From assembly GCA_015069205.1 (NCBI GenBank), contig SVIZ01000005.1:11377-75376 (forward strand): DNA of 64,000 bases, given 5' to 3'. How positions within the stretch are numbered: position 1 is the stretch's first letter; the number at the start of each line of letters is the position of its first letter. The position numbers and the translations under genes were made by a program. The notes beneath the pieces were generated by a model. That model saw nothing but the letters and a program-made list of their open reading frames with translations, was not told the origin of the DNA and did no database searches. Below are positions 1-64,000 of the stretch, in pieces. The stretch is from Oscillospiraceae bacterium (GTDB lineage: Bacteria > Bacillota > Clostridia > Saccharofermentanales > Saccharofermentanaceae).

Positions 1-3000
1 ACAGTAACAGTTACATACACTATCAATGATGGAACAACTACATCCAACGGAACAGTAACAGCTGACTACGCCAATAAGAAAGTACAGACATCTGTATTTG
101 GTGTGGATAAGAATGAAACACAGATTTTGTCCTTCAAGAACGTATATGCAACAGGCAGTCTTGAGATTACAAAGAGCCTGACCGGACTTACAGATACGAC
201 AGTTATCTCTTCTGATAGCATCGTGTTTGAAATAACAGGACCTGCAGCGTTCAATAACGGTGCAAAGAAGACTGTAAAGTATTCGGAGTTCACAAATGGT
301 AGTTACTCGCTTAGCGGTATTCCTGCAGGTGAGTACACAGTAAAGGAGACTGGTAACGGTTCAACAACTACATATCCGATAAAGGTAACAACTGTAAACA
401 ATACAGCTGGAACATCGGCAAAGTTGAACACGATTGATGCAACCGGAAACAAGGTAACATTTGCGTTCGTAAATGAATACGAAGACAAGTCAACAGCTGA
501 TAAGGGCACGATCGTAATTACAAAGACAATCGAAGGTCCTGTAACAGATAATGACCGTGAAAACCTTGTATTTGAGGTCTATAAGGCTGGAACAACAACG
601 AACCCTGTATGGACAGGAACGCTTGGAAATTCTACACAGTTCAACCACGATACAACAACAGGAACATATACATCCAATCCTATCAGCGTAGATACAGGCG
701 ATTACTATGTAGTAGAGAAGCTCACAACACCGGAAGGAACAGTAACAGTTACATACACTATCAATGATGGAACAACTACATCCAACGGAACAGTAACAGC
801 TGACTACGCCAATAAAAAAGTACAGACATCTGTATTTGGTGTGGATAAGAATGAAACACAGACTTTGTCCTTTAAGAACGTTTACGCAACAGGAACACTT
901 GTTATTAAGAAGAGTATTGGTGGTCTTACGGATACGTCTGTAATTGATCCTGCAAGTATAGTGTTCACTGTAACAGGACCGGCTGCATTTAATAACGGTA
1001 CAGGCACAGATACAGTTACATGTGCGGCATTTACAAATGGAAGTTACGAGTTTACTAATGTGCCTGCTGGTGAGTATACGGTTGAAGAGACCAGCGATGG
1101 TCATACAACGACATATTCTATTAAGTCGACGACTGTAAACAATACAAATGCATCTTCAGCTACGTTGAGCACAATCACTGCAACTAACAACACAGTAACT
1201 TTTGAATTTGTAAATGTGTATGAAGAAAATAACCAGCAGACCACCTATGGAGAATTTGCTCTTACAAAGACAATCGTTCTTCCTACAGGAGTTTCTGCTA
1301 CTGTTCTTGATTCCATTACATTTACTGTAACTCCGGGACTTGACGGTTCTTCAAGCTCTACATTAACTCTCAATCCCAGTCAGCTTGAAGCAGGTTGGAG
1401 TGAAACAAGTGCAAATGTATACACATATACAAATGCCAATGTTCCAACAGGTGCATATACTGTAGTTGAAACCGGATACGGTGAGACATCAGCTTATGTT
1501 CTCGAAGCTCAGGATTCTGATGTATCGGACAAAACAACGAACGTATCTACTAGCGCAGCAGGAACAGTTGCGTTTAAGAATGCTTATAAAGATAATCAGC
1601 AGTCAACTAACGGATCCCTTGTTATCAGCAAACAGATTGTCCTTCCGCCTAACACACAGAACAGTGATATCGGAACGATCGAGTTTACTATCTACGATTC
1701 TACTATGACTAAGATTGCTACGGTAAGTCTCAATCCTGCAGATCCTTCTGCAAATAGTTGGACGTTAGATACAAGTACTAATACTTTCACATATACGTAT
1801 ACGCCTGTAACTCCTGGTGAGGATTATTATGTGGAAGAGAAGTGCGTTATCGGTTCTTCTAACTATAGCGTGACTTCATCAGAGAATGCTCCTGTGAAGG
1901 TTAACATCCCGGTACAGACTGAATTGGGTACAGTAGCTTATACAAATACTTACTCAACAGTTACAACCTATACAGGTTCTCTTGTAATCGAGAAGACGAT
2001 TGAGCTTCCTGCTGGAGCATCCATGAGTGATATCGGTGACATTACATTTACTATTGTTCCTGATATTGCAGGCGTTTCCACGATCGTTCTTGATCCTGAC
2101 AATCCGGGTGCAGGTTGGGTTGTAAACGGCAATGTATTCACATATACGTTCGATAACCTGGTACAGGGCGTTGCTTACACAGTAGATGAGACAGTTGACG
2201 GTTCAACTTCAAGCTATTCTGTTACGGTTACTCGTGACACCCAGGGTCAGGTAACGATTCCTATAGAATCAACAAACACATCTGTTTCTGCAGGATTTAC
2301 AAATACATACACATCAACATTGCCTACGGTAGGTTACATTGAATTCACAAAGACATTCGGTGGTGATGTAACTGAGGCTGAGGCAGCAGGATGCGGTCTG
2401 TACTTTGTAATCACGAATGAAGCAGGTGAGTATCTTGATCTTGACGGTAATATCTCTTCTGATGAAGTCCGTATTACGCTGAAGGATATGGATCACACAG
2501 ACGGAACACTGGTATGGAGCAAGACTATCAATGATGTTCCTTTCGATACTTACTATGTAACTGAGCACAATGAAGTAATCTACATCAATGGCGGTAAGGT
2601 TCCTTACACATTCGAGAAGACGACTTCTGTTACTACGGATCACACAACATTGTGGAACACTTCTGAGGATGGATATTTCGATCTTGAGAACTACTACACA
2701 CATCCCGGATTTGATGTAACCATTTCAAAGGAAGACATTGCAGGTAAGGAGATTGCTCAGGCTCAGCTCAAGTTCAAGAGCTTGGACGGCTACGATCTTT
2801 CAAAGGTTGTCGTAACACAGAACGGTGTTCCAGTTCAGTTCACGCTTTCTGAGAATAATACGGCTATCACATTCACTACGATCGAGGGTTATCCTTCAAT
2901 CATCCAGGGATTGTTCTCCGGACGTTACGAACTTGAGGAAACAGTAACTCCTGAGGCATACCTGACTGCTGAGAAGATCGTATTCGTACTCAACAATGAC

Positions 3001-3240
3001 GGTACTATCACTGATGGCGAAGGAAAGATCTCTGCTTATGGTTCTCCTGTTGTCATGATCGACCAGGCAGATCCTTACTACGATACAGAAGTTATTTCTG
3101 CTAACCGTACTCCTAACCCGATCCCTGCAACAGGTGAGAAGTCCAACTTTATTGCACTAGTAGGAATTGCGCTCGTTGGTCTGTGCTCAGCAGCTTTGGC
3201 CGGTCTTGGTGTATACCGCAAGAAGAGAAACGAATTCTGA
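1..3240 (+). CDS. Repeat-rich cell-wall-anchored surface adhesin, 5' end cut by window edge
   Basis: The frame is open from base 1, so this is the C-terminal 1079 residues of a longer surface protein. It is built from about eight tandem domains of roughly 120 residues. Each begins with a strand of the type G-x-L-x-I-x-K (near nt 154, 505, 889, 1249, 1612, 1975, 2332, 2713), has a G-x-Y-x-V-x-E motif in the middle and mostly ends in F-x-N-x-Y. Lys, Glu and Asn at these places fit SpaA/Cna-B-like domains that form internal isopeptide bonds, which is inferred from family knowledge. The C-terminus has an LPXTG-like sorting motif (IPATG), a hydrophobic stretch and a positive tail (RKKRNEF), so it is probably a sortase substrate anchored to peptidoglycan. 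Nt 1 onward is nearly identical to nt 739 onward, giving a 738-bp (246-residue) long-period repeat. Likely an adhesin or pilin-like stalk; the ligand is unknown. Confidence 0.85.
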   Translation, partial: TVTVTYTINDGTTTSNGTVTADYANKKVQTSVFGVDKNETQILSFKNVYATGSLEITKSLTGLTDTTVISSDSIVFEITGPAAFNNGAKKTVKYSEFTNGSYSLSGIPAGEYTVKETGNGSTTTYPIKVTTVNNTAGTSAKLNTIDATGNKVTFAFVNEYEDKSTADKGTIVITKTIEGPVTDNDRENLVFEVYKAGTTTNPVWTGTLGNSTQFNHDTTTGTYTSNPISVDTGDYYVVEKLTTPEGTVTVTYTINDGTTTSNGTVTADYANKKVQTSVFGVDKNETQTLSFKNVYATGTLVIKKSIGGLTDTSVIDPASIVFTVTGPAAFNNGTGTDTVTCAAFTNGSYEFTNVPAGEYTVEETSDGHTTTYSIKSTTVNNTNASSATLSTITATNNTVTFEFVNVYEENNQQTTYGEFALTKTIVLPTGVSATVLDSITFTVTPGLDGSSSSTLTLNPSQLEAGWSETSANVYTYTNANVPTGAYTVVETGYGETSAYVLEAQDSDVSDKTTNVSTSAAGTVAFKNAYKDNQQSTNGSLVISKQIVLPPNTQNSDIGTIEFTIYDSTMTKIATVSLNPADPSANSWTLDTSTNTFTYTYTPVTPGEDYYVEEKCVIGSSNYSVTSSENAPVKVNIPVQTELGTVAYTNTYSTVTTYTGSLVIEKTIELPAGASMSDIGDITFTIVPDIAGVSTIVLDPDNPGAGWVVNGNVFTYTFDNLVQGVAYTVDETVDGSTSSYSVTVTRDTQGQVTIPIESTNTSVSAGFTNTYTSTLPTVGYIEFTKTFGGDVTEAEAAGCGLYFVITNEAGEYLDLDGNISSDEVRITLKDMDHTDGTLVWSKTINDVPFDTYYVTEHNEVIYINGGKVPYTFEKTTSVTTDHTTLWNTSEDGYFDLENYYTHPGFDVTISKEDIAGKEIAQAQLKFKSLDGYDLSKVVVTQNGVPVQFTLSENNTAITFTTIEGYPSIIQGLFSGRYELEETVTPEAYLTAEKIVFVLNNDGTITDGEGKISAYGSPVVMIDQADPYYDTEVISANRTPNPIPATGEKSNFIALVGIALVGLCSAALAGLGVYRKKRNEF

Positions 3241-3264
3241 TAGGCCAGATTAACTTAATCAACT

Positions 3265-3300
3265 AAAAAGCAGCTTCACATAATTGTGGAGCTGCTTTTG
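3265..3300 (+). terminator. Rho-independent terminator after the adhesin gene
   Basis: Stem AAAGCAGCT(TCACA)/(TGTGG)AGCTGCTTT with loop TAAT, starting 25 nt after the adhesin stop codon. It is flanked by A-rich sequence on the left and TTTTGATTTT on the right, so it may act in both directions. Confidence 0.75.
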
Positions 3301-3333
3301 ATTTTGAGGACAATAACCGATTGTGAAAATAAT

Positions 3334-3363
3334 AAAGGTTGCCTCATTTGAGACAACCTTTTG
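3334..3363 (-). terminator. Terminator downstream of tRNA-Leu
   Basis: Read on the minus strand, AAAGGTTG and CAACCTTT arms enclose a short loop and lie directly 3' of the tRNA CCA end. A T-rich tract (ATTATTTTC on the minus strand) follows. Confidence 0.7.
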
Positions 3364-3365
3364 TG

Positions 3366-3450
3366 TGGTGCGGCCGACGAGACTTGAACTCGTATGAAGT
3401 TACTCACACGCCCCTCAAACGTGCGCGTCTGCCAGTTCCGCCACGGCCGC
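3366..3450 (-). tRNA. tRNA-Leu (anticodon GAG)
   Basis: The minus strand folds as a class II tRNA: acceptor stem GCGGCCG/CGGCCGC, D arm with GCG...CGC, anticodon stem CACGT/GCGTG with loop TTGAGGG (anticodon GAG), a long variable arm, and a T arm with GTTCAAGTC. The CCA end is encoded (3366-3368). Length is 85 nt. It stands alone between the adhesin gene and the ogg gene, with its own terminator. Confidence 0.95.
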
Positions 3451-3532
3451 ATATATACCGCTTTGTTAGCAAGCTTTGTAATTATAAGGTTTGATATATT
3501 TTGTGTCAAGTGGCAAATATAAAATTATGTGA

Positions 3533-4384
3533 TTATCCGGTCAAGTTATCTTTTCTGCGCTCGTAATAGAACATGAACTGCTGCATTATGCCTGCAGTAT
3601 CAGGGTAAGGCGTGCAGTCGAAGTGTCCGTTATAGTACTTGTCTTCGATCCTCTGTATCCAGACGTCCACAGGGAAGCGTCCCGTTCTTGCGAAAGCAAA
3701 GAGCATTATGCAGTTGGCTACCTTGGTGCCAACTCCGTACATGGCTGTCAGGGCCTTATAGAGGTCATCGTCTGATAACACGGCCAATGCTTCAGGGGAG
3801 AGCTTGCCTGTCCTGAATTCCTCTGCCGCTCTCGCGATATAGGGTGCCCTGTAGCCTACGCCTGTGTTCTCAAGTTCGCTGAAAGGCAGTTTGGCGAGTT
3901 CCAGGGGAGTGGGGAAGGCGTAGTATTCCTTTTCGAGAGGTGTTACGAAAGGATCTTCAAGCCTGGGAGCCTTGATCTTCTTGCCGCAGAGCTTTGATAT
4001 GCGCTCTACGGATGTCGTGATCGACGGGATGGATCGTCTTTGGGAAATGATGTAACTGATGGTGGTCTCGAAGATATCCTGTTTGAGAATCCTTATTCCT
4101 TTGCCAAATTCGGATGCTTTGAGAAGATAGCCGTCGTTCTTGTCGATGGACTTTACGATCTTTTGGTAATCGCGGTCAAGATCGAAATAGGTTTTCCATA
4201 TGGTATTGAATTCGTCTTCAGTGCAGGAGAAGACAAAAGTGTCTTTGACGGTCTTTGCCACCTGAAGATATCTGCCATAGGCTACGAGCTCGATATGGGA
4301 ATCGTCTATGACCTTGATCCTGAAAGCCTGGCCTGAATCAGCGACCTTGGCAAGATCCAAAAAGGGTATCTTAATGCTTACCAT
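3533..4384 (-). CDS. ogg: 8-oxoguanine DNA glycosylase (OGG1-type)
   Basis: A 283-residue base-excision repair enzyme that removes oxidised guanine from DNA. The N-terminal part (about 1-95) resembles the OGG N-domain, including the D-S-G-Q-A-F-R-I signature (OGG1 has C-G-Q-S-F-R-W). Residues about 105-280 form the HhH-GPD fold, with hairpin GVGTKVANC supplying the catalytic lysine (K221) and FPVDVW supplying the catalytic aspartate (D240). Both catalytic residues are present, so the enzyme should be a bifunctional glycosylase/lyase. Its start overlaps the end of the upstream methyltransferase gene by 14 nt, so the two are cotranscribed. The family call is firm; substrate preference between OGG and related glycosylases is inferred. 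Confidence 0.88.
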   Translation of the reverse strand: MVSIKIPFLDLAKVADSGQAFRIKVIDDSHIELVAYGRYLQVAKTVKDTFVFSCTEDEFNTIWKTYFDLDRDYQKIVKSIDKNDGYLLKASEFGKGIRILKQDIFETTISYIISQRRSIPSITTSVERISKLCGKKIKAPRLEDPFVTPLEKEYYAFPTPLELAKLPFSELENTGVGYRAPYIARAAEEFRTGKLSPEALAVLSDDDLYKALTAMYGVGTKVANCIMLFAFARTGRFPVDVWIQRIEDKYYNGHFDCTPYPDTAGIMQQFMFYYERRKDNLTG

Positions 4385-5597
4385 TGTTCTTGTCGCCCAG
4401 TTTGAAGTAATTGCTTAATGTGCACACGATATTGCCGTTATAGAGCTTTACGCGTTTGTCCGGCTTATATCCCGTAGCATCTTCGAAAGCGTTTTCAGGA
4501 GTGATTACGGAAAGTCTCAGGCCCTTTTTGCAGAAGCCGTCTCTTGTAAGGTATGTGTGACCGATGAGTCTGTAGATCTTGTCCGCTTCCTCAGGCGTCA
4601 TGAGACGGCCGCCGTAGGGCGGATTCGTTATGACGAGCTGTCTGGGAAGGGAAGTAAGCTTCTCTAAGTATTCAGGAGACATCTTGGCAGCATCGCAGAT
4701 CCTGAATCTCGTAAGCTGGCCGACGCCTGCTGCTTCAGCGTTGCGCTTTGCAGATTCGACTGCCTTGGGATCTATATCGGAGCCGAAGAAGTAACAATCG
4801 TCCATGGGTTCGGTATCCTCGTTGTCCAGTGCTTCCTGGAGCGCTCTCTGGTAAGGAGCCTTTCCAATGTAGGGAAGATCCTCGTAAGCGAAGTGACGGT
4901 CTCTGCCGGGAGCGATGCCGCATGCTGTCCTTGCAGCTTCTATAACGATCGTTCCTGAACCGCAGAACGGGTCTACAAGGGCTTCGTTGCCGTAAGGGCG
5001 GTATTTGGCGTATGTGAGCATTCCAGAAGCGAGAGTCTCTCTTATAGGGGCTTCATGTGTGAGGGGCCTGTAGCCGCGCTTATGAAGTCCTGCGCCTGAT
5101 GTATCGACCATGAAGCGGCATGTATCATTTACAATGCCGAACTGGATCTTAACGGTACCCATTTCCTCGTTTTCGCTGATCTTGGTATCGGCAGATAGGC
5201 CTCTTGATATGGCAAGACTCTCAGCGATTGCCTTCTTTGCGAGTTTCTGAAGGGCAGGAATACCGTACAGTTTTGATTTTCTTGAAAAGCCGTTAACTAC
5301 AAAAGCCCAACCCGCAGGAATGAATTCTGACCACTTGATCGCACGGCAACCTTCGAAAAAGGAGTTAAAGTTCGTATCGGCATCGTCAGAACTGCCGCAA
5401 TCGAACTCGCCGGCTTCAAAGAAAATGCGCTCAGCATGCTTGACCCACATGTTTGCGCGTGCAACGTCAAAGAAATCTCCTTCGAGGGTAACAACGCCGT
5501 CGTTGACAGTGATCCTGTCTTTGTCGTAGCCCTTCTCAAGAAGGTCTCCTTTGGTTGGTGATTCAAGTCCGAATAATGTAGTTATTATTATTTTCAT
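4371..5597 (-). CDS. THUMP-domain 23S rRNA (guanine-N2) methyltransferase, RlmL/YpsC family
   Basis: A 408-residue SAM-dependent RNA methyltransferase. The N-terminal about 150 residues are a ferredoxin-like plus THUMP RNA-binding module. The C-terminal half is a Rossmann methyltransferase with the SAM motif DPFCGSGTIVIEAA, an acidic loop (FGSDIDPKAVESAKRNA), and the catalytic motif NPPYGGRL. This matches the single-domain N-terminal half of E. coli RlmL and Bacillus YpsC, expected to act on 23S rRNA. Start at 5597 is the first ATG of the frame. It is the first gene of a two-gene minus-strand operon with ogg. Confidence 0.88.
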   Translation of the reverse strand: MKIIITTLFGLESPTKGDLLEKGYDKDRITVNDGVVTLEGDFFDVARANMWVKHAERIFFEAGEFDCGSSDDADTNFNSFFEGCRAIKWSEFIPAGWAFVVNGFSRKSKLYGIPALQKLAKKAIAESLAISRGLSADTKISENEEMGTVKIQFGIVNDTCRFMVDTSGAGLHKRGYRPLTHEAPIRETLASGMLTYAKYRPYGNEALVDPFCGSGTIVIEAARTACGIAPGRDRHFAYEDLPYIGKAPYQRALQEALDNEDTEPMDDCYFFGSDIDPKAVESAKRNAEAAGVGQLTRFRICDAAKMSPEYLEKLTSLPRQLVITNPPYGGRLMTPEEADKIYRLIGHTYLTRDGFCKKGLRLSVITPENAFEDATGYKPDKRVKLYNGNIVCTLSNYFKLGDKNNGKH

Positions 5598-5860
5598 AGG
5601 GATGAGTATACCAAAATTGAGGTCATATTACTTATATACAGATAGCAATAATTTGAATATCAAAACTGTTTTAGGGGCGTAGTAAATACAATCTTGCTAT
5701 CTACAAAAATGTTCATAATGTGCATAACTTTGTTGATAACTATAAAAACAAACAATTCAATTTCAAAAGTGCCGAAACCCCCGATATTCATTGTGTTTAA
5801 CAAATTATTACCATTTGTTGACAAAACAATTACAGCGTGGTAGCAAAAGGATGAAAGTCA

Positions 5861-5932
5861 ATGAATAAAGGGCTTTTGAGATTTCTGGAACCTTTGTTCG
5901 CAGATGGGTGTCCACGAGAGAAATACACCTAA
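5861..5932 (+). CDS. Possible 23-codon leader ORF upstream of proA
   Basis: ATG at 5861 after AAAAGGATGAAAGTCA reads MNKGLLRFLEPLFADGCPRE then KYT and stop. A TTGACA hexamer lies 38 nt upstream and a weak hairpin (GGTGT/ACACC) overlaps its last codons. It has two proline codons, too few to argue for proline-dependent attenuation. Chance is a real alternative. Confidence 0.2.
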   Translation: MNKGLLRFLEPLFADGCPREKYT

Positions 5933-6048
5933 AAACCAAAATTGCTACTTGACAAGGCTTTTTGATTAAGAAATGAAATTCGCAATTTTTGTATATCTTT
6001 TTTGATGTTCCGCTTTACGTTTTTTATGTTCGCCAGGGGCATAAAATT

Positions 6049-6057
6049 TGCTATAAT
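6049..6057 (+). promoter_or_regulatory. Extended -10 promoter element of proA
   Basis: TGCTATAAT (TGn plus TATAAT) ends 32 nt before the proA ATG. No strong -35 lies at the usual distance, as expected for an extended -10 promoter. Confidence 0.55.
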
Positions 6058-6089
6058 CTTTTTCTATAAATAAATAAGGGGATGCTCAT

Positions 6090-7370
6090 ATGTCTGAACT
6101 CCATGATATAGCTAAGTGTGCAAGAGAAGCGTCTTATGTAATGGCGTCTTTGAGCAGCGACGTAAAGAATCAGGCACTTGCCAATGTTGCTTCTTATCTT
6201 AAGTCTGCAAAGGAAGACATCTTTGCTGCGAACAAGACTGATCTTGAAGAAGCTGAAAAGAATAATCTTGAGACACCACTTATAAAGAGACTTAAGTTTA
6301 ACGATGACAAGCTTACTGATGTTGTTTCAGGCATTGAGAGCCTTATAGGTCTTAACGATCCTGTAGGCAGGATCACTTTGAGAACAACTCTTGATGATGG
6401 TCTTGAGCTTACACGCGTTACTTGTCCCATCGGTGTGATCGGTGTTATTTTCGAGAGCAGACCTGACGCGTTGGTCCAGATAGCATCTCTTTGTATCAAG
6501 AGCGGCAATGCCGTATTCCTTAAGGGCGGATCTGAAGCTATAAACACAAACAAGGCTCTTGCTTCTGTTATCAGCAAGGCAGGTATCGATGCAGGACTTC
6601 CTGAAGGATGGCTGAATCTTCTTACTACCCGTTCTGAGATTGCAGACATGCTCAAGCTAGATGAATATATCGATCTTATCATTCCGAGAGGATCCAATTC
6701 CTTTGTCCAGTACATCATGCAGAATACCAATATTGCTGTTTTGGGACACGCTGACGGTGTCTGCCACACATACATTGATGTGGATGCCGATCCTTCAACT
6801 GCAATTAAGGTCGCTATAGACGCGAAGACACAGTATGTATCTGTCTGCAATGCAACTGAAACATTCCTCGTAAATGAAGAATTAAAGGAAACAGTTCTTC
6901 CCGGGCTTGTTAAGGCTCTTCAGGATGCAGGCGTTGAGATCTTCGGCGATGATTATGTTGCTGATACTTTCGGAGTATCAAAGGCAGAAGAGTGGCATCA
7001 CGAGTATCTTGCCATGAAGTGTTCCGTAAAGGTCGTAAATGATGTAGATGAGGCTATATCACATATCAATCACTACGGTTCAGGCCATACTGATGCGATA
7101 ATTACTGAGAACAAAGAGACTGCTGAGCGTTTCATGACCATGGTCGATTCAGGAAGTGTTCTCGTTAACTGCTCTACAAGATTTGCTGACGGTTTCCGTT
7201 ACGGTTTTGGCGCAGAAGTAGGTATCGCAACATCCAAGATCCATGCAAGAGGTCCTGTCGGACTTGAGGGTCTTGTATCTTATAAGTACAGACTTGTAGG
7301 TGACGGCGACATCGTAGGTCCTTACTGCGACGGTACGAAGAAGTTCAAGCATATTCATCACGATAATTAA
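6090..7370 (+). CDS. proA: Gamma-glutamyl phosphate reductase
   Basis: A 426-residue NADPH-dependent reductase that converts gamma-glutamyl phosphate to glutamate-5-semialdehyde, the second step of proline synthesis, in the cytosol. Length and sequence are typical of ProA: the IGVIGVIFESRPDA segment, LKGGSEA, the catalytic-cysteine region VSVCNATETFLV, and a C-terminal FGAEVGIATSKIHARGPVGLE signature. Preceded by AAGGGG and ATG at 6090. The partner kinase gene proB is not adjacent. rpiB follows after 21 nt and is probably in the same transcript. Confidence 0.96.
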   Translation: MSELHDIAKCAREASYVMASLSSDVKNQALANVASYLKSAKEDIFAANKTDLEEAEKNNLETPLIKRLKFNDDKLTDVVSGIESLIGLNDPVGRITLRTTLDDGLELTRVTCPIGVIGVIFESRPDALVQIASLCIKSGNAVFLKGGSEAINTNKALASVISKAGIDAGLPEGWLNLLTTRSEIADMLKLDEYIDLIIPRGSNSFVQYIMQNTNIAVLGHADGVCHTYIDVDADPSTAIKVAIDAKTQYVSVCNATETFLVNEELKETVLPGLVKALQDAGVEIFGDDYVADTFGVSKAEEWHHEYLAMKCSVKVVNDVDEAISHINHYGSGHTDAIITENKETAERFMTMVDSGSVLVNCSTRFADGFRYGFGAEVGIATSKIHARGPVGLEGLVSYKYRLVGDGDIVGPYCDGTKKFKHIHHDN

Positions 7371-7391
7371 TTAAGAAAAGAGGCACATATC

Positions 7392-7844
7392 ATGATCGTA
7401 TCCATTGCATCAGATCACGCAGGTTATGAATTAAGACAGAAGGTTATCAAGCATCTTCAGGAGAAGGGCTTTGAAGTTCTTGACGGCGGTGCTCCCAACG
7501 GAACTGATTCCTATTCATATGTTGATGCAGGCGTAAAGGTCGCTGAAGATGTAATCAGCGGCAGAGCCGACAGGGGAATCGCTATCTGCGGTACCGGTAT
7601 CGGCATTTCTCTTGTCTGCAATAAGTACAAGGGAATCAGATGTGCTCTTTGCAACAATGAATTCATGGCTAAGATGTGCAGACAGCATAACGATGCCAAC
7701 ATTCTTGCCTTCGGCGAGAGAGTCGTCGGTCTTGGCGTAGCGCTCGGAATGGTAGATGCATTCTTCGAAGAAGAGTTTGCAGGCGGAAGACATGCCGTTC
7801 GTGTAGACGGTATCAAGGAGATTGAAGAGCGTCACTTTAAGTAA
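7392..7844 (+). CDS. rpiB: Ribose-5-phosphate isomerase B (RpiB/LacA/LacB family)
   Basis: A 150-residue sugar-phosphate isomerase interconverting ribose-5-phosphate and ribulose-5-phosphate in the pentose phosphate pathway. It starts with the family signature IASDHAGYELR, has the active-site cysteine loop ICGTGIGIS, and the RQHNDANILAFGERVVG segment. Length is typical. It follows proA by 21 nt with an AAAAGAGGCACAT ribosome-binding region. A strong terminator follows. The allose or galactose-6-phosphate isomerase branches of the family cannot be excluded. Confidence 0.92.
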   Translation: MIVSIASDHAGYELRQKVIKHLQEKGFEVLDGGAPNGTDSYSYVDAGVKVAEDVISGRADRGIAICGTGIGISLVCNKYKGIRCALCNNEFMAKMCRQHNDANILAFGERVVGLGVALGMVDAFFEEEFAGGRHAVRVDGIKEIEERHFK

Positions 7845-7877
7845 TATTTCGTTACTGTTTCTTTTTGATTTTTGTTG

Positions 7878-7906
7878 AAGGCTCCGGTTTGTCCGGAGCC
7901 TTTTTT
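7878..7906 (+). terminator. Rho-independent terminator of the proA-rpiB transcript
   Basis: A perfect AAGGCTCCGG/CCGGAGCCTT stem with a TTTGT-type loop followed by TTTTTT, 34 nt after the rpiB stop. Confidence 0.92.
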
Positions 7907-8146
7907 GCTGCCAGAAGCGCAATAAAATAAGGCGTTTGGTGTGTGCTTGTGTACTTGGATAGGTTTAAATATAATCATGCACAAAACGTATCGTTATCAT
8001 CAAACTATTCGTATTTTATTTGTTAAGCCCTTAGAGATACAATCTGACTTGAAATCAAAAACAATATTCAAAAAGCATTGAAACATAATATCAATACCTT
8101 TTGAGAATGACTATGATTTACAACAATTATTAAGGGGGGAACGAAA

Positions 8147-8203
8147 ATGCAACGACAAGAAAGAGTGCTGCCGGTCGGGTATCTGCAACAAAGCTTCAGT
8201 TAG
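8147..8203 (+). CDS. 18-codon Gln-rich mini-ORF (candidate leader peptide) upstream of the ammonium transporter gene
   Basis: ATG at 8147 lies 7 nt after a very strong Shine-Dalgarno run, AAGGGGGGAACGAAA. It reads MQRQERVLPVGYLQQSFS and stop: four of 18 codons are CAA glutamine, two of them consecutive near the end. It ends 45 nt before the Amt-PII start, which has its own AAGGAG site. The strong SD suggests real translation. The glutamine content suggests, as inference only, a link to nitrogen status. No clear terminator/antiterminator pair lies between it and the main gene. Confidence 0.45.
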   Translation: MQRQERVLPVGYLQQSFS

Positions 8204-8248
8204 AGGCATTAGCAGAAACAAACCAAAACTTAATGAAGGAGAAAAGAT

Positions 8249-10018
8249 ATGGACACTAGTTTAATTAACAGTTTAATAGACGAAAAAGTCTTCGGCGTCT
8301 GGTTCCTGATCGGCGCAGCATTGGTTTTCTGGATGCAGGCAGGTTTCGCGATGGTTGAGTGCGGCTTTGCAAGAGCTAAGAACGCAGGAAACATCATCAT
8401 GAAGAACCTCATGGATTTCTGTATAGGTACCGTAGTATTTATTGCAATCGGTTTCGGTTTATTCCTCGGTGAAGACATGCTCGTGGGTTTCATGGGCAAG
8501 CCGAACATCGACATTTTCGCAAATTACGCAACTTTCGATTGGTCTAACTTCGTATTCAATCTCGTATTCTGTGCCACAACAGCTACTATCGTTTCAGGTG
8601 CTATGGCAGAGAGAACAAGATTCCTTTCTTATTGCGTATATTCAGCAGTTATTTCAGCAGTCATTTATCCTATCGAAGCTCACTGGACATGGGGCGGCGG
8701 CTGGCTTGCTCAGCTCGGATTCCACGATTTCGCAGGTTCTAACTGCATCCACATGGTAGGCGGTATCTCAGCTCTCATCGGTGCAGCTATCTTAGGACCC
8801 CGTATCGGTAAGTTCGTAAAGGATAAGAAGGGTAAGATCACAAAAGTAAATGCATTCCCCGGCCATAACATCCCCATGGGTGCTTTGGGTGTATTCATCC
8901 TCTGGCTCGGCTGGTACGGATTCAACGGTGCTGCCTGCACGGATATGGCTCAGCTCGGTTCTGTATTTGTAACAACAACAATCGCTCCTGCGATCGCAAC
9001 TGTTGTCTGCATGATCTTTACATGGATCAAGTATGGTAAGCCGGATGTCTCAATGTGCCTTAACGCTTCTCTTGCTGGTCTTGTTGCAATCACGGCTCCC
9101 TGCGACGTAACAGACGCTCTCGGCGCAACGATCATCGGTGCTGTCTCAGGCGTACTCGTAGTATTCGGTGTATGGTTCCTTGATAACGTATTGAGAGTTG
9201 ACGACCCTGTCGGTGCAGTTGCAGTTCATATGCTGAACGGTATCTGGGGTACGATCGCAGTCGGTCTTTTCGCAACAGATACAGCTCCTGCATACTCTAT
9301 CGCTGACGCAGCAGGTAATACAATGACTGGTCTGTTCTATGGCGGCGGTGTTAAGCTCCTCGGAATCCAGCTCTTAGGTATGGGCGCTACAGCAGCCTGG
9401 ACTGCAGTTACCATCACGGTTACATTCCTTATCATAAAGGTTATCTTCGGTCTCAGAGCTTCTGAAGAAGAAGAGCTCACAGGTCTTGACGTTACAGAGC
9501 ACGGTCTCGCAAGTGCTTACTCCGGTTTCTCACTCATGGATGTTTCAGGTTCTATGATGGAAGAAAACGAGAATACAGATCTTGGTACAGCAGAATATGC
9601 CGAGGCTTCTGAAGCCCAGAAGAATGCTGCGGTCAAGGTAGCAGTTGCTCCTGAACTCGATACAGGTATGCATAAGGTTGTCATCATCGCCAAGCTTTCA
9701 CGTTATGACAAGCTCAGAAAGGCAATGAACGATCTCGGTGTAACCGGTATGACAGTTACCCAGGTTATGGGCTGCGGCATCCAGAAGGGTGCGGGTGAGA
9801 AGTACAGAGGTGTCGAGGTTGACGCTACGCTCCTTCCTAAGATCAAGGTTGAAGTTGTCGTATCCAAGATCCCTGTAGAAAAGGTTATCGAAAAGGCTAA
9901 GGAAGTTCTTTACACAGGACATATCGGTGACGGTAAGATCTTCGTATACAACGTAGGCAAGGTCGTTAAGATCCGTACGGGTGAAGAGAACTACGCAGCA
10001 TTACAGGATGTAGAGTAA
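8249..10018 (+). CDS. amt: Ammonium transporter fused to a C-terminal PII (GlnK-like) regulatory domain
   Basis: A 589-residue membrane protein. Residues 1 to about 410 are an Amt/MEP/Rh channel with about 11 membrane segments, the twin pore histidines (IHMVGG and AVHMLNG) and the GHNIPMGALGVFILWLGWYG signature. An acidic linker (about 410-472) leads to a full PII domain (about 473-589) with QKGAGEKYRG in the T-loop, LPKIKVEVVV, and the nucleotide-binding TGHIGDGKIFVYNV and RTGE. The T-loop tyrosine uridylylated in enteric GlnB (Y51) is V here, so classical uridylylation seems impossible. The fusion would place the PII gate directly on the channel. Preceded by a mini-ORF and AAGGAG; monocistronic. 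Amt-PII fusions are known in some bacteria. Confidence 0.95.
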   Translation: MDTSLINSLIDEKVFGVWFLIGAALVFWMQAGFAMVECGFARAKNAGNIIMKNLMDFCIGTVVFIAIGFGLFLGEDMLVGFMGKPNIDIFANYATFDWSNFVFNLVFCATTATIVSGAMAERTRFLSYCVYSAVISAVIYPIEAHWTWGGGWLAQLGFHDFAGSNCIHMVGGISALIGAAILGPRIGKFVKDKKGKITKVNAFPGHNIPMGALGVFILWLGWYGFNGAACTDMAQLGSVFVTTTIAPAIATVVCMIFTWIKYGKPDVSMCLNASLAGLVAITAPCDVTDALGATIIGAVSGVLVVFGVWFLDNVLRVDDPVGAVAVHMLNGIWGTIAVGLFATDTAPAYSIADAAGNTMTGLFYGGGVKLLGIQLLGMGATAAWTAVTITVTFLIIKVIFGLRASEEEELTGLDVTEHGLASAYSGFSLMDVSGSMMEENENTDLGTAEYAEASEAQKNAAVKVAVAPELDTGMHKVVIIAKLSRYDKLRKAMNDLGVTGMTVTQVMGCGIQKGAGEKYRGVEVDATLLPKIKVEVVVSKIPVEKVIEKAKEVLYTGHIGDGKIFVYNVGKVVKIRTGEENYAALQDVE

Positions 10019-10054
10019 CCGATCAGTTGTATTCTCATATTCCACCCGACAAGG

Positions 10055-10087
10055 CGATCCCCGGAACTGTTTTTGTCCCGGGGATCG
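10055..10087 (+). terminator. Strong hairpin after the Amt-PII gene
   Basis: CGATCCCCGG and CCGGGGATCG arms (10 bp, perfect) around a T-rich loop, 36 nt after the stop codon. Only a weak T tract (TTAAACCCTT) follows, so it may be an mRNA-end hairpin or inefficient terminator. Confidence 0.55.
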
Positions 10088-10125
10088 TTAAACCCTTGTA
10101 AATAATGTGCTTATCGCTCTTATAT

Positions 10126-10131
10126 TATAAT
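10126..10131 (+). promoter_or_regulatory. Probable -10 element of the ATP synthase operon
   Basis: TATAAT in a TTATATTATAATTAG context, 69 nt before atpB. A TTGTAA hexamer lies 24 nt further upstream, too far for a normal spacer, so the -35 is uncertain. Confidence 0.4.
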
Positions 10132-10199
10132 TAGATGACAATATGAGCATTTAGGGTTAAAATAGGCTTTATCGATAAGAAGGGAGCTGGAGGGAAAAG

Positions 10200-11072
10200 A
10201 TGACCATAGTATCATTTCTTCTGGCAGGCACATGGTTTTCAGAATTCTGGGCTGCTTTTGTAGAACAGCTTACTGAAAGACTGTTTGGCCATAAGGATAT
10301 TGGAGAAGAGATTAGCAAAGCCATTATGCAGGTGCAGATGAGCTTTGCTGCCGGCGATAATACACTCATCATTACTGATGCCATCATAGTAACCTGGATC
10401 GCTGTAGTTATTATGTTGATCATTGTCGCTGTTTTGCTGGGTAAACCATCAAAGGACCATAAGCTCACAAAGGGTCAGACGATCCTTGTTTCTTTGACAG
10501 AGCTTGTTATCAGCACTGCAATGAGCTTCGGAATGAATCGTAAGCAGGCTGAAGAAGTTGCTCCGATGGTCATGACCTTTGGTCTTGTGCTCGTCGCATG
10601 TAACTCAATCTCATATTTTCATCTCCCGCCTCCGGCAAAGAACGTCGCATTCCCTGTAGGATGCGCTATTGTTGCGATCATTTATGTAATCGTCATGACG
10701 TTCAAGTTTATCGGCATTAAGGGATTCTGGATCTCACTTACACAGCCTGTAGCTATCATGCTCCCGTTCAGGCTTTTGGACTATGTTATCAAGCCCTTGT
10801 CTCTTGCATTGAGACTTTTCGGTAACGTTTTCGCGGCATTCGTATTCATGGAGTTCTTATCTATCTCCTTACCGGTGATCGTACCGGGTATTGTAGGTCT
10901 CTGGTTCGACATCATCGACGGAGTTATTCAGGCTGTAGTATTTGCTTACCTGACAATGTCTTACATCGGTGAGAACCTTGAAACTTACAACGAGTACATA
11001 GAACACCCTGAAGAACATCAGAAAAAGAAGAAAGCCAAGAAGAGCAAGAAATCTGAAGCTGTAGCAGCTTAA
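10200..11072 (+). CDS. atpB: F-type ATP synthase subunit a
   Basis: A 290-residue integral membrane subunit forming the ion half-channels against the c-ring. It has about five to six membrane segments and the essential arginine in LALRLFGNVFAAF (R about 205, equivalent to E. coli R210). The C-terminus is a lysine-rich cytosolic tail (KKKKAKKSKKSE). Start ATG 10200 follows GGAGCTGGAGGG. It opens the operon atpB-E-F-HA-G-D-C; atpI is absent. All genes are on one strand with short gaps or overlaps. Confidence 0.95.
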   Translation: MTIVSFLLAGTWFSEFWAAFVEQLTERLFGHKDIGEEISKAIMQVQMSFAAGDNTLIITDAIIVTWIAVVIMLIIVAVLLGKPSKDHKLTKGQTILVSLTELVISTAMSFGMNRKQAEEVAPMVMTFGLVLVACNSISYFHLPPPAKNVAFPVGCAIVAIIYVIVMTFKFIGIKGFWISLTQPVAIMLPFRLLDYVIKPLSLALRLFGNVFAAFVFMEFLSISLPVIVPGIVGLWFDIIDGVIQAVVFAYLTMSYIGENLETYNEYIEHPEEHQKKKKAKKSKKSEAVAA

Positions 11073-11112
11073 TACGGAATTCAAACAGATAATAATTTAG
11101 GAGGCCAAATAT

Positions 11113-11388
11113 ATGACTAACATTCTTCTCGCAGCATTACCTATCATAGCTGCACTTGAGACAAAGGGAATCGCAGCAATTTCTGCAGCGATCGCTATCT
11201 CTTGTGGTGCTATCGGATCTACTGCAGCCATGGGTAAGGCGACAAGTTCAGCTCTTGAAGCAGGCGCAAGACAGCCTGAGATCATCTCAAAGCTTCAGAC
11301 ACTGCTCCTTATCGCTATCGTATTCATGGAGTCAATCGGAATCTATGCACTCGTTGTCGCATTCCTTTTGATCTTTACAGTAGGCTGA
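11113..11388 (+). CDS. atpE: F-type ATP synthase subunit c (proteolipid)
   Basis: A 91-residue two-helix hairpin forming the rotor ring. The polar loop is ARQPE and the ion-binding carboxylate is E73 in FMESIGIY. Aligned by ARQPE with Bacillus subtilis c, the usual helix-1 glycine motif (G-A-G-I-G-N-G) reads G-S-T-A-A-M-G (residues 35-41), so two glycines important for ring packing are Thr and Ala. The helix-1 Gln found in sodium-type rings is Met or Ser here. E-S precedes I-G-I-Y on helix 2. Ion specificity therefore cannot be read off. RBS AGGAGG lies 10 nt upstream. Confidence 0.93.
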   Translation: MTNILLAALPIIAALETKGIAAISAAIAISCGAIGSTAAMGKATSSALEAGARQPEIISKLQTLLLIAIVFMESIGIYALVVAFLLIFTVG

Positions 11389-11425
11389 TCAGGAATATTT
11401 CCGAGAGTTAATGGAGCTAAACAGT

Positions 11426-11989
11426 ATGTCATATTTACCGGAGCTGTTATTTGAGGCAGGAGAGTCCAATCTCTTTTCGCCCGATCAGTTTGCAGGATAC
11501 GCTGTAACTGCCGTTATCACGATATTCAATATCTTATTGGTATTCGTGGTTTTCAGGCTGTTCGCATATAAGAAGATCCTTAAACTTATACATTCACGTC
11601 AGGAAGCGCTTGACGCCGAGCTCGAAGAGGCTAAAAAGGCCAGAGAAGAAGCACAGGCAATCGTAGATTCTTCCAAAGAGACTATCGATGACGCAAAACG
11701 AAAAGGCTCTGCGATCATGGAAGAGGCCAAGGCCAATGCCGAAAAACAGAGCAAAGCCGTTATCGAACAGGCGAATGAAGAGGCTCAGCAGATTATTGTC
11801 AGAGCCGAAGAAGATGCAGCAAGGATGAAGCGTAATGCCTTTGAGTCTATGAAAGACGATATCGCCGATCTCTCAGTTCAGATCGCAGGTCACATAATAG
11901 GTGATGCGATATCCAAGGATGAACTCAGCAAGTCCGCTGCAAAGCACACAGAAGAGATCCTCAGCCAAGAGGTAGCTAAGAGTGAGTAA
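11426..11989 (+). CDS. atpF: F-type ATP synthase subunit b
   Basis: The peripheral stalk subunit, 187 residues from the chosen start. One N-terminal membrane helix (about 25-50, AGYAVTAVITIFNILLVFVV) is followed by a long charged coiled coil rich in E, K and A (AELEEAKKAREEAQAIV onward). The start at 11426 is preferred because GGAG lies 9 nt upstream; an in-frame ATG at 11411 lacks a good ribosome-binding site. Its end overlaps the start of the delta-alpha fusion by 8 nt, indicating translational coupling. In the canonical enzyme the C-terminal end of b binds the delta C-terminal domain, which here is attached to alpha. Confidence 0.93.
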   Translation: MSYLPELLFEAGESNLFSPDQFAGYAVTAVITIFNILLVFVVFRLFAYKKILKLIHSRQEALDAELEEAKKAREEAQAIVDSSKETIDDAKRKGSAIMEEAKANAEKQSKAVIEQANEEAQQIIVRAEEDAARMKRNAFESMKDDIADLSVQIAGHIIGDAISKDELSKSAAKHTEEILSQEVAKSE

Positions 11990-13943
11990 TAACCCGTCAG
12001 ACAATAATGAGATTAAGGCTGCCGGCAAGGCCAAATCCAGAGGTCCGTCTCTCCGTATAGAGACAGCCGGTGACATTCCTGAGGAAAAACTTACCAGGGT
12101 TGCCGCCAAATTTGCCGAAGTAAATGAGATCGAAGATTACCGTCTCTCCATTGAGTTGCGTGAGGATCTCATCGGCGGTTTTATTATCTATTTTCAGGGT
12201 AGCCGTTACGACTATTCCGTAAAGGGACAGCTTGCCAGGATCGGTTCCTTTATTAAGCGTACACGTTCTATCGACGGCTACGAAGACGGAATCGCCGCAC
12301 AGAGAAAGGCTCTTACAGAAGATTTCCCTGCGACCAAAGTAAAAAAGGATTTGGAGACTGCACTTGAACAGTTCCCTGAATCCAATATGTTAAGTATTGA
12401 TAATGTCGAGATCTTCGAGCTTACTGATGAAGAGCTCGACAAGCGAGTAGAAAATGCGTTTGTTTCACGTGAGCACAAGGATGAGATCGGCCGTGTAGCA
12501 GCCATCTCAGATGGTGTTGCTTCCGTTACCGGCCTTCGCAACTGCATGCTCAACGAGCTTATCTATTTCGCATCCGGTGCTACAGGCATTGCCATGAACC
12601 TTGAGAAAACCAAGGTCGGCGTCGTTCTCCTTACAGGCGAAGACACCGTAGTTGAGAGCATGACCTGCAAGCGTACCATGACGACTTGTTCCGTACCTGT
12701 AGGTATGGGCCTTTTGGGAAGAGTTGTAGATGCCTTGGGCCATCCTATAGACGGCAAGGGTGTCATCAGATATACCGAAGAGCGTCCGGTTGAGTCGCCC
12801 GCGCCTTCGATCATCGACAGAGCACCCGTTGATACCCCTCTGTTCACGGGAATTACAGCCATCGATGCCCTTACACCTATCGGAAGAGGACAGAGAGAAC
12901 TCATCATCGGTGACCGTCAGACCGGTAAGACATCCATCGCACTTGATACGATCATTAACCAGAAAAATGAAAATGTTATCTGCGTTTATGTCCCGATCGG
13001 ACAGAAGATGGCAAATATCGTTGCAACTGCAGGACTTCTCGAAAAGCGCGGAGCTCTGGACTATACGGTCATAGTTGCTGCTTCAGCTTCTGAATCAGCA
13101 GCAATGCAGTATATCGCACCTTTCTCGGCATGTGCCATTGCCGAGAAGTTCATGTACGACTATCACAAGGACGTGCTGATCGTTTACGATGACCTTTCAA
13201 AGCACGCACAGGCATACAGAGCTATCTCATTGCTCCTCAGAAGACCTCCGGGAAGAGAAGCTTATCCGGGCGACGTCTTCTATCTGCATTCAAGACTTCT
13301 GGAGAGAGCCGCTAAGCTCTCGGATGAGCTCGGTGGAGGTTCCATCACTGCGCTTCCTATCGTTGAGACACAGGGTAACGATATCTCCGCATATATTCCG
13401 ACGAACGTTATCTCGATTACAGACGGTCAGATCTATCTGTCACCGGAGTTGTTCTTCTCGGGCCAGAGACCTGCCGTAAACGTAGGTCTTTCCGTATCCC
13501 GTGTAGGCGGTGCGGCACAGACAAAGGCAGTCAAGAAAGTTGCCGGACCTTTGAGAATCTCATTGGCTCAGGCCCGTGAAATGGCTTCCTTCTCACAGTT
13601 CGGTTCCGACCTCGATGAGAATACCCAGCTTCAGATTAAGAGAGGTGTTGTTCTTAACGAAGTATTGAAGCAGGAGAGATTCTCTCCTCTTACGATGGCA
13701 GCAGAAGTAATCCTTCTGTATTGTGCTACTTCGGACAAGTTCAACTTCCTTGCAACTGAAGACATTACAGAGTTCTATACAGCACTTTTCGCAGACATAA
13801 GACTCCGTCATCCGAATATCTTCGAAGAAATAACGGACGGCAAGGTATTTACTGACGAGATAAAGTCCGAGATCGATTCGGCATATGAGGAATATAAGGA
13901 AACATTCCTTGCCGAGCACGAGGAGTACGTCGAGGACTATTGA
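11982..13943 (+). CDS. atpA: ATP synthase alpha subunit with an N-terminal delta C-terminal-domain fusion
   Basis: A 653-residue protein, about 150 residues longer than a normal alpha. Residues about 145-653 are a complete alpha subunit: DGVASVTGL in the beta-barrel, Walker A GDRQTGKT (about residue 310), and the arginine-finger region SVSRVGGAAQTKAV. Residues about 21-95 match the C-terminal domain of subunit delta: an EEKLTRVAAKFAE helix, then LIGGFIIYFQGSRYDYSVKG and QLARI, cf. the delta consensus L-I-G-G-F-x(6-8)-D-x-S-V-x-x-Q-L. Residues 96-145 are a charged linker. The N-terminal six-helix domain of delta is not present, and no separate atpH lies in the operon. The start is GTG 11982 with GAGGT upstream, overlapping atpF by 8 nt. 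The frame runs without interruption and neighbours are intact, so a frameshift artefact is unlikely. Confidence 0.93.
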   Translation: MSNNPSDNNEIKAAGKAKSRGPSLRIETAGDIPEEKLTRVAAKFAEVNEIEDYRLSIELREDLIGGFIIYFQGSRYDYSVKGQLARIGSFIKRTRSIDGYEDGIAAQRKALTEDFPATKVKKDLETALEQFPESNMLSIDNVEIFELTDEELDKRVENAFVSREHKDEIGRVAAISDGVASVTGLRNCMLNELIYFASGATGIAMNLEKTKVGVVLLTGEDTVVESMTCKRTMTTCSVPVGMGLLGRVVDALGHPIDGKGVIRYTEERPVESPAPSIIDRAPVDTPLFTGITAIDALTPIGRGQRELIIGDRQTGKTSIALDTIINQKNENVICVYVPIGQKMANIVATAGLLEKRGALDYTVIVAASASESAAMQYIAPFSACAIAEKFMYDYHKDVLIVYDDLSKHAQAYRAISLLLRRPPGREAYPGDVFYLHSRLLERAAKLSDELGGGSITALPIVETQGNDISAYIPTNVISITDGQIYLSPELFFSGQRPAVNVGLSVSRVGGAAQTKAVKKVAGPLRISLAQAREMASFSQFGSDLDENTQLQIKRGVVLNEVLKQERFSPLTMAAEVILLYCATSDKFNFLATEDITEFYTALFADIRLRHPNIFEEITDGKVFTDEIKSEIDSAYEEYKETFLAEHEEYVEDY

Positions 13944-13947
13944 TCTT

Positions 13948-16345
<2,398 letters not shown>

Positions 16346-16353
16346 TCACTGTT

Positions 16354-16860
16354 ATGGCTGAACATTCTTCACATAAGATCAACCTGCTTATCGTTACTCC
16401 CTACGAGGATTTCTTCGAGGGTCAGGTTGACAGTGTCAGAATTCCCACAAGTGACGGTGAGTTCGGCTTTATGGCCGGACATTCTCCTTTTGTAGCTGCA
16501 TTAGAACCCGGTGCATGTGCACTTACGACTAACGGCAAGACAAGATACTGCATGCTCTCTGAAGGTTACTGTGAGATCAACGGTATGCTCGCACTCATTG
16601 TCTGTAATTCTGCCGAGTGGCCTGAAGACATTAGGCTCAGAAGAATAATCAACGCTTACAAAGCAGCGATCGAAGAGATAAAGACTCATCAGGACAAGAA
16701 CGGCAGACCGGTATTTTCTGAAGACAGTGTTGCAAAAGGAAAGCGTGCTCTTGCAAGAATGCGTTTTATCGAGCGTTACGGTACTGACCAGCAGAGAGAA
16801 AGACTTGCCGGCTATAAAAAGAGCGATTTCCCTGACGGAAAGATCCCCAGACTTCAGTAA
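16354..16860 (+). CDS. atpC: F-type ATP synthase subunit epsilon
   Basis: A 168-residue subunit of the central stalk. The N-terminal beta-sandwich (about 10-95) carries LLIVTPYEDFFEGQVDSVRIPTSDGEFG-type sequence and GHSPFVAALEPG. The C-terminal helical part (about 105-168) is longer than in most epsilon subunits (about 135 residues), with a charged insert (HQDKNGRPVFSED) and tail. It starts 8 nt after atpD and closes the operon. Confidence 0.92.
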   Translation: MAEHSSHKINLLIVTPYEDFFEGQVDSVRIPTSDGEFGFMAGHSPFVAALEPGACALTTNGKTRYCMLSEGYCEINGMLALIVCNSAEWPEDIRLRRIINAYKAAIEEIKTHQDKNGRPVFSEDSVAKGKRALARMRFIERYGTDQQRERLAGYKKSDFPDGKIPRLQ

Positions 16861-16873
16861 TTGCAAGGAAACC

Positions 16874-16928
16874 GAGCCAAAAGAAAAAGGCTCTGGGCCC
16901 TCCGCTATCCAGCAGTGGGTCGAGCCTT
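16874..16928 (+). terminator. Inverted-repeat region at the end of the atp operon
   Basis: GAGCC (16874-16878) can pair with GGCTC (16889-16893), which can instead pair within AAGGCTC with GAGCCTT at 16922-16928. The two hairpins are mutually exclusive. No clean T tract follows (ATCTTATCTAGA). Probably a weak terminator or 3' hairpin. Confidence 0.35.
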
Positions 16929-16969
16929 ATCTTATCTAGATAATATCACTTGGAAATGAAAAATCAATG

Positions 16970-17359
16970 TTATTTTTTGTAAGATAGAAGAGTACAATCT
17001 TTTCTTATTATGTATAGTTTTTTAAGCTGGGAATTTAACTTAAATTCCAGTTCAAGTTTATGAATGCTTTTTGCTTCAGCCAACTTAGTATTTCTTAGGT
17101 CAAATATGATATTTTGAGATTGCTTAATTGCTTTGCGTATATTGTTTTCTATGGTTCTTTTGCTTTCACCTATAGGACATTTGATTTCCCATTCAATACC
17201 ATCCATTATAATGTCAGGAGTATGTTGTTTTGGTATTGCACTTGGATGTATAAAAACTATATTTTTACCTAAATTAGCGAAATATTTGGCTGTTTCAAAT
17301 TCAGCTTTTTCCGGTGGTGAGTTTAGTTGAGATATATCTATTGTCCCAATCGTATTCAT
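16970..17359 (-). CDS. Stand-alone CdiA-CT-like nuclease-domain protein
   Basis: 129 residues, AT-rich compared with its neighbours. Residues about 16-125 resemble the C-terminal tRNA-nuclease domain of CdiA-type toxins: ETAKYFANLGKNIVFIHP, then PDIIMDGIEWEIKCP giving a PD-(D/E)xK-like core (D49 or D53, E58, K60), then IENNIRKAIKQSQNIIFDLR. There is no signal peptide and no delivery domain. ATG lies 3 nt after the FHA gene stop, without an evident ribosome-binding site, so it may depend on coupling to the tad operon. No adjacent immunity gene is seen. Family assignment is by motif recognition; a non-toxic restriction-like role is possible. Confidence 0.6.
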   Translation of the reverse strand: MNTIGTIDISQLNSPPEKAEFETAKYFANLGKNIVFIHPSAIPKQHTPDIIMDGIEWEIKCPIGESKRTIENNIRKAIKQSQNIIFDLRNTKLAEAKSIHKLELEFKLNSQLKKLYIIRKDCTLLSYKK

Positions 17360-17362
17360 GTA

Positions 17363-18637
17363 CTAGCAGCTGAATCTGAATTCAAGTTCTCCAAATGTTA
17401 TCTTTTGTCCTGATTTGATCTCATAAGTTTTTCCGTTATCAACCGGAGAGTCTTCAATATATGTTTTGCCTGTGCCCTTGGAAGGCACTAAATAGAAAGA
17501 TCCTTCTTTTTGTTTGATGACTGCATGAAGAGGAGCTATCTCCGGATCGTCGATTACTATGTCGGATAAGAAACAATCTGATCCGATGCATGTCTCATCC
17601 AGATAAATTGAATATTTTGATCTGACTCCTTTGCTGTCAGAAATAAGCGTAAGCATTCCTGATGTCAGTGGTTTATATTGTCTTACAGGTTCATCATTAG
17701 TGTCTTCATGTGTCTGGTCTGAATCATATTCAGGAACAGGATCATCTGAAAATAGAATTGAACTTCTCTGTTTTGATTTCTCCTGTGATTCTTCTTTTCT
17801 TATGAATTCTTCGCGCTTTTTCTGATTCAATATCGATACGGACAATATTACCGCTGAAAGGAAGAAGAACAGAAAGCAGGGAAGTGCCATTTTATTAATC
17901 AAAAGCAGCAATGCCAAAACTGCCGATAAACAGGCGATAATAAGGTCTTTTTCTGTTTTTGAAAGAGCATTAATGCTGCGTGGCAGATTGATTGTTTTCC
18001 TTTTCTCCCCGGTATTCTGAGACTTTATAAAGGGATTAGCATCTTCATCAGTTCCTCTGATTAACCCTGCTATCTTAAGAAACATATCCTCGTTGTTCTC
18101 CCTTACGCTGTAAACTAACGCATTTTTCTCATCGTCAGAGATGACGTTTTTGAAGAAATCGCAGTTAAGGAGTTTTTCAAATTTAAGCGCATCAATTGAA
18201 GATAAGCAGAGTCTGTCAGGTGCGATCTTTTGTGGAAGACAGCACAGCTTTATAGTGATGCCTTCCGAATCAGTGAATATCATGTCCGGATCGAGCACTA
18301 TGCAGGAAGGGGAGACGAGGTTATCTAAAAGCTTTACGAAGGTATAAAAAAGGTCCCCGGCAGATTTACGCCTCAGGCTGAGGTTCTTTAATTCTTTCTT
18401 GGTTGGTGTATTTCTTCTGCCCGGCGAAAACACGGAAAATTCCGGGTCAGTTATCTGCATGAATCCTGAAAATTCAAAACTGCACATTATTCCTCTGCCT
18501 AAATATTCAGTACTTGGCTTAAGGTAGAAGTCTGAACTGTTTCCGGCAATTACCTCCTCGGCGTAAGTGCATAATGATTCCGGATCGTCAAACTTCTCAA
18601 GAGCGTAATATCCGTAGGGTCCCTTCTTTATCTGCAT
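17363..18637 (-). CDS. DUF6382-like membrane protein with C-terminal FHA domain
   Basis: 424 residues. The N-terminal about 200 residues resemble the DUF6382-type domain found with FHA domains in clostridial Tad loci. Two close membrane segments follow (about 233-275, LIIACLSAVLALLLLINK then CFLFFFLSAVILSVSIL). An acidic linker leads to an FHA fold (about 335-424). The FHA phosphopeptide-binding residues look degenerate: the usual G-R is G-S (CIGSDCFL) and the S-x-x-H segment is APLHA. It is a likely accessory or scaffold protein of the Tad pilus machine, encoded last in the operon after flp. The role is inferred from position. Confidence 0.7.
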   Translation of the reverse strand: MQIKKGPYGYYALEKFDDPESLCTYAEEVIAGNSSDFYLKPSTEYLGRGIMCSFEFSGFMQITDPEFSVFSPGRRNTPTKKELKNLSLRRKSAGDLFYTFVKLLDNLVSPSCIVLDPDMIFTDSEGITIKLCCLPQKIAPDRLCLSSIDALKFEKLLNCDFFKNVISDDEKNALVYSVRENNEDMFLKIAGLIRGTDEDANPFIKSQNTGEKRKTINLPRSINALSKTEKDLIIACLSAVLALLLLINKMALPCFLFFFLSAVILSVSILNQKKREEFIRKEESQEKSKQRSSILFSDDPVPEYDSDQTHEDTNDEPVRQYKPLTSGMLTLISDSKGVRSKYSIYLDETCIGSDCFLSDIVIDDPEIAPLHAVIKQKEGSFYLVPSKGTGKTYIEDSPVDNGKTYEIKSGQKITFGELEFRFSC

Positions 18638-18685
18638 TTCATTGTTCCTTTATTAACTCAAAAACTGATACTGCTAAGTGATATG

Positions 18686-18856
18686 TCAGAATGCGTCTGA
18701 TATCTTTGAATCGTCAAAACAGAAATCCATAACCTTTTCTCCGTACTCGGAAAGTCCTGCCCTGAAGAGCAGCGCAAGAGCAACGAGGACCGCGATGATG
18801 ATGACTATCTCAACGGTTCCCATGCCTTTTTTGTTCCGTTTAGCTGTTTTCCTCAT
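18686..18856 (-). CDS. flp: Flp-type (class IVb) prepilin
   Basis: A 56-residue protein. It has a short basic leader ending KKG, then MGTVE (the +5 glutamate of type IV prepilins), then a hydrophobic helix IVIIIAVLVALALLF and a short hydrophilic tail. Cleavage is predicted after G11. A strong AAAGGAGGAAAACGAC ribosome-binding site precedes the ATG, and the gene lies 15 nt after tadBC. It is the major pilin candidate of the Tad locus. Confidence 0.88.
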   Translation of the reverse strand: MRKTAKRNKKGMGTVEIVIIIAVLVALALLFRAGLSEYGEKVMDFCFDDSKISDAF

Positions 18857-18871
18857 TGTCGTTTTCCTCCT

Positions 18872-20437
18872 TTATATGCCGAGAGAGATAATTGCGGGTG
18901 TCATAGCAACCATAAGGACGCTTATGAAGTCTAAAGTCATTGGGATTATCAATCCCAACGCTTCTCGTTCCTGTCTTTTTTTTGAAGCGTTTCTGCACAG
19001 GTTCCAGCATGCCTGTGACTGAAGATTCAGCATGTTTAAGACTTCTGCAGAACCTAGTCTTCCGTATCGTGCGATCAGAAGAAGTGCGGCCTGGGCTTCG
19101 GGTATCTGTATCCTTAACGAGAATTTCTCGACGGCATCCGAAGCGGGAATGCCGCTTAATATCATTGCTCTTAAGTTCTTGATCTCAAGCGAAAGGCTCT
19201 TGTTTTCTTCGAATGCTTTTGAGCAGATCGAGATGGCTTTAGGAAGCTGCATTCCGGATTCCAGAAGTGTTGATATGAGACACAGGAATAACGGAATGTC
19301 ACTCATGAGATCCTCTCTTTTGCGTTCGACATCAGTTCTGATCTCACATCCGCCAAGTACGATTATCGCGGCCGTAAACACGAGCGAAAAGAGAGGATTC
19401 TTATCAAGAGTGATGAGTATTGCCGTGGATATCACAAAGGCGGCAGTACCCGTTAACAGCTGTTTTTTCAGATATTGTTCGTAAGTGTATTCGGGGTTTA
19501 CCGACAGCTCATTAAACAGTTCATGTCTTGCAGTGATGAAGCTTGCCGGAAAGATCTTTTTTGCAAGTATGGTAAGGGTAGTGGACGGTATCTTACCGCC
19601 TTGGTTTATGCTGACGGCATGTTCTGATTTATATGCTTTTCTTCCTTGCTCATGGGACATAAACTTCAGAAGCATTGCGCAAGCTATGGTACATATGCCG
19701 AAAGCCGCAGCAAGAAGGAATGAACCTGTCTTGGTGTTCCTTGCCATATCAAGGTATTCTCTGCTCATGTAGTTGAGAGCAAAAGTTACTCCAAAAGGCA
19801 TCGCACAGAGTATTGCTGCTTCTGCATTCTTTCCTGCATTTGAAGCTGCGATCTCTCCCTGAACCGCATTGAGTTCTGAGAGCATCTGACATGAGCTTCT
19901 TAAAATCGACAAACTGTTGTTGCCGATCTCACCGGATATCGCCAATGCGTGAAATACCGGTACCGTCTCAGGAAATCCAATCTGCTGTGCAAACGTGTTA
20001 AGAGAATCTTCAAGACTTACGTGAAGCTTGAGATTGTTCTCGAGATTAATGAGCGGCTTTAAGAGCATTGAGCGTTTGCCGAATGTTTTCTCTATAACCG
20101 GTCTTATCAGAAGAAGTGATTTCTCGATTGAGTATCCGCTCGAAACGCTTGTGCAAAGGACCTGCAAAAGCACGAGAAGCTGAGTCCTCATGTGTCTGTA
20201 GTTATTCGAGTAGATCTTTTTCATGGCTTCTTTCCATGGGAGTATGCTTAGCAGGATCGCAAGGAACAGCCTTATGAATTCGGATTTAATGAATAATCCT
20301 GATGCGAAATAAACGACTGCCACAAAGACCGGGTAAACCCATACTGTCTTCGCGAGAAATACAGGGAAGGAATGGATCTTCTTATGCTCTGTACGCCATT
20401 GCGCTTTTGATGTCTTCAATGCCTGCGATACGTTCAA
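18872..20437 (-). CDS. Fused TadB-TadC inner membrane platform protein
   Basis: 521 residues from the proposed TTG start. Two T2SSF (GspF-like) domains lie in tandem. The first (about 80-230; SVSSGYSIEKSLLLI, ISGEIGNNSLSIL) is TadB-like. The second (about 355-521; LISTLLESGMQLPKAISIC, LIARYGRLGSAEVLNML) is TadC-like. Each is flanked by membrane helices. In most Tad loci these are separate neighbouring genes. The start is taken as TTG 20437 because TAAAGGAGGTAACGGTC lies directly upstream; the only earlier ATGs lie deep inside tadA without such a site. The gene overlaps tadA by 56 nt, suggesting coupled translation. It forms the membrane platform for pilin assembly. Confidence 0.85.
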   Translation of the reverse strand: MNVSQALKTSKAQWRTEHKKIHSFPVFLAKTVWVYPVFVAVVYFASGLFIKSEFIRLFLAILLSILPWKEAMKKIYSNNYRHMRTQLLVLLQVLCTSVSSGYSIEKSLLLIRPVIEKTFGKRSMLLKPLINLENNLKLHVSLEDSLNTFAQQIGFPETVPVFHALAISGEIGNNSLSILRSSCQMLSELNAVQGEIAASNAGKNAEAAILCAMPFGVTFALNYMSREYLDMARNTKTGSFLLAAAFGICTIACAMLLKFMSHEQGRKAYKSEHAVSINQGGKIPSTTLTILAKKIFPASFITARHELFNELSVNPEYTYEQYLKKQLLTGTAAFVISTAILITLDKNPLFSLVFTAAIIVLGGCEIRTDVERKREDLMSDIPLFLCLISTLLESGMQLPKAISICSKAFEENKSLSLEIKNLRAMILSGIPASDAVEKFSLRIQIPEAQAALLLIARYGRLGSAEVLNMLNLQSQACWNLCRNASKKRQEREALGLIIPMTLDFISVLMVAMTPAIISLGI

Positions 20438-21578
20438 GACCGTTACCTCCTTTATTTCTGTATAGCGTTTTGAGTCTGTATTCATGATCTTTAGGGGGCA
20501 TGACCTCACAGATCTCATCTATATATCTTTTGCCTTCACGGCTTCTCATTATGTGAAGCACGATGTTTATTCCCATTGATACCTGGGACAGGATCGCATC
20601 GTAGGGAAGACTTGAGCCTGAAAGGATCATGGCGGTAAGCCTTTCCATCATTTCAAGACATGAGTTGCTGTGTCCCGTACTCATGGATCCCGGGTGACCG
20701 CTCGTAAGACAGGATAGAAGGTCTGCGCTTTCCTTGCCTCTGACTTCGCCGACGATGATCCTGTCGGGACGCATCCTGAGTGATGCCCTTATCATCATTC
20801 CTATATTGATCTCTCCGGTACCGTCAGGACCCGGAAGCCTTGCTTCCATCCGCACGAGATTATCTATTCCCTGAAGGTTCAATTCTGCTGAATCTTCTAT
20901 TGTTACGATGCGTTCGTCCTTAGGTATGAAGTTGCTGAGACTGTTTAAAAATGTGGTCTTTCCCGAGCCGGTTCCGCCGCATATGAATATGGTCCGTTTG
21001 TTCCTTACACATTCAGCCAGAAACCTGGCTGCTTCCTCACTTATGAACTCCTGTCTTATAAGAGAGACGATGTCGTGAGTGATGCCGGTAAACTTTCTTA
21101 TCGTTACCGTCGTCTCTCTTGATATGGGAGGGAGGACAGCGTTAGCTCTTGAGCCGTCCGGAAGTCTTAAATCGGCTATTGGATTGGCTTCGTTAAGAGG
21201 CCTGTTCTGGTTTGCGAAAAAACAGGAGATACAAGTCCTCAAGGATTCTTCATCTCTGAAAGCCAGATCTGATCTATAGAGCTTTCCGCCTCTTTCAAAA
21301 AATATCTTGTAAGGTCCGTTTACCATTATTTCCGTTATAGAAGGATCTTCCATCAAAGGTTCGATCACGTCCAGGCGTCTTAATGAGTTGAATACTGATT
21401 GGGCCATCTCCCGTTTCTGGTCGAGATTCATCTTGTAGGATGTGTTCTCGGAGATTACATCGGATATGATCTCCCTGAGTTTTTCATCGGAAGGATCAGT
21501 CTCTCCGGATATTGCATTCAATACGCAATAAGTAATCTGCTCTTTGATGTCGTCCCGGCTCGTTTTTACATGATTCAT
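20382..21578 (-). CDS. tadA: Tad pilus assembly ATPase TadA/CpaF
   Basis: 398 residues, a secretion/pilus hexameric ATPase. Walker A is CGGTGSGKTTFLNSL, the Asp box is ERIVTIEDSAELNL, Walker B is RPDRIIVGEVRGKE, and the His box is TSGHPGSMSTGHSNS. The N-terminal region includes DPSITEIMVNGP and the family-typical LRLPDGSRANAVLPP. It powers pilin polymerisation through the TadBC platform. The start overlaps the end of tadZ by 4 nt (ATGA-type coupling). Confidence 0.94.
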   Translation of the reverse strand: MNHVKTSRDDIKEQITYCVLNAISGETDPSDEKLREIISDVISENTSYKMNLDQKREMAQSVFNSLRRLDVIEPLMEDPSITEIMVNGPYKIFFERGGKLYRSDLAFRDEESLRTCISCFFANQNRPLNEANPIADLRLPDGSRANAVLPPISRETTVTIRKFTGITHDIVSLIRQEFISEEAARFLAECVRNKRTIFICGGTGSGKTTFLNSLSNFIPKDERIVTIEDSAELNLQGIDNLVRMEARLPGPDGTGEINIGMMIRASLRMRPDRIIVGEVRGKESADLLSCLTSGHPGSMSTGHSNSCLEMMERLTAMILSGSSLPYDAILSQVSMGINIVLHIMRSREGKRYIDEICEVMPPKDHEYRLKTLYRNKGGNGLERIAGIEDIKSAMAYRA

Positions 21579-22483
21579 ACTGCCAGACTCCTTTGAGAGA
21601 GGATGTCATCAAATTCACTCCTTGGTGCAAAATCTTCCGCATAACGTACGGATACCCTTTCCTTACCGAGAACTTTTGTAAGCATGGTTATAAGGTCTCG
21701 CGCACCAATATCCTCGCTTGCATTTTTTGCAGGGAGAAGGATGAATACCTTGTCGCATCCGGCAAGAAGTCCGGGTAGATCGGCAGTTCTGAATCCTTCA
21801 ACGACTGCAAGAACGTTTACGAATATCTGCCTGGAATGTGCAAGGTCAGATGCATGGTTCATGAGTGCAGTGGAACGCTCTATGCCGAGATCATATACAT
21901 CGTCATTATTCTTGCAGCTTCCGGGAGTAAGAAAACCCGAATCATCCATGTTACAGTATTTGAGAATGTCTTCAGGCATGAATCTTCTGGACTTGCAGTC
22001 CTTAAGAAGTGATGTCATGTTTGATGCCGGTGAACCTCTCCACAATGCTCTGAGTCTGCTCGTGAAATCGAGCCTTATGTTGTAGTCGGCTTCAGAGAGT
22101 CCGGACTCGAGATCAAATATGAACCTGTCCCTTACGTCAGAGTAAACGAACGGAATGACGGCGGTGAGTGTTCCAGTTAGCGGTTGGTTGACTGAAGGTA
22201 CGTCTGCTCTGGGCAAAAGCATAGATATGAGTCTGGAACAGTCAATTATTCCGCCGTCTTCCGTTAGCCTAATGGGTGAGGCTGCTGTAGAGGGGATATC
22301 ATCTTTGTTAATGCAGGCCGGATCGTAAATGACTTTTGTGAAGTCACTGAACCTGTCATCTTCATCCTGTCCTTCAAGGCACGGGTTTACGATATATGCG
22401 TCAGGATAAAAGCTTCCGAGTCTCTTTTTGAGAAGACTGTAAATGTATTCGTTGGTCTCATAGATCCTGATAGTGAATGCCAT
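21575..22483 (-). CDS. TadZ/CpaE-like pilus localisation protein
   Basis: 302 residues from ATG 22483, which follows AAAGGAGGATAAAAGCC. First gene of the minus-strand Tad operon. The N-terminal part looks receiver-like (IRIYETNEYIYSLLKKRLGSFYP). The C-terminal part resembles the MinD/ParA-like fold of TadZ (FVNVLAVVEGFRTADLPGLLAGCDKVFILLPAK), but no Walker A P-loop is visible, as in other atypical TadZ proteins. Assignment rests largely on position before tadA and on the fold-like pattern. It is expected to place the pilus machine at the membrane. Confidence 0.65.
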   Translation of the reverse strand: MAFTIRIYETNEYIYSLLKKRLGSFYPDAYIVNPCLEGQDEDDRFSDFTKVIYDPACINKDDIPSTAASPIRLTEDGGIIDCSRLISMLLPRADVPSVNQPLTGTLTAVIPFVYSDVRDRFIFDLESGLSEADYNIRLDFTSRLRALWRGSPASNMTSLLKDCKSRRFMPEDILKYCNMDDSGFLTPGSCKNNDDVYDLGIERSTALMNHASDLAHSRQIFVNVLAVVEGFRTADLPGLLAGCDKVFILLPAKNASEDIGARDLITMLTKVLGKERVSVRYAEDFAPRSEFDDILSQRSLAV

Positions 22484-22550
22484 GGCTTTTATCCTCCTTT
22501 GGTCTTTGTTCGATAAGCGGATTGTAAGGCCATAATCATGCCGATAAAAG

Positions 22551-22577
22551 CGACAAAAACCGACAAAAACAGACAAG
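22551..22577 (-). promoter_or_regulatory. Three 10-bp tandem TTGTC repeats upstream of the tad operon
   Basis: On the minus strand TTGTCTGTTT, TTGTCGGTTT and TTGTCGCTTT follow each other without gaps, about 70-95 nt before the tadZ start. A fourth, degenerate TATCGG follows. The spacing equals one helical turn, which suits cooperative binding by a regulator. A related palindrome lies upstream of comEA. Confidence 0.45.
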
Positions 22578-22702
22578 GGAAAAGACCAAAAACGGCATTT
22601 GGGCGAGGGTAATAAATTAATTATTATTATTAACAAATCACCTGTTGGAAATCATTTTCGGAAAGTTTTTTGAGCATGAAATGACAATCCCGTCACTTCC
22701 GA

Positions 22703-22731
22703 TTGACAAAGAGGGTAGTGATAAGTAAAAT
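22703..22731 (+). promoter_or_regulatory. Sigma-A-type promoter of metK
   Basis: TTGACA (22703-22708), a 17-nt spacer, TAAAAT (22726-22731). Transcription would start near 22738, just before the SAM-I aptamer. Confidence 0.75.
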
Positions 22732-22758
22732 CATCTCGTTACAATTTAAAGTTCATTG

Positions 22759-22910
22759 CTTATCAAGAGTGACTCGAGGGACCGGCCCGTTATCAGAGTC
22801 CGGCAACCGCGGAAAGCAGCGGTGCCAATTCCGGCAGGGAAACCTGGAAGATGAGGATCGATAATATATTGCGTCGGCCTTCTCCTTTCGGGGGAAGGTT
22901 TTTTCTTTTA
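22759..22910 (+). promoter_or_regulatory. SAM-I riboswitch (S-box) with intrinsic terminator, controlling metK
   Basis: Aptamer at 22759-22855: P1 CTTATC/GATGAG, the conserved CAAGAG, GAGGGACCGGCCCG, CCGGCAACC and GGTGCCAATTCCGGCAGGG segments and the closing GATGAG. The expression platform has a CCTTCTCC/GGGGAAGG hairpin (22878-22898) followed by a T tract (22899-22909). SAM binding should favour the terminator and turn metK off. Confidence 0.96.
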
Positions 22911-22938
22911 CCAAAGCATTGAACGGAAAGGAAAGAAA

Positions 22939-24129
22939 ATGAGAAATAAAAAAGGAAACTGGCTGTTCACTTCTGAATCAGTTACTGAGGGACATCCCGA
23001 CAAGATCTGCGACCAGATCTCAGACAGCGTTCTTGACGCTATCCTGGAACAGGATCCTATGGCACGTGTTGCATGCGAGACATGCACTACAACAGGTATG
23101 GTGCTCGTCATGGGCGAGATCTCAACATCGGCTTATGTTGATATTCCTTCCATCGTAAGGAATACGGTTAAGGAGATCGGCTATAACTCAAGCGAGATGG
23201 GTTTTGACAGCCATTCATGCGCTGTACTTACTTCCATCGATGAGCAGTCTCCCGACATCGCCATGGGTGTCAACGAGTCTTACGAGGCACGTCACGGCGG
23301 CGAAAAGGAGCTAGACACAGGTGCAGGCGACCAGGGCATGATGTTCGGTTATGCCAACGATGACACACCTGAGCTTATGCCTATGCCTATCGCACTTGCA
23401 CATAAGCTTACTATCCGTCTTACAGAAGTACGTAAGAGCGGTGCAGATTTCTTAAGACCTGACGGTAAGTCACAGGTTACAGTAGAGTACGAGAACGACA
23501 AGGTAAAGAGGATCGATGCTGTAGTTATTTCCACACAGCACAGCGCTGACGTAACTCTTGAGTTCCTTGAAGAATATATCAAAGAGAATGTTATCAAGGC
23601 TGTTATCCCTGCTGATCTCATGGATGAGAACACAAAGATCTACATCAATCCTACAGGCAGATTCGTAGTAGGCGGACCTCAGGGTGACTCCGGTCTTACC
23701 GGAAGAAAGATCATCGTTGATACATACGGCGGATTTGCCCGTCACGGCGGCGGATGCTTCTCAGGTAAGGATCCGACGAAGGTTGACCGTTCAGCATGCT
23801 ACATGATGCGTTACATCGCAAAGAACATCGTAGCTTCAGGTCTTGCTTCCGAGTGCGAAGTCCAGGTTGCTTATGCCATTGGTGTTGCCAAGCCGGTTTC
23901 CGTAATGGTTGATACATTCGGAACCGGTAAGATCGAAGATACCAAGATCGTTGAGATCGTAAACAAGGTATTCGATTTAAGACCTGCAGCCATCATCAGA
24001 GATCTCGATCTCAGAAGACCTATCTATGCGAAGACCGCAAGCTATGGTCACTTCGGCAGAACTGATGTTGAACTCCCTTGGGAGAAGACAGACAAGGCTG
24101 AAGAGATCAAGAAGCTTGCAGGTATCTGA
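22939..24129 (+). CDS. metK: S-adenosylmethionine synthetase
   Basis: 396 residues, making SAM from methionine and ATP. Signatures present: [19 protein letters not shown] at the N-terminus, the hexapeptide GAGDQG (in [13 protein letters not shown]), [20 protein letters not shown] and the P-loop-like [16 protein letters not shown]. Length is typical. AACGGAAAGGAAAG precedes the ATG. Controlled by the SAM-I riboswitch upstream, giving feedback by its own product. Monocistronic with a terminator behind it. Confidence 0.98.
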
Positions 24130-24162
24130 TATCCCGATATAAGGACAATTTAGTCTCAAACA

Positions 24163-24202
24163 CCCGGTTAAAGTCTTGAGCTTTGGCCGGGCTTATTGTT
24201 TT
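24163..24202 (+). terminator. Terminator after metK
   Basis: CCCGGTTAAAG pairs with CTTTGGCCGGG (two G-U pairs), followed by CTTATTGTTTT. Confidence 0.75.
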
Positions 24203-24250
24203 GATGAAAGATTATTGTTAGCATTTTGAAAAACCGAAAGAAGCGAGTCA

Positions 24251-26593
24251 ATGAAGAAAGATCCCAAAGACAACAAACTGTCTTTGTCGGTTGAAGATAT
24301 CGGCAGCGAAATAGAAGATGCAAAGGTCACCTGCATAAAGGTGTTTTGTCCGAGAAAGGCAAATAACTTTGTGTCGTTTCTTTGCGACGGCAGATTTACC
24401 GTAGCAGGTAAATCAAAGGTCGATATCGTCGAGGGCGGATCTTACATCATTTCCGGCAAAGTCACCGAGTGGAACAACAGACCTCAGGTAACGCTCAAGA
24501 AGATAAGCGTTGATGAAGAAGCAGGCGACTCGCTGCTCATAGCATCCTTTCTTTCAGATAACATAAGTGGTCTGGGTAAGACTACCGCGGAGGCTCTGGC
24601 TTCCAGATTCGGCAAGGAAGTTCTGAAGGTCCTGACTGAGACACCTGAACTTGCATCTACAGAAGTAAGCGGGCTTTCTTCCTCAAGGGCAATGGCCATA
24701 TGTGACCAGCTTGTTGAGGAATATGAATTCTTCGAGCAGGGACTTGAAGCAAAGCTCATGGGTTTTTCGCAGGCCCAGATAAAGATGCTCAAGAACCTCG
24801 ACTGGCTTGACTGTGAAGAGATAAGAAAGACTCCTTTCGCACTCATGGGACACGGCGTTGCAGGCTTTGAACTTCTGGACAGGATCGCACTCGGCGAAGG
24901 TGTATCACCTGTAGCAAAAGAGAGAATAGCAGCTGCTCTCTACCAGTCCTGTATGTATCTTCATGAGGAAACAAAGTCCACTGCTCTCGTTCCGCAGGAC
25001 GTAAGAAAAAGAGCCTTGGAATATGTTAACAGCCATGAATCCAAGATCACTTCGGAGCAGTTCACAGAGGTGTTCAGGGATGCAGCCGCAATGGCGATAG
25101 AAGACAAAAAGATCGCAGTATATAAATACGATTCCGGCAAGTGCGCAGTCTGTGATGTTGAAGATCCGGATGCGAGATTTGCCACAATGAGTTATTTCGC
25201 ATCAGAGCTTGCGATCGAGAGACGAATCAATGAGATGCTCAAGTCAAAGACGGTTCCTCCGCCGAGAGATGAGAGCGACAGGATAATGAAGGAGGTCGCA
25301 TCAGACCTCGGAATCATTCCAGATAAGTCTCAGCTGGACGCTTTGTATCTATGTATGTACAGTCCTATCAGTGTCATCACCGGTGGCCCCGGAACGGGTA
25401 AGACGACCATTATGGGTGTTCTTGGTGAATACTTCAGGCGGAGCAAGATCAGCTGCGTATTTGCAGCGCCCACAGGACGTGCGGCAAAGAAACTTTCAGA
25501 AGCATGCGGAAGTGAAGCTTCGACTATTCACAGGCTTTTAGGCGTCAGAAGAACCATCAACACTGACGACGAGGATCTTCCTGATGACAGGTCGGGCCAG
25601 TATAACAGTCTTCTTTTCGCTCATGGAAAAGACAATCCGATCATATGCAGGGTAATAGTCATAGATGAGATGTCCATGGTGGACACGATGCTCATGAGGC
25701 ACCTTCTTGATGCGACTGATAAGGGTACCTCGATCATTCTAGTAGGAGACCCGGATCAGCTTCCTTCTGTCGGCTGCGGCGATATCTTAAGAGATCTTCT
25801 GTCTTGCAGATCGATCCCTTCGATAAGGCTTGAAGCGCTTCACAGACAATCTGATGACGGCAGTATTGCGGCAAATGCAAATCTCATTCTCGAAGGAAAT
25901 GAACCTAGGAGCATGGGTGACGATTTCGAGATCATCAGCTGCAAGAGTGAAGAGGAAGCGCAGGAGACAATTGCAAGGCTCGTTCTTGAGCATAAGAACG
26001 ACGATCTCATATGTCTTACTCCGACCAAGAATGAGAATGTTGCCCTGGGCACAGTCCAGCTTAATAAGCTTATCCAGGCATTGGAAGTAAAAGACGACAT
26101 TAAGGTTTTGAAGAGAGGCCAGAGCCTCGTCCTTCACATAGGCGATAAAGTAATGCAGAACAAAAACGATTACTCCACCGAGTGGATAGATCCCGTCACA
26201 GGGGAAGTGCTGCAGGGAATATTCAACGGCGAGCTTGGAGTTATCAGCGACATAGACCCCTTAAAAGGAAGCGTTACGATCACCTTCGATGAAGGCAAGA
26301 CCGCCGAATATAAGGGCAAGCTCCTGGATAACATAGATCTTGCTTATGCCGTTACGGTTCACAAATCACAGGGCTGTGAATTCGACAGGGTTATTATCGC
26401 TTTGGGCAAGATGAATGCCCTTCTTTACAAGCGCAGCCTGCTTTATACGGCTGTTACGAGAGGCAAGATGAACGTTACGATTGTCGAGTGCGAAGGCACG
26501 CTCGGTAAGTTCTTAAGGGCGCCCAAGGGCGATACCAGGGAGACATGCTTAAGAGATCTTCTTAAGACTGTCGATTACCGCAGGAACAAGTGA
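24251..26593 (+). CDS. recD2: RecD2-family ATP-dependent DNA helicase
   Basis: 780 residues, superfamily 1B 5'-3' helicase of the RecBC-independent RecD2 type. The N-terminal OB-like region (about 15-90) and helix-hairpin-helix region (about 100-160) are followed by Walker A GGPGTGKTTIMG (about 380), motif Ia APTGRAAKKL, Walker B VIDEMSMVD, LVGDPDQLPSVG, and a late VTVHKSQGCEFDRVI with TAVTRGK. It probably acts in DNA repair or replication-fork processing. ATG 24251 follows GAAAGAAGCGAGTC. Overlaps comF by 1 nt. Confidence 0.92.
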   Translation: MKKDPKDNKLSLSVEDIGSEIEDAKVTCIKVFCPRKANNFVSFLCDGRFTVAGKSKVDIVEGGSYIISGKVTEWNNRPQVTLKKISVDEEAGDSLLIASFLSDNISGLGKTTAEALASRFGKEVLKVLTETPELASTEVSGLSSSRAMAICDQLVEEYEFFEQGLEAKLMGFSQAQIKMLKNLDWLDCEEIRKTPFALMGHGVAGFELLDRIALGEGVSPVAKERIAAALYQSCMYLHEETKSTALVPQDVRKRALEYVNSHESKITSEQFTEVFRDAAAMAIEDKKIAVYKYDSGKCAVCDVEDPDARFATMSYFASELAIERRINEMLKSKTVPPPRDESDRIMKEVASDLGIIPDKSQLDALYLCMYSPISVITGGPGTGKTTIMGVLGEYFRRSKISCVFAAPTGRAAKKLSEACGSEASTIHRLLGVRRTINTDDEDLPDDRSGQYNSLLFAHGKDNPIICRVIVIDEMSMVDTMLMRHLLDATDKGTSIILVGDPDQLPSVGCGDILRDLLSCRSIPSIRLEALHRQSDDGSIAANANLILEGNEPRSMGDDFEIISCKSEEEAQETIARLVLEHKNDDLICLTPTKNENVALGTVQLNKLIQALEVKDDIKVLKRGQSLVLHIGDKVMQNKNDYSTEWIDPVTGEVLQGIFNGELGVISDIDPLKGSVTITFDEGKTAEYKGKLLDNIDLAYAVTVHKSQGCEFDRVIIALGKMNALLYKRSLLYTAVTRGKMNVTIVECEGTLGKFLRAPKGDTRETCLRDLLKTVDYRRNK

Positions 26594-27399
26594 TGGTATC
26601 CCGTCATGGAAACAGCATAATCAGCATTTCAGGAGAGATAAGAGAAGCTTTTAAAGGGGCGGCGGACCTTATTCTTCCTTACAGATGTGCGCTCTGCGGA
26701 GATGTTTCTGATTCAGAAGACCGCTTCGAAAACTACGATTCCTTATACCGTCAGCTCTATGGGAAGGATCCCGGACTTCATTTGTGCGGCAAGTGCCTGT
26801 CTGACCTGGTAAGTACTGATGAACAGGGAAGATGGCTCTTATGCCTTTCAAATCCCGTCGAGAACGATCCGTGCCCCGGACTTGCACTGTATCTGCTTTT
26901 TCCGTACAAAGGGATAATCGAGCGGGCCGTTCCGAAGATCAAGTTCGGCGGACAAATCGGGCTTGCCAGATTCTTCGGCTGTGTATTGGGCTCTGCTCTT
27001 TTTGATGTGGGACTTTCCGCAGATCTCATGGTTCCTGTCCCGCTATCGCAGAAAAGACTTGAAAAACGCGGATTTAATCAGGCTTCCGAAATAGCATATC
27101 CGGTCTCAAAGTTGACCGGTATCAGGTTTGCAGAAGACTGCCTGATAAGAATAAGAGATACGAAGAAGCAGTCCGAGATTACTGACAAGAATCTGAGGGC
27201 GAATAATGTGTCAGGTGCTTTCGGAGTAAGTGATCTCTGGGATGTGACCGGCATGACCGTAATTATCGTTGATGACGTTGCCACGACAGGCGCTACGCTA
27301 CATGAAGCGGCAGCAGCTCTCTACAAAGCTGGGGCTGCAAAAGTGCTGTGCGCAGCATTGGCAGGAAACAGATCTGCCAAAAATGCCGAACCTTTTTAA
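26593..27399 (+). CDS. comFC: ComF-family phosphoribosyltransferase-like protein
   Basis: 268 residues. The N-terminal zinc-finger half has CALCG (about 27-31) and CGKC (about 59-62). The C-terminal half is a PRTase fold with the PRPP loop VIIVDDVATTGATL and the family segment LEKRGFNQASEIA. In Gram-positives ComFC is needed for DNA uptake; related proteins exist in non-competent species. ATG 26593 overlaps the recD2 stop (TGATG). comEA elsewhere in the window supports a DNA-uptake system. It ends 14 nt before the convergent mraY-like gene. Confidence 0.87.
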   Translation: MVSRHGNSIISISGEIREAFKGAADLILPYRCALCGDVSDSEDRFENYDSLYRQLYGKDPGLHLCGKCLSDLVSTDEQGRWLLCLSNPVENDPCPGLALYLLFPYKGIIERAVPKIKFGGQIGLARFFGCVLGSALFDVGLSADLMVPVPLSQKRLEKRGFNQASEIAYPVSKLTGIRFAEDCLIRIRDTKKQSEITDKNLRANNVSGAFGVSDLWDVTGMTVIIVDDVATTGATLHEAAAALYKAGAAKVLCAALAGNRSAKNAEPF

Positions 27400-27413
27400 T
27401 GGCTGAAGGAGAT

Positions 27414-28442
27414 TTAAGCTCCGATCGCTCTTACGATGACTGCTGCAATGATGTAGAGCAGGTTGATAACGGTTGCTGCGATGACAAGCGTGAACCAGAC
27501 CTTCTTTACGCTGAACTTCCTGTTCTTGCGGAGCTCGTCGTGAAGGGGAGTCGTAATGTTCTTGAAGAGAATGATCTTCTTCTTTGTAAGTCTTCCGACA
27601 GTGATCTTAACGATGGAGATTCCTCCGTCGCAGAGGAATGGAAGTCCTACGATGAAGTAGAGGAGCGGGATCCTGCAATAGATCAGGAAGAATGCGATAA
27701 AGAATCCTAAAGATCTTGAACCGGCATCACCCATCAGCATTTTCGAAGGGTTGAAATTGAAGATGAGGTAAGCGATGAGTGCAGGTACGAAGAATACTAC
27801 GAGCAGGAGTGCATTATCGTCGAACAGGGATTTTGCAAGGAATCCCATGATGAAGGTCGTGATCACCGCAATTACGGAAAGTGATCCCGAGAGGCCGTCG
27901 ATACCGTCAGTAGCGTTTGTGGCGTTTATCGATACGACGAAAAGGAGCACTGCGAGGATATAGAAAAGAACGGGGTGGATGTTAAAATAAGTGCCCGTAA
28001 TGGCGAGGTATACGCGTGTTCCGAAGAAATGAACGACGATGAATCCTGCAATGAGGGATACAACGAAGTCAAGAGCGCCCTTGATGTATTCGTTCCAGGC
28101 ATTCTTGGATCTGTCATCGAGCCAGCCTGTTACCATCTCGGCAAGTACTGCAAGAAGGCCGAATCCCAAGCCTGTTACGACGTTGCCGCTCTCAAAAAAG
28201 CCTTTGTCTGACGTGACGGGGCTTATAAGGAAGCAGAATATGCTTGAAACCAAAAGGAAAACCAATATGAAATAGAAACCTACGCCTGTAGGCTTTCCGA
28301 TGTTTACTTCTGAACCCTGTGCGTATTTACGGCCGCGGTCGTGGCCAAGTATGATCTTCTCTCCCGGAAGGAACTTGAGAAGTATAAGTGTAATGGCAAA
28401 GGCAGCAATGCAGCCGATGGCCATTTTCATTATAAATGACAT
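27414..28442 (-). CDS. mraY: MraY-like phospho-N-acetylmuramoyl-pentapeptide transferase
   Basis: 342 residues with about ten membrane helices. It transfers a phospho-sugar to undecaprenyl phosphate, the first membrane step of peptidoglycan synthesis. Catalytic motifs: WLDDRSKN on an early loop, NATDGIDGL and KMLMGDAGSRSLGFF. The MraY histidine motif (P-L-H-H-H-F-E) reads PLHDELRK, retaining only the first His. The gene is alone, not in a division/cell-wall cluster. A WecA-type or other polyprenyl-phosphate transferase cannot be excluded. Confidence 0.78.
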   Translation of the reverse strand: MSFIMKMAIGCIAAFAITLILLKFLPGEKIILGHDRGRKYAQGSEVNIGKPTGVGFYFILVFLLVSSIFCFLISPVTSDKGFFESGNVVTGLGFGLLAVLAEMVTGWLDDRSKNAWNEYIKGALDFVVSLIAGFIVVHFFGTRVYLAITGTYFNIHPVLFYILAVLLFVVSINATNATDGIDGLSGSLSVIAVITTFIMGFLAKSLFDDNALLLVVFFVPALIAYLIFNFNPSKMLMGDAGSRSLGFFIAFFLIYCRIPLLYFIVGLPFLCDGGISIVKITVGRLTKKKIILFKNITTPLHDELRKNRKFSVKKVWFTLVIAATVINLLYIIAAVIVRAIGA

Positions 28443-28600
28443 TAAAAATTACCCTCGCTCTTAGGATTCTCCACCAAATGAATTATACATTAAGCATATT
28501 TGGATAAAAATTATTAAATCGTTCAACAAATCGGTCTGTTCTATTGGGAAGTATTGGCTAAATGTGTTAACATATTCATTCGTAATAAGGAGAATAAACC

Positions 28601-30373
28601 ATGGATTACAAAGATTTAATAGCTTCTAATTTGAGTAATTGTACAGGCCTTGATAAGGCGCAGGTTGAGGGACTTATCGAGATCCCGCCGAAGCTCGAGC
28701 TCGGAGACTTTGCTTTTCCGTGCTTTGTGCTCGCCAAGACGCTTCACAAGGCTCCTCCCATGATCGCAAATGAACTCAAGGATTCAGAAGAGCTCGTTAA
28801 GGGCTTTGACGGTGCGGTTACCGTTGATGCTGCAGGTCCTTACATCAACTTCAGGATCGACAGAGGTGTTCTCGCCAAGTCCGTTATCTCTGAGATCATC
28901 AGCGAGGGCGATCAGTACGGCAACAGAAATATCGGTGAGGGCAAGAACGTAATCGTTGAGTTCTCATCTCCGAATATCGCAAAGCCTTTCCACGTAGGCC
29001 ATGCTTTCACGACGATCCTCGGCAATTCTTTGTCGAACATCTATTCAAGACTCGGTTATAACGTAATCAGGTTCAATCACCTTGGCGACTACGGCACACA
29101 GTTCGGTAAGCTCATTACCGCTTACAGACTCTGGGGTGACGAGAAGGCCATGGAGGAGAACCCTATAGATGAACTTACCAGGATCTATGTTAAGTTCCAC
29201 GATGAGTGCAAGGTAAGCCCTGAGGCAGAGAAGGAACTCGAAGATTCTGCAAGAGATAACTTCAGAAAGCTCGAAGAAGGCGAAGAAGAGGAAGTAGCTC
29301 TCTGGAAGCGCTTCAGAGACTTAAGCCTTGAGGTTTTCGAGAAGACATATAAGAGAATGGGCATCAAGTTCGATAACTACAACGGTGAATCCTTCTATTC
29401 ATCAATGATCCCTGGTGTTGTTAAGATGCTTGAAGATAAGGGCCTTTTGGAAGAGAGCGAAGGCGCCAAGGTCGTAAAACTCGATGACGAAGGTCTTCCT
29501 CCGTGCCTTGTAGTTAAGAGCGACGGAACCACTATCTATGCTTCGAGAGATCTTGCCGCAGTCCTTTACAGACACAAGGAATTCAATTTCTACAAGAATA
29601 TCTATGTCGTAGGTCTTCCGCAGCAGCTCCACTTCAAGCAGGTCTTCGCCGTGCTCAAGAAGGCCGGCTATGACTTTGCTGACGACTGCGTACATGTCGG
29701 CTTCGGTCTTTTGAAGTTCAAGCCAAAGAAGGATGAGAACGGAAATGAGGTTGCAGAGGCATTCTCAACACGTGCCGGCAATATCATCAAGCTCGACGAC
29801 TTCCTTGATAAGACAACTGAGAAGACAGCCGAGATCATCAGAAAGAACAGTGAGCTCCGCGGCGGCGACATGACCGACGAGCAGATTGCTGAAGTATCCG
29901 AAGTTGTCGGTCTCGGTGCAGTTACATATACATATCTCAAGGCCGGAAGAGAGAAGGACATCTTCTTCGACTGGGATGACATGCTCGATTTCGAGGGCGA
30001 TACAGCGCCTTACCTCATCTACACATATGCAAGGATCAAGTCCATCTTGAGAAAGGCAGAAGACCAGGGCTTTGCAGGCAACATTGATGCTGCCGACAAG
30101 CTCACTGCTGAAGATGAGTATGCTGTTATCAGAAGCCTTGCAGACTTCAAGGATTCGGTAGTTAAGGCTGCTGAGTGCTATGAGCCTTTCATGATCTCAC
30201 GTCAGATCGCGCTCATCGCAAGAAATTTCAACCGTTTCTACAATAACTCGAGAATACTTAATGCGGATTCCGAAGAGATCAGAGATGCAAGGCTCAAGCT
30301 CTGCGAGGCTGTTGCTGACTGCCTCAAGTCAGGACTTGATATGCTCGGAATCGGCGTAGTCGAGAAGATGTAA
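28601..30373 (+). CDS. argS: Arginyl-tRNA synthetase
   Basis: 590 residues, class Ia. It has the N-terminal additional domain (about 1-100), the HIGH-type motif in SSPNIAKPFHVGHAFT, FNHLGDYGTQFGKL, KSDGTTIYASRDLAA, and the C-terminal DALR anticodon-binding domain. ATG 28601 with AAGGAG 9 nt upstream. It is the first of a co-directional group continuing with pepF, an RNA methyltransferase and rdgB. Confidence 0.97.
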   Translation: MDYKDLIASNLSNCTGLDKAQVEGLIEIPPKLELGDFAFPCFVLAKTLHKAPPMIANELKDSEELVKGFDGAVTVDAAGPYINFRIDRGVLAKSVISEIISEGDQYGNRNIGEGKNVIVEFSSPNIAKPFHVGHAFTTILGNSLSNIYSRLGYNVIRFNHLGDYGTQFGKLITAYRLWGDEKAMEENPIDELTRIYVKFHDECKVSPEAEKELEDSARDNFRKLEEGEEEEVALWKRFRDLSLEVFEKTYKRMGIKFDNYNGESFYSSMIPGVVKMLEDKGLLEESEGAKVVKLDDEGLPPCLVVKSDGTTIYASRDLAAVLYRHKEFNFYKNIYVVGLPQQLHFKQVFAVLKKAGYDFADDCVHVGFGLLKFKPKKDENGNEVAEAFSTRAGNIIKLDDFLDKTTEKTAEIIRKNSELRGGDMTDEQIAEVSEVVGLGAVTYTYLKAGREKDIFFDWDDMLDFEGDTAPYLIYTYARIKSILRKAEDQGFAGNIDAADKLTAEDEYAVIRSLADFKDSVVKAAECYEPFMISRQIALIARNFNRFYNNSRILNADSEEIRDARLKLCEAVADCLKSGLDMLGIGVVEKM

Positions 30374-30392
30374 GAATTAGAAAGGTGATCTA

Positions 30393-32105
30393 ATGGAGAA
30401 TACAGCGAACAGCTCGGTACCGGATTTTAAGGAACTTAACTATACAAGACCGGACCTTGATAAGTTCACGGAGACCGTAAGAAACGTAAGACTCAGGCTC
30501 ATGACCGCCAAGACCATCGAGGCAGCCGACGAGGCTCTGGGTGAGTACGAGATCGCCATCAGTTCATTTGATACGCAGTATGCTCTGTGTCAGATCCTTC
30601 ATGATCTCGACACGTCAAACGAGTACTATAACACCGAGATGGAGTTTTTCGATGAGGCCGGCGCAAGAGTCCAGGAACTCTCGTCAGCCGTCCTGTCGGG
30701 ACTTCTGACATGTCCATGTGCCGACAGTCTTAAGGCCAAGTACGGTCCCATGATCTTCCGTAAGGCCAAGAACCAGAGGGAGATAATCTCCAGCGAAGTA
30801 ATCGACGATCTTACTGAGGAATCAAAGCTCGAGAACGAGTATTCCCAGAAGCAGTCTGAGGCAGAGATCCCTCTTGGCAAGAAGACTCTTAACTTAAGCC
30901 TTATCCAGCCTTATCTCCAGTCTACTGACAGGAAGGTAAGACGTGACGCTCACATCGCTCTGGACAAGTACTACATGTCCAGAAAAGAAGAGTACGACAG
31001 AATCTACGACGAGCTCGTAAAGACGAGAACTACCGCAGCACAGAAGCTCGGATACAACAATTTTACGGAACTCGGATATAAGCGCATGGAGCGCTACGAT
31101 TACAACAGGGAAGATGTTGCCAAGTTCAGGGAGAACATCAAGAGATATATCGTGCCGCTCACGACACAGATAAGAAAGCTCCAGCAGGAAAGATTAGGCG
31201 TCGACAAGCTCATGTTCCATGATCTTCCGTGCCTTTTCTCGGAGGGTAATCCTACACCTGTAGTAAGCAAGGATACATATGAAGAGGCAGCAGGCAAGTT
31301 CTTCAGGAACATGTTCGGCGCTACGCCCAGTTTCTTTGATATTCTTTCCGATCACGGATATACGGATCTTTTGTCCCGTCCCGTAAAGTCTACGGGCGGT
31401 TACTGCATGTATCTTGAAGATTACTGCATTCCTTTCATTTTCATGAACGGCAACGGTACGTTTGACGATGTCGCAACTGTCGTACATGAGGGAGGACACG
31501 CTTATGCTGCTCTTGCAGGTGCTGAGTCATCTCCTTTCGTAGAGTGCCTCTCACCGACGCTTGAGACATGCGAGATCCACTCCACATCTATGGAATACAT
31601 GTCATATCCTTTCATGGATATCTTCTACGGCAAGCAGGCTGACCAATACTGCGAGCTTCACATGACCGACGGACTTCTGTTCCTTCCTTACGGATGCATG
31701 GTCGACGAGTTCCAGCACATTGTTTATGACAATCCCAACATGACGCCTGATGAGCGCCACGAGATCTGGAAGATGCTCGAGCAGACATATCAGCCTTTCA
31801 TAAACTACGATGAGAACGATACGCCTTTCCACGCAATGGGCGGCGCGTGGATGAAGAAAGATCACATCTTCACGACACCGTTCTATTACATTGACTATTG
31901 TCTTTCTCAGATATGCGCTCTTGAGCTCTGGGATGAGTCCAGAGCCGACCTTAAAGATGCGCTCGAAAAGTACAACACGCTCTGCCAGCTCGGCGGAAGC
32001 GACACATTCCTTAACCTTATCAAGCGTGCGGGAATCGAATCGCCTTTCAAAGTCGACGTAATTAAGCGCCTTGCGTTCAGATGCGCTGATTTCCTTAATC
32101 TGTGA
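30393..32105 (+). CDS. M3-family oligoendopeptidase (PepF-like)
   Basis: 570-residue cytosolic zinc metallopeptidase. Zinc motif HEGGH (HExxH type) in TVVHEGGHAYAA at about residue 363, with downstream ECLSPTLETCEIHSTSMEYM providing the third ligand region. It degrades oligopeptides. No signal peptide. It begins 19 nt after argS with AAAGGTGATCT as ribosome-binding site. Confidence 0.92.
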   Translation: MENTANSSVPDFKELNYTRPDLDKFTETVRNVRLRLMTAKTIEAADEALGEYEIAISSFDTQYALCQILHDLDTSNEYYNTEMEFFDEAGARVQELSSAVLSGLLTCPCADSLKAKYGPMIFRKAKNQREIISSEVIDDLTEESKLENEYSQKQSEAEIPLGKKTLNLSLIQPYLQSTDRKVRRDAHIALDKYYMSRKEEYDRIYDELVKTRTTAAQKLGYNNFTELGYKRMERYDYNREDVAKFRENIKRYIVPLTTQIRKLQQERLGVDKLMFHDLPCLFSEGNPTPVVSKDTYEEAAGKFFRNMFGATPSFFDILSDHGYTDLLSRPVKSTGGYCMYLEDYCIPFIFMNGNGTFDDVATVVHEGGHAYAALAGAESSPFVECLSPTLETCEIHSTSMEYMSYPFMDIFYGKQADQYCELHMTDGLLFLPYGCMVDEFQHIVYDNPNMTPDERHEIWKMLEQTYQPFINYDENDTPFHAMGGAWMKKDHIFTTPFYYIDYCLSQICALELWDESRADLKDALEKYNTLCQLGGSDTFLNLIKRAGIESPFKVDVIKRLAFRCADFLNL

Positions 32106-32112
32106 GGATAAA

Positions 32113-33543
32113 ATGCAGCTTCCCGACAGCTTTGTAGATGAGATGAACGACTTCTTCACGCGTCACAATGAAGTGCCGCGTGATGGTTTTTATGAGAGTT
32201 TTGACAAGGTCCCGCTAAAAGGCGTCAGGTTCTCGCGCTCGAAAATATCATGCAGCGCGCAGGAAAAAGAATTCCTGGTCGACATGAACGAGGAGATAAA
32301 GCCGGTTTCATGGTGCAGTGGCGGTTACTATGTTAACAACGAACCAGGCGGAAGAGATCCTCTCTATCACGCAGGTGTCTACTATCCTCAGGAGCCTTCT
32401 GCAATGCTGCCCGCACAGGTAATGGCTGCAAAGCCTGGCGAGATAGTCCTGGATCTTTGTGCAGCACCAGGCGGCAAAGCGTGCAGACTTGGCGAAGATA
32501 TGCACGGCAAGGGAATCCTTGTCGCAAATGAGATAAGCTTCGAGCGTTCCAAGGCATTGCTCAGGAACATCGAACGTTCCGGTATCGAAGGACTCGTTAT
32601 CCTTAATGAGACTCCTGAAAATATTGCAGCAAGACTTCCTTTGTTCTTCGATAAGATCCTCATCGATGCGCCATGCTCCGGCGAGGGAATGTTCAGACGT
32701 GATAAGAATGCCTGCAGAAGCTACATGAATTACGGACCCAAGGTCTGTGTCCCGCTGCAGGAATCCATTCTTGAAGCGGCAGACAAGTGCCTTAAAGAAG
32801 GCGGTTCCATCGTTTATTCAACATGTACTTTTTGTGTCGATGAAGACGAGAACCAGATAAAGAGATTTATTGAGCGTCACCCCGAATACCATGTAAAAGC
32901 ACACCCTGAGATCGAAGGTGTCACTCACGCGGGAGAAGATTCTATCCTGCCCGGATCAATGAGGATCTGGCCACATATGTCTGAAGGTGACGGACACTTC
33001 TGCGTTCATATCGTAAAGGGTGAGGAGAAAGATCTTAAGTCAGCTGATGAACTCCTGATAAAAGAGACTGTCGGAGCCAAAGATAAGAGCGCTGAAGCAG
33101 CATTGCCCGTGCTTGATGAAGTGCTCTCTGACAAAGGCAGGGAAGAGCTTTTACAGGGTCGCTTTATAAGCCACGGAACAGGTCTTTTCAAGATGACTTT
33201 CGATGAAAAACTCTTTAAAGGACTTAAGGTCGTCAAGACCGGACTTTATGTTGGCGATATCAAGCCTTTGAAGTCGGGAAAAAAGGTTTTCGAGCCGTCG
33301 AACAGCATAGCTCTCGCGCTCTCAAAAGATGCGATAAAGAAAGACTCTTATCTGGGCCTTAGAAGAGACGATGACAGACTTACAAAGTATCTTCGCGGCG
33401 AGACTATATCAGTATCAAGTGAAGACGGACTTAAATCATCCGGCACGATAATCGTGGGAATCGGAGATTTCCCGCTGGGCTTTGCCAAGATCAACGGCCA
33501 GACCGCGAAAAATATGTATCCCAAGGCATGGAGGCTTATATGA
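32113..33543 (+). CDS. RsmF/NOL1-type rRNA (cytosine-5) methyltransferase
   Basis: 476 residues from ATG 32113 (GAGGATAAA upstream). SAM motif LDLCAAPGGKACRL, motif IV DAPCSGEGMFRRD with the release cysteine, and motif VI YSTCTF with the nucleophile. The C-terminal about 120 residues (from KVVKTGLYVGDIKP) form a PUA-like RNA-binding region as in RsmF. Expected to methylate a cytosine of rRNA. The end overlaps rdgB by 4 nt. Confidence 0.9.
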   Translation: MQLPDSFVDEMNDFFTRHNEVPRDGFYESFDKVPLKGVRFSRSKISCSAQEKEFLVDMNEEIKPVSWCSGGYYVNNEPGGRDPLYHAGVYYPQEPSAMLPAQVMAAKPGEIVLDLCAAPGGKACRLGEDMHGKGILVANEISFERSKALLRNIERSGIEGLVILNETPENIAARLPLFFDKILIDAPCSGEGMFRRDKNACRSYMNYGPKVCVPLQESILEAADKCLKEGGSIVYSTCTFCVDEDENQIKRFIERHPEYHVKAHPEIEGVTHAGEDSILPGSMRIWPHMSEGDGHFCVHIVKGEEKDLKSADELLIKETVGAKDKSAEAALPVLDEVLSDKGREELLQGRFISHGTGLFKMTFDEKLFKGLKVVKTGLYVGDIKPLKSGKKVFEPSNSIALALSKDAIKKDSYLGLRRDDDRLTKYLRGETISVSSEDGLKSSGTIIVGIGDFPLGFAKINGQTAKNMYPKAWRLI

Positions 33544-34148
33544 CAAAAGAATTCAAACTCATTCTTGCTACTTCAAACAAGGACAAGGCAAGAGAGATCG
33601 CAGAGATATTAAGTGACACCCCCTTCGTCGTTACGACCATGAAGGAAGAAGGATATGATCCCGATATCGTGGAAGACGGCAAGACATTCGAAGAGAATGC
33701 CCTCATTAAGGCCAGGACAGTACACGCTCTTGCCAAAGGCGCTTATGTCATGGCTGACGATTCGGGACTTTGCATTGATGCATTGGACGGTGCTCCGGGC
33801 ATCTATTCGGCACGTTTCTGCGGCGAGAATTCAACATATCCCGAGAAGTTTGCGAAGATCTTTGAGATGCTTAAGGACGTTCCTGAAGAAAAGCGAACTG
33901 CCAAGTTCGTTTGCAGCATTGCAGTCGTAAGACCTGACGGTTCTGAATTCACGGTAAGAGGCGAAGTTTGCGGCGTTCTTCACGAGAAGCCCATGGGCGA
34001 CGGCGGATTCGGCTACGATCCTATCTTCTATGTGCCCGAATTCGGCATGACGACAGCACAGATGACAAAGGAACAGAAGAATTCCATAAGCCACAGGGGT
34101 AAGGCTTCAAGAGCCATGGCTGAAAAGCTTAAGGCTGATCTCGGCTGA
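33540..34148 (+). CDS. rdgB: XTP/dITP diphosphatase (RdgB/HAM1)
   Basis: 202 residues. It hydrolyses non-canonical purine nucleotides (ITP, dITP, XTP) to monophosphates. Motifs: LATSNKDKAREI at the start, EENALIKA, MADDSGLCIDALDGAPGIYSAR, GDGGFGYDPIF, and SHRGKA near the end. ATG 33540 is preceded by GGAGG and overlaps the stop of the previous gene (ATGA). Confidence 0.96.
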   Translation: MTKEFKLILATSNKDKAREIAEILSDTPFVVTTMKEEGYDPDIVEDGKTFEENALIKARTVHALAKGAYVMADDSGLCIDALDGAPGIYSARFCGENSTYPEKFAKIFEMLKDVPEEKRTAKFVCSIAVVRPDGSEFTVRGEVCGVLHEKPMGDGGFGYDPIFYVPEFGMTTAQMTKEQKNSISHRGKASRAMAEKLKADLG

Positions 34149-34441
34149 TAGTGTTTCAATTCCGATCGTTTAATAGATCGAATACTAATTCGTACAGTAA
34201 ATTGCCTGAGTTACTGTACGGATTACGTATTTTGCGTCAGAATACGTAAATCGTACAGTTCTTCATCGTTTTTACTGTACGAAATTGGTACTGGAATCTT
34301 CATGAATCACATGGCATGTATTTATCTTATTTATTTTATTGAATTAGCGACTTAATCGTGTTAATATTTTCGGGCGCGTACAAATGTCCACCACTCGTGG
34401 TATAGTGACAGCGCAAAATCTCTACAGAAAGGCCTTATTTT
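34149..34441. other. Intergenic region rdgB to the ThrR/PheB-like gene
   Basis: 293 bp. The left part holds the palindrome cluster. The right part is AT-rich, with CCACCACTCGTGG and a TATAGT that may be the -10 of the next operon (near 34401). Confidence 0.6.
34191..34281. repeat. Cluster of three palindromes built on CGTACAGTAA
   Basis: Three hairpin-forming units in 91 bp. (1) CGTACAGTAA, 10-nt loop, TTACTGTACG (34191-34220). (2) TTACGTATT, 9-nt loop, AATACGTAA (34223-34249). (3) CGTACAGT, T-rich loop, ACTGTACG (34252-34281). Units 1 and 3 share the same arm. They lie 42 bp after rdgB and 160 bp before the ThrR-like gene. No T tract follows, so they are not simple terminators. Confidence 0.8.
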
Positions 34442-34888
34442 ATGCATCAGGATAACCCCGAATATTTCCTAGTCGATAAGAGAGTTTTACCTGAAGTCTT
34501 CATTAAGGTTATGGAGGTCAAGCAGCGTCTCAACACCGGAGAATCAACTTCTGTAAATGAAGCTGTAAGGAAGACAGGCCTTTCCAGAAGCGCGTATTAC
34601 AAGTATAAGGATTCCGTCCTGCCGTTCTATGAGGCAGCAAGCGGCAAGAAAGTTACGCTTCTTCTGTCTGTTGAGAATTTCCAGGGAATCCTGTCTGAGA
34701 TCATCAGAACGATTGCGGAATCACGTGCGAATATTCTGACCATCAATCAGAATATTCCGATCAACGGCCTTGCAGACATCTCGATCTCCATTGAAACCGT
34801 GTCAATGTATGGTACAGTTGACGACATAATTAACGATATCTCCAAGCTCGCGGGCGTGCGTAAGTGCATGATCCTGAGCAGGGAATAA
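34442..34888 (+). CDS. ACT-domain regulator, PheB/ThrR (UPF0735) family
   Basis: 148 residues. Residues about 35-62 (SVNEAVRKTGLSRSAYYKYKD) look like a helix-turn-helix. Residues about 70-145 form an ACT domain (VTLLLSVENFQGILSEIIRTIAES). The family includes Bacillus subtilis ThrR (YszB), a repressor of the threonine pathway including hom. Here the gene sits directly before hom (20 nt), which supports a role in controlling homoserine/threonine synthesis. Start ATG 34442 after AGAAAGGCC. PheB (older name) is an alternative label; function is inferred. Confidence 0.8.
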   Translation: MHQDNPEYFLVDKRVLPEVFIKVMEVKQRLNTGESTSVNEAVRKTGLSRSAYYKYKDSVLPFYEAASGKKVTLLLSVENFQGILSEIIRTIAESRANILTINQNIPINGLADISISIETVSMYGTVDDIINDISKLAGVRKCMILSRE

Positions 34889-34908
34889 TGAAAGGTAAGG
34901 AACAGCAA

Positions 34909-36096
34909 ATGGCAATTAACATCGCGATTCTGGGTTTTGGTACGGTAGGTTCTGGCGTAGCCGAGACTCTCGATATAAACAAGGAGCTCATCACGAAGCG
35001 CGTTGGCGAAGAGATCAACGTGAAGTATATCCTTGATATCAGGGATTTCCCTGAGAGCAAGTTTGCTAACCTCGTTACACATAATGCTGATGAGGTTTTC
35101 GACAGCGACATTCTTATTGCAGTCGAGACCATAGGCGGTGCGAGGATCGCTTATGAATACACAAAGCGCGCTCTTTCGTTGGGAATCAGCGTCGTAACAT
35201 CAAATAAGGAACTCGTATCAACACACGGTCCCGAGCTCATTAAGATCGCTCAGGAAAACAACTGCTGCTATCTTTTCGAGGCTGCAGTAGGCGGCGGTAT
35301 CCCGATCATAAGACCTCTTTACAAGTGTCTTGCAGCAAACAAGATCACAAAGATCGCAGGTATCGTAAACGGTACGACAAACTATATCCTTTCACAGATG
35401 AAGGATGAAGGCATCGATTTCGATACGGCTCTGAAGCAGGCTCAGGCAAACGGTTTTGCTGAGGCAAATCCTTCTGCAGATATCGACGGTATTGACGCAC
35501 AGAGAAAGATCTCCATCCTTTCAACGATCGCAAATGACGGCGCTTACATCGCACCTGACCAGATCTCAGCTGAAGGTATCTCTGCTATCACTAATGACGA
35601 TTTCGAGTTCGCTTCATCCATCGGATGCGACATCAAGCTCATCGCTCTTTATGAAGCAGGTGAGGATAAGCCGGTTGTATACGTAGCACCTACACTCGTT
35701 GCAAAGAGCAATCTTTTGTTCAACGTAAGCGGCGTATTCAATGCGATCATGGTTGAAGGTAACAGCTTGGGCCAGGCTATGTTCTATGGCCAGGGCGCAG
35801 GAACGCTTCCTACGGCTTCTGCTGTATGCGGCGACATCCTTGAAGCTGCAATGAGCAATCCGACAGAGAACAGGACATGGACGGAAGAGAGCGTTGCTAT
35901 CACACCTTACGATGAGATCGCTGCTGATATCGTAGTAAGAGCTGATGTTCCCGCAAAGGTCATCACAGCTGCTGAAGGCTATGAGTGCGAAGTTCTCTCT
36001 GATGAGGCAATCCTCGTTAAGGGCATCAGGCATAAGGACATCGCTTCACTCGTAAGTGAGACGGGCGCAAAGTCCTGGATGCACTATCTTAAATAA
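34909..36096 (+). CDS. hom: Homoserine dehydrogenase without a clear ACT domain
   Basis: 395 residues; reduces aspartate semialdehyde to homoserine. NAD(P)-binding ILGFGTVGSGVAE at the N-terminus, VVTSNKELV, AAVGGGIPIIRPL, and the family signature GIVNGTTNYILSQM are intact. Bacillus Hom (about 433 residues) carries a C-terminal ACT domain; here the C-terminus is short and no clear ACT fold is seen. The separate ACT protein just upstream may supply regulation. ATG 34909 has AAGGAACAGCAA upstream; earlier in-frame starts lie within the previous gene or lack an RBS. Confidence 0.93.
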   Translation: MAINIAILGFGTVGSGVAETLDINKELITKRVGEEINVKYILDIRDFPESKFANLVTHNADEVFDSDILIAVETIGGARIAYEYTKRALSLGISVVTSNKELVSTHGPELIKIAQENNCCYLFEAAVGGGIPIIRPLYKCLAANKITKIAGIVNGTTNYILSQMKDEGIDFDTALKQAQANGFAEANPSADIDGIDAQRKISILSTIANDGAYIAPDQISAEGISAITNDDFEFASSIGCDIKLIALYEAGEDKPVVYVAPTLVAKSNLLFNVSGVFNAIMVEGNSLGQAMFYGQGAGTLPTASAVCGDILEAAMSNPTENRTWTEESVAITPYDEIAADIVVRADVPAKVITAAEGYECEVLSDEAILVKGIRHKDIASLVSETGAKSWMHYLK

Positions 36097-36127
36097 TCTA
36101 ATCGAAAATATCCCGGAGGAATAGAAA

Positions 36128-37381
36128 ATGAAGGTTCTTGTAGTTGGCGGCGGCGGAAGAGAGCACGTTATTTGTTGGAAGCTTAAGCAGGATCCCAGAG
36201 TCACGGATCTTTACTGTGCACCCGGTAACGGCGGTATTGCTTCGATCGCTACATGTGTAGACATTAAAGCTACTGATATCGAAGGAATGGTTGAGTATGC
36301 GAAGAAAGAGCAGTTTGATCTCGTCTTCGTTGCACCTGACGATCCGCTCGCAATGGGCATGGTAGACAAGATGGAAGAAGCAGGTCTTCGAGCATTCGGC
36401 CCCAAGGCAAATGCAGCCATCATCGAAGGCTCAAAGGCTTTCTCCAAGCAGCTCATGAAGAAGTATTCGATCCCTACTGCAAAGTATGAGATTTTCACTG
36501 ATGAGCAGGCAGCTCTTGATTATCTTGAGACACAGCCGATGCCGATCGTTATCAAGTGCGACGGTCTTGCATTAGGTAAGGGCGTAATCATTGCACAGAA
36601 TCTTGACGAAGCAAAGCAGGCAGTTAAGGACATGATGGAAGACCAGAAGTTCGGTTCTGCAGGCTCCACTATCGTTATCGAAGAGTGCATGACAGGTCCG
36701 GAGCTTACAGTGCTCGCTTTCTCTGACGGCAACACATGTGTTCCGATGGTTTCTTCAAGAGACCACAAGAGAGCATATGACCACGATGAAGGCCTCAACA
36801 CAGGCGGCATGGGCGCAGTTACACCCGGTGCCGACATGACAGACGAGCTTAAGGCACGCATCCAGAACGAGATCATCACACCTACAGTCGAAGCACTCAA
36901 GAAAGAGGGAAGACCGTTCAAGGGTGTTATCTACTTCGGACTCATGCTTACACCTGAAGGACCGAAGGTAGTAGAGTACAACGCACGTTTCGGAGATCCT
37001 GAGGCACAGGCAGTTCTGCCTCTTCTCGAGAACAGTCTCCTCGACATAGTTGATGCTATCATCGACGGCAAGCTCGACCAGATCGACTTCAAGTGGAAGA
37101 ATAAGTGCTCCTGCGTTGTTGTTATGGCTTCAGGCGGATATCCTCAGAGCTACGCAAAGGGTTACGAGATCACAGGTATCGATACATGCGGCAAACTCGT
37201 ATTCCAGGCAGGTACCGCTCTTAAGGACGGCAAGCTCGTTACAAGCGGCGGACGCGTTCTCTGCGTATATGATGAGGCTGATACCCTTGATGAAGCTATC
37301 GACGGTGCATACGAAGGCGTTGCAAAGATCTCCTTCAAGGATATGCATTTCCGTCATGACATCGGAAGGACACTCGGTTAA
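36128..37381 (+). CDS. purD: Phosphoribosylamine-glycine ligase (GARS)
   Basis: 417-residue ATP-grasp enzyme of purine synthesis, joining glycine to phosphoribosylamine. Signatures: VLVVGGGGREHVICWKL, FGPKANAAIIEGSKAF, IVIKCDGLALGKGV, EGLNTGGMGAVTPG and VIYFGLMLTPEGPKVVEYNARFGDPE. GGAGGAATAGAAA precedes the ATG. It stands apart from other pur genes. The nadD-yqeK gene starts 3 nt after its stop. Confidence 0.97.
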   Translation: MKVLVVGGGGREHVICWKLKQDPRVTDLYCAPGNGGIASIATCVDIKATDIEGMVEYAKKEQFDLVFVAPDDPLAMGMVDKMEEAGLRAFGPKANAAIIEGSKAFSKQLMKKYSIPTAKYEIFTDEQAALDYLETQPMPIVIKCDGLALGKGVIIAQNLDEAKQAVKDMMEDQKFGSAGSTIVIEECMTGPELTVLAFSDGNTCVPMVSSRDHKRAYDHDEGLNTGGMGAVTPGADMTDELKARIQNEIITPTVEALKKEGRPFKGVIYFGLMLTPEGPKVVEYNARFGDPEAQAVLPLLENSLLDIVDAIIDGKLDQIDFKWKNKCSCVVVMASGGYPQSYAKGYEITGIDTCGKLVFQAGTALKDGKLVTSGGRVLCVYDEADTLDEAIDGAYEGVAKISFKDMHFRHDIGRTLG

Positions 37382-37384
37382 TAA

Positions 37385-38614
37385 ATGAAGATCGGAGTTT
37401 ACGGAGGATCCTTTGATCCCGTTCATAACGGTCACATAGCAATGATAAGATCCGCTTTAAAGAGCGGATTTATCGATTGTGTGATCGTTATCCCTTCAGT
37501 CCGTAATTCGTTTAAACTCTATACGAATAAGCTTCCGCCTCCGTACCGTTTTTACATGATGAAAGAGACGGTCGAAGGAATGGGCCTCAAGAACGTCTTT
37601 GTAAGTGATATCGAATACGGTATCGACGGCGTAAGCTACACGTCTGTCGTTCTTGCAAAACTGACTTCGGATGAATACATCATTCCGTTCCTTACTGACA
37701 ACGGTATCAAGCGTAAGAAGGCTGAAGAACACCACGAGTTTTTCTGGTTAATGGGCTCTGATACCCTCGGCACGTTTGAGAACTGGTATAAGCCGGGCGA
37801 GATCCTTAATTATGCATCACTCCTTGCTGCCGTAAGACCAGGAGACGATACTGATGTCGAGAAGACCAAGGCATCAATAAAGAAGAATCTCGGAGGCAAG
37901 GTTGAGATCTTCAGACTTGACGGTATCGAATGTTCTTCTTCGCAGATCACGTCAAGCGGTGACTTCTCACAGGTACCTGAACCGGCGTTGGAATTCATTA
38001 AGCGACACGCTCTTTATACTGAGAATACGAAGCTTGAAGGGGTTTCTGACGAAGCAAGAAAACAGTTCTTCGAAGCAGCAGTTTGGATGTACCGTTATCT
38101 TGGCGGCAAGAGACTTCTGCATACATTAAACGTCGGATATCTGTCAGCACATCTGGCCGGCCTTTATGGCTGTGACAAGGACAAGGCATTGATCGCCGGA
38201 GCTCTTCACGACTGCGCGAAGGAACTTCCTATCGAACAGCAGCTCGAAATGGCAAAGAGATATTCAGGCGATCTTTTTACAGAGAAGAAGATCATCCATT
38301 CCTCTGCAGGTGCCACTTTTGTTAAGGAAGATCTTGGTATCGAAGATAAGGATATCCTTGATGCGATCTGCTATCACACCACAGGCAGGGGTAACATGAC
38401 GGTGCTCGAAAAGATCGTTTATCTTGCGGACAAGATCGAACCTGCCAGAAACTACATGGATCTGGGCCCCATCAGAGAGACTGCAGAGCACGATCTGGAC
38501 GAGGCAGTTCGCATGACCGCTGATGCTGTAAGGAATAAGTTTAAGAGTCAGGGAAGGGAAATGCATCCTGTTACGATCCAAATGATGAAGGATCTGGGCA
38601 TGTTAAGTGAATAA
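37385..38614 (+). CDS. nadD: Fused nicotinate-nucleotide adenylyltransferase (NadD) and YqeK HD-domain phosphohydrolase
   Basis: 409 residues. Residues 1 to about 205 are NadD: nucleotidyl-transferase motif GGSFDPVHNGHIAM, LMGSDTLGTFENWYKP, and SSSQITS in place of the usual I-S-S-T-x-I-R. Residues about 225-405 are a YqeK-type HD domain: HTLNVGYLSAHLA, GALHDCAKELP (HD pair), and a final AVRMTADAVRNKF. YqeK proteins hydrolyse Ap4A symmetrically, and in many Firmicutes yqeK lies next to nadD and rsfS. Here the two are one protein, followed by rsfS. It probably links NAD synthesis to Ap4A turnover. Confidence 0.93.
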   Translation: MKIGVYGGSFDPVHNGHIAMIRSALKSGFIDCVIVIPSVRNSFKLYTNKLPPPYRFYMMKETVEGMGLKNVFVSDIEYGIDGVSYTSVVLAKLTSDEYIIPFLTDNGIKRKKAEEHHEFFWLMGSDTLGTFENWYKPGEILNYASLLAAVRPGDDTDVEKTKASIKKNLGGKVEIFRLDGIECSSSQITSSGDFSQVPEPALEFIKRHALYTENTKLEGVSDEARKQFFEAAVWMYRYLGGKRLLHTLNVGYLSAHLAGLYGCDKDKALIAGALHDCAKELPIEQQLEMAKRYSGDLFTEKKIIHSSAGATFVKEDLGIEDKDILDAICYHTTGRGNMTVLEKIVYLADKIEPARNYMDLGPIRETAEHDLDEAVRMTADAVRNKFKSQGREMHPVTIQMMKDLGMLSE

Positions 38615-38692
38615 CACCTTTTAGGTCCTCCGCGCTCAGCTTGTGCGGAAACTGCTCAAGATGTGTTATTCGTTTAACAATAAGTTAAAAAC

Positions 38693-38717
38693 AACACAAC
38701 AGTTATTGTGTTACAAT
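38693..38717 (+). promoter_or_regulatory. Promoter with dyad upstream of rsfS
   Basis: AACACAA (38693-38699) and TTGTGTT (38706-38712) form a dyad that abuts a -10-like TACAAT (38712-38717), 33 nt before rsfS. An operator overlapping the promoter is plausible; the -35 is unclear. Confidence 0.4.
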
Positions 38718-38749
38718 CAAAACATAAACAAAACTCAAGGAGATAAATA

Positions 38750-39094
38750 ATGGACAGCAAAGAATTAGCCGCTAAGATTACTGAAATACTTGATTCCAAG
38801 AAAGGTATCGACATTGAGACGATAGATCTGACCGGTAAGACCGTTCTTGCAGATTATTTCGTTCTCGCAAGCGGTAATTCCACAACTCAGATCAAGTCAC
38901 TTGCTGACGAAGTCGAGTTCGTTCTCAAGAAAGATTTTGATATCGTTCCTGACCACATCGAAGGCCGTTCAGGTGACAAGTGGATCCTGTTGGATTACAA
39001 GGACGTCGTAGTTCATGTAATGGGCAGGGAAGAGCGCGAGAACTACAATATCGAGAAGTTCTGGGAAACAAAGCGCAGAGAAGACGAAGCGTAA
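38750..39094 (+). CDS. rsfS: Ribosome silencing factor RsfS
   Basis: 114 residues, DUF143 family; binds ribosomal protein L14 and blocks subunit joining in slow growth. Motifs: DIETIDLTGKTVLADYFVLASGNSTTQIKSLADEVE and EGRSGDKWILLDYKDVVVHVM, with the terminal R-E-x-Y-N-I-E-K-F-W. It follows nadD-yqeK, the usual neighbourhood, but with its own apparent promoter. AAGGAG is 8 nt before ATG. Confidence 0.96.
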   Translation: MDSKELAAKITEILDSKKGIDIETIDLTGKTVLADYFVLASGNSTTQIKSLADEVEFVLKKDFDIVPDHIEGRSGDKWILLDYKDVVVHVMGREERENYNIEKFWETKRREDEA

Positions 39095-39124
39095 TTTAGA
39101 TAATTATTTAAAAGTAATGTCCGG

Positions 39125-39155
39125 AGCCGACAGGGTAAATGCCTTGTCGGCTTTG
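39125..39155 (+). terminator. Terminator after rsfS
   Basis: AGCCGACA pairs with TGTCGGCT around GGGTAAATGCCT, followed by TTGTCATAT. Only a short T tract. Confidence 0.6.
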
Positions 39156-39162
39156 TCATATA

Positions 39163-39182
39163 TTGTCGGTAAAAACCGACAA
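39163..39182 (+). promoter_or_regulatory. Palindrome TTGTCGG-N6-CCGACAA upstream of comEA
   Basis: A perfect 7-bp inverted repeat with spacer TAAAAA, 22 nt before the comEA ATG. The half-site TTGTCGG is the same as in the 10-bp repeats upstream of the tad operon. It may be an operator or an attenuating hairpin at the 5' end. Confidence 0.45.
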
Positions 39183-39204
39183 AGAGCGGTGATATGCTTT
39201 CTCT

Positions 39205-39927
39205 ATGTTGAAGAAGAGCACGGCAAAGAAGTTCAAAAGTATTATCTATCCTGTGGCATTCATCCTGATTGTTATCCTGAGTGCCGTCTATAAGTATGTT
39301 TTCAAAGGAAGCGGCGATATTACTCTTCAGGGCTTTAGGAGCGGAAAAACTGCTTCAGTTACTGAGACAACTGCACCGGATGATCTTTATCAGGAAACAG
39401 GAATTCAGGCCACAGTACAGGATACGGCACCTGCAACTTTTGAGACGGTCCGGCTCATCAGTGTTTATATTTGCGGAGAAGTAAGAAATCCGGGCATCTA
39501 TGAAGCACCTCAGGGTGCGATGCTTAATGACATTATCGAAGATGCAGGCGGACTTACGGAGAAGGCTTCAGTAAACAATATCAACCTCGTTTATCAGATT
39601 ACGGGAAACATGTCCATCTATATTCCGTCAGAAGATGAGATTAAAAACGGATTTACGGGAGGGGACATCATCAGGCAGGACGGTGTCTATGTATGGGGCA
39701 ATTCTTCAGGTGGCAGTTCTGATCCTGGAGGAAGCACACTTATGGTCAATATCAACACGGCGGCTTTAGATGAGCTCAAGAGCCTTCCCGGGATAGGGGA
39801 GGTGACGGCCCAGGCCATTATCGATTACAGAAATACAACACCGTTCTCGGCTATTGAGGACATAAAGAACGTTACAGGAATAGGTGATTCAAAGTTCAAC
39901 AGGATCAAAGACTATATCTGTGTATGA
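39205..39927 (+). CDS. comEA: ComEA-like DNA-binding competence protein
   Basis: 240 residues. One N-terminal membrane segment (about 12-30, IIYPVAFILIVILSAVYKYV) is followed by a Thr-rich linker, an SLBB domain (about 88-150, ISVYICGEVRNPGIYEAP) and a C-terminal double helix-hairpin-helix (about 178-240; LDELKSLPGIGEVTAQAI and IEDIKNVTGIGDSKFNRI). This is the receptor that binds incoming double-stranded DNA outside the membrane in Gram-positive transformation. comEC is not adjacent in this window. The stop abuts that of the convergent birA gene. Confidence 0.92.
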   Translation: MLKKSTAKKFKSIIYPVAFILIVILSAVYKYVFKGSGDITLQGFRSGKTASVTETTAPDDLYQETGIQATVQDTAPATFETVRLISVYICGEVRNPGIYEAPQGAMLNDIIEDAGGLTEKASVNNINLVYQITGNMSIYIPSEDEIKNGFTGGDIIRQDGVYVWGNSSGGSSDPGGSTLMVNINTAALDELKSLPGIGEVTAQAIIDYRNTTPFSAIEDIKNVTGIGDSKFNRIKDYICV

Positions 39928-40947
39928 TCAGGTGTAACCGTAAAGGCCTCTTACACTGACTTCTCCGCTTCTGAGGTTCTCTGTTGATCCGTCATCAAAT
40001 TCGACCTTAAGTGAGAAGTCGTCATTGATGGCGATGGCTTTGCCTGTCCGGCCCTGACCGTTCTCGGTCATCTGGGGGAAGGCAGTGATCTTACTTCCGG
40101 TAGTGATGTTGAGCTCGCGGTATCTTTCAATGTAATATGGATCTTCGGGCCAGTTGGCTGCAAGCTTGTCCATTGATCTTATTATCTCTGCGGCAAGTTC
40201 TGCGCGGACGAATTTCTTTCCGCCGTTCTCCATTGATATGGAAGTTGCTATCTCAGATATCTCAGGCGGGAAGTTATCTTCGTTAACGTTAACGCCGATG
40301 CCGATTATGCATGTGTCGATGAATCCGCTCTCACCCTCGACCGTAACCTCCGTCAGAATGCCGCAGATCTTCTTCCTGTTCATCAGAAGATCGTTTACCC
40401 ATTTGATCTGTGAATCGAGTCCGTAGGCACTTGAAATCGCATCAGAGACGGCAACGGCAGTCCAGCTGGTAAGGTCTGATATCTTATCGAACCCTGAATC
40501 AGGTTTGAAAAGGTAGGAGAGATATATTCCTGCACCCGAAGGGGAGGCAAAGCTCCTGCCGCGTCTTCCTTTGCCGCCTGTCTGCTGGTCGGCAATGACT
40601 ACTGTGCCTGATACGGCTCCTTTTGAGGCCAAGTCTTTAAGGACGTTATTTGTAGAATCCACGGAATCGAAAACCAGAAGGTCGCCCGATCTGTTATCAG
40701 GAAGATATACGGAGACTGATCCTTTGGACAGGATATCCGGACTGCTTATGAGAAGGTAGCCCTTTTTCGTGGATGAATCAATCCCGTAGCCTTCTTCTCT
40801 TAATGTTTTGACGGCAGTATTAACCGCAGCTCGGGACACTCCGAGTTTGTGGCTTATTGTCTCACCGGAGATATAGCTTTTTTCTCTCGAAATAAGCTTT
40901 AAGACATCGTCTTTGAGCATTAGGGAACCCATCCTTTTACTTAACAA
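39928..40947 (-). CDS. birA: Bifunctional biotin operon repressor / biotin protein ligase
   Basis: 339 residues. An N-terminal winged helix (about 12-70; YISGETISHKLGVSRAAVNTAV) is followed by the ligase domain: STNNVLKDLA, the biotinoyl-AMP loop GGKGRRGRSFASPSGAGIY, IKWVNDLLMNRKKICGIL, IGIGVNVNEDNFP and a C-terminal SH3-like part. It attaches biotin to carboxylases and, through the HTH, may repress biotin genes. The start at 40947 is the first ATG of the frame; a start at about residue 11 (MLKDDVL) is possible. Confidence 0.94.
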   Translation of the reverse strand: MLSKRMGSLMLKDDVLKLISREKSYISGETISHKLGVSRAAVNTAVKTLREEGYGIDSSTKKGYLLISSPDILSKGSVSVYLPDNRSGDLLVFDSVDSTNNVLKDLASKGAVSGTVVIADQQTGGKGRRGRSFASPSGAGIYLSYLFKPDSGFDKISDLTSWTAVAVSDAISSAYGLDSQIKWVNDLLMNRKKICGILTEVTVEGESGFIDTCIIGIGVNVNEDNFPPEISEIATSISMENGGKKFVRAELAAEIIRSMDKLAANWPEDPYYIERYRELNITTGSKITAFPQMTENGQGRTGKAIAINDDFSLKVEFDDGSTENLRSGEVSVRGLYGYT

Positions 40948-41057
40948 AATATAACAGGCTATATACTGCTTATTAAAAAAATAATAACACTTTGCGGGCT
41001 ATGTGCGGTAAAATAATCTTGGTAAAGTGCATTTTACAATTAATTGTTAGGGTAAGC

Positions 41058-42815
41058 ATGGGTATATATTCAATTGTTCTGGCAGTAGTAATGCTGCTTA
41101 GTATGATGTCAACTATGGCGCTCGTTCTCTTCTCGAGACGAGGTGCTAATACGCTTGAAATACTTATATCCGTTTGTATCATGATGAGTAATGCAGGATA
41201 TTTTATCCTGTCCTGCTCAAGGAACCTTCAGGAAGCGATTCTTGCTAATGCCCTTTGCTATGTAGGCGGTGTTTTCCTTCCGCTCCTTATCGTCTATATC
41301 CTGATCGACTATTCAGATTCAAAAGTCCCTACCTGGTTCTCGGTAGTAATTCTCTTACTCAATATCGTAGTCTTCATTTCCACACTGCTTACGGACAGGA
41401 TCCCATTATTCTATTCAACTGTTATGTTCGTGCCCGGCGATCCTTCAATGCTCATTAAGGAACCCGGATCCATCTATTACATCAGATACATTATACTGGC
41501 AGTAGAGGTAGGTCTTGCGGCTTTCTTTACCATCCTTACATATCTCGGCAAGAGAACCGCCTCTTTCAGACTTATGATGACATATGCCGGATCATTATTC
41601 GGTGTTGTAATCATATATCTTGCAAGACGCATCTTTGACATTAAGTATGATCTTATCCCGTTCTTCTATCTTGTCTGCACACTGATGCTCGACTACGTTG
41701 TCGCAAGATCAACGATCTACAACGTTAACCTCAGCGTCCAGGAGAAGATAGATGAGCTCAGCACATTCGGCTATCTTGCTTTCGACAAGCAGTTCAGATT
41801 TGTAGGAAGCAACGCTGTATCAGAGAAGTTTTTCCCTGAGATCAAGAACGCCAGGATTGACTCAAAAATCATTGCAAAGGACTATGCGTTAAAGGATCTT
41901 CTCAAGTGGGTTGCTACCAACGCCAAGGAATCCGCAGAAAAGAAGCAGGTCCAGGGCAAGTTCACCAGAGCTATTACTATCAACGACAAGAGCCCTACGG
42001 AAAGAAGATTCCTTGAGTGTGAGATGAGCTTCATTCATTTCGGACTCGAAAACCACGTTTCAGGATATCTTGTTGAGCTTACCGATGTTACTGAACAGCA
42101 CAACATGATCGAGACCATGAGCTGGAAGGGCGAGTCACTTAAGCGTGAGGCCGAGAAGCAGGCTAAGAGAGCTAAGTCGATGCAGATGTCTACCATCCTC
42201 GGAATGGCGGCCATGATCGAATCCAGAGACAACTCAACAGGCGGTCACATCAACAGAACATCCGAGTGCGTTGCTCTCTTTGTAAACCATCTCCGTACTC
42301 TCGACGACTACAATATGAGTGAGAGTTACTGGGATGCAGTAATCAACGCCGCTCCTTTGCATGACCTTGGTAAGATAACTGTAGACGATGCCATCCTGAG
42401 AAAGCCTTCCGGACTTACGGAGGATGAGTACGAGCAGATGAAAAAGCATGCTGAAAACGGTGCTAAGATCATGAATAAGGTGCTTGAAGACGTTGATGAC
42501 AAGGAGTTCGTCAGCGTCGCTACCAATGTTGCCCACTATCACCACGAGAAGTATAACGGCACAGGATACCCTGACAGATTAAGAGGTGAGAACATCCCGT
42601 TTGAAGCAAGAATAATGGCTCTGGCAGATGTTTTCGATGCCCTTGCAAGCCGCCGTTATTACAAGGAACCTATGTCTTATGATGAAGCTTTCGAGATCAT
42701 CAGACAGGAACTTGGTCATCACTTTGACCCGCATCTCGGACGCATATTTATATCTCTCAAGCAGGAGATCATAACTCTTTACGAGTCATTCGAAAATACT
42801 GACTACGCAAGATAA
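41058..42815 (+). CDS. Membrane-anchored HD-GYP domain protein
   Basis: 585 residues from ATG 41058 (TTAGGGTAAGC upstream). The N-terminal about 215 residues have seven hydrophobic segments resembling the 7TM sensor of histidine-kinase type proteins. Residues about 230-365 contain a PAS-like part (FGYLAFDKQFRFVGSN). After a short coiled coil comes an HD-GYP domain: GGHINRTSE, LHDLGKITVDDAIL, HHEKYNGTGYPDRLRG, ARIMALADVFDAL. The HD pair and GYP motif are intact, so cyclic-di-GMP phosphodiesterase activity is plausible. Signal unknown. Divergent from birA. Confidence 0.88.
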   Translation: MGIYSIVLAVVMLLSMMSTMALVLFSRRGANTLEILISVCIMMSNAGYFILSCSRNLQEAILANALCYVGGVFLPLLIVYILIDYSDSKVPTWFSVVILLLNIVVFISTLLTDRIPLFYSTVMFVPGDPSMLIKEPGSIYYIRYIILAVEVGLAAFFTILTYLGKRTASFRLMMTYAGSLFGVVIIYLARRIFDIKYDLIPFFYLVCTLMLDYVVARSTIYNVNLSVQEKIDELSTFGYLAFDKQFRFVGSNAVSEKFFPEIKNARIDSKIIAKDYALKDLLKWVATNAKESAEKKQVQGKFTRAITINDKSPTERRFLECEMSFIHFGLENHVSGYLVELTDVTEQHNMIETMSWKGESLKREAEKQAKRAKSMQMSTILGMAAMIESRDNSTGGHINRTSECVALFVNHLRTLDDYNMSESYWDAVINAAPLHDLGKITVDDAILRKPSGLTEDEYEQMKKHAENGAKIMNKVLEDVDDKEFVSVATNVAHYHHEKYNGTGYPDRLRGENIPFEARIMALADVFDALASRRYYKEPMSYDEAFEIIRQELGHHFDPHLGRIFISLKQEIITLYESFENTDYAR

Positions 42816-42816
42816 A

Positions 42817-44169
42817 TCAGACTTCTTCGTCGATAATGTTTTTAACCCACTTATACTTCCGGTAGTGAATTATAACTGCCGGAATTTTAATTATCTCATC
42901 AAGATTTAAGATGAAATATACAACCATCGGCGGCCAATCGAGTTTGTATGCAAGGAATCCGAATGGAACGATAAATGCCCACATCGTCAGTGTATCGCAG
43001 ATAAAACCAAACTTGGTATCTCCGCCTGCTGAGAAGATTCCGCCAATGAGGATCGAATTAATGGACCTTCCGAGAATATAGTAGCTGCACATCAGGAGCA
43101 TTATCAAAAGGTAATGCTCGGCTTTTTCCGATAAGTTCACGAACTTGATGACCAGAGGAGAAGATGCTGCAGCGACAATGCCGAGGATGATTCCCGATAT
43201 GACGCCGATCTTGAAAAGCTTATCTCCATATAGCTTGGCTTTATCAAGCCTGTTTGCACCAAGTTCATTGCCGATAACGATGACGCTTCCGCTTGCGATA
43301 GCATAGCAAAGACACGATACAAGATCTTTTATGATCGTAGCTATGCTGTTTGCCATGGCAACATCTTCTTCGAGACGACCTAAGATTACCGTGATCATTG
43401 CAAAGCCGAAGCCCCAGAGAAGCTGGTTCAAAGTGTAGGGAAGGGTGTACTTTGAAAACCTCTTCCTGAGATCAAGATCCACACGGAAAATGTTTTTGAA
43501 TCTCAATCTGAATTTGGTCAGTTTGAGATTGAATATCAGGCAGATGATAAAGCCGGTGCCGTTGGATATCGATGTTGCGAGAGCCGCACCGGATATACCC
43601 ATCTCAGGCGCACCGAAAAGGCCGAAGATGAATACTGCATTTAAGAATATGTTGAGAAATACGATAACGATACTTGCGATCGTACACTGCTTTACGAATC
43701 CGACATTCTTCAGGAGTGTCTCATAGATCATGGCAAGAGTCATGAACACATATGAAAAGGAAGCGCATCTCAGATAAGGAATGGCACCTGTAATAAACAC
43801 CTCTTTATCAGTGAATATCCTGATAACATATTCGGGAACTATCATCGTGGTTGAGAAGAAGACGATCATGATCGGCAGTGAAAGCGCGAACATATATCCG
43901 AAGATCTTCTCGATCGATTCAGTATCGCCTTTGCCCCAATACTGCGCAGCAAGGATAGATCCTCCTGCTGTTATCGAATAAATGAAAAGAGATAACACAA
44001 AAGGAACCTGTGCAGAAAGCGATACAGACGTCATGGCTTCCGGTGAAAGGTAGAGTAGCATAACGGCATCTGATATCGGTACGAGTGCAAAAACAAGGTT
44101 TTGCAGAGTCATCGGCAATATCAGAGATATCAGCTTTTTCCTAAATGATGTGTCTTTTACCTGTTCCAT
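42817..44169 (-). CDS. MATE-family multidrug/sodium antiporter
   Basis: 450 residues with about 12 membrane helices, a duplicated six-helix MATE fold. Typical segments: ISDAVMLLYLSPEAMTSVSL, the paired GSILAAQYWGKGD and VIGNELGANRLDKAKLYG (the two conserved G-x-N/Q-x-G loops). Substrate cannot be predicted. Converges on the HD-GYP gene, ending 1 nt after it. Confidence 0.92.
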   Translation of the reverse strand: MEQVKDTSFRKKLISLILPMTLQNLVFALVPISDAVMLLYLSPEAMTSVSLSAQVPFVLSLFIYSITAGGSILAAQYWGKGDTESIEKIFGYMFALSLPIMIVFFSTTMIVPEYVIRIFTDKEVFITGAIPYLRCASFSYVFMTLAMIYETLLKNVGFVKQCTIASIVIVFLNIFLNAVFIFGLFGAPEMGISGAALATSISNGTGFIICLIFNLKLTKFRLRFKNIFRVDLDLRKRFSKYTLPYTLNQLLWGFGFAMITVILGRLEEDVAMANSIATIIKDLVSCLCYAIASGSVIVIGNELGANRLDKAKLYGDKLFKIGVISGIILGIVAAASSPLVIKFVNLSEKAEHYLLIMLLMCSYYILGRSINSILIGGIFSAGGDTKFGFICDTLTMWAFIVPFGFLAYKLDWPPMVVYFILNLDEIIKIPAVIIHYRKYKWVKNIIDEEV

Positions 44170-44352
44170 GTTGCGAATTATATATTAAGTCCCAATTAAA
44201 TTAACGGCAGGAGGGCATTTTAACCCGAAAGATTAAGAAAATCAAATGGATACCACATACAGATACGCTTGATAATAAAGTCGAAATAAGTGAAAATTGG
44301 GCTTGTGTAAATATCTATAAAATATAGTTGCTGGATTTAGGGGGATAATTTT

Positions 44353-45555
44353 ATGCAGCAGGTAACTAATCAGCAGAAACTTAAACCTTGGATGGGATTC
44401 GTCCTTTTCGCAGTTGTTATGGTATTGTTCTTATCCGCAGGTGCGCGGATGCAGACAGCCTGGAGGATCTACGGACTGATCGCAACGGAAGCAATGTTCC
44501 TGGTTATAGCGATATTGTACGCAGTAATCTTCAGGATACCTTTAAAGGAGATGTTTCCGGTAAAGAAGTTCAAAGCAAGAGATTTCTTCGGTTCTCTTTT
44601 CCTTGCCGGAGGCGGTGTCCTGATAGGATTTGTAAGCATTGCCATTGTAGGCATACTGATCCCCTCATCTCTTGAAGCAGGAGATGTGCAGGCAATAAGC
44701 GAATTTAACAGCGGCAGCTCAGGATATCTTCTTACGATCTTTGCAATGGCGGTAACACCTGCTATCTGTGAGGAAGCCATACAAAGAGGAGCAATAATTG
44801 CAAACTTCAGAACGATCAAAAAGGACTGGATAATCGTACTCATCATGGGACTGTTCTTCGGTATCTTCCATATGTCAGTATTAAGATTTATTAACACTGC
44901 AATAATGGGTGCATGCCTGTCATACATTGTCGTTAAGAAGAACAACATGGTGTTATCCTCACTCATGCATTTTCTCATTAACTTCGTGGCCACATCTTTA
45001 TCTTACGTTGCCAGTGTAAACAGCGGTAATTCAGCTGCAGCAGCGTTAACGGCCGATACCATGAAGGTTGCACTTGGAACTTATCTCCTCATGGGTTTTG
45101 CGGCACCGTTCTTTATTGTTATAGGACTTATGCTTCTTAATCCGGAATCACATAAGAAGATCAGGTTCCTTTTTGCTGCCATAGCATCTGTGATCATGCT
45201 TATAGGTGGATTTGCCGTTACTATATCAAACAGACTTGGTCAGAATTATCTTGTTAATTGCAACATGAGCTACATTGTTGATGTAGAGAATACAGAAGCA
45301 GAGCCTATAGAGTTCGGCACTGCAGAAGAAGGTGTATATACTGTTGCCGTTGTCATCGCAAATGCCGAAGGTGATTACAGCGTAAGGATCGAGAAAACAA
45401 GCGGAGAAGTGATCTTAAACGATAAGGTCTCATCGGGCGTTATCAAAATGTACAGTAACCAGGTAGAATTAGAACATGCTGATTACCGGCTTATAATCGT
45501 AAACGGAGCCGGTTCAAGAGGAGATAAGCCGACAATATCTGTTCAGATAAGTTAA
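44353..45555 (+). CDS. CPBP-family intramembrane metalloprotease with extra C-terminal domain
   Basis: 400 residues. Membrane helices carry the CPBP (CAAX/bacteriocin-processing) motifs: CEEAIQRGAI (EExxxR), FFGIFHMS (FxxxH) and SSLMHFLINF (the H/N motif). The catalytic residues are intact. After about residue 290 an extra about 110-residue soluble beta-rich part follows (EFGTAEEGVYTVAVVIANAEGDYSVRIE), probably extracytoplasmic. RBS GGGGG at 44341. Function (self-immunity, processing or signalling) unknown. Confidence 0.85.
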   Translation: MQQVTNQQKLKPWMGFVLFAVVMVLFLSAGARMQTAWRIYGLIATEAMFLVIAILYAVIFRIPLKEMFPVKKFKARDFFGSLFLAGGGVLIGFVSIAIVGILIPSSLEAGDVQAISEFNSGSSGYLLTIFAMAVTPAICEEAIQRGAIIANFRTIKKDWIIVLIMGLFFGIFHMSVLRFINTAIMGACLSYIVVKKNNMVLSSLMHFLINFVATSLSYVASVNSGNSAAAALTADTMKVALGTYLLMGFAAPFFIVIGLMLLNPESHKKIRFLFAAIASVIMLIGGFAVTISNRLGQNYLVNCNMSYIVDVENTEAEPIEFGTAEEGVYTVAVVIANAEGDYSVRIEKTSGEVILNDKVSSGVIKMYSNQVELEHADYRLIIVNGAGSRGDKPTISVQIS

Positions 45556-45570
45556 ATGGGGTGACGGAAT

Positions 45571-46365
45571 ATGGATAACAGGAAAGAGTTGGGCGCTACA
45601 TTTGATACAGAAGCATCCAAGTACGATAAGATGCGCCCCGGTTATGCCGATGAGTTGTTTCAGGCTATTTTCGAATACGTAAAGATCGGTGAGGGAAGCC
45701 GTGTCGTTGAAGTAGGAAGCGGAAGCGGTCAGGCTACGCTGCCCGTGCTCAAGACCGGCTGCGAACTTACTTCAGTTGAATATGGTGAGAACTTCTCGAA
45801 AATCCTTATGGAGAAGTTCGGCGGATATAAAGGCTTTAAGGTAATCACGGGAAAGTTCGAAGATGTTGGTTTGGAAGATGATGCTTACGATCTTGTCTTC
45901 TCTGCAACTGCTTTTCACTGGGTTCCTGAAGAGATCGGATATCCCAAGGTTTATTCCGCATTAAAGTCCGGAGGAGCATTTGCAAGATTTGCTAACCGTC
46001 CTCGTAACAGTCAGAACGATCCCGAGCTGGCTTTAGAGATCGATGCGCTTTATGAAGAGTATTACAACAAGGCATACGATATCAAGTCAGGTACAAAGAA
46101 GTGGTTCACTGAAGAGAAGGCCAAGGAGATCTCGCAGATCCCTGCAAAATACGGGTTTACGGATATCACATATAAATTGTTCTACCGTGAAAGAGTATTT
46201 ACTGCAGACGAGTATATCCAGCTTCTCGGAACCTATTCAGATCACATTGCCATCGAAGAGACTATAAGAAATGAATTCTTCTCTAAGATCGCTGCTGCGA
46301 TCAACCATCATGGCGGTAAGATCATCATAAGCGATACGATGGATCTTGAACTCGCGAGGAAGTAA
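45571..46365 (+). CDS. Class I SAM-dependent methyltransferase
   Basis: 264 residues. Rossmann methyltransferase with VVEVGSGSGQATLPVL (motif I), the FSATAFHWV motif and a C-terminal helical cap. Similar to small-molecule methyltransferases of the UbiE/SmtA type. 15 nt after the CPBP gene with GGGGTGACGGAAT as RBS, so probably cotranscribed. Substrate unknown. Confidence 0.85.
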   Translation: MDNRKELGATFDTEASKYDKMRPGYADELFQAIFEYVKIGEGSRVVEVGSGSGQATLPVLKTGCELTSVEYGENFSKILMEKFGGYKGFKVITGKFEDVGLEDDAYDLVFSATAFHWVPEEIGYPKVYSALKSGGAFARFANRPRNSQNDPELALEIDALYEEYYNKAYDIKSGTKKWFTEEKAKEISQIPAKYGFTDITYKLFYRERVFTADEYIQLLGTYSDHIAIEETIRNEFFSKIAAAINHHGGKIIISDTMDLELARK

Positions 46366-46367
46366 GA

Positions 46368-47144
46368 TCAGGCGCAGACAGGCTTTACGCCGTGAAGGAA
46401 AGATACAAGAAGATTATTGAATTCGTTGTACTTTTCGATGCTGCATACATGGCCGCACTTTTCGATGAAGTACAAAGATGCGTCGCTGATCATCTTCTGT
46501 GTTCTCTTTACGCTGTTAACGAAGAAGTAATCCTCTCTTCCTGAAATGAACATGACGGGAAGATGATTTTCCTTGATGGTTGTCAGATATTCCTTCAGCC
46601 TGAACTGTGTTCTGAAGAGCTCGGAAAGCCACATTCTGAATGCAACAGACTTCATCTTTACGGATTCTCTTACGAAGATGTCCCTGGACTTCTTATGGTT
46701 CTTTTTGGGCATCATGATATTGGCAAAGAGGGGATAGAAGAACTTCTTAGGTACGATGTACTTGCATCCTTCAACAAATGCCAAAAGTGACTTGAAACCG
46801 AAGTTCATGTTGAGAACGAAGCCGGCAAGTACAATGGACTTAACTTTTTCCTTGTAAAGGTAAGCAAATTCCATAGCTACAAGTGTTCCGAGTGAAAGAG
46901 ATACAACATGGACCTGATGGATATTCTCGTTTTCAAGAACTTCATTGATCTCTGATGCGGATCTTGTCAAAAGACGTGTGCGCTTCTCAAATTCAGAACC
47001 GCCGTGGCCTTCGAGATCTACAGCAATTACGTTGTATTCTTTAAGATCATTGATCTGATACTTCCATGTGTTGATGCTTCCGCCTAAACCGTGGATAAGC
47101 AGTACCCATTCTTCTGAATTGTTGTTATATATCTTGTAATTCAT
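46368..47144 (-). CDS. Alpha/beta-fold hydrolase
   Basis: 258 residues. Oxyanion-hole motif LIHGLGGS, nucleophile elbow VSLSLGT (S-x-S-x-G variant of G-x-S-x-G), likely catalytic Asp in ISGREDYF and His in EKCGHVCSIEKY. No signal peptide. Substrate unknown. Converges on the methyltransferase gene with a 2-nt gap. Confidence 0.85.
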   Translation of the reverse strand: MNYKIYNNNSEEWVLLIHGLGGSINTWKYQINDLKEYNVIAVDLEGHGGSEFEKRTRLLTRSASEINEVLENENIHQVHVVSLSLGTLVAMEFAYLYKEKVKSIVLAGFVLNMNFGFKSLLAFVEGCKYIVPKKFFYPLFANIMMPKKNHKKSRDIFVRESVKMKSVAFRMWLSELFRTQFRLKEYLTTIKENHLPVMFISGREDYFFVNSVKRTQKMISDASLYFIEKCGHVCSIEKYNEFNNLLVSFLHGVKPVCA

Positions 47145-47320
47145 CTTATTTACCTCTTTTAGCAGAACATACCGAAATATCTTTTGATAAACCGACCGGT
47201 CCTCCTGGCATCATATTATCGCCATTCAAATTTGCAAAATATGAGACTTTGGGGCAAATGTGAGGTAAAGCTTTGATAATCAAAGTAAATTCACAAATCG
47301 GTAATAAATGCGACATTAGG

Positions 47321-47329
47321 TGTTATAAT
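47321..47329 (+). promoter_or_regulatory. Extended -10 of the YczE-like gene
   Basis: TGTTATAAT, 25 nt before the ATG at 47354. No clear -35. Confidence 0.5.
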
Positions 47330-47353
47330 TGCCTTTTTGAAGGACGGATCGGT

Positions 47354-48004
47354 ATGAAGTTTAAATTGGACATAAAACGCATTATAGTTTGTTTTCTTGC
47401 AGTATTCGGGATGGGATTTTTTCTGTCATTTTTGATGCTTTGCGGTCTGGGAACAGATCCATGTTCTTTTATGAATAAGGCAATCTCGCTCCGGATAGGC
47501 TTATCGTTTGGCAACTGGCAGCTCATAATCAATGCCGTCATGCTGGTAATTGTCCTGTTTTGGGACAGATCCAGTCTGGGCTTTGGTACGATCTTCAATA
47601 TGGTGCTGGTAGGATATTATGTCGACTTTTTCGACTGGCTCTGGGGCAAGATCATACCTGCGCACTATTTTACTGATACTGTTTCCAAATGGGCTATCTT
47701 TCTGGTTGCTCTTTTTCTGTTTATCATCAGTGCCGCAGTATACATCAATTCTGATATGGGTGTTGCGCCATACGATGCGCTTCCCAAGATCATTACCGAA
47801 AAGGTATCAGCAAGATTTCCGAAGTTCCCCAGGATGCTTATCCGTATGGCATGGGATTTCTCCGCTATCCTCATCGGTACTCTTGCAGGAGGCATCCCGG
47901 TTATCGGCATTATTCTTATGGCAGTCTTTCTGGGACCGGTCATCAGTCTGGTCGGAAAACTTTTCTTTGGAAAGAAAGAATCTACTGATACTGCAACAAA
48001 TTAA
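47354..48004 (+). CDS. YczE/YyaS/YitT-like membrane protein
   Basis: 216 residues with about five to six membrane helices. It starts KFKLDIKRIIVCFLAVFGMGFFLSF and has the family-like GTDPCSFM and DMGVAPYDAL segments, both resembling the repeated G-x-D-P of YitT/YczE proteins. ATG 47354 is chosen because AAGGACGGATCGGT precedes it; the frame extends further upstream but past the -10 element. Function unknown. Confidence 0.8.
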   Translation: MKFKLDIKRIIVCFLAVFGMGFFLSFLMLCGLGTDPCSFMNKAISLRIGLSFGNWQLIINAVMLVIVLFWDRSSLGFGTIFNMVLVGYYVDFFDWLWGKIIPAHYFTDTVSKWAIFLVALFLFIISAAVYINSDMGVAPYDALPKIITEKVSARFPKFPRMLIRMAWDFSAILIGTLAGGIPVIGIILMAVFLGPVISLVGKLFFGKKESTDTATN

Positions 48005-48118
48005 GTGAGTTAAATGGAGTTGCCTTCAGATATCCAGATCCACAGCAAGGACGGCAAGGTCATTAATCTGATAACAGGCTAATTATGGGAAGATAGAAAA
48101 GTTTCTTTCTGCAAACAA

Positions 48119-49903
48119 TTACAGAACCTTCTTTACTTCATATACGAAAACGCCCTTTGTTTTACCTTTAAGCGGGATCTCGCCGACTTCTGCAACTTCC
48201 AGTCTGTCCTTAAGTCTCTCGTAAAGCACGTCGCTTATGAGGACCTGGCCTTTCTTGGCATTAGCTTCAAGACGGGCAGCCGTGTTGACTGTGTCGCCGA
48301 TGGCAGTAAAGTCCATTCTGAAATCGCAGCCTACGTTTCCTATGACTGCAGGACCGCAGTTAACGCCTACGCCGAAGCCGACGCTTCTGCCGAATCTCTT
48401 CTGGAACTTTTCTTCGATCGCTTCGCCGCCCTTAACGATATCCATGGCTGCGCATACTGCCTTGTACTCATAGTCCTCGAGATAGAAAGGTGAGTTGAAT
48501 ACTGCCATGGTCGCATCACCGACGAATTTATCCAATGTTCCGCTGTTGTCGAAAATGGATTTTGTTGTAAGGGTTAAGTACTCATTTAAGATCTCAACGA
48601 CCTGCTCAGGCTCTAACGCTTCTGACATTGTCGTAAAGCCTCTGATATCAACGAAGAGTACTGCTATGTCTCTGTTTTCGCCGCCGACCCTTATCTCAAA
48701 ATCACCTTTCTTGGCAATTTCTTCAACGATCTGCGGAGCAACGTATTTGCGGAAGGCATTTAATACTTTGTCCTTCTTGCGTTTTTCGAGCAGGTAATTG
48801 ATGCTGAGTGAATAAATGAATGACAGAATAAGCACGATCGGGAAGTATATTATGCTGTGCGAATATCCGTTGTTGTTGATCCATACGAGGAGTGCGACCT
48901 CTGCGCTGATAGAAGCGACGAGGAGGATAACGGACTGCCAGGTCTTGAGCTTGCGGAAAAGGAAATGCAGGAGCATTGCAATAACGCCAGTTATGAGACC
49001 CAGAAGATAAGCGTTGCCATTAAGCGCAAATCTTCCCTGAAGATAGGACTGGAAGATGTTTGCGTGGATCTCGACACCATACATCTGGCTGCTTCCGCCG
49101 TTGGGAACATTGAAGTCGTCCATCATTTCCGGATCGTATGCGCCTACGAAAACAATGCTGTCATCAAAGATACGCGGATCAATGCTGCCGTTCAGCACAT
49201 CAGACATAGAGATGTATTCGTAATCGCCGGGCTTGCCTGAGTAGTTGATCATGGTCCTGCCGGTTATGTCTGTCGGGATATTGTTGGGAGTGATCCCCAT
49301 CTCTGCGCAGTATCTTTCATACATTACGGTCGCGAAAGAATGATACTCGGTGCCTTCGAAAACCTCAGCAGGAATTATTCTCCTGACCGTACCATCAGAG
49401 TCCTGTGAGACGTTGCAATAACCTACGGATGCAGCATCAAAAAGTTCTGCATAAGGATTATCGACGCCGTTGACAGGGTAGTAGAGAACGCCATTTTTGT
49501 CGGTCTCCCATTTCTTGCTGTAGCTTAGCTGATTTACGACAACGACATTGCCGTGTCTTGATGCCGCATCTGCAAAAAGCTGATCACCGTCATTGCCGGT
49601 AATCCCGCTGGAGAAAAGGATATCGAATCCGATAACCGCAGGCTTCGTGTTATCGTCAACACAAAGCTTATTAATGAGGTCAGCGTATATACTTCGGGAC
49701 CACGTATCGATACGGCCGTATTCACCAAGCGTTTTGGCATCGATACCGATTATCTTGATATCACTCTCGATGCCTCTCGGTACCTGATAGAGCCTGTCAC
49801 GGGCGATATAATCCAGCGGACTGAACAGGTTCGTTATCGTCAGCAGGAATACGATTACACCGGCAGCCAGGGCTTCAAGTACGGGTTGCAGATTTTTGCG
49901 CAT
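48119..49903 (-). CDS. CHASE2-domain membrane adenylate cyclase
   Basis: 594 residues. One N-terminal membrane helix, an extracytoplasmic CHASE2 sensor (about 30-290), then three membrane helices (about 295-375) and a cytosolic class III cyclase domain (about 395-594). Metal-binding aspartates lie in FVDIRGFT and KFVGDATMAVF; the Lys of DKFVGD and the D-x-T-like FTAIGDTVNTAARLE fit adenine specificity and the transition-state Asn/Arg. It is probably an active cAMP producer. The gene is third in a cluster with a FecR protein and an Ig-repeat protein, 4 nt after the latter, suggesting a shared envelope-sensing system. Confidence 0.92.
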   Translation of the reverse strand: MRKNLQPVLEALAAGVIVFLLTITNLFSPLDYIARDRLYQVPRGIESDIKIIGIDAKTLGEYGRIDTWSRSIYADLINKLCVDDNTKPAVIGFDILFSSGITGNDGDQLFADAASRHGNVVVVNQLSYSKKWETDKNGVLYYPVNGVDNPYAELFDAASVGYCNVSQDSDGTVRRIIPAEVFEGTEYHSFATVMYERYCAEMGITPNNIPTDITGRTMINYSGKPGDYEYISMSDVLNGSIDPRIFDDSIVFVGAYDPEMMDDFNVPNGGSSQMYGVEIHANIFQSYLQGRFALNGNAYLLGLITGVIAMLLHFLFRKLKTWQSVILLVASISAEVALLVWINNNGYSHSIIYFPIVLILSFIYSLSINYLLEKRKKDKVLNAFRKYVAPQIVEEIAKKGDFEIRVGGENRDIAVLFVDIRGFTTMSEALEPEQVVEILNEYLTLTTKSIFDNSGTLDKFVGDATMAVFNSPFYLEDYEYKAVCAAMDIVKGGEAIEEKFQKRFGRSVGFGVGVNCGPAVIGNVGCDFRMDFTAIGDTVNTAARLEANAKKGQVLISDVLYERLKDRLEVAEVGEIPLKGKTKGVFVYEVKKVL

Positions 49904-49907
49904 AAGA

Positions 49908-52900
49908 TCAGATTACCTTTGTGAACGTATAGTCTCCGCCTTCATTAACATAGAATGGCATGTTGCCGCTGTAAACGGTGTTGTCCGTTACGGAACCTTC
50001 CGGAGTATTTCTTGTTACGAGCCAATATCCGTCGCCAAGGTTGTAGGATTCGTTTCCTTCCAAAGGCAGAACTACATCAGGAATGATTACCTTATCCTTG
50101 AGCCATTCTGCTTTAAGTGTGAACTCAATCGAGGTGACATTACCGGCTTCATCTTCAGCCATGATCTTATATGTCTGGCTTCCGTATCCCGGGTTTAATG
50201 TCAGGGTATAGCCGTCCTTATAATTCTTAAGGTCGACAGCTTCTCCGTTTACCTTTAATGACCTGAGGTTAGGATCTGAGACATTCAGGATAAAGTCAGA
50301 TGCATACATTACAGCCCCCGGAGTAATAGTTCCTGTCTTAGCACTGATAGAGGGAGCGTTCTTATCTACCCTCGGAGCATTCGTTATCTGAATAGCTGTA
50401 GTGAGGGCATTGTCAGACGTTCTCTTCAGGTAAACAGAAGTGATTCCGTCCTTGTAAGGAATGCTTGCAGTGTAAGGACCGCCATAAACAGCAGAGATCA
50501 TGTATCCTGTAGGGGCCTTGAGAACGACATCGCTAATAAAGTAATTATTCTTGCCGGTTTGTCCTTCGATTACATAAGCTGTCTGAGGTGCAGCAAGATA
50601 TATGATCCTGTAATCTGCAGTAACGATTGTTTTAGCAAACTCTGCAGTCTCAGGAATCGTTACTCTTACAACATATTCACCGTAAGCGGTAGGTAATGTT
50701 GTTGAGTACTTCGAATCGTCAGCGTTCTTTTCCTTGTATTCGAAAACAGCTCTGTCTGATGCATCAGAATTAGAATAGAATGTTGGACTATATGTTGTTC
50801 CCGCATAAGGTGTTCCGACACCAAGAGAAACGTTCGGACTTCTCTTGCTGATAGTATAATCGACGCTTGTTTCTGATGCGTAATACTTGGATGTCTCTGC
50901 CGTTCTTACCATTACAGTATATTCGCCGGCAGTGGTAGGCTTTTTGATCGGATAAGTGTTATTACTCTTATTGTAGTACTGATAAGTAATATCGCCGTCA
51001 GAATCAGTAGCAACTTCAATCGCATAATCACTATCGATAGTAATGATGTCAGGAACAGTGACAGTGGTGTCAGGAGCTCTCTTGATGATGGTATAGCTTG
51101 TGCTGGCCGATGTCTCATAATAGAAATCAGTTTCTTCTGCGGTAGCTGTTACAGTATATTTTCCGGCTGATGTAGGCTTTGTGGAAAGAACAGTATTTGT
51201 GGAAGCATCCTTATACTGAAGTGATACTTCGCCGTCAGAGTTTGTTTTAACATCTACAGAGTAATCGTCACCTGCAAAAATAGTTCCGGGAACTGAAACA
51301 GAAATATCAGCATCGGTTGTATTAGGATTAAAAGTAAACGAATAGCTGGTTTCTTTTCCTGCATAATCTACAGCTTTGATCGTGTAATCAGTAGCTTCGC
51401 CGGGAACACTGCTAAGTGTCAGAGTCACGTAATCAGGCTCGAAATCTTCGGTATCAGGGAAGGAATCACCTGCTATAAGTTTAGGGGCAAAGTGACCTTC
51501 CTCGTAACTCTCGTATAAACTGCCGTTGATGTAAATTTCTTTAAGGTTCTCATCGAAAACATTGATCTTAACTACATCACCTGTGACTGCATGGTTATCA
51601 TCAAGATCGGTTTCTTCGTCATCAACAGAGTAGAGCCAGATATCAGGATCGTACTGGTCGAAAATGAGGTTTTTGATATCAGGATAGACAGAAACCAGAG
51701 ATATATTGCTGTTGGTTGTGGCATTGTCAGAAGCTCTTCTGAATTGAACCAGTGTATCTTCGTTTACGTGGTCGTCATATAATATTTCATCCTGCGTAAG
51801 TGTTACAGGATTTTTCAGGCCGTCAAAATTCGGTGAAGAAACAGCGCCGAACAGTATTCCGTCAGGCAGTGTAAGAACCAGATCACCCGGTACATATTTG
51901 CCGTTTACAATACCGCTTACGGTAAAGTAGGAAGTTGTGCCGTCAGGGTAAAGCTCGGATAAAGGAAGAAAACTGATCGTGAATCTCTGCGTTTCAGATG
52001 TTTTTCCCAAATATGTACCGTAATCAGGAGCTACAGCATGTACGTAGTAAGTGTTAGGATATGTCGGCTTCGTGGTTGTGTATTCACCGAATGCGGTTGA
52101 ATATTCAAGATAAACGAGTGATTCATCGTATCCGTCAGCGACACTTATAAGATCACTGAAATCGTAATCCTGACCGTAGTACAAATCTGAAACAGTACCG
52201 AAACTGAATGGATCATCAAATAACTCATTTGGATTTTTATTGGAAAACGTTTCTGATATTTCTTTTGTTGCCTCACCAACCTGAAGAGTGAATTTGCCTC
52301 CATTATTACTGATATTAGTATAACGATCAGCAATGACTGTACCAGGAACATCATCTGATCCGTTGGTAAAAGAAGATAACACGCTAATGGTTGAAGTAGC
52401 ACTCGCAGGATATTCAATGACTGATAAATCGACTGAATCAATAATAACAGAACTATTATTGGTTAATATAAATCTGGCTCCATCGGCTTTTTCAATACTG
52501 CCGCAATCAAAAGTTGCACCAGGTTCTACAATTATTTGAGTCCACTCATTGGAATTAATTTTGGAACAGGTAAAAGAGCAATTACCATCGATGCCGACAA
52601 GGGTTCCATCTGTAATTACAAGGTTGTCTATCGTAATATCAGATTGAATATTCATTTGAACACTTTCATAGGTGTTCAATACTGATATTTTCTCAAAAAG
52701 ATAAGTTTGAGCGTTATCTGCATCATCTGTATAGGAAATTACAATTCCGCCGTCGCTATCAGCTTTGAAATCAAAAGCTTCATATGCCTGTCCACCTGTT
52801 ATATTGACTATGGCGCCATCTGCAGTTTCAGTACTCGTTACGCTTGCAGCATTAACACTTTTGGTTTTTATTCCCCATCCGATCTGCATGGTAAGTGCGG

Positions 52901-52946
52901 AGCAAAGAATTCCGCTTAAAATCTTGGTAAATGTCTTAGTCTTCAT
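49908..52946 (-). CDS. Large secreted Ig-like/MBG-repeat surface protein
   Basis: 1012 residues from ATG 52946. A signal peptide (KTKTFTKILSGILCSALTMQ then ...SVNA) is followed by a beta-rich N-terminal part with parallel-beta-type sequence (about 40-240). Several Ig-like domains follow, among them three about 82-residue repeats (about 575-815) of the pattern YTVxVxTxSDGxVxxQY...KPTxAGxYTV...YTIxKRxP, typical of MBG-like domains. No LPXTG or membrane anchor at the C-terminus, so it may be released or held by another factor. It sits between the FecR and CHASE2-cyclase genes; a role as ligand or sensor partner is inferred. An ATG 27 nt upstream overlaps the FecR gene and is less likely. Confidence 0.8.
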   Translation of the reverse strand: MKTKTFTKILSGILCSALTMQIGWGIKTKSVNAASVTSTETADGAIVNITGGQAYEAFDFKADSDGGIVISYTDDADNAQTYLFEKISVLNTYESVQMNIQSDITIDNLVITDGTLVGIDGNCSFTCSKINSNEWTQIIVEPGATFDCGSIEKADGARFILTNNSSVIIDSVDLSVIEYPASATSTISVLSSFTNGSDDVPGTVIADRYTNISNNGGKFTLQVGEATKEISETFSNKNPNELFDDPFSFGTVSDLYYGQDYDFSDLISVADGYDESLVYLEYSTAFGEYTTTKPTYPNTYYVHAVAPDYGTYLGKTSETQRFTISFLPLSELYPDGTTSYFTVSGIVNGKYVPGDLVLTLPDGILFGAVSSPNFDGLKNPVTLTQDEILYDDHVNEDTLVQFRRASDNATTNSNISLVSVYPDIKNLIFDQYDPDIWLYSVDDEETDLDDNHAVTGDVVKINVFDENLKEIYINGSLYESYEEGHFAPKLIAGDSFPDTEDFEPDYVTLTLSSVPGEATDYTIKAVDYAGKETSYSFTFNPNTTDADISVSVPGTIFAGDDYSVDVKTNSDGEVSLQYKDASTNTVLSTKPTSAGKYTVTATAEETDFYYETSASTSYTIIKRAPDTTVTVPDIITIDSDYAIEVATDSDGDITYQYYNKSNNTYPIKKPTTAGEYTVMVRTAETSKYYASETSVDYTISKRSPNVSLGVGTPYAGTTYSPTFYSNSDASDRAVFEYKEKNADDSKYSTTLPTAYGEYVVRVTIPETAEFAKTIVTADYRIIYLAAPQTAYVIEGQTGKNNYFISDVVLKAPTGYMISAVYGGPYTASIPYKDGITSVYLKRTSDNALTTAIQITNAPRVDKNAPSISAKTGTITPGAVMYASDFILNVSDPNLRSLKVNGEAVDLKNYKDGYTLTLNPGYGSQTYKIMAEDEAGNVTSIEFTLKAEWLKDKVIIPDVVLPLEGNESYNLGDGYWLVTRNTPEGSVTDNTVYSGNMPFYVNEGGDYTFTKVI

Positions 52947-52960
52947 AATCTTTACCCCGC

Positions 52961-53872
52961 TTATCCTTTCCATTCAATCGTTGTGTCACGATCAATGGGT
53001 TTCTTAAAGTCGTAGTCCCAATTTCCTTTGTCGGAAGGGGAGAGCGCAGGTATCTGCGCATACTCGCCGTTGTTTACGATCTGAGTTCCGAATTCCTGTC
53101 CCTTATATGTGAATGTGACATAAAAGGGGCCTTCAAGGAGTCTTGTGAGTTCCTCGTTGGAGATGGAGAGATTGTCGCCGTTGATATCGGTGATATCCTT
53201 CAGATCTTCGAGAACTTCTCTCGGGAGAGTGGAGTAGTCGATGTCCTGCGGTTCATCGTAAAGATAATCTCTCGTTGTTCCGTCATCGTAAATGATGACT
53301 TCCTTACCCTTTATTACGGGCACTTCCTCAACAGCATATGTTCCGTTCTTATATACAAGTCTGGATACTACCTCGCCTTCGAAGCAGCATGTCTTCGTAT
53401 ACTTAACGCCGTCAATCTCATATACGGTCGTATAGAAAACAGTTCCTCGTACAGACATCGCCGAGTTAGGCGTGTTGACTTCGTATGTGGATTCGGCGGA
53501 GAGCTTGTTCCTGATGTCGCTCGTGATGCCGCCTTCGAGAAGCTCAATTGCTGTCTTGCTCTTGTCGCTTGTTCCGGTGGCGTTGAGCTTGATAGTAGTA
53601 TGCTGGTCCAAGTGGATGAACTTGTCGTCGTCGGCCTGGATGGTCATGACACCTGTATCAAGTTTGACCGTGTCGCCGTTTTCGAGGACCATGTTGGCAT
53701 AAGGCGTGATGGCTCCCTTGTTCTCTCTGGTGACGGTTCCCGAACCGCTGAACTCGAAAAGCTTCAGCAGGCGGTAAGACTTGTCTTTAGGAATAACAAA
53801 AAAGAGAGTAACGGCAACCGCAATCAAAGCGACTGCCGAACCTGCAATTATAGCTATCGTTTTCTTGCTCAT
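52961..53872 (-). CDS. FecR-domain membrane protein
   Basis: 303 residues. An N-terminal membrane anchor (about 5-27, TIAIIAGSAVALIAVAVTLFFV) is followed by an extracytoplasmic FecR domain (about 60-170) with the signature NTPNSAMSVRGTVF. The rest is a low-similarity acidic region with EPQDIDYSTLPREVLEDL. In Gram-positives such FecR proteins are not tied to TonB systems; here the neighbours are a secreted repeat protein and a CHASE2 cyclase. First gene of that minus-strand operon. Confidence 0.85.
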   Translation of the reverse strand: MSKKTIAIIAGSAVALIAVAVTLFFVIPKDKSYRLLKLFEFSGSGTVTRENKGAITPYANMVLENGDTVKLDTGVMTIQADDDKFIHLDQHTTIKLNATGTSDKSKTAIELLEGGITSDIRNKLSAESTYEVNTPNSAMSVRGTVFYTTVYEIDGVKYTKTCCFEGEVVSRLVYKNGTYAVEEVPVIKGKEVIIYDDGTTRDYLYDEPQDIDYSTLPREVLEDLKDITDINGDNLSISNEELTRLLEGPFYVTFTYKGQEFGTQIVNNGEYAQIPALSPSDKGNWDYDFKKPIDRDTTIEWKG

Positions 53873-54046
53873 ATATCTTCCCCCTCAGATTAAGAAAATT
53901 TCAGCCAAATATCATATATATTACAAGTATATTGCTATTATATCAGATATAAGACGTTCATATACTAATTTGTCTAATATTTAAGCCTTTTGAATAATCA
54001 CGCATCAAATGCCAATTTTGCTGAATCATATTTCTTAGTGCTATTC

Positions 54047-54088
54047 TTGACAAATGCTACGTATACGTACTATACTACGCATACGTAG
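54047..54088 (+). promoter_or_regulatory. Promoter with nested PadR-type operator
   Basis: TTGACA (54047-54052), an 18-nt spacer, TATACT (54071-54076). A 13-bp inverted repeat, CTACGTATACGTA (54057-54069) and TACGCATACGTAG (54076-54088), differing at one position, straddles the -10. The downstream operon encodes a PadR regulator, so autoregulation is likely. Confidence 0.75.
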
Positions 54089-54110
54089 TAAAACAAGGAG
54101 ATAGTGTTTG

Positions 54111-54893
54111 ATGAGAAAACTGTTCAGATTTAACGTAACTAAAGATACTGGGATTGCTGCTGTTGCAGGTATCGTGATGATCGCCCTGAGTTTTATGATG
54201 ATTCCGTTTGGAGGCGATTCGGTAAGGGATACTGTTGTCTCATTTGTATTGCGGGATGTTTTGATGATCTTTGGATTGGGCGTTGTTTTCGTATCATTAT
54301 ATGTTGAGAAGAAGGGGGCAGGTGTATTAGCTGAACTCGGATTTACAAAGCGTAAATGGATTCTGAGCCTGATATTAAACATTGTCCTAGGTGCGGGACT
54401 TCTTTTCGTTTTCATGAAAGATGAAGTGCCTGAGAATGTTATCTCTCTGAAGAATCTTTATGGGGCGACGTATATTTTGGTTGCCGGCATTTTCGAGATG
54501 GTTTTTATATACGGATTTCTCAGAATGAGTTTTGAGAAAGCGTTTGGGATAATTCCGTCGATCTTGCTGACTTCAGCTTTTTACTCGCTTCATCATGCGG
54601 GATTCCAGCCTGAATTCCTGCACTTGTTCCTGGTTGGTTTAATGTATTGTTCCATTTTTTACATAACAAAGAACATGCTGATCATTTTTCCGTTTTTCTG
54701 GGGTGTAGGTGCTTTGTGGGATGTTTTGGTATCATCTGAAGCAGGAGACGAGATCAGGAATCCTGTCTCGTTTGTAATAGCATTGATAATCCTTATTGCA
54801 TCTGCTGCATGGGTCTTGATCAGAAAGTGGAGGAACGGCTCAAATGTTGTCAAAAACATCGATAGTAATCTTGGGAATGCTCAAGAAAGGTGA
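54111..54893 (+). CDS. CPBP-like membrane protein with degenerate protease motif
   Basis: 260 residues, about seven membrane helices. The CPBP fold is suggested by IFEMVFIYGFLR and AFYSLHHAG, but the EExxxR motif reads E-M-V-F-I-Y, with the second Glu and the Arg missing. Protease activity is therefore doubtful. ATG 54111 follows ACAAGGAG. The gene overlaps the PadR regulator by 50 nt and shares its regulated promoter, so it is probably the target of that PadR. Confidence 0.7.
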   Translation: MRKLFRFNVTKDTGIAAVAGIVMIALSFMMIPFGGDSVRDTVVSFVLRDVLMIFGLGVVFVSLYVEKKGAGVLAELGFTKRKWILSLILNIVLGAGLLFVFMKDEVPENVISLKNLYGATYILVAGIFEMVFIYGFLRMSFEKAFGIIPSILLTSAFYSLHHAGFQPEFLHLFLVGLMYCSIFYITKNMLIIFPFFWGVGALWDVLVSSEAGDEIRNPVSFVIALIILIASAAWVLIRKWRNGSNVVKNIDSNLGNAQER

Positions 54894-55362
54894 GATGAAT
54901 GCCTATGACATGCTCAAGATGATCGACAGGATGAATATGAAATACTGGTTTCCGATCGGTGCCACCACGCTCTATGAGACATGTCTGAGACTCGAGAAGA
55001 AGAAATATATCGAGAACACCGGCGAATCAGATAAGAAAGCCGTTTACAAGCTGACAGAACCCGGCTTGAATGAGCTGAAAAGCACTATATGTGAGCTCTT
55101 TGAAAGAGTCGATTTTGATTCAGTCTGGTTCTGCCTGGCAGTCATGTATTCAGGAGTGTTGAACAAGAAAGAGTTGAGCAGGGAGATAAACATACGTGAA
55201 AAGCTCCTTGACGAATATGAGAAAGGCACGCTTGAGAATAAAGAAAGAATGCTCAAATACGATGTCTCCTATATTGAGGTCTGTGCAATAGACAGAATGA
55301 TCCAGATAATCCGTATGGAAAAGGAAACGCTCGAAAGGTTTAAAGAACAAAATGCTAAATAG
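54844..55362 (+). CDS. PadR-family transcriptional regulator
   Basis: 172 residues. N-terminal winged helix (about 1-75): KTSIVILGMLKKGEMNAYDMLKMID, then FPIGATTLYETCLRLEKKKYIE and KAVYKLTEPGLNELK. A C-terminal helical dimerisation part follows. GGAGGAACGGCTCAA precedes the ATG, which lies inside the upstream membrane-protein gene. It probably binds the palindrome at 54057-54088. Confidence 0.88.
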   Translation: MLSKTSIVILGMLKKGEMNAYDMLKMIDRMNMKYWFPIGATTLYETCLRLEKKKYIENTGESDKKAVYKLTEPGLNELKSTICELFERVDFDSVWFCLAVMYSGVLNKKELSREINIREKLLDEYEKGTLENKERMLKYDVSYIEVCAIDRMIQIIRMEKETLERFKEQNAK

Positions 55363-55373
55363 GAGATAACGGA

Positions 55374-55988
55374 TTGATCGAAGCAGAGATATATAAAGAA
55401 CTGGGAGAGCTTACCAAGAATAAAGACAGATGGAAGGATGAGATTCCATATGTAAAATCACTTCTTGATAATGAATCCGTGAAAATAAAGGCGAAGGCAC
55501 TTTGGCTTCTTGGGGAAATGGGACTGCTATATCCGGCTGATGTGCGAGATTCAGTTCTTAAGATAGTCCCATATCTCGACAGCAGTGTGCCGCTTTTGCG
55601 TGAACGGGCTGTTAATGCTCTTGGAAGGATCGGACGGGGAGATTTCAACATTATCAAACCATATTGGGATGAGCTTTTCAGGTTTGCATCTGATAAGGAA
55701 CCCAAAGTCAGGTTGAGCTTCATTTGGGCATCTGAGAATATTGCAACTAACACACCTGATATTTACTGTGGATATATGACTGTGTTTGAGAAACTCTTGT
55801 ACGATGCCGATGATATAGTCAGAATGGAGGCTCCCGAGATATTCCGTGTTTTGGGTAAACGCAGACCTGATTTTGTGAGACCTTTTGAGCGGGAGCTTAA
55901 GACTATATCAGAGTCTGATAATAACCGTGTTGTCAGGATCCATTGCTTAGGGGCTATAAAAACATTAATGAAAAAAACGGCCGGATAA
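55374..55988 (+). CDS. HEAT-repeat protein
   Basis: 204 residues starting with TTG 55374 (TAGGAGATAACGGA upstream). Four to five HEAT-like helix pairs of about 35 residues (KIKAKALWLLGEMG, LLRERAVNALGRIG, KVRLSFIWASENIA, VRMEAPEIFRVLGK, VVRIHCLGAIKTLM). No enzymatic motif. 11 nt after the PadR gene, so cotranscribed; probably a protein-protein adaptor. Ends in a terminator shared with the tmRNA region. Confidence 0.8.
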   Translation: MIEAEIYKELGELTKNKDRWKDEIPYVKSLLDNESVKIKAKALWLLGEMGLLYPADVRDSVLKIVPYLDSSVPLLRERAVNALGRIGRGDFNIIKPYWDELFRFASDKEPKVRLSFIWASENIATNTPDIYCGYMTVFEKLLYDADDIVRMEAPEIFRVLGKRRPDFVRPFERELKTISESDNNRVVRIHCLGAIKTLMKKTAG

Positions 55989-56000
55989 CCAGCCGTTTTT
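55973..56000. terminator. Bidirectional terminator between HEAT-protein gene and tmRNA
   Basis: AAAAACGGC and GCCGTTTTT arms around CGGATAACCA. A-tract and T-tract on both sides suit convergent transcription units. Confidence 0.85.
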
Positions 56001-56006
56001 GAGTTT

Positions 56007-56385
56007 TGGTGGAGATGAGGAGAATCGAACTCCTGTCCGAAACCTCTTCCTCCGGGACAATCTCCGGGTGCAGTCAGTAGTTGGATTATTCCAATTCCCG
56101 CGTCATCTGCTGACAGATTGCGGTTCCTGTAGCTTCATAAAGATTAAAGTCACTATCCGGCGCAAAGCTTAACCGGCAGGACTGCCTGCTTAACCTCTCT
56201 CAGGCGAGGTCTTCGGTGTACGTACACTCCCGCGAGAAGATAGGCGGAAGGACGGTAGCCTTAGGCTGCTACGAGCTCTGTGTTGTCTGCAATTACTTGC
56301 AATTCCTCGTTTATTAAAGAGGCCAACGAGGATCCTCTACCCGCTTTCCCGACCTCAGAAGCCCCGTCGAAACCAGTGCATCCCC
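56007..56385 (-). ncRNA. ssrA: Transfer-messenger RNA (tmRNA)
   Basis: About 379 nt. 5' GGGGATGCACTGGTTTCGAC and 3' end with GTTCGATTCTCCTCATCTCCACCA-type tRNA-like half, acceptor pairing GGGGATG/CATCTCC and encoded CCA. The internal reading frame, resuming at GCA, reads A-D-N-T-E-L-V-A-A then TAA (on the minus strand near 56275), a normal-looking degradation tag. Several pseudoknot-like stems lie downstream. It rescues stalled ribosomes with SmpB. One-piece form. Confidence 0.95.
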
Positions 56386-56398
56386 AGATCTGAAATAA

Positions 56399-56476
56399 AT
56401 TGCTCCGGTCACGACAACATGTGACCGAAGCAATAAAGCTTACGCGTGATTATACATACTGTGCGGTTAAAATCAA
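56399..56476 (-). promoter_or_regulatory. tmRNA promoter and leader hairpin
   Basis: On the minus strand TTGATT (56476-56471), a 16-nt spacer, TATAAT (56454-56449). Between the start site (about 56443) and the mature tmRNA 5' end is a 14-bp hairpin with one mismatch (ATTGCTTCGGTCAC/GTGACCGGAGCAAT). The -35 overlaps the stop codon of the upstream zinc-ribbon gene. Confidence 0.6.
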
Positions 56477-57045
56477 GTCTCTTCGTCGAAGTTCAAATCC
56501 TTTGATACATCATAGGGCTCAAAGCTCTGGCTGATGATATCCTGACTTTCTTTAAGTTCCTGAGCATCTGCCTCATCATCGGAAATGTAGGGAGCAGGCG
56601 CGTCTTCGGTAACTGCATAACTTGTCTTGTAAGGATCAAGATCGTCGTATTTCTTGTAAGGATTGTTTATTACCTCGAGTCCGCAGTAGTAGCACTTTGA
56701 AGTAAAGAGTTTATTTTCCATCTTCTGGAGACCCTTGCCGCAATTAGGGCATGTCTTGATGTTTTTATAATCTTTTCTGTTAGCGAGAAGCGATGCCTCA
56801 GTTAATGCTTTGTCGAACTCTTCATTTGTAGCGCCCTTTTCTTTAAGCATTATCCAGAATGCGTGAAGGAGACAAGACTGTTTTTCAACCATTTTCTTGA
56901 GTTCTTCAACTTCCTTGAGAGCCTGGTATTCGTTCTTGATCTCGCCGTCATTGCCGCCTTTCATTTCGTTAAGAAGTGCATCGGCCTCATGAACATTTTT
57001 GAGCTTAGCCATATCCTTCATGTTGAAGGAATCAAAGTCCGTCAT
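56473..57045 (-). CDS. Zinc-ribbon protein of unknown function
   Basis: 190 residues, acidic. The N-terminal about 90 residues are helical (coiled-coil-like, VHEADALLNEMKGGNDGEIK). A zinc ribbon with CPNCG and CYYCG lies at about residues 99-123. The acidic C-terminus has no known motif. GAGGAGGTAAGTTATT precedes ATG 57045. No partner seen; transcribed towards the tmRNA. Confidence 0.7.
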   Translation of the reverse strand: MTDFDSFNMKDMAKLKNVHEADALLNEMKGGNDGEIKNEYQALKEVEELKKMVEKQSCLLHAFWIMLKEKGATNEEFDKALTEASLLANRKDYKNIKTCPNCGKGLQKMENKLFTSKCYYCGLEVINNPYKKYDDLDPYKTSYAVTEDAPAPYISDDEADAQELKESQDIISQSFEPYDVSKDLNFDEET

Positions 57046-57139
57046 AATAACTTACCTCCTCGAAAATATTGTTTGCCTCGATAAAACTAATATATCAAAC
57101 TTTTTGTATTTTCAATCTCGAAAACGGTAATGTTAACAA

Positions 57140-58198
57140 TTACTCGCCAAGGAATTCTGAAACGGCTACAGCGACCTTATAAGGAGTGTCATCAAGGTTC
57201 AGGACAGAATCATCATCGCTGTTTGAAAGATAGCCGACTACGAGCTGATAAGACTTAACAGAATCTGCATGATTAAGTCCTGTGTACATGTTGGACTGAA
57301 CGGATCCGAGAGAGGGAAGACCTATGGCTTCAGCAACAGCATCCGCAAGATCTTCTCCGGTCGAAGCAATACTCGAAGAATAACTTCCCGTTGAAGGAAC
57401 ATAAACTTTGACACCGCTTATCTCGCTGTCAGGTGCGCTGTCTGCATGGATCCTGATGAAATAATCCGCATCGTTATCTATCGCAATCTGCGCTCTCTCG
57501 ATATTTGAGATGTCGACATCATTTTCGGTCCTTGTAAGGATTACTTCTGCGCCGCAGCCTTCAAGATATTCCTTAAGAACAATCGCATATTCGAGTGTCA
57601 GCTCGTATTCTTTAACACCACTGTTAATGCCGACTGCACCGGATGTGGCGCGTTCTTTTTCAGCGGTTGTTCCGGGGATGGATTCCTCAAGTTCGGTATC
57701 TGCTTCCTGCTGGTGTCCGGGATCGATTACGATTACCAGACCCGTAAGATCAGGATGGTCATCTGCGAGCGGAACCGGTGTCGGTGATGGCGTGGGTGTT
57801 GCCGGGATGGGTGTGGGAGTGTCGGTAGGGAAGTGCATCGGGTCATCTCCCATGATGATGCTGCCGTCAGGTGTAGTGTCAAAAGTCTCCGGAGGGGGCA
57901 TGCCGAACATCTCGTTAAACTTGTTATCTATTGTTTGCTTATTAAATGCATAAATGAAATAACAAATACCTGCAACGAAAAGCGCAATGAGTAATCCCAG
58001 GAAGATACTCTGTACGCCGTTCTTGGGCTCTTTCACTTTCTTTTCTTCTACAAAATATTTCTTATTAAATTCTGCGATATAGTTTTCGCGTTCATCAGGC
58101 GGTAAGGACTGAAGACGCTTATAAAGAAACTTCCGCTTTTCTTCCGGAAGCTTGGAAATGATCTTTTTGAATTTGGAAAGTTCGTCCTGCTGACTCAT
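57140..58198 (-). CDS. N-acetylmuramoyl-L-alanine amidase-like (Amidase_3) membrane protein
   Basis: 352 residues from ATG 58198 (ACGGAGGAACAT upstream). Cytosolic helical N-terminus (about 1-60), one membrane helix (about 70-90), a Pro/Thr-rich linker (PTPIPATPTPSPTPVP), then an Amidase_3 domain (about 165-352). The zinc ligands are visible in DPGHQQ, KEYELT and RIHAD. The catalytic Glu normally found two residues before the G of G-F-L-S-N is Val (LVVGYLSN), so activity is doubtful. It may be a regulatory or peptidoglycan-binding protein. Confidence 0.82.
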   Translation of the reverse strand: MSQQDELSKFKKIISKLPEEKRKFLYKRLQSLPPDERENYIAEFNKKYFVEEKKVKEPKNGVQSIFLGLLIALFVAGICYFIYAFNKQTIDNKFNEMFGMPPPETFDTTPDGSIIMGDDPMHFPTDTPTPIPATPTPSPTPVPLADDHPDLTGLVIVIDPGHQQEADTELEESIPGTTAEKERATSGAVGINSGVKEYELTLEYAIVLKEYLEGCGAEVILTRTENDVDISNIERAQIAIDNDADYFIRIHADSAPDSEISGVKVYVPSTGSYSSSIASTGEDLADAVAEAIGLPSLGSVQSNMYTGLNHADSVKSYQLVVGYLSNSDDDSVLNLDDTPYKVAVAVSEFLGE

Positions 58199-58300
58199 AT
58201 GTTCCTCCGTCAGAGAAGATAATAACATTCTTTATTTAATAGACAAAACGTATTGAATTGAGTGAATTTTTCGGCAAATGGAATTGTTTAAGATTTAGTA

Positions 58301-58379
58301 TTGAACAATAAACAGTAGTGTGCTATAAATGGTAGTGACGGCGGGGCGCTAAGGAATAGGGGGCGCCCCATAGCCCGTC
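58301..58379 (+). promoter_or_regulatory. Promoter and GC-rich 5' leader stem of the second PadR operon
   Basis: TTGAAC (58301-58306), 17-nt spacer, TATAAA (58324-58329). The predicted start (about 58336) coincides with a stem made of GACGG/CCGTC (58337-58341 with 58375-58379) and GGGGCGC/GCGCCCC (58343-58349 with 58363-58369). The stem is much more GC-rich than its surroundings. Confidence 0.6.
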
Positions 58380-58405
58380 AAATCGGAATGAAAGGGGTAT
58401 TGCCA

Positions 58406-58738
58406 ATGAACAGCCAAATCAAGAAGGGCATTCTCGATTTGTGCGTGCTGGCTTTGCTTGAGAAGGGTGACAGTTACGGTTACGACCTCGCAGGCAATCT
58501 TGCACGTAAAGTCGAAGTAGCAGACGGCACTGTGTATCCGATACTGCGAAAGCTTGCTTCTGAAGGTGTGGTATCAACTTACCTGCAGGAATCTCAGAAC
58601 GGGCCGCCGCGCAAATACTACCATCTCACCGAAGCAGGACGTAACAAATTAAATGCTGAACGTGATGAGTGGATTAAGTTCTGCGGGGAAGTGAATGATA
58701 TTCTCAGCAAGGAGACTGGAGGAAAAGCCGATGAATAA
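58406..58738 (+). CDS. PadR-family transcriptional regulator (second)
   Basis: 110 residues: MNSQIKKGILDLCVLALLEKGDSYGYDL, then VADGTVYPILRKLASEGVVS and GPPRKYYHLTEAGRNKL, the complete PadR winged helix without the long C-terminal domain. ATG 58406 has AAAGGGGTATTGCCA upstream. Overlaps the DUF1700 gene by 8 nt. Confidence 0.93.
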   Translation: MNSQIKKGILDLCVLALLEKGDSYGYDLAGNLARKVEVADGTVYPILRKLASEGVVSTYLQESQNGPPRKYYHLTEAGRNKLNAERDEWIKFCGEVNDILSKETGGKADE

Positions 58739-59300
58739 AACGGAATATGTTACAAAGCTCACCAATGAATTGGGGCACATGCCCTATGGTGATGTAAAAG
58801 ACATCATCCAATCTATTGAAGAGCATTTTGAAGAAGGTTTAAGTGAAGGCAGAAGCGAAGAAGAGATCGCAGCAAGCCTTGGTGATCCCAAGGAACTCGC
58901 AGCAGAATTTAAGGACGGCGTTAAGTTCAAGCAGATCATGAAAAAGCGCAAGATGTCCGATAACTTCAAGGGACCTGACGGAAGAGGCAGGATCTTCGTA
59001 ATCATATTCAACGCTTTCGTAGGCATCGAGTGCTGGCTCATTCTTCTTTTCGCTATTATCGCGGCATTCTGCTGCCTCGCAGCTGATCTCGCATTTATCG
59101 GACTTATCGTTGCAGGACTGATCACCGGCGTATTAACAGAATTCCTGGTACCTTTCATCTTCCTGATCCTTACGATGATCTGTGTTGCAGTCTTCCTTGT
59201 CATATTGCTGATCCTCGGCATCAAGTACTATGCCAAGGGTTTGAAGTCCTACATCAGATGGAACAAGAACGTATGGAATTACGGCTTAGGGGAGGACTAA
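58731..59300 (+). CDS. DUF1700 (HAAS-domain) membrane protein
   Basis: 189 residues. N-terminal helical HAAS domain (about 1-75: KTEYVTKLTNELGHMPYGDVKDIIQSIEEHFEEG, then SLGDPKELAAEF), followed by three to four membrane helices. These proteins regularly follow small PadR genes and may act as their co-sensor. ATG 58731 after GGAGGAAAAGCCG. Confidence 0.9.
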   Translation: MNKTEYVTKLTNELGHMPYGDVKDIIQSIEEHFEEGLSEGRSEEEIAASLGDPKELAAEFKDGVKFKQIMKKRKMSDNFKGPDGRGRIFVIIFNAFVGIECWLILLFAIIAAFCCLAADLAFIGLIVAGLITGVLTEFLVPFIFLILTMICVAVFLVILLILGIKYYAKGLKSYIRWNKNVWNYGLGED

Positions 59301-59303
59301 ACA

Positions 59304-59537
59304 ATGGAAAAGAAAGATATTAAATTATTGATCACAGGTGGAATTGCCCTTTTTCTGGCTTGCTTTCTGGGTATTATTACGATTGTTCTGTTCGCTGTTA
59401 AGCTTGGCGGAAAAGCTATGGAATATGACTGGAAAGGCACTTTTGGCCAGGTTACGGAACAGGTCCAGGACCTTGGAACTTAATTAAATATTTATCAGTA
59501 AGTTTTTGGGATAGGGATGGATTTGAGGCTGTCTTGA
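59304..59537 (+). CDS. Small membrane protein at the end of the PadR-DUF1700 operon
   Basis: 77 residues from ATG 59304 (GGGGAGGACTAAACA upstream), 3 nt after DUF1700. One membrane helix (about 8-32, LLITGGIALFLACFLGIITIVLF) and a hydrophilic tail. The tail beyond about residue 52 looks non-coding in style, and another frame one base away stops at 59482-59484, so a small frameshift near 59460 is possible. In many genomes a DUF4097 protein occupies this place; it is absent here. Confidence 0.6.
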
Positions 59538-59745
59538 TGTGATAAGGCAGCCTCAACAATTTAAATTCCAATAATTGGCATTGTGGTAATGACCTCTTGT
59601 GTTATCTTAAAAATACATGAGGATTTGTTGAGAGGGTACCACGATGAAACGATTATTGTCTTTGATATTCACTTCTTATTTCCCGTCAATTGAAGAAAAC
59701 GGTGATAAGTTTTTGGGGTAATGTCACCGGAAACGGAGAAAGAAA
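59485..59745. other. Leader region of the permease-acyltransferase locus
   Basis: Holds the hairpin above, a 25-codon ORF with a fair ribosome-binding site (GAGAGGG, ATG 59644, stop 59719-59721) and a CGGTGA/TCACCG hairpin overlapping that ORF's end. No recognised riboswitch. Confidence 0.4.
59523..59556 (+). repeat. Hairpin after the PadR-DUF1700 operon
   Basis: TTGAGGCTGTCTT pairs with AAGGCAGCCTCAA (one G-U) around GATGTGAT. No T tract on either strand. Confidence 0.5.
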
Positions 59746-59901
59746 ATGGAAACTGACAAAGAACTTGAATCGAGGATAGACGAGATCCTCATGGCGGAGA
59801 AGGAGAACAAGCTCCACCGCATGACAAAATGCGACTACATTATCGCAGCCATCATTACGGCAATATCTCTTTTGGGAATCATAGGAGGTTTCTTCTTATG
59901 A
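59746..59901 (+). CDS. 51-residue single-helix membrane protein preceding the permease fusion
   Basis: Reads METDKELESRIDEILMAEKE, a basic segment, then the membrane helix YIIAAIITAISLLGIIGGFF. ACGGAGAAAGAAA precedes the ATG and its stop overlaps the start of the large fusion (ATGA), so the two are translationally coupled. Small partner subunits of this size accompany some secondary transporters; the role here is inferred. Confidence 0.7.
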   Translation: METDKELESRIDEILMAEKENKLHRMTKCDYIIAAIITAISLLGIIGGFFL

Positions 59902-62558
59902 GCCGTAAGCATGACGTAAACAAAGAGATCGAAAATGAAGTTTATTGCGGAACATTACCCGTTCTGCCCAAAGAAAGAAAATACGGATTCATTGATGCGC
60001 TCCTTGTACTCTCAGGATACTGCATCGCAACTTGGAGTTACACTCAGGGTTCATACCTTGCAACTCTCGTAGGATTTAAGCAGCTCCTGATCGGCGCGTT
60101 CCTTGCAGCAATATTCATGCTGATGGTATATCAGCTCCCGGTAATCCTGTCGGTGAGATACGGTATCGATATCTGGATATGGCTTCGAAGCGTTTTCGGA
60201 CCTAAGGGCAACAAGATAGTTACGATAATAATAATTCTCGTAAACTTTCCTTGGTATGCAGTGTGTTGCGAACTGTTCGCAGATTCGATGGAAAACCTTC
60301 TGGGACTGTTCGGAATTCAACTCTTTAACGGGGCGCATCTTGTACTTAGTTTATCGTGTGTTGTCGTAGGAACTATCATCGCACTTCGCGGTGTCGGCAC
60401 GATCACATGGACTACCCGCATTCTCGTACCGCTTCTGCTTTTAGTTGGTGTGGCGGTAGTCGTAGTAGGCTTCACATCTGTGCCTATGGATGTCATCTGG
60501 AACTACCAGCCTCAGCTTGCTGGCGATGCCGATAAGACAGTCAATTATGTTCTTAACATCGAAGCAAACTTTGCATTCGTTATCACGCTTGTCGGAGGCA
60601 TGGCTGAAGTTCCGCGTCTCTGTAAGTCCGAGAAGTCAGGTTACTACGCAGGCGTTCTGGGCCAGGGCGCTGCAGGCTCTTTCTTTGTAGTAGTCGGCGC
60701 AGTCATGGCGATCGCAATGCAGTATGTAACAGGCCAGATGGTAGACGATCCTACGCTTATGATGGCTACCTTGTCTGCTCCTATCCTGGGTCTGTCTTCG
60801 CTGCTTCTCGTTGCTTTCGCGAACATCGGAACACAGGCCGTCGGATCTTACATCTACGGTGTAATGCTCAAATCCACATTCAAGAAGATCTCATATAAGA
60901 CTCTTGTTCTGGTGTTGGGTGTATATGTGGCGCTCCTTTGCGTATGGGGCAAGATCACAGAATACTTCGGCAGCTTCTTGACGATCGGCGCATGCGTTTA
61001 TGCTCCACTCGCAGCACTGCTGTTTGTAGACTTCTTCCTTATCAGAAAGCAAAAACTCGATCTGAAGAGTGCTTATGAGCTGCCCGGCCATAATGCTTAC
61101 CGGTATTCCAAGGGCTTTAATATCGTCGGCATCATCTGCCTGGCTCTCGGATTCGGATTTACACTTGTAATTTACGATCCCATCCAGGGAATAATCCACA
61201 ACAAGATACTGTTCATGCTGACACCTACGCTGGCATCCTTTATCTTCACGGGTGTTCTTTATCTGCTCCTCAGCAAGATCCCCGGCATCCGCCGTTATAT
61301 CAGAAGGGATACATATGTGAGCCCGGACAAGAGACCTTTTGACAGGGCAAAGGTACCGCCCAGGCAGAACATCTTTTTCCTGCCTTTGATGTGGCTCCTT
61401 TGTAAGATGGCAGTATCTCCTTATAAGCTTAAGATCGATAAGTACAACATGGAAGGCATCAAGCCGCCGTTCCTGGTATACGGATCACATAACTCCTTCA
61501 TGGATTTCTATGTAACACCTCTGGCCTTAAAGCCTTATCGCGCAAACTATATTTCCGAGCTTGAAGGCTTCGAAAACTTCGGCGAATGGATCTACCGCCA
61601 GGCCGGGTGCCTCGGAACCCGCAAGTTCATCAACGACCAGTCCCTGATCCGCAACATCGCCAGGGTAATCAAGCGCGGCGACATCATGGTCATCTATCCT
61701 GAAGCAAGATACGCGAACGTTGGAACCAATTCACACCTGACGTCTTCCATCGCCAAGCTTGCCAAGATGCTCAAGGTGCCAGTCGTAACTCTCAACATGC
61801 AGGGTAACTATCTTCAGCAGCCCATCTGGAATCTTAAGGAACGCAAAGGTGCAAGACTTCACGCCGACCTTAAGTGTGTTGTAACTGCTGAAGAGGTAAC
61901 TAAGCTTTCCGTTGATGAGATTTTGAACCGCATCTCCAAAGAACTTACTTACGACGAATATAAGTATCAGCTCGATAACAAGATCGTCATCAACGACGAG
62001 TGGAGAGCAGAAGGCCTTCATTACCCGCTCTACAAGTGCAGAAAGTGCGGCAAGGACTTTGCCATGACTTCATCCGGCAGCAAGATCACCTGCAAGTTCT
62101 GCGGCGATTCATATGAAATGGATGAACTTGGCCAGCTTCATTCTTCCTCAGGCGAAGTTATCCACATTCCCGACTGGTATGAGTGGCAGAGAGGCTTTGT
62201 TCACGAAGAGATCCGTGAAGGCCGTTACAAGCTCGACATTCCGGTCAGGGTAGAGGCACTGCCTAATTCCGTTAACTTCATAGACTGCGGTATCGGAAGA
62301 TTCATTCAGGATAACGACGGCTTCTCTTTGGAGTTCGACAACTACAGGACCGAGAAGCACGAGACCCTGAAGTTCCCGGCCAAGTCGATGGTATCGCTTC
62401 ACACCGAATACGATTACCGCGGCAAGTTCGGACCGTGTGTCACCTTGTCCACTTATGATGACACATTCTTTATTTATCCGACCGAAGAGAGCAAAGATGT
62501 GTTCAACCCGACAAAGATCCAGTTCGCGACGGAATATCTGGGCGGGTTATATAGTTGA
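59898..62558 (+). CDS. NCS1-type permease fused to a PlsC-like acyltransferase and a zinc ribbon
   Basis: 886 residues. Residues 1 to about 470 are a 12-helix NCS1-family (cytosine/purine permease-like) transporter. After a linker (about 470-505) comes an LPLAT/PlsC domain (about 510-700): the acyltransferase motif HNSFMD (H531, D536), FGEWIYRQAGCLGTRKF, and YPEARYANVG (about 599-608, motif III). Residues about 713-735 are a zinc ribbon (CRKCGKDF, CKFCGDS), then an about 150-residue beta-rich tail without known motif. All catalytic residues of the acyltransferase are present. The frame is continuous. Start ATG 59898 overlaps the stop of the small membrane protein. A transporter-acyltransferase fusion resembles the LplT-Aas lysophospholipid system in concept only. 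Confidence 0.9.
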   Translation: MSRKHDVNKEIENEVYCGTLPVLPKERKYGFIDALLVLSGYCIATWSYTQGSYLATLVGFKQLLIGAFLAAIFMLMVYQLPVILSVRYGIDIWIWLRSVFGPKGNKIVTIIIILVNFPWYAVCCELFADSMENLLGLFGIQLFNGAHLVLSLSCVVVGTIIALRGVGTITWTTRILVPLLLLVGVAVVVVGFTSVPMDVIWNYQPQLAGDADKTVNYVLNIEANFAFVITLVGGMAEVPRLCKSEKSGYYAGVLGQGAAGSFFVVVGAVMAIAMQYVTGQMVDDPTLMMATLSAPILGLSSLLLVAFANIGTQAVGSYIYGVMLKSTFKKISYKTLVLVLGVYVALLCVWGKITEYFGSFLTIGACVYAPLAALLFVDFFLIRKQKLDLKSAYELPGHNAYRYSKGFNIVGIICLALGFGFTLVIYDPIQGIIHNKILFMLTPTLASFIFTGVLYLLLSKIPGIRRYIRRDTYVSPDKRPFDRAKVPPRQNIFFLPLMWLLCKMAVSPYKLKIDKYNMEGIKPPFLVYGSHNSFMDFYVTPLALKPYRANYISELEGFENFGEWIYRQAGCLGTRKFINDQSLIRNIARVIKRGDIMVIYPEARYANVGTNSHLTSSIAKLAKMLKVPVVTLNMQGNYLQQPIWNLKERKGARLHADLKCVVTAEEVTKLSVDEILNRISKELTYDEYKYQLDNKIVINDEWRAEGLHYPLYKCRKCGKDFAMTSSGSKITCKFCGDSYEMDELGQLHSSSGEVIHIPDWYEWQRGFVHEEIREGRYKLDIPVRVEALPNSVNFIDCGIGRFIQDNDGFSLEFDNYRTEKHETLKFPAKSMVSLHTEYDYRGKFGPCVTLSTYDDTFFIYPTEESKDVFNPTKIQFATEYLGGLYS

Positions 62559-62580
62559 TAGTAATTTATGTTTTGACTGT

Positions 62581-62678
62581 ACCGTCCCAAATGGGGTTTT
62601 GCCGTTTGGGACGGTGTTTATTTGATTGTTGTTTTTATGGAGTACCGTCCCAAATGAAATTTTCGAGATTGAGACGGT
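62581..62678 (+). repeat. Pair of ACCGTCCCAAA palindromes
   Basis: Hairpin 1 (62581-62615): ACCGTCCCAAA with TTTGGGACGGT. Hairpin 2 (62644-62678): ACCGTCCCAAAT with ATTGAGACGGT (one mismatch). The first may double as terminator of the permease fusion; a T-rich segment follows it. Confidence 0.75.
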
Positions 62679-62684
62679 AAGTTG

Positions 62685-63090
62685 ACCTACTAAAACCAAA
62701 AATCAACAATTAGTAGGTATGTTTTCTCGATTTCCAGAGTGTAAAAACTGATGATAATACCTACTAAACTTTGAAAACGCAAAATAGTAGGTAATGATTT
62801 CGGAATTTCGGTGCGGATTTAAGGTTTCTGATACCTACTAAACTTTGAAAACGCAAAATAGTAGGTAATGATTTCGGAATTTCGGTGCGGATTTAAGGTT
62901 TCTGATACCTACTAAACTTTGAAAACGCAAAATAGTAGGTAATGATTTCGGAATTTCGGTGCAGATTTGAGGCTTCTGATACCTACTAAATTAGAAAAAC
63001 GCATTTTAGTAGGTATAAACGACTATAGATCAATGTGCTGATTTCCATTTACATACCTACTAAAAAGAAAAATAAAAGAATTAGTGGGTA
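62685..63090. repeat. Array of six TACCTACTA palindromes, partly a 74-bp tandem repeat
   Basis: Hairpins at 62685-62718, 62758-62793, 62832-62867, 62906-62941, 62980-63015 and 63054-63090, each with TACCTACTA(A) facing (T)TAGTAGGTA around an A-rich loop of about 16-20 nt. Units two to five start exactly 74 bp apart; the first two 74-bp copies are identical, the third nearly so. The outer units share arms but not spacers. The last has one arm change (TTAGTGGGTA). Confidence 0.95.
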
Positions 63091-63098
63091 TCGAAAAA

Positions 63099-63127
63099 AC
63101 GGCCGAAGTACGAAAACTTCAGCCGGT
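63099..63127 (-). terminator. Terminator of plsC
   Basis: On the minus strand ACCGGCTGAAGT and ACTTCGGCCGT arms are followed by TTTTTTCG, 17 nt after the plsC stop. Confidence 0.85.
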
Positions 63128-63143
63128 TATAAAACTTATTAAA

Positions 63144-63917
63144 TTACTTCGCTTCGTAGTTTGTCTCGGGATCCCAGTGGAGGTCTTCCTGCTGGTGCAT
63201 CCAAGTGGAGAGGGCCTCGGTCATCTTGTGGGCGTCGTTGTCGAAATCTTCGCCGTGGAGAGGCTCGCCGACATAGATCCTGATCTTGCGGCGGTGGAGA
63301 CCGTTGAGCGGGTGAGGCTTCTTGGATGTTCTGGGCCAGATCTGGTAAGCGCCTGCGATATAGACGGGAACCATGGGAACGCCGGCCTTGATGGCGAGGT
63401 AAGCGGCACCATCCTTCATCTCGGCGAGTTTACCGGTGTGGGAACGTGTGCCTTCGGGGAAGACGAAGCAGATGTTGCCTTTCTCGACTTCCTTCTTAGC
63501 CTTGATAAGACCTCTGACGGGGTTGCCGTAGCGGTCGACTGCGATGCCTCTGCCGACTCTCATGATGAGACGGCCGAGTTTGCCGTGGTTTGTCTCAAGG
63601 TCGGAAGCTGCGAGGCAGCACATATATTTGAAATGTCCTTTAGGGAGATAGTCGATGATAAGAACGCCGTCGGGGTAACTCTGGTGGTTGGATGCGACAA
63701 CGTAGGGATTGTTTTTAGGGAAATTCTCTCTGCCGATACATTTCATGTCGCAGAGAAGGTGAGTCAGGAAGAGAAATCCGTTTTTGGCTACTACGTCCCA
63801 AAAACCTCTTTTGGTAGGATATTTCTCATCCAGGTGCTTATGATGATCTGCTTTTGACATGGCAGGCTCTGAGACCTGTTTTACAGTATCTTCGGTCTTA
63901 ATGTTTTCTTCAGACAT
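63144..63917 (-). CDS. plsC: 1-acyl-sn-glycerol-3-phosphate acyltransferase
   Basis: 257 residues. NHQSYPD (H-x4-D) is the catalytic motif, FPEGTRSHTGKLAEMKDGAAYLA is motif III, and VPMVPVYIAGAY is motif IV. It makes phosphatidic acid from lysophosphatidic acid at the membrane. A charged N-terminal about 45-residue extension precedes the core. CAGGAGATTAT precedes ATG 63917. It is a second LPLAT beside the one in the convergent fusion gene. Confidence 0.94.
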   Translation of the reverse strand: MSEENIKTEDTVKQVSEPAMSKADHHKHLDEKYPTKRGFWDVVAKNGFLFLTHLLCDMKCIGRENFPKNNPYVVASNHQSYPDGVLIIDYLPKGHFKYMCCLAASDLETNHGKLGRLIMRVGRGIAVDRYGNPVRGLIKAKKEVEKGNICFVFPEGTRSHTGKLAEMKDGAAYLAIKAGVPMVPVYIAGAYQIWPRTSKKPHPLNGLHRRKIRIYVGEPLHGEDFDNDAHKMTEALSTWMHQQEDLHWDPETNYEAK

Positions 63918-63956
63918 ATAATCTCCTGAATTTCATCTATCTTAAAATACGCACAT

Positions 63957-63962
63957 ATTATA
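63957..63962 (-). promoter_or_regulatory. -10 element of plsC
   Basis: TATAAT on the minus strand, 40 nt before the plsC start. The -35 would lie near the window edge; CTAAAA is a poor match. Confidence 0.5.
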
Positions 63963-64000
63963 CTCATAAATAGGATTTTAGCGAATTATTGCGTTTTTGT

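Follow-up and report, generated by a model that had tools for sequence, protein, structure and literature searches.

Based on the profile searches, structure predictions and genome comparisons presented here, we confirm that positions 11982-13943 of the window (the whole 64,000-nucleotide stretch of contig SVIZ01000005.1 that was analysed) hold a single open frame, the sequence of which corresponds to a delta/OSCP C-terminal domain followed by a complete F1 alpha subunit. By analogy with an engineered enzyme of the same design, we consider it probable, if only just, that two or all three alphas of the encoded ATP synthase each dock a b2 stalk together with a separate a subunit, in which case the enzyme would move more ions per ATP.

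The fusion gene and its operon

The subunit order in the window is a-c-b-[deltaC-alpha]-gamma-beta-epsilon, where deltaC denotes the delta C-terminal domain. The features are:

10200..11072, + strand: atpB, Fo subunit a, 290 aa (PF00119)
11113..11388, + strand: atpE, Fo subunit c, 91 aa (PF00137; above the TIGR01260 cut-off)
11411..11989, + strand: atpF, single b subunit, 192 aa (PF00430; above the TIGR01144 cut-off)
11982..13943, + strand: deltaC-alpha fusion gene, 653 codons (GTG start, with GAGGT 8 nt upstream as Shine-Dalgarno sequence)
12051..12245, + strand: delta/OSCP C-terminal domain, residues 24-88 (PF00213 profile positions 105-169 of 172; hhalign; fold)
12258..12428, + strand: linker, residues 93-149 (predicted models; alignments; dN/dS 0.21 for residues 93-150)
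12438..13910, + strand: complete alpha core, residues 153-643 (TIGR00962, 710 bits)
13885..14886, + strand: atpG, gamma, as the listed ORF (PF00231; above the TIGR01146 cut-off; homologues align from residue 22)
14861..16345, + strand: atpD, beta (TIGR01039, 731 bits)
16354..16860, + strand: atpC, epsilon, 168 aa, with a long C-terminal part (PF02823; just above the TIGR01216 cut-off)

The first-pass annotation of this DNA had described one frame of 653 codons with a delta C-terminal domain at about residues 21-95, a complete alpha at about residues 145-653 and no atpH between atpF and atpA, and all three observations are borne out. The PF00213 search that it had proposed for the N-terminal part matches the b-binding C-terminal domain (34.2 bits, profile positions 105-169; hhalign 97.9), the alpha core scores 710.5 bits against a curated TIGR00962 cut-off of 484.45 and is thus of the F type, and the end of atpF overlaps the start of the fusion by 8 nt. 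PF00213 positions 1-104, which cover the N-terminal six-helix crown domain of delta/OSCP, are unmatched in the fusion protein. For the atpF product, ATP-synt_B alone exceeds a Pfam cut-off. In the structure models, the first part of the linker is of low confidence (pLDDT below 50 at residues 96-115) and is followed by predicted helices at residues 117-129 and 141-146; a further predicted helix, at 149-161, takes the position of the alpha N-terminal helix.

An internal translation start, which would yield alpha without delta (two plain alphas for every fusion), was considered and rejected. Met136 is unconserved in the alignments, 21 of 79 linkers contain no in-frame ATG, GTG or TTG, and the two candidate starts of the window have no Shine-Dalgarno match of at least 4 nt, a feature found at 74 of 80 first starts; a linker start with such a match occurs in just 21 of 78 genes.

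No delta N-domain was found in the fusion gene, the operon or the genome (98.6% complete, not closed), using PF00213 and a profile built from the genus' own delta N-domains. The genome-wide search for an atpH or a lone N-domain that the first-pass annotation had called for returned a single PF00213 match, namely the fusion. An N-domain too divergent for recognition could nevertheless be encoded elsewhere and complete the crown, giving a normal one-stalk enzyme. The genome is not closed, lone N-domain frames are known in the family f130, and profiles have their limits: the search of this genome with the full-delta profile was empty, but it missed the fused deltaC too and so carries little weight. 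Against this, none of 18 fusion-only genomes contains a significant match to the genus N-domain profile (G075 reached E 0.2), whereas all eight control genomes with a full delta do, four of which had contributed to the profile and four of which had not; moreover, PF00213 does detect lone N-domains in five f130 genomes and finds none here. We therefore regard a hidden N-domain as very unlikely, and the corresponding suggestion of the first-pass annotation is left without support. The f130 frames (G613, G682, G702, G780 and G797; profile positions 6-96 to 6-98, 109-164 aa) are a mirror image of the deltaC-alpha fusion. The three PF00006 matches in the genome of the window are the fused alpha, the operon beta and Rho, so that the fusion-operon enzyme is the only rotary ATPase found.

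Just upstream of the operon (8249-10018, + strand) lies a gene for an ammonium transporter with a C-terminal PII/GlnK fusion (PF00909 at 17-420, PF00543 at 474-579). Downstream, a frame of 129 aa (16970-17359, - strand) matches a CdiA C-terminal domain (PF18451, E 6.5e-13) and adjoins an FHA-domain gene (17363-18637, - strand); the 548-aa product encoded at 18872-20518 (- strand) may be an assembly protein of a pilus or of a type II secretion system.

Conservation, selection and spread

The first-pass annotation did not know this form as a common one. It is common in this genus, where 53 of 58 genomes have a deltaC match inside a long alpha frame and the alpha of one further genome is cut off by a contig edge, and it recurs across the phylum. 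A separate delta is present in 37 of the 58 (truncated by a contig end in one case): 34 genomes have the fusion and a separate one-delta operon, 19 the fusion only and two neither. Among the other families of the order, the fusion is found in 13 of 14 f3 genomes and in 7 of 12 f4 genomes, a further f4 genome (G064) having a free-standing deltaC gene of fewer than 95 codons between b and alpha. The 14 f2 genomes contain a single ordinary delta and a single weak fusion, which scores under the cut-off.

The collection of atpA homologues with N-terminal extensions, another check suggested at first pass, produced 80 named loci and, as detailed below, cases under 23 family labels. The deltaC motif RYDYS[VI]xGQ, sought in 84,980 species genomes, was found in 94 stretches, of which 85 were confirmed and 80 kept as the named loci; chosen by this motif, they speak to the integrity of the frame and not to its frequency. 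The fusion frame is complete in 79 of them and runs off the contig end in the other. In all 79 named loci that hold b, this gene overlaps the fusion or lies within 1 nt of it; the contig of the eightieth begins 25 nt before the fusion. Record titles include Saccharofermentans, Mageeibacillus, Ruminococcaceae and Clostridiales; plasmid records gave no match. The relatives are mostly metagenome-assembled, which could point to an assembly or annotation artefact, but the same fusion is found in 80 named contigs from many projects, among them the record titled Ruminococcaceae bacterium YAD3003 (L082), which is not marked as a MAG, and in proteins named Christensenella. Because independent assemblies carry the fusion, the artefact reading is refuted, and we give it practically no credence.

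Median dN/dS is 0.106 for deltaC, 0.212 for the linker and 0.095 for alpha, these medians pooling related pairs (usable pairs out of 607: 408, 263 and 607, respectively). DeltaC is thus under purifying selection about as strong as that on alpha, and the rate of linker evolution is roughly double that of the two flanking parts. Linkers have a median length of 59.5 residues in the same-genus set (20 loci) and of 70 in the same-order set (19 loci), compared with 31 in both the same-class (19 loci) and the same-phylum set (9 loci); seven loci have linkers of merely 11-24 residues. A general co-loss of the alpha N-terminal helix was also considered and dropped, given the helix modelled at residues 149-161 and the restriction of such short linkers to these seven loci. 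The fast-evolving linker, with its stretch of low pLDDT, would suit a post-translational cut releasing a free deltaC and a normal alpha, and the detached deltaC genes of some relatives (G064, G309, G137 and G436) indicate that a separate deltaC can evidently serve. However, an unsystematic look at the alignments revealed no conserved cleavage motif, and the recurrence of fusions in separate lineages, together with the shortest linkers, suggests that the bond itself is kept; cleavage appears unlikely to us.

The two kinds of operon also differ in epsilon, the median length of which, from stop to stop, is 168 codons in fusion operons (73 of 80 loci) versus 96 where the genus has one-delta operons (6 of 8 loci); this would allow different regulation, with a possible difference in epsilon-based inhibition. 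An insertion pattern in the beta N-terminal barrel occurs in 31 of 77 fusion-operon betas and in none of eight canonical ones, and we draw no claim from it.

Fusions are also found well beyond the order. In a class sample of 393 genomes, 224 had a PF00213 match and 49, chosen for their weak best scores, were inspected (three of these belong to the same order); in a phylum sample of 398 genomes, 28 were inspected. A delta match in a frame of 509-679 aa was found in 27 genomes (12 family labels) within the class but outside the order, and a match within such a long frame in 11 genomes (7 family labels) outside the class. For 28 of these 38 genomes, at least one per label, the fetched frame is an alpha with deltaC, the remaining ten (eight in the class sample, two in the phylum sample) being judged on frame length alone. 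With f1-f4 included, f2 by its one weak case, delta-alpha fusions thus occur under 23 family labels. These wider counts are lower bounds, as genomes with a strong full delta were left uninspected for an additional fusion. Judging from the names of related proteins, the family f46 is close to Christensenella. In eight f17 genomes (including G111 and G440; L238 and L295), a nearly complete delta (profile positions 35-172) is fused to alpha in a 679-aa frame, so that a single F1 would have to accommodate three N-domains. Free-standing deltaC genes of about 80-121 codons occur in G309, G137, G436 and G118, and a frame labelled as 299 aa in G516:C36 (L294) has two delta matches (profile positions 19-171 and 85-171).

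Phylogenetic analysis of the alpha core (104 rows, 63 fused) requires nine changes of fusion state, in a tree obtained by a quick search without bootstraps, after removal of 21 named rows, one for its shortness and the others as near-duplicates, and of all cores of fewer than 390 residues. A single clade of all fused rows is rejected (p-AU 2.2e-46; 93 rows, 59 fused), and the fusion has therefore been gained or lost repeatedly; L298, labelled as free in the tree despite its 142-residue extension, was left out of this test along with ten long-branch rows. The alpha of the window falls into a clade of 35 rows (f1, f3, most f4 rows and one f2 row) with support 99. The same-genus one-delta alphas form a separate clade of 15 rows with support 100, far from the former. 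That one operon arose from the other by a recent duplication within the genus is unsupported, the two alphas lying in separate, well-supported clades.

The number of stalks

In the parts of their paper drawn on here, Ueno et al. 2025 (Nat Commun 16:5410, PMC12229609) report that the delta N-domain, on the pseudo-threefold axis, limits the enzyme to one stalk, and that the Bacillus PS3 enzyme with the N-domain deleted and deltaC fused to alpha can carry as many as three stalks and an equal number of a subunits, with an average of two. Its H+/ATP ratio is 5.8, versus 3.0, and its equilibrium proton-motive force is about half that of the wild type; cryo-EM showed very few particles with three stalks, and the enzyme pumped less actively than the wild type (PMC12229609). 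The first-pass annotation had anticipated three copies of deltaC per enzyme, no crown and a different arrangement of the stator; the results support this, with up to three deltaC, and it matches the engineered enzyme as described in those parts of the paper.

In the natural enzyme, three deltaC-alpha subunits would likewise offer three stalk docking sites with no N-domain on the axis. A b2 stalk and an a subunit could then attach to each alpha, the enzyme would assemble with two or three b2-a stators, and more stators would mean more ions per ATP. The benefit would be that ATP could be made when the ion-motive force is low, at a level that an Rnf-type complex may be able to maintain, which would suit an anaerobe. 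An RnfD/NqrB-family protein (PF03116) is encoded in all 15 genus genomes tested, including that of the window (G000:C36:111001-111909, E 6e-52), and we infer that the ATPase may draw on this protein. Where a genus member has both operons, the high-force gear would be the one-delta enzyme, with the fusion enzyme as the other gear; a plain superiority of the fusion is excluded, because both operons coexist in 34 of the 58 genomes. We tentatively propose, as an idea that may well need revision, a natural multi-stator rotary ATPase with up to three b2-a stators per rotor, a low-force gear that was reached repeatedly in Bacillota and that is paired with a one-stalk enzyme in more than half of the genus and is the sole rotary ATPase in this genome. 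If this is true, several stators would represent a second way of setting the number of ions per ATP.

The main rival to this mechanism is a single tethered stalk: of the three deltaC copies, one would be engaged by the only b2-a stator, the covalent bond merely standing in for the missing contact with the crown, and the two remaining copies would be idle or packed together atop F1. The single a and b genes in their normal order fit such an enzyme, and an enzyme with several stalks would depend on expression levels for its stoichiometry. One-stalk particles, wild-type-like, were also seen for the engineered enzyme, but the same enzyme, with three equal docking sites and no axial N-domain, carried two stalks on average (both from the consulted parts of Ueno et al. 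2025, PMC12229609). Purifying selection on deltaC does not separate the two models, since it is expected under both. We consider the tethered stalk possible, though somewhat doubtful. The fusion alone need not imply several stalks, since the f17 fusions retain a nearly full delta, and the long linker of the window's lineage may position deltaC differently.

Comparison with known systems

An F-ATPase with part of delta on another stator subunit is known from mycobacteria, and the C-domain of their b-delta fusion aligns with the window model. There, however, delta is carried by b, in chains of about 430-450 residues, whereas in the window b is free of delta and the C-domain only is carried by alpha, in up to three copies per enzyme. 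N-ATPases lack a separate delta subunit, as does the window, but the portions of the literature used here (PMC5706428, PMC4154653) describe a long C-terminal extension of b and an atpR gene; in the window, b has 192 aa, deltaC is on alpha, TIGR03324, TIGR03305 and TIGR03321 all score below cut-off and the gene order is a-c-b-deltaC alpha-gamma-beta-epsilon, which places the operon outside this group.

Fusions of the kind seen here are already in print, and we make no claim of absence from the wider literature. The consulted parts of Ueno et al. 2025 (PMC12229609) name Acidaminococcus fermentans as having a natural delta-alpha fusion that lacks the N-domain, point to comparable features of UniProt G4Q3K6 and A0A1I2C5T3, and predict a multi-stalk structure for natural fusions, leaving its verification to the future. 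Compared by description only, these cases share with the window the missing N-domain and the attachment of delta to alpha; the window differs in belonging to Clostridia, in a fusion clade with support 99 whose genomes often have a second, one-delta operon. The closest counterpart is the engineered deltaDN-alpha FoF1 of Bacillus PS3 (PDB 9JC1), in which, according to the same passages, deltaC (PS3 residues 105-178) is likewise placed on the alpha N-terminus and the N-domain is removed. The window fusion matches the 9JC1 chain by sequence and by fold, and shows the same defining traits: deltaC and alpha in one frame, deltaC at the N-terminus, and no N-domain found in gene, operon or genome. The PS3 enzyme is designed, with a short linker, the epsilon C-domain removed and up to three stalks measured; the window enzyme is natural, with a long linker bearing extra predicted helices and a long epsilon.

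What is added here is a genus-wide Clostridia lineage that reaches other families of the order and has long helical linkers, about twice those of other fusions; the occurrence of fusions under 23 family labels, with repeated gain or loss and with free-standing deltaC genes; the absence of the N-domain, checked genome by genome; and the paired one-delta paralogue. Candidate natural multi-stator enzymes are thereby provided, some of them in named organisms (Ruminococcaceae bacterium YAD3003, Christensenella tenuis and C. hongkongensis). Alpha, beta and the fold of deltaC are common to the fusion enzyme and to the canonical one-delta F-ATPase found in the genus (e.g. L022, L018), the alphas being about 52-61% identical. 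The one-delta enzyme differs in having a separate delta of 175-179 aa with an N-domain, an alpha of about 500 aa that belongs to a distant clade, and a short epsilon. This paralogue constitutes a within-genus control, and the multi-stalk question is therefore directly testable.
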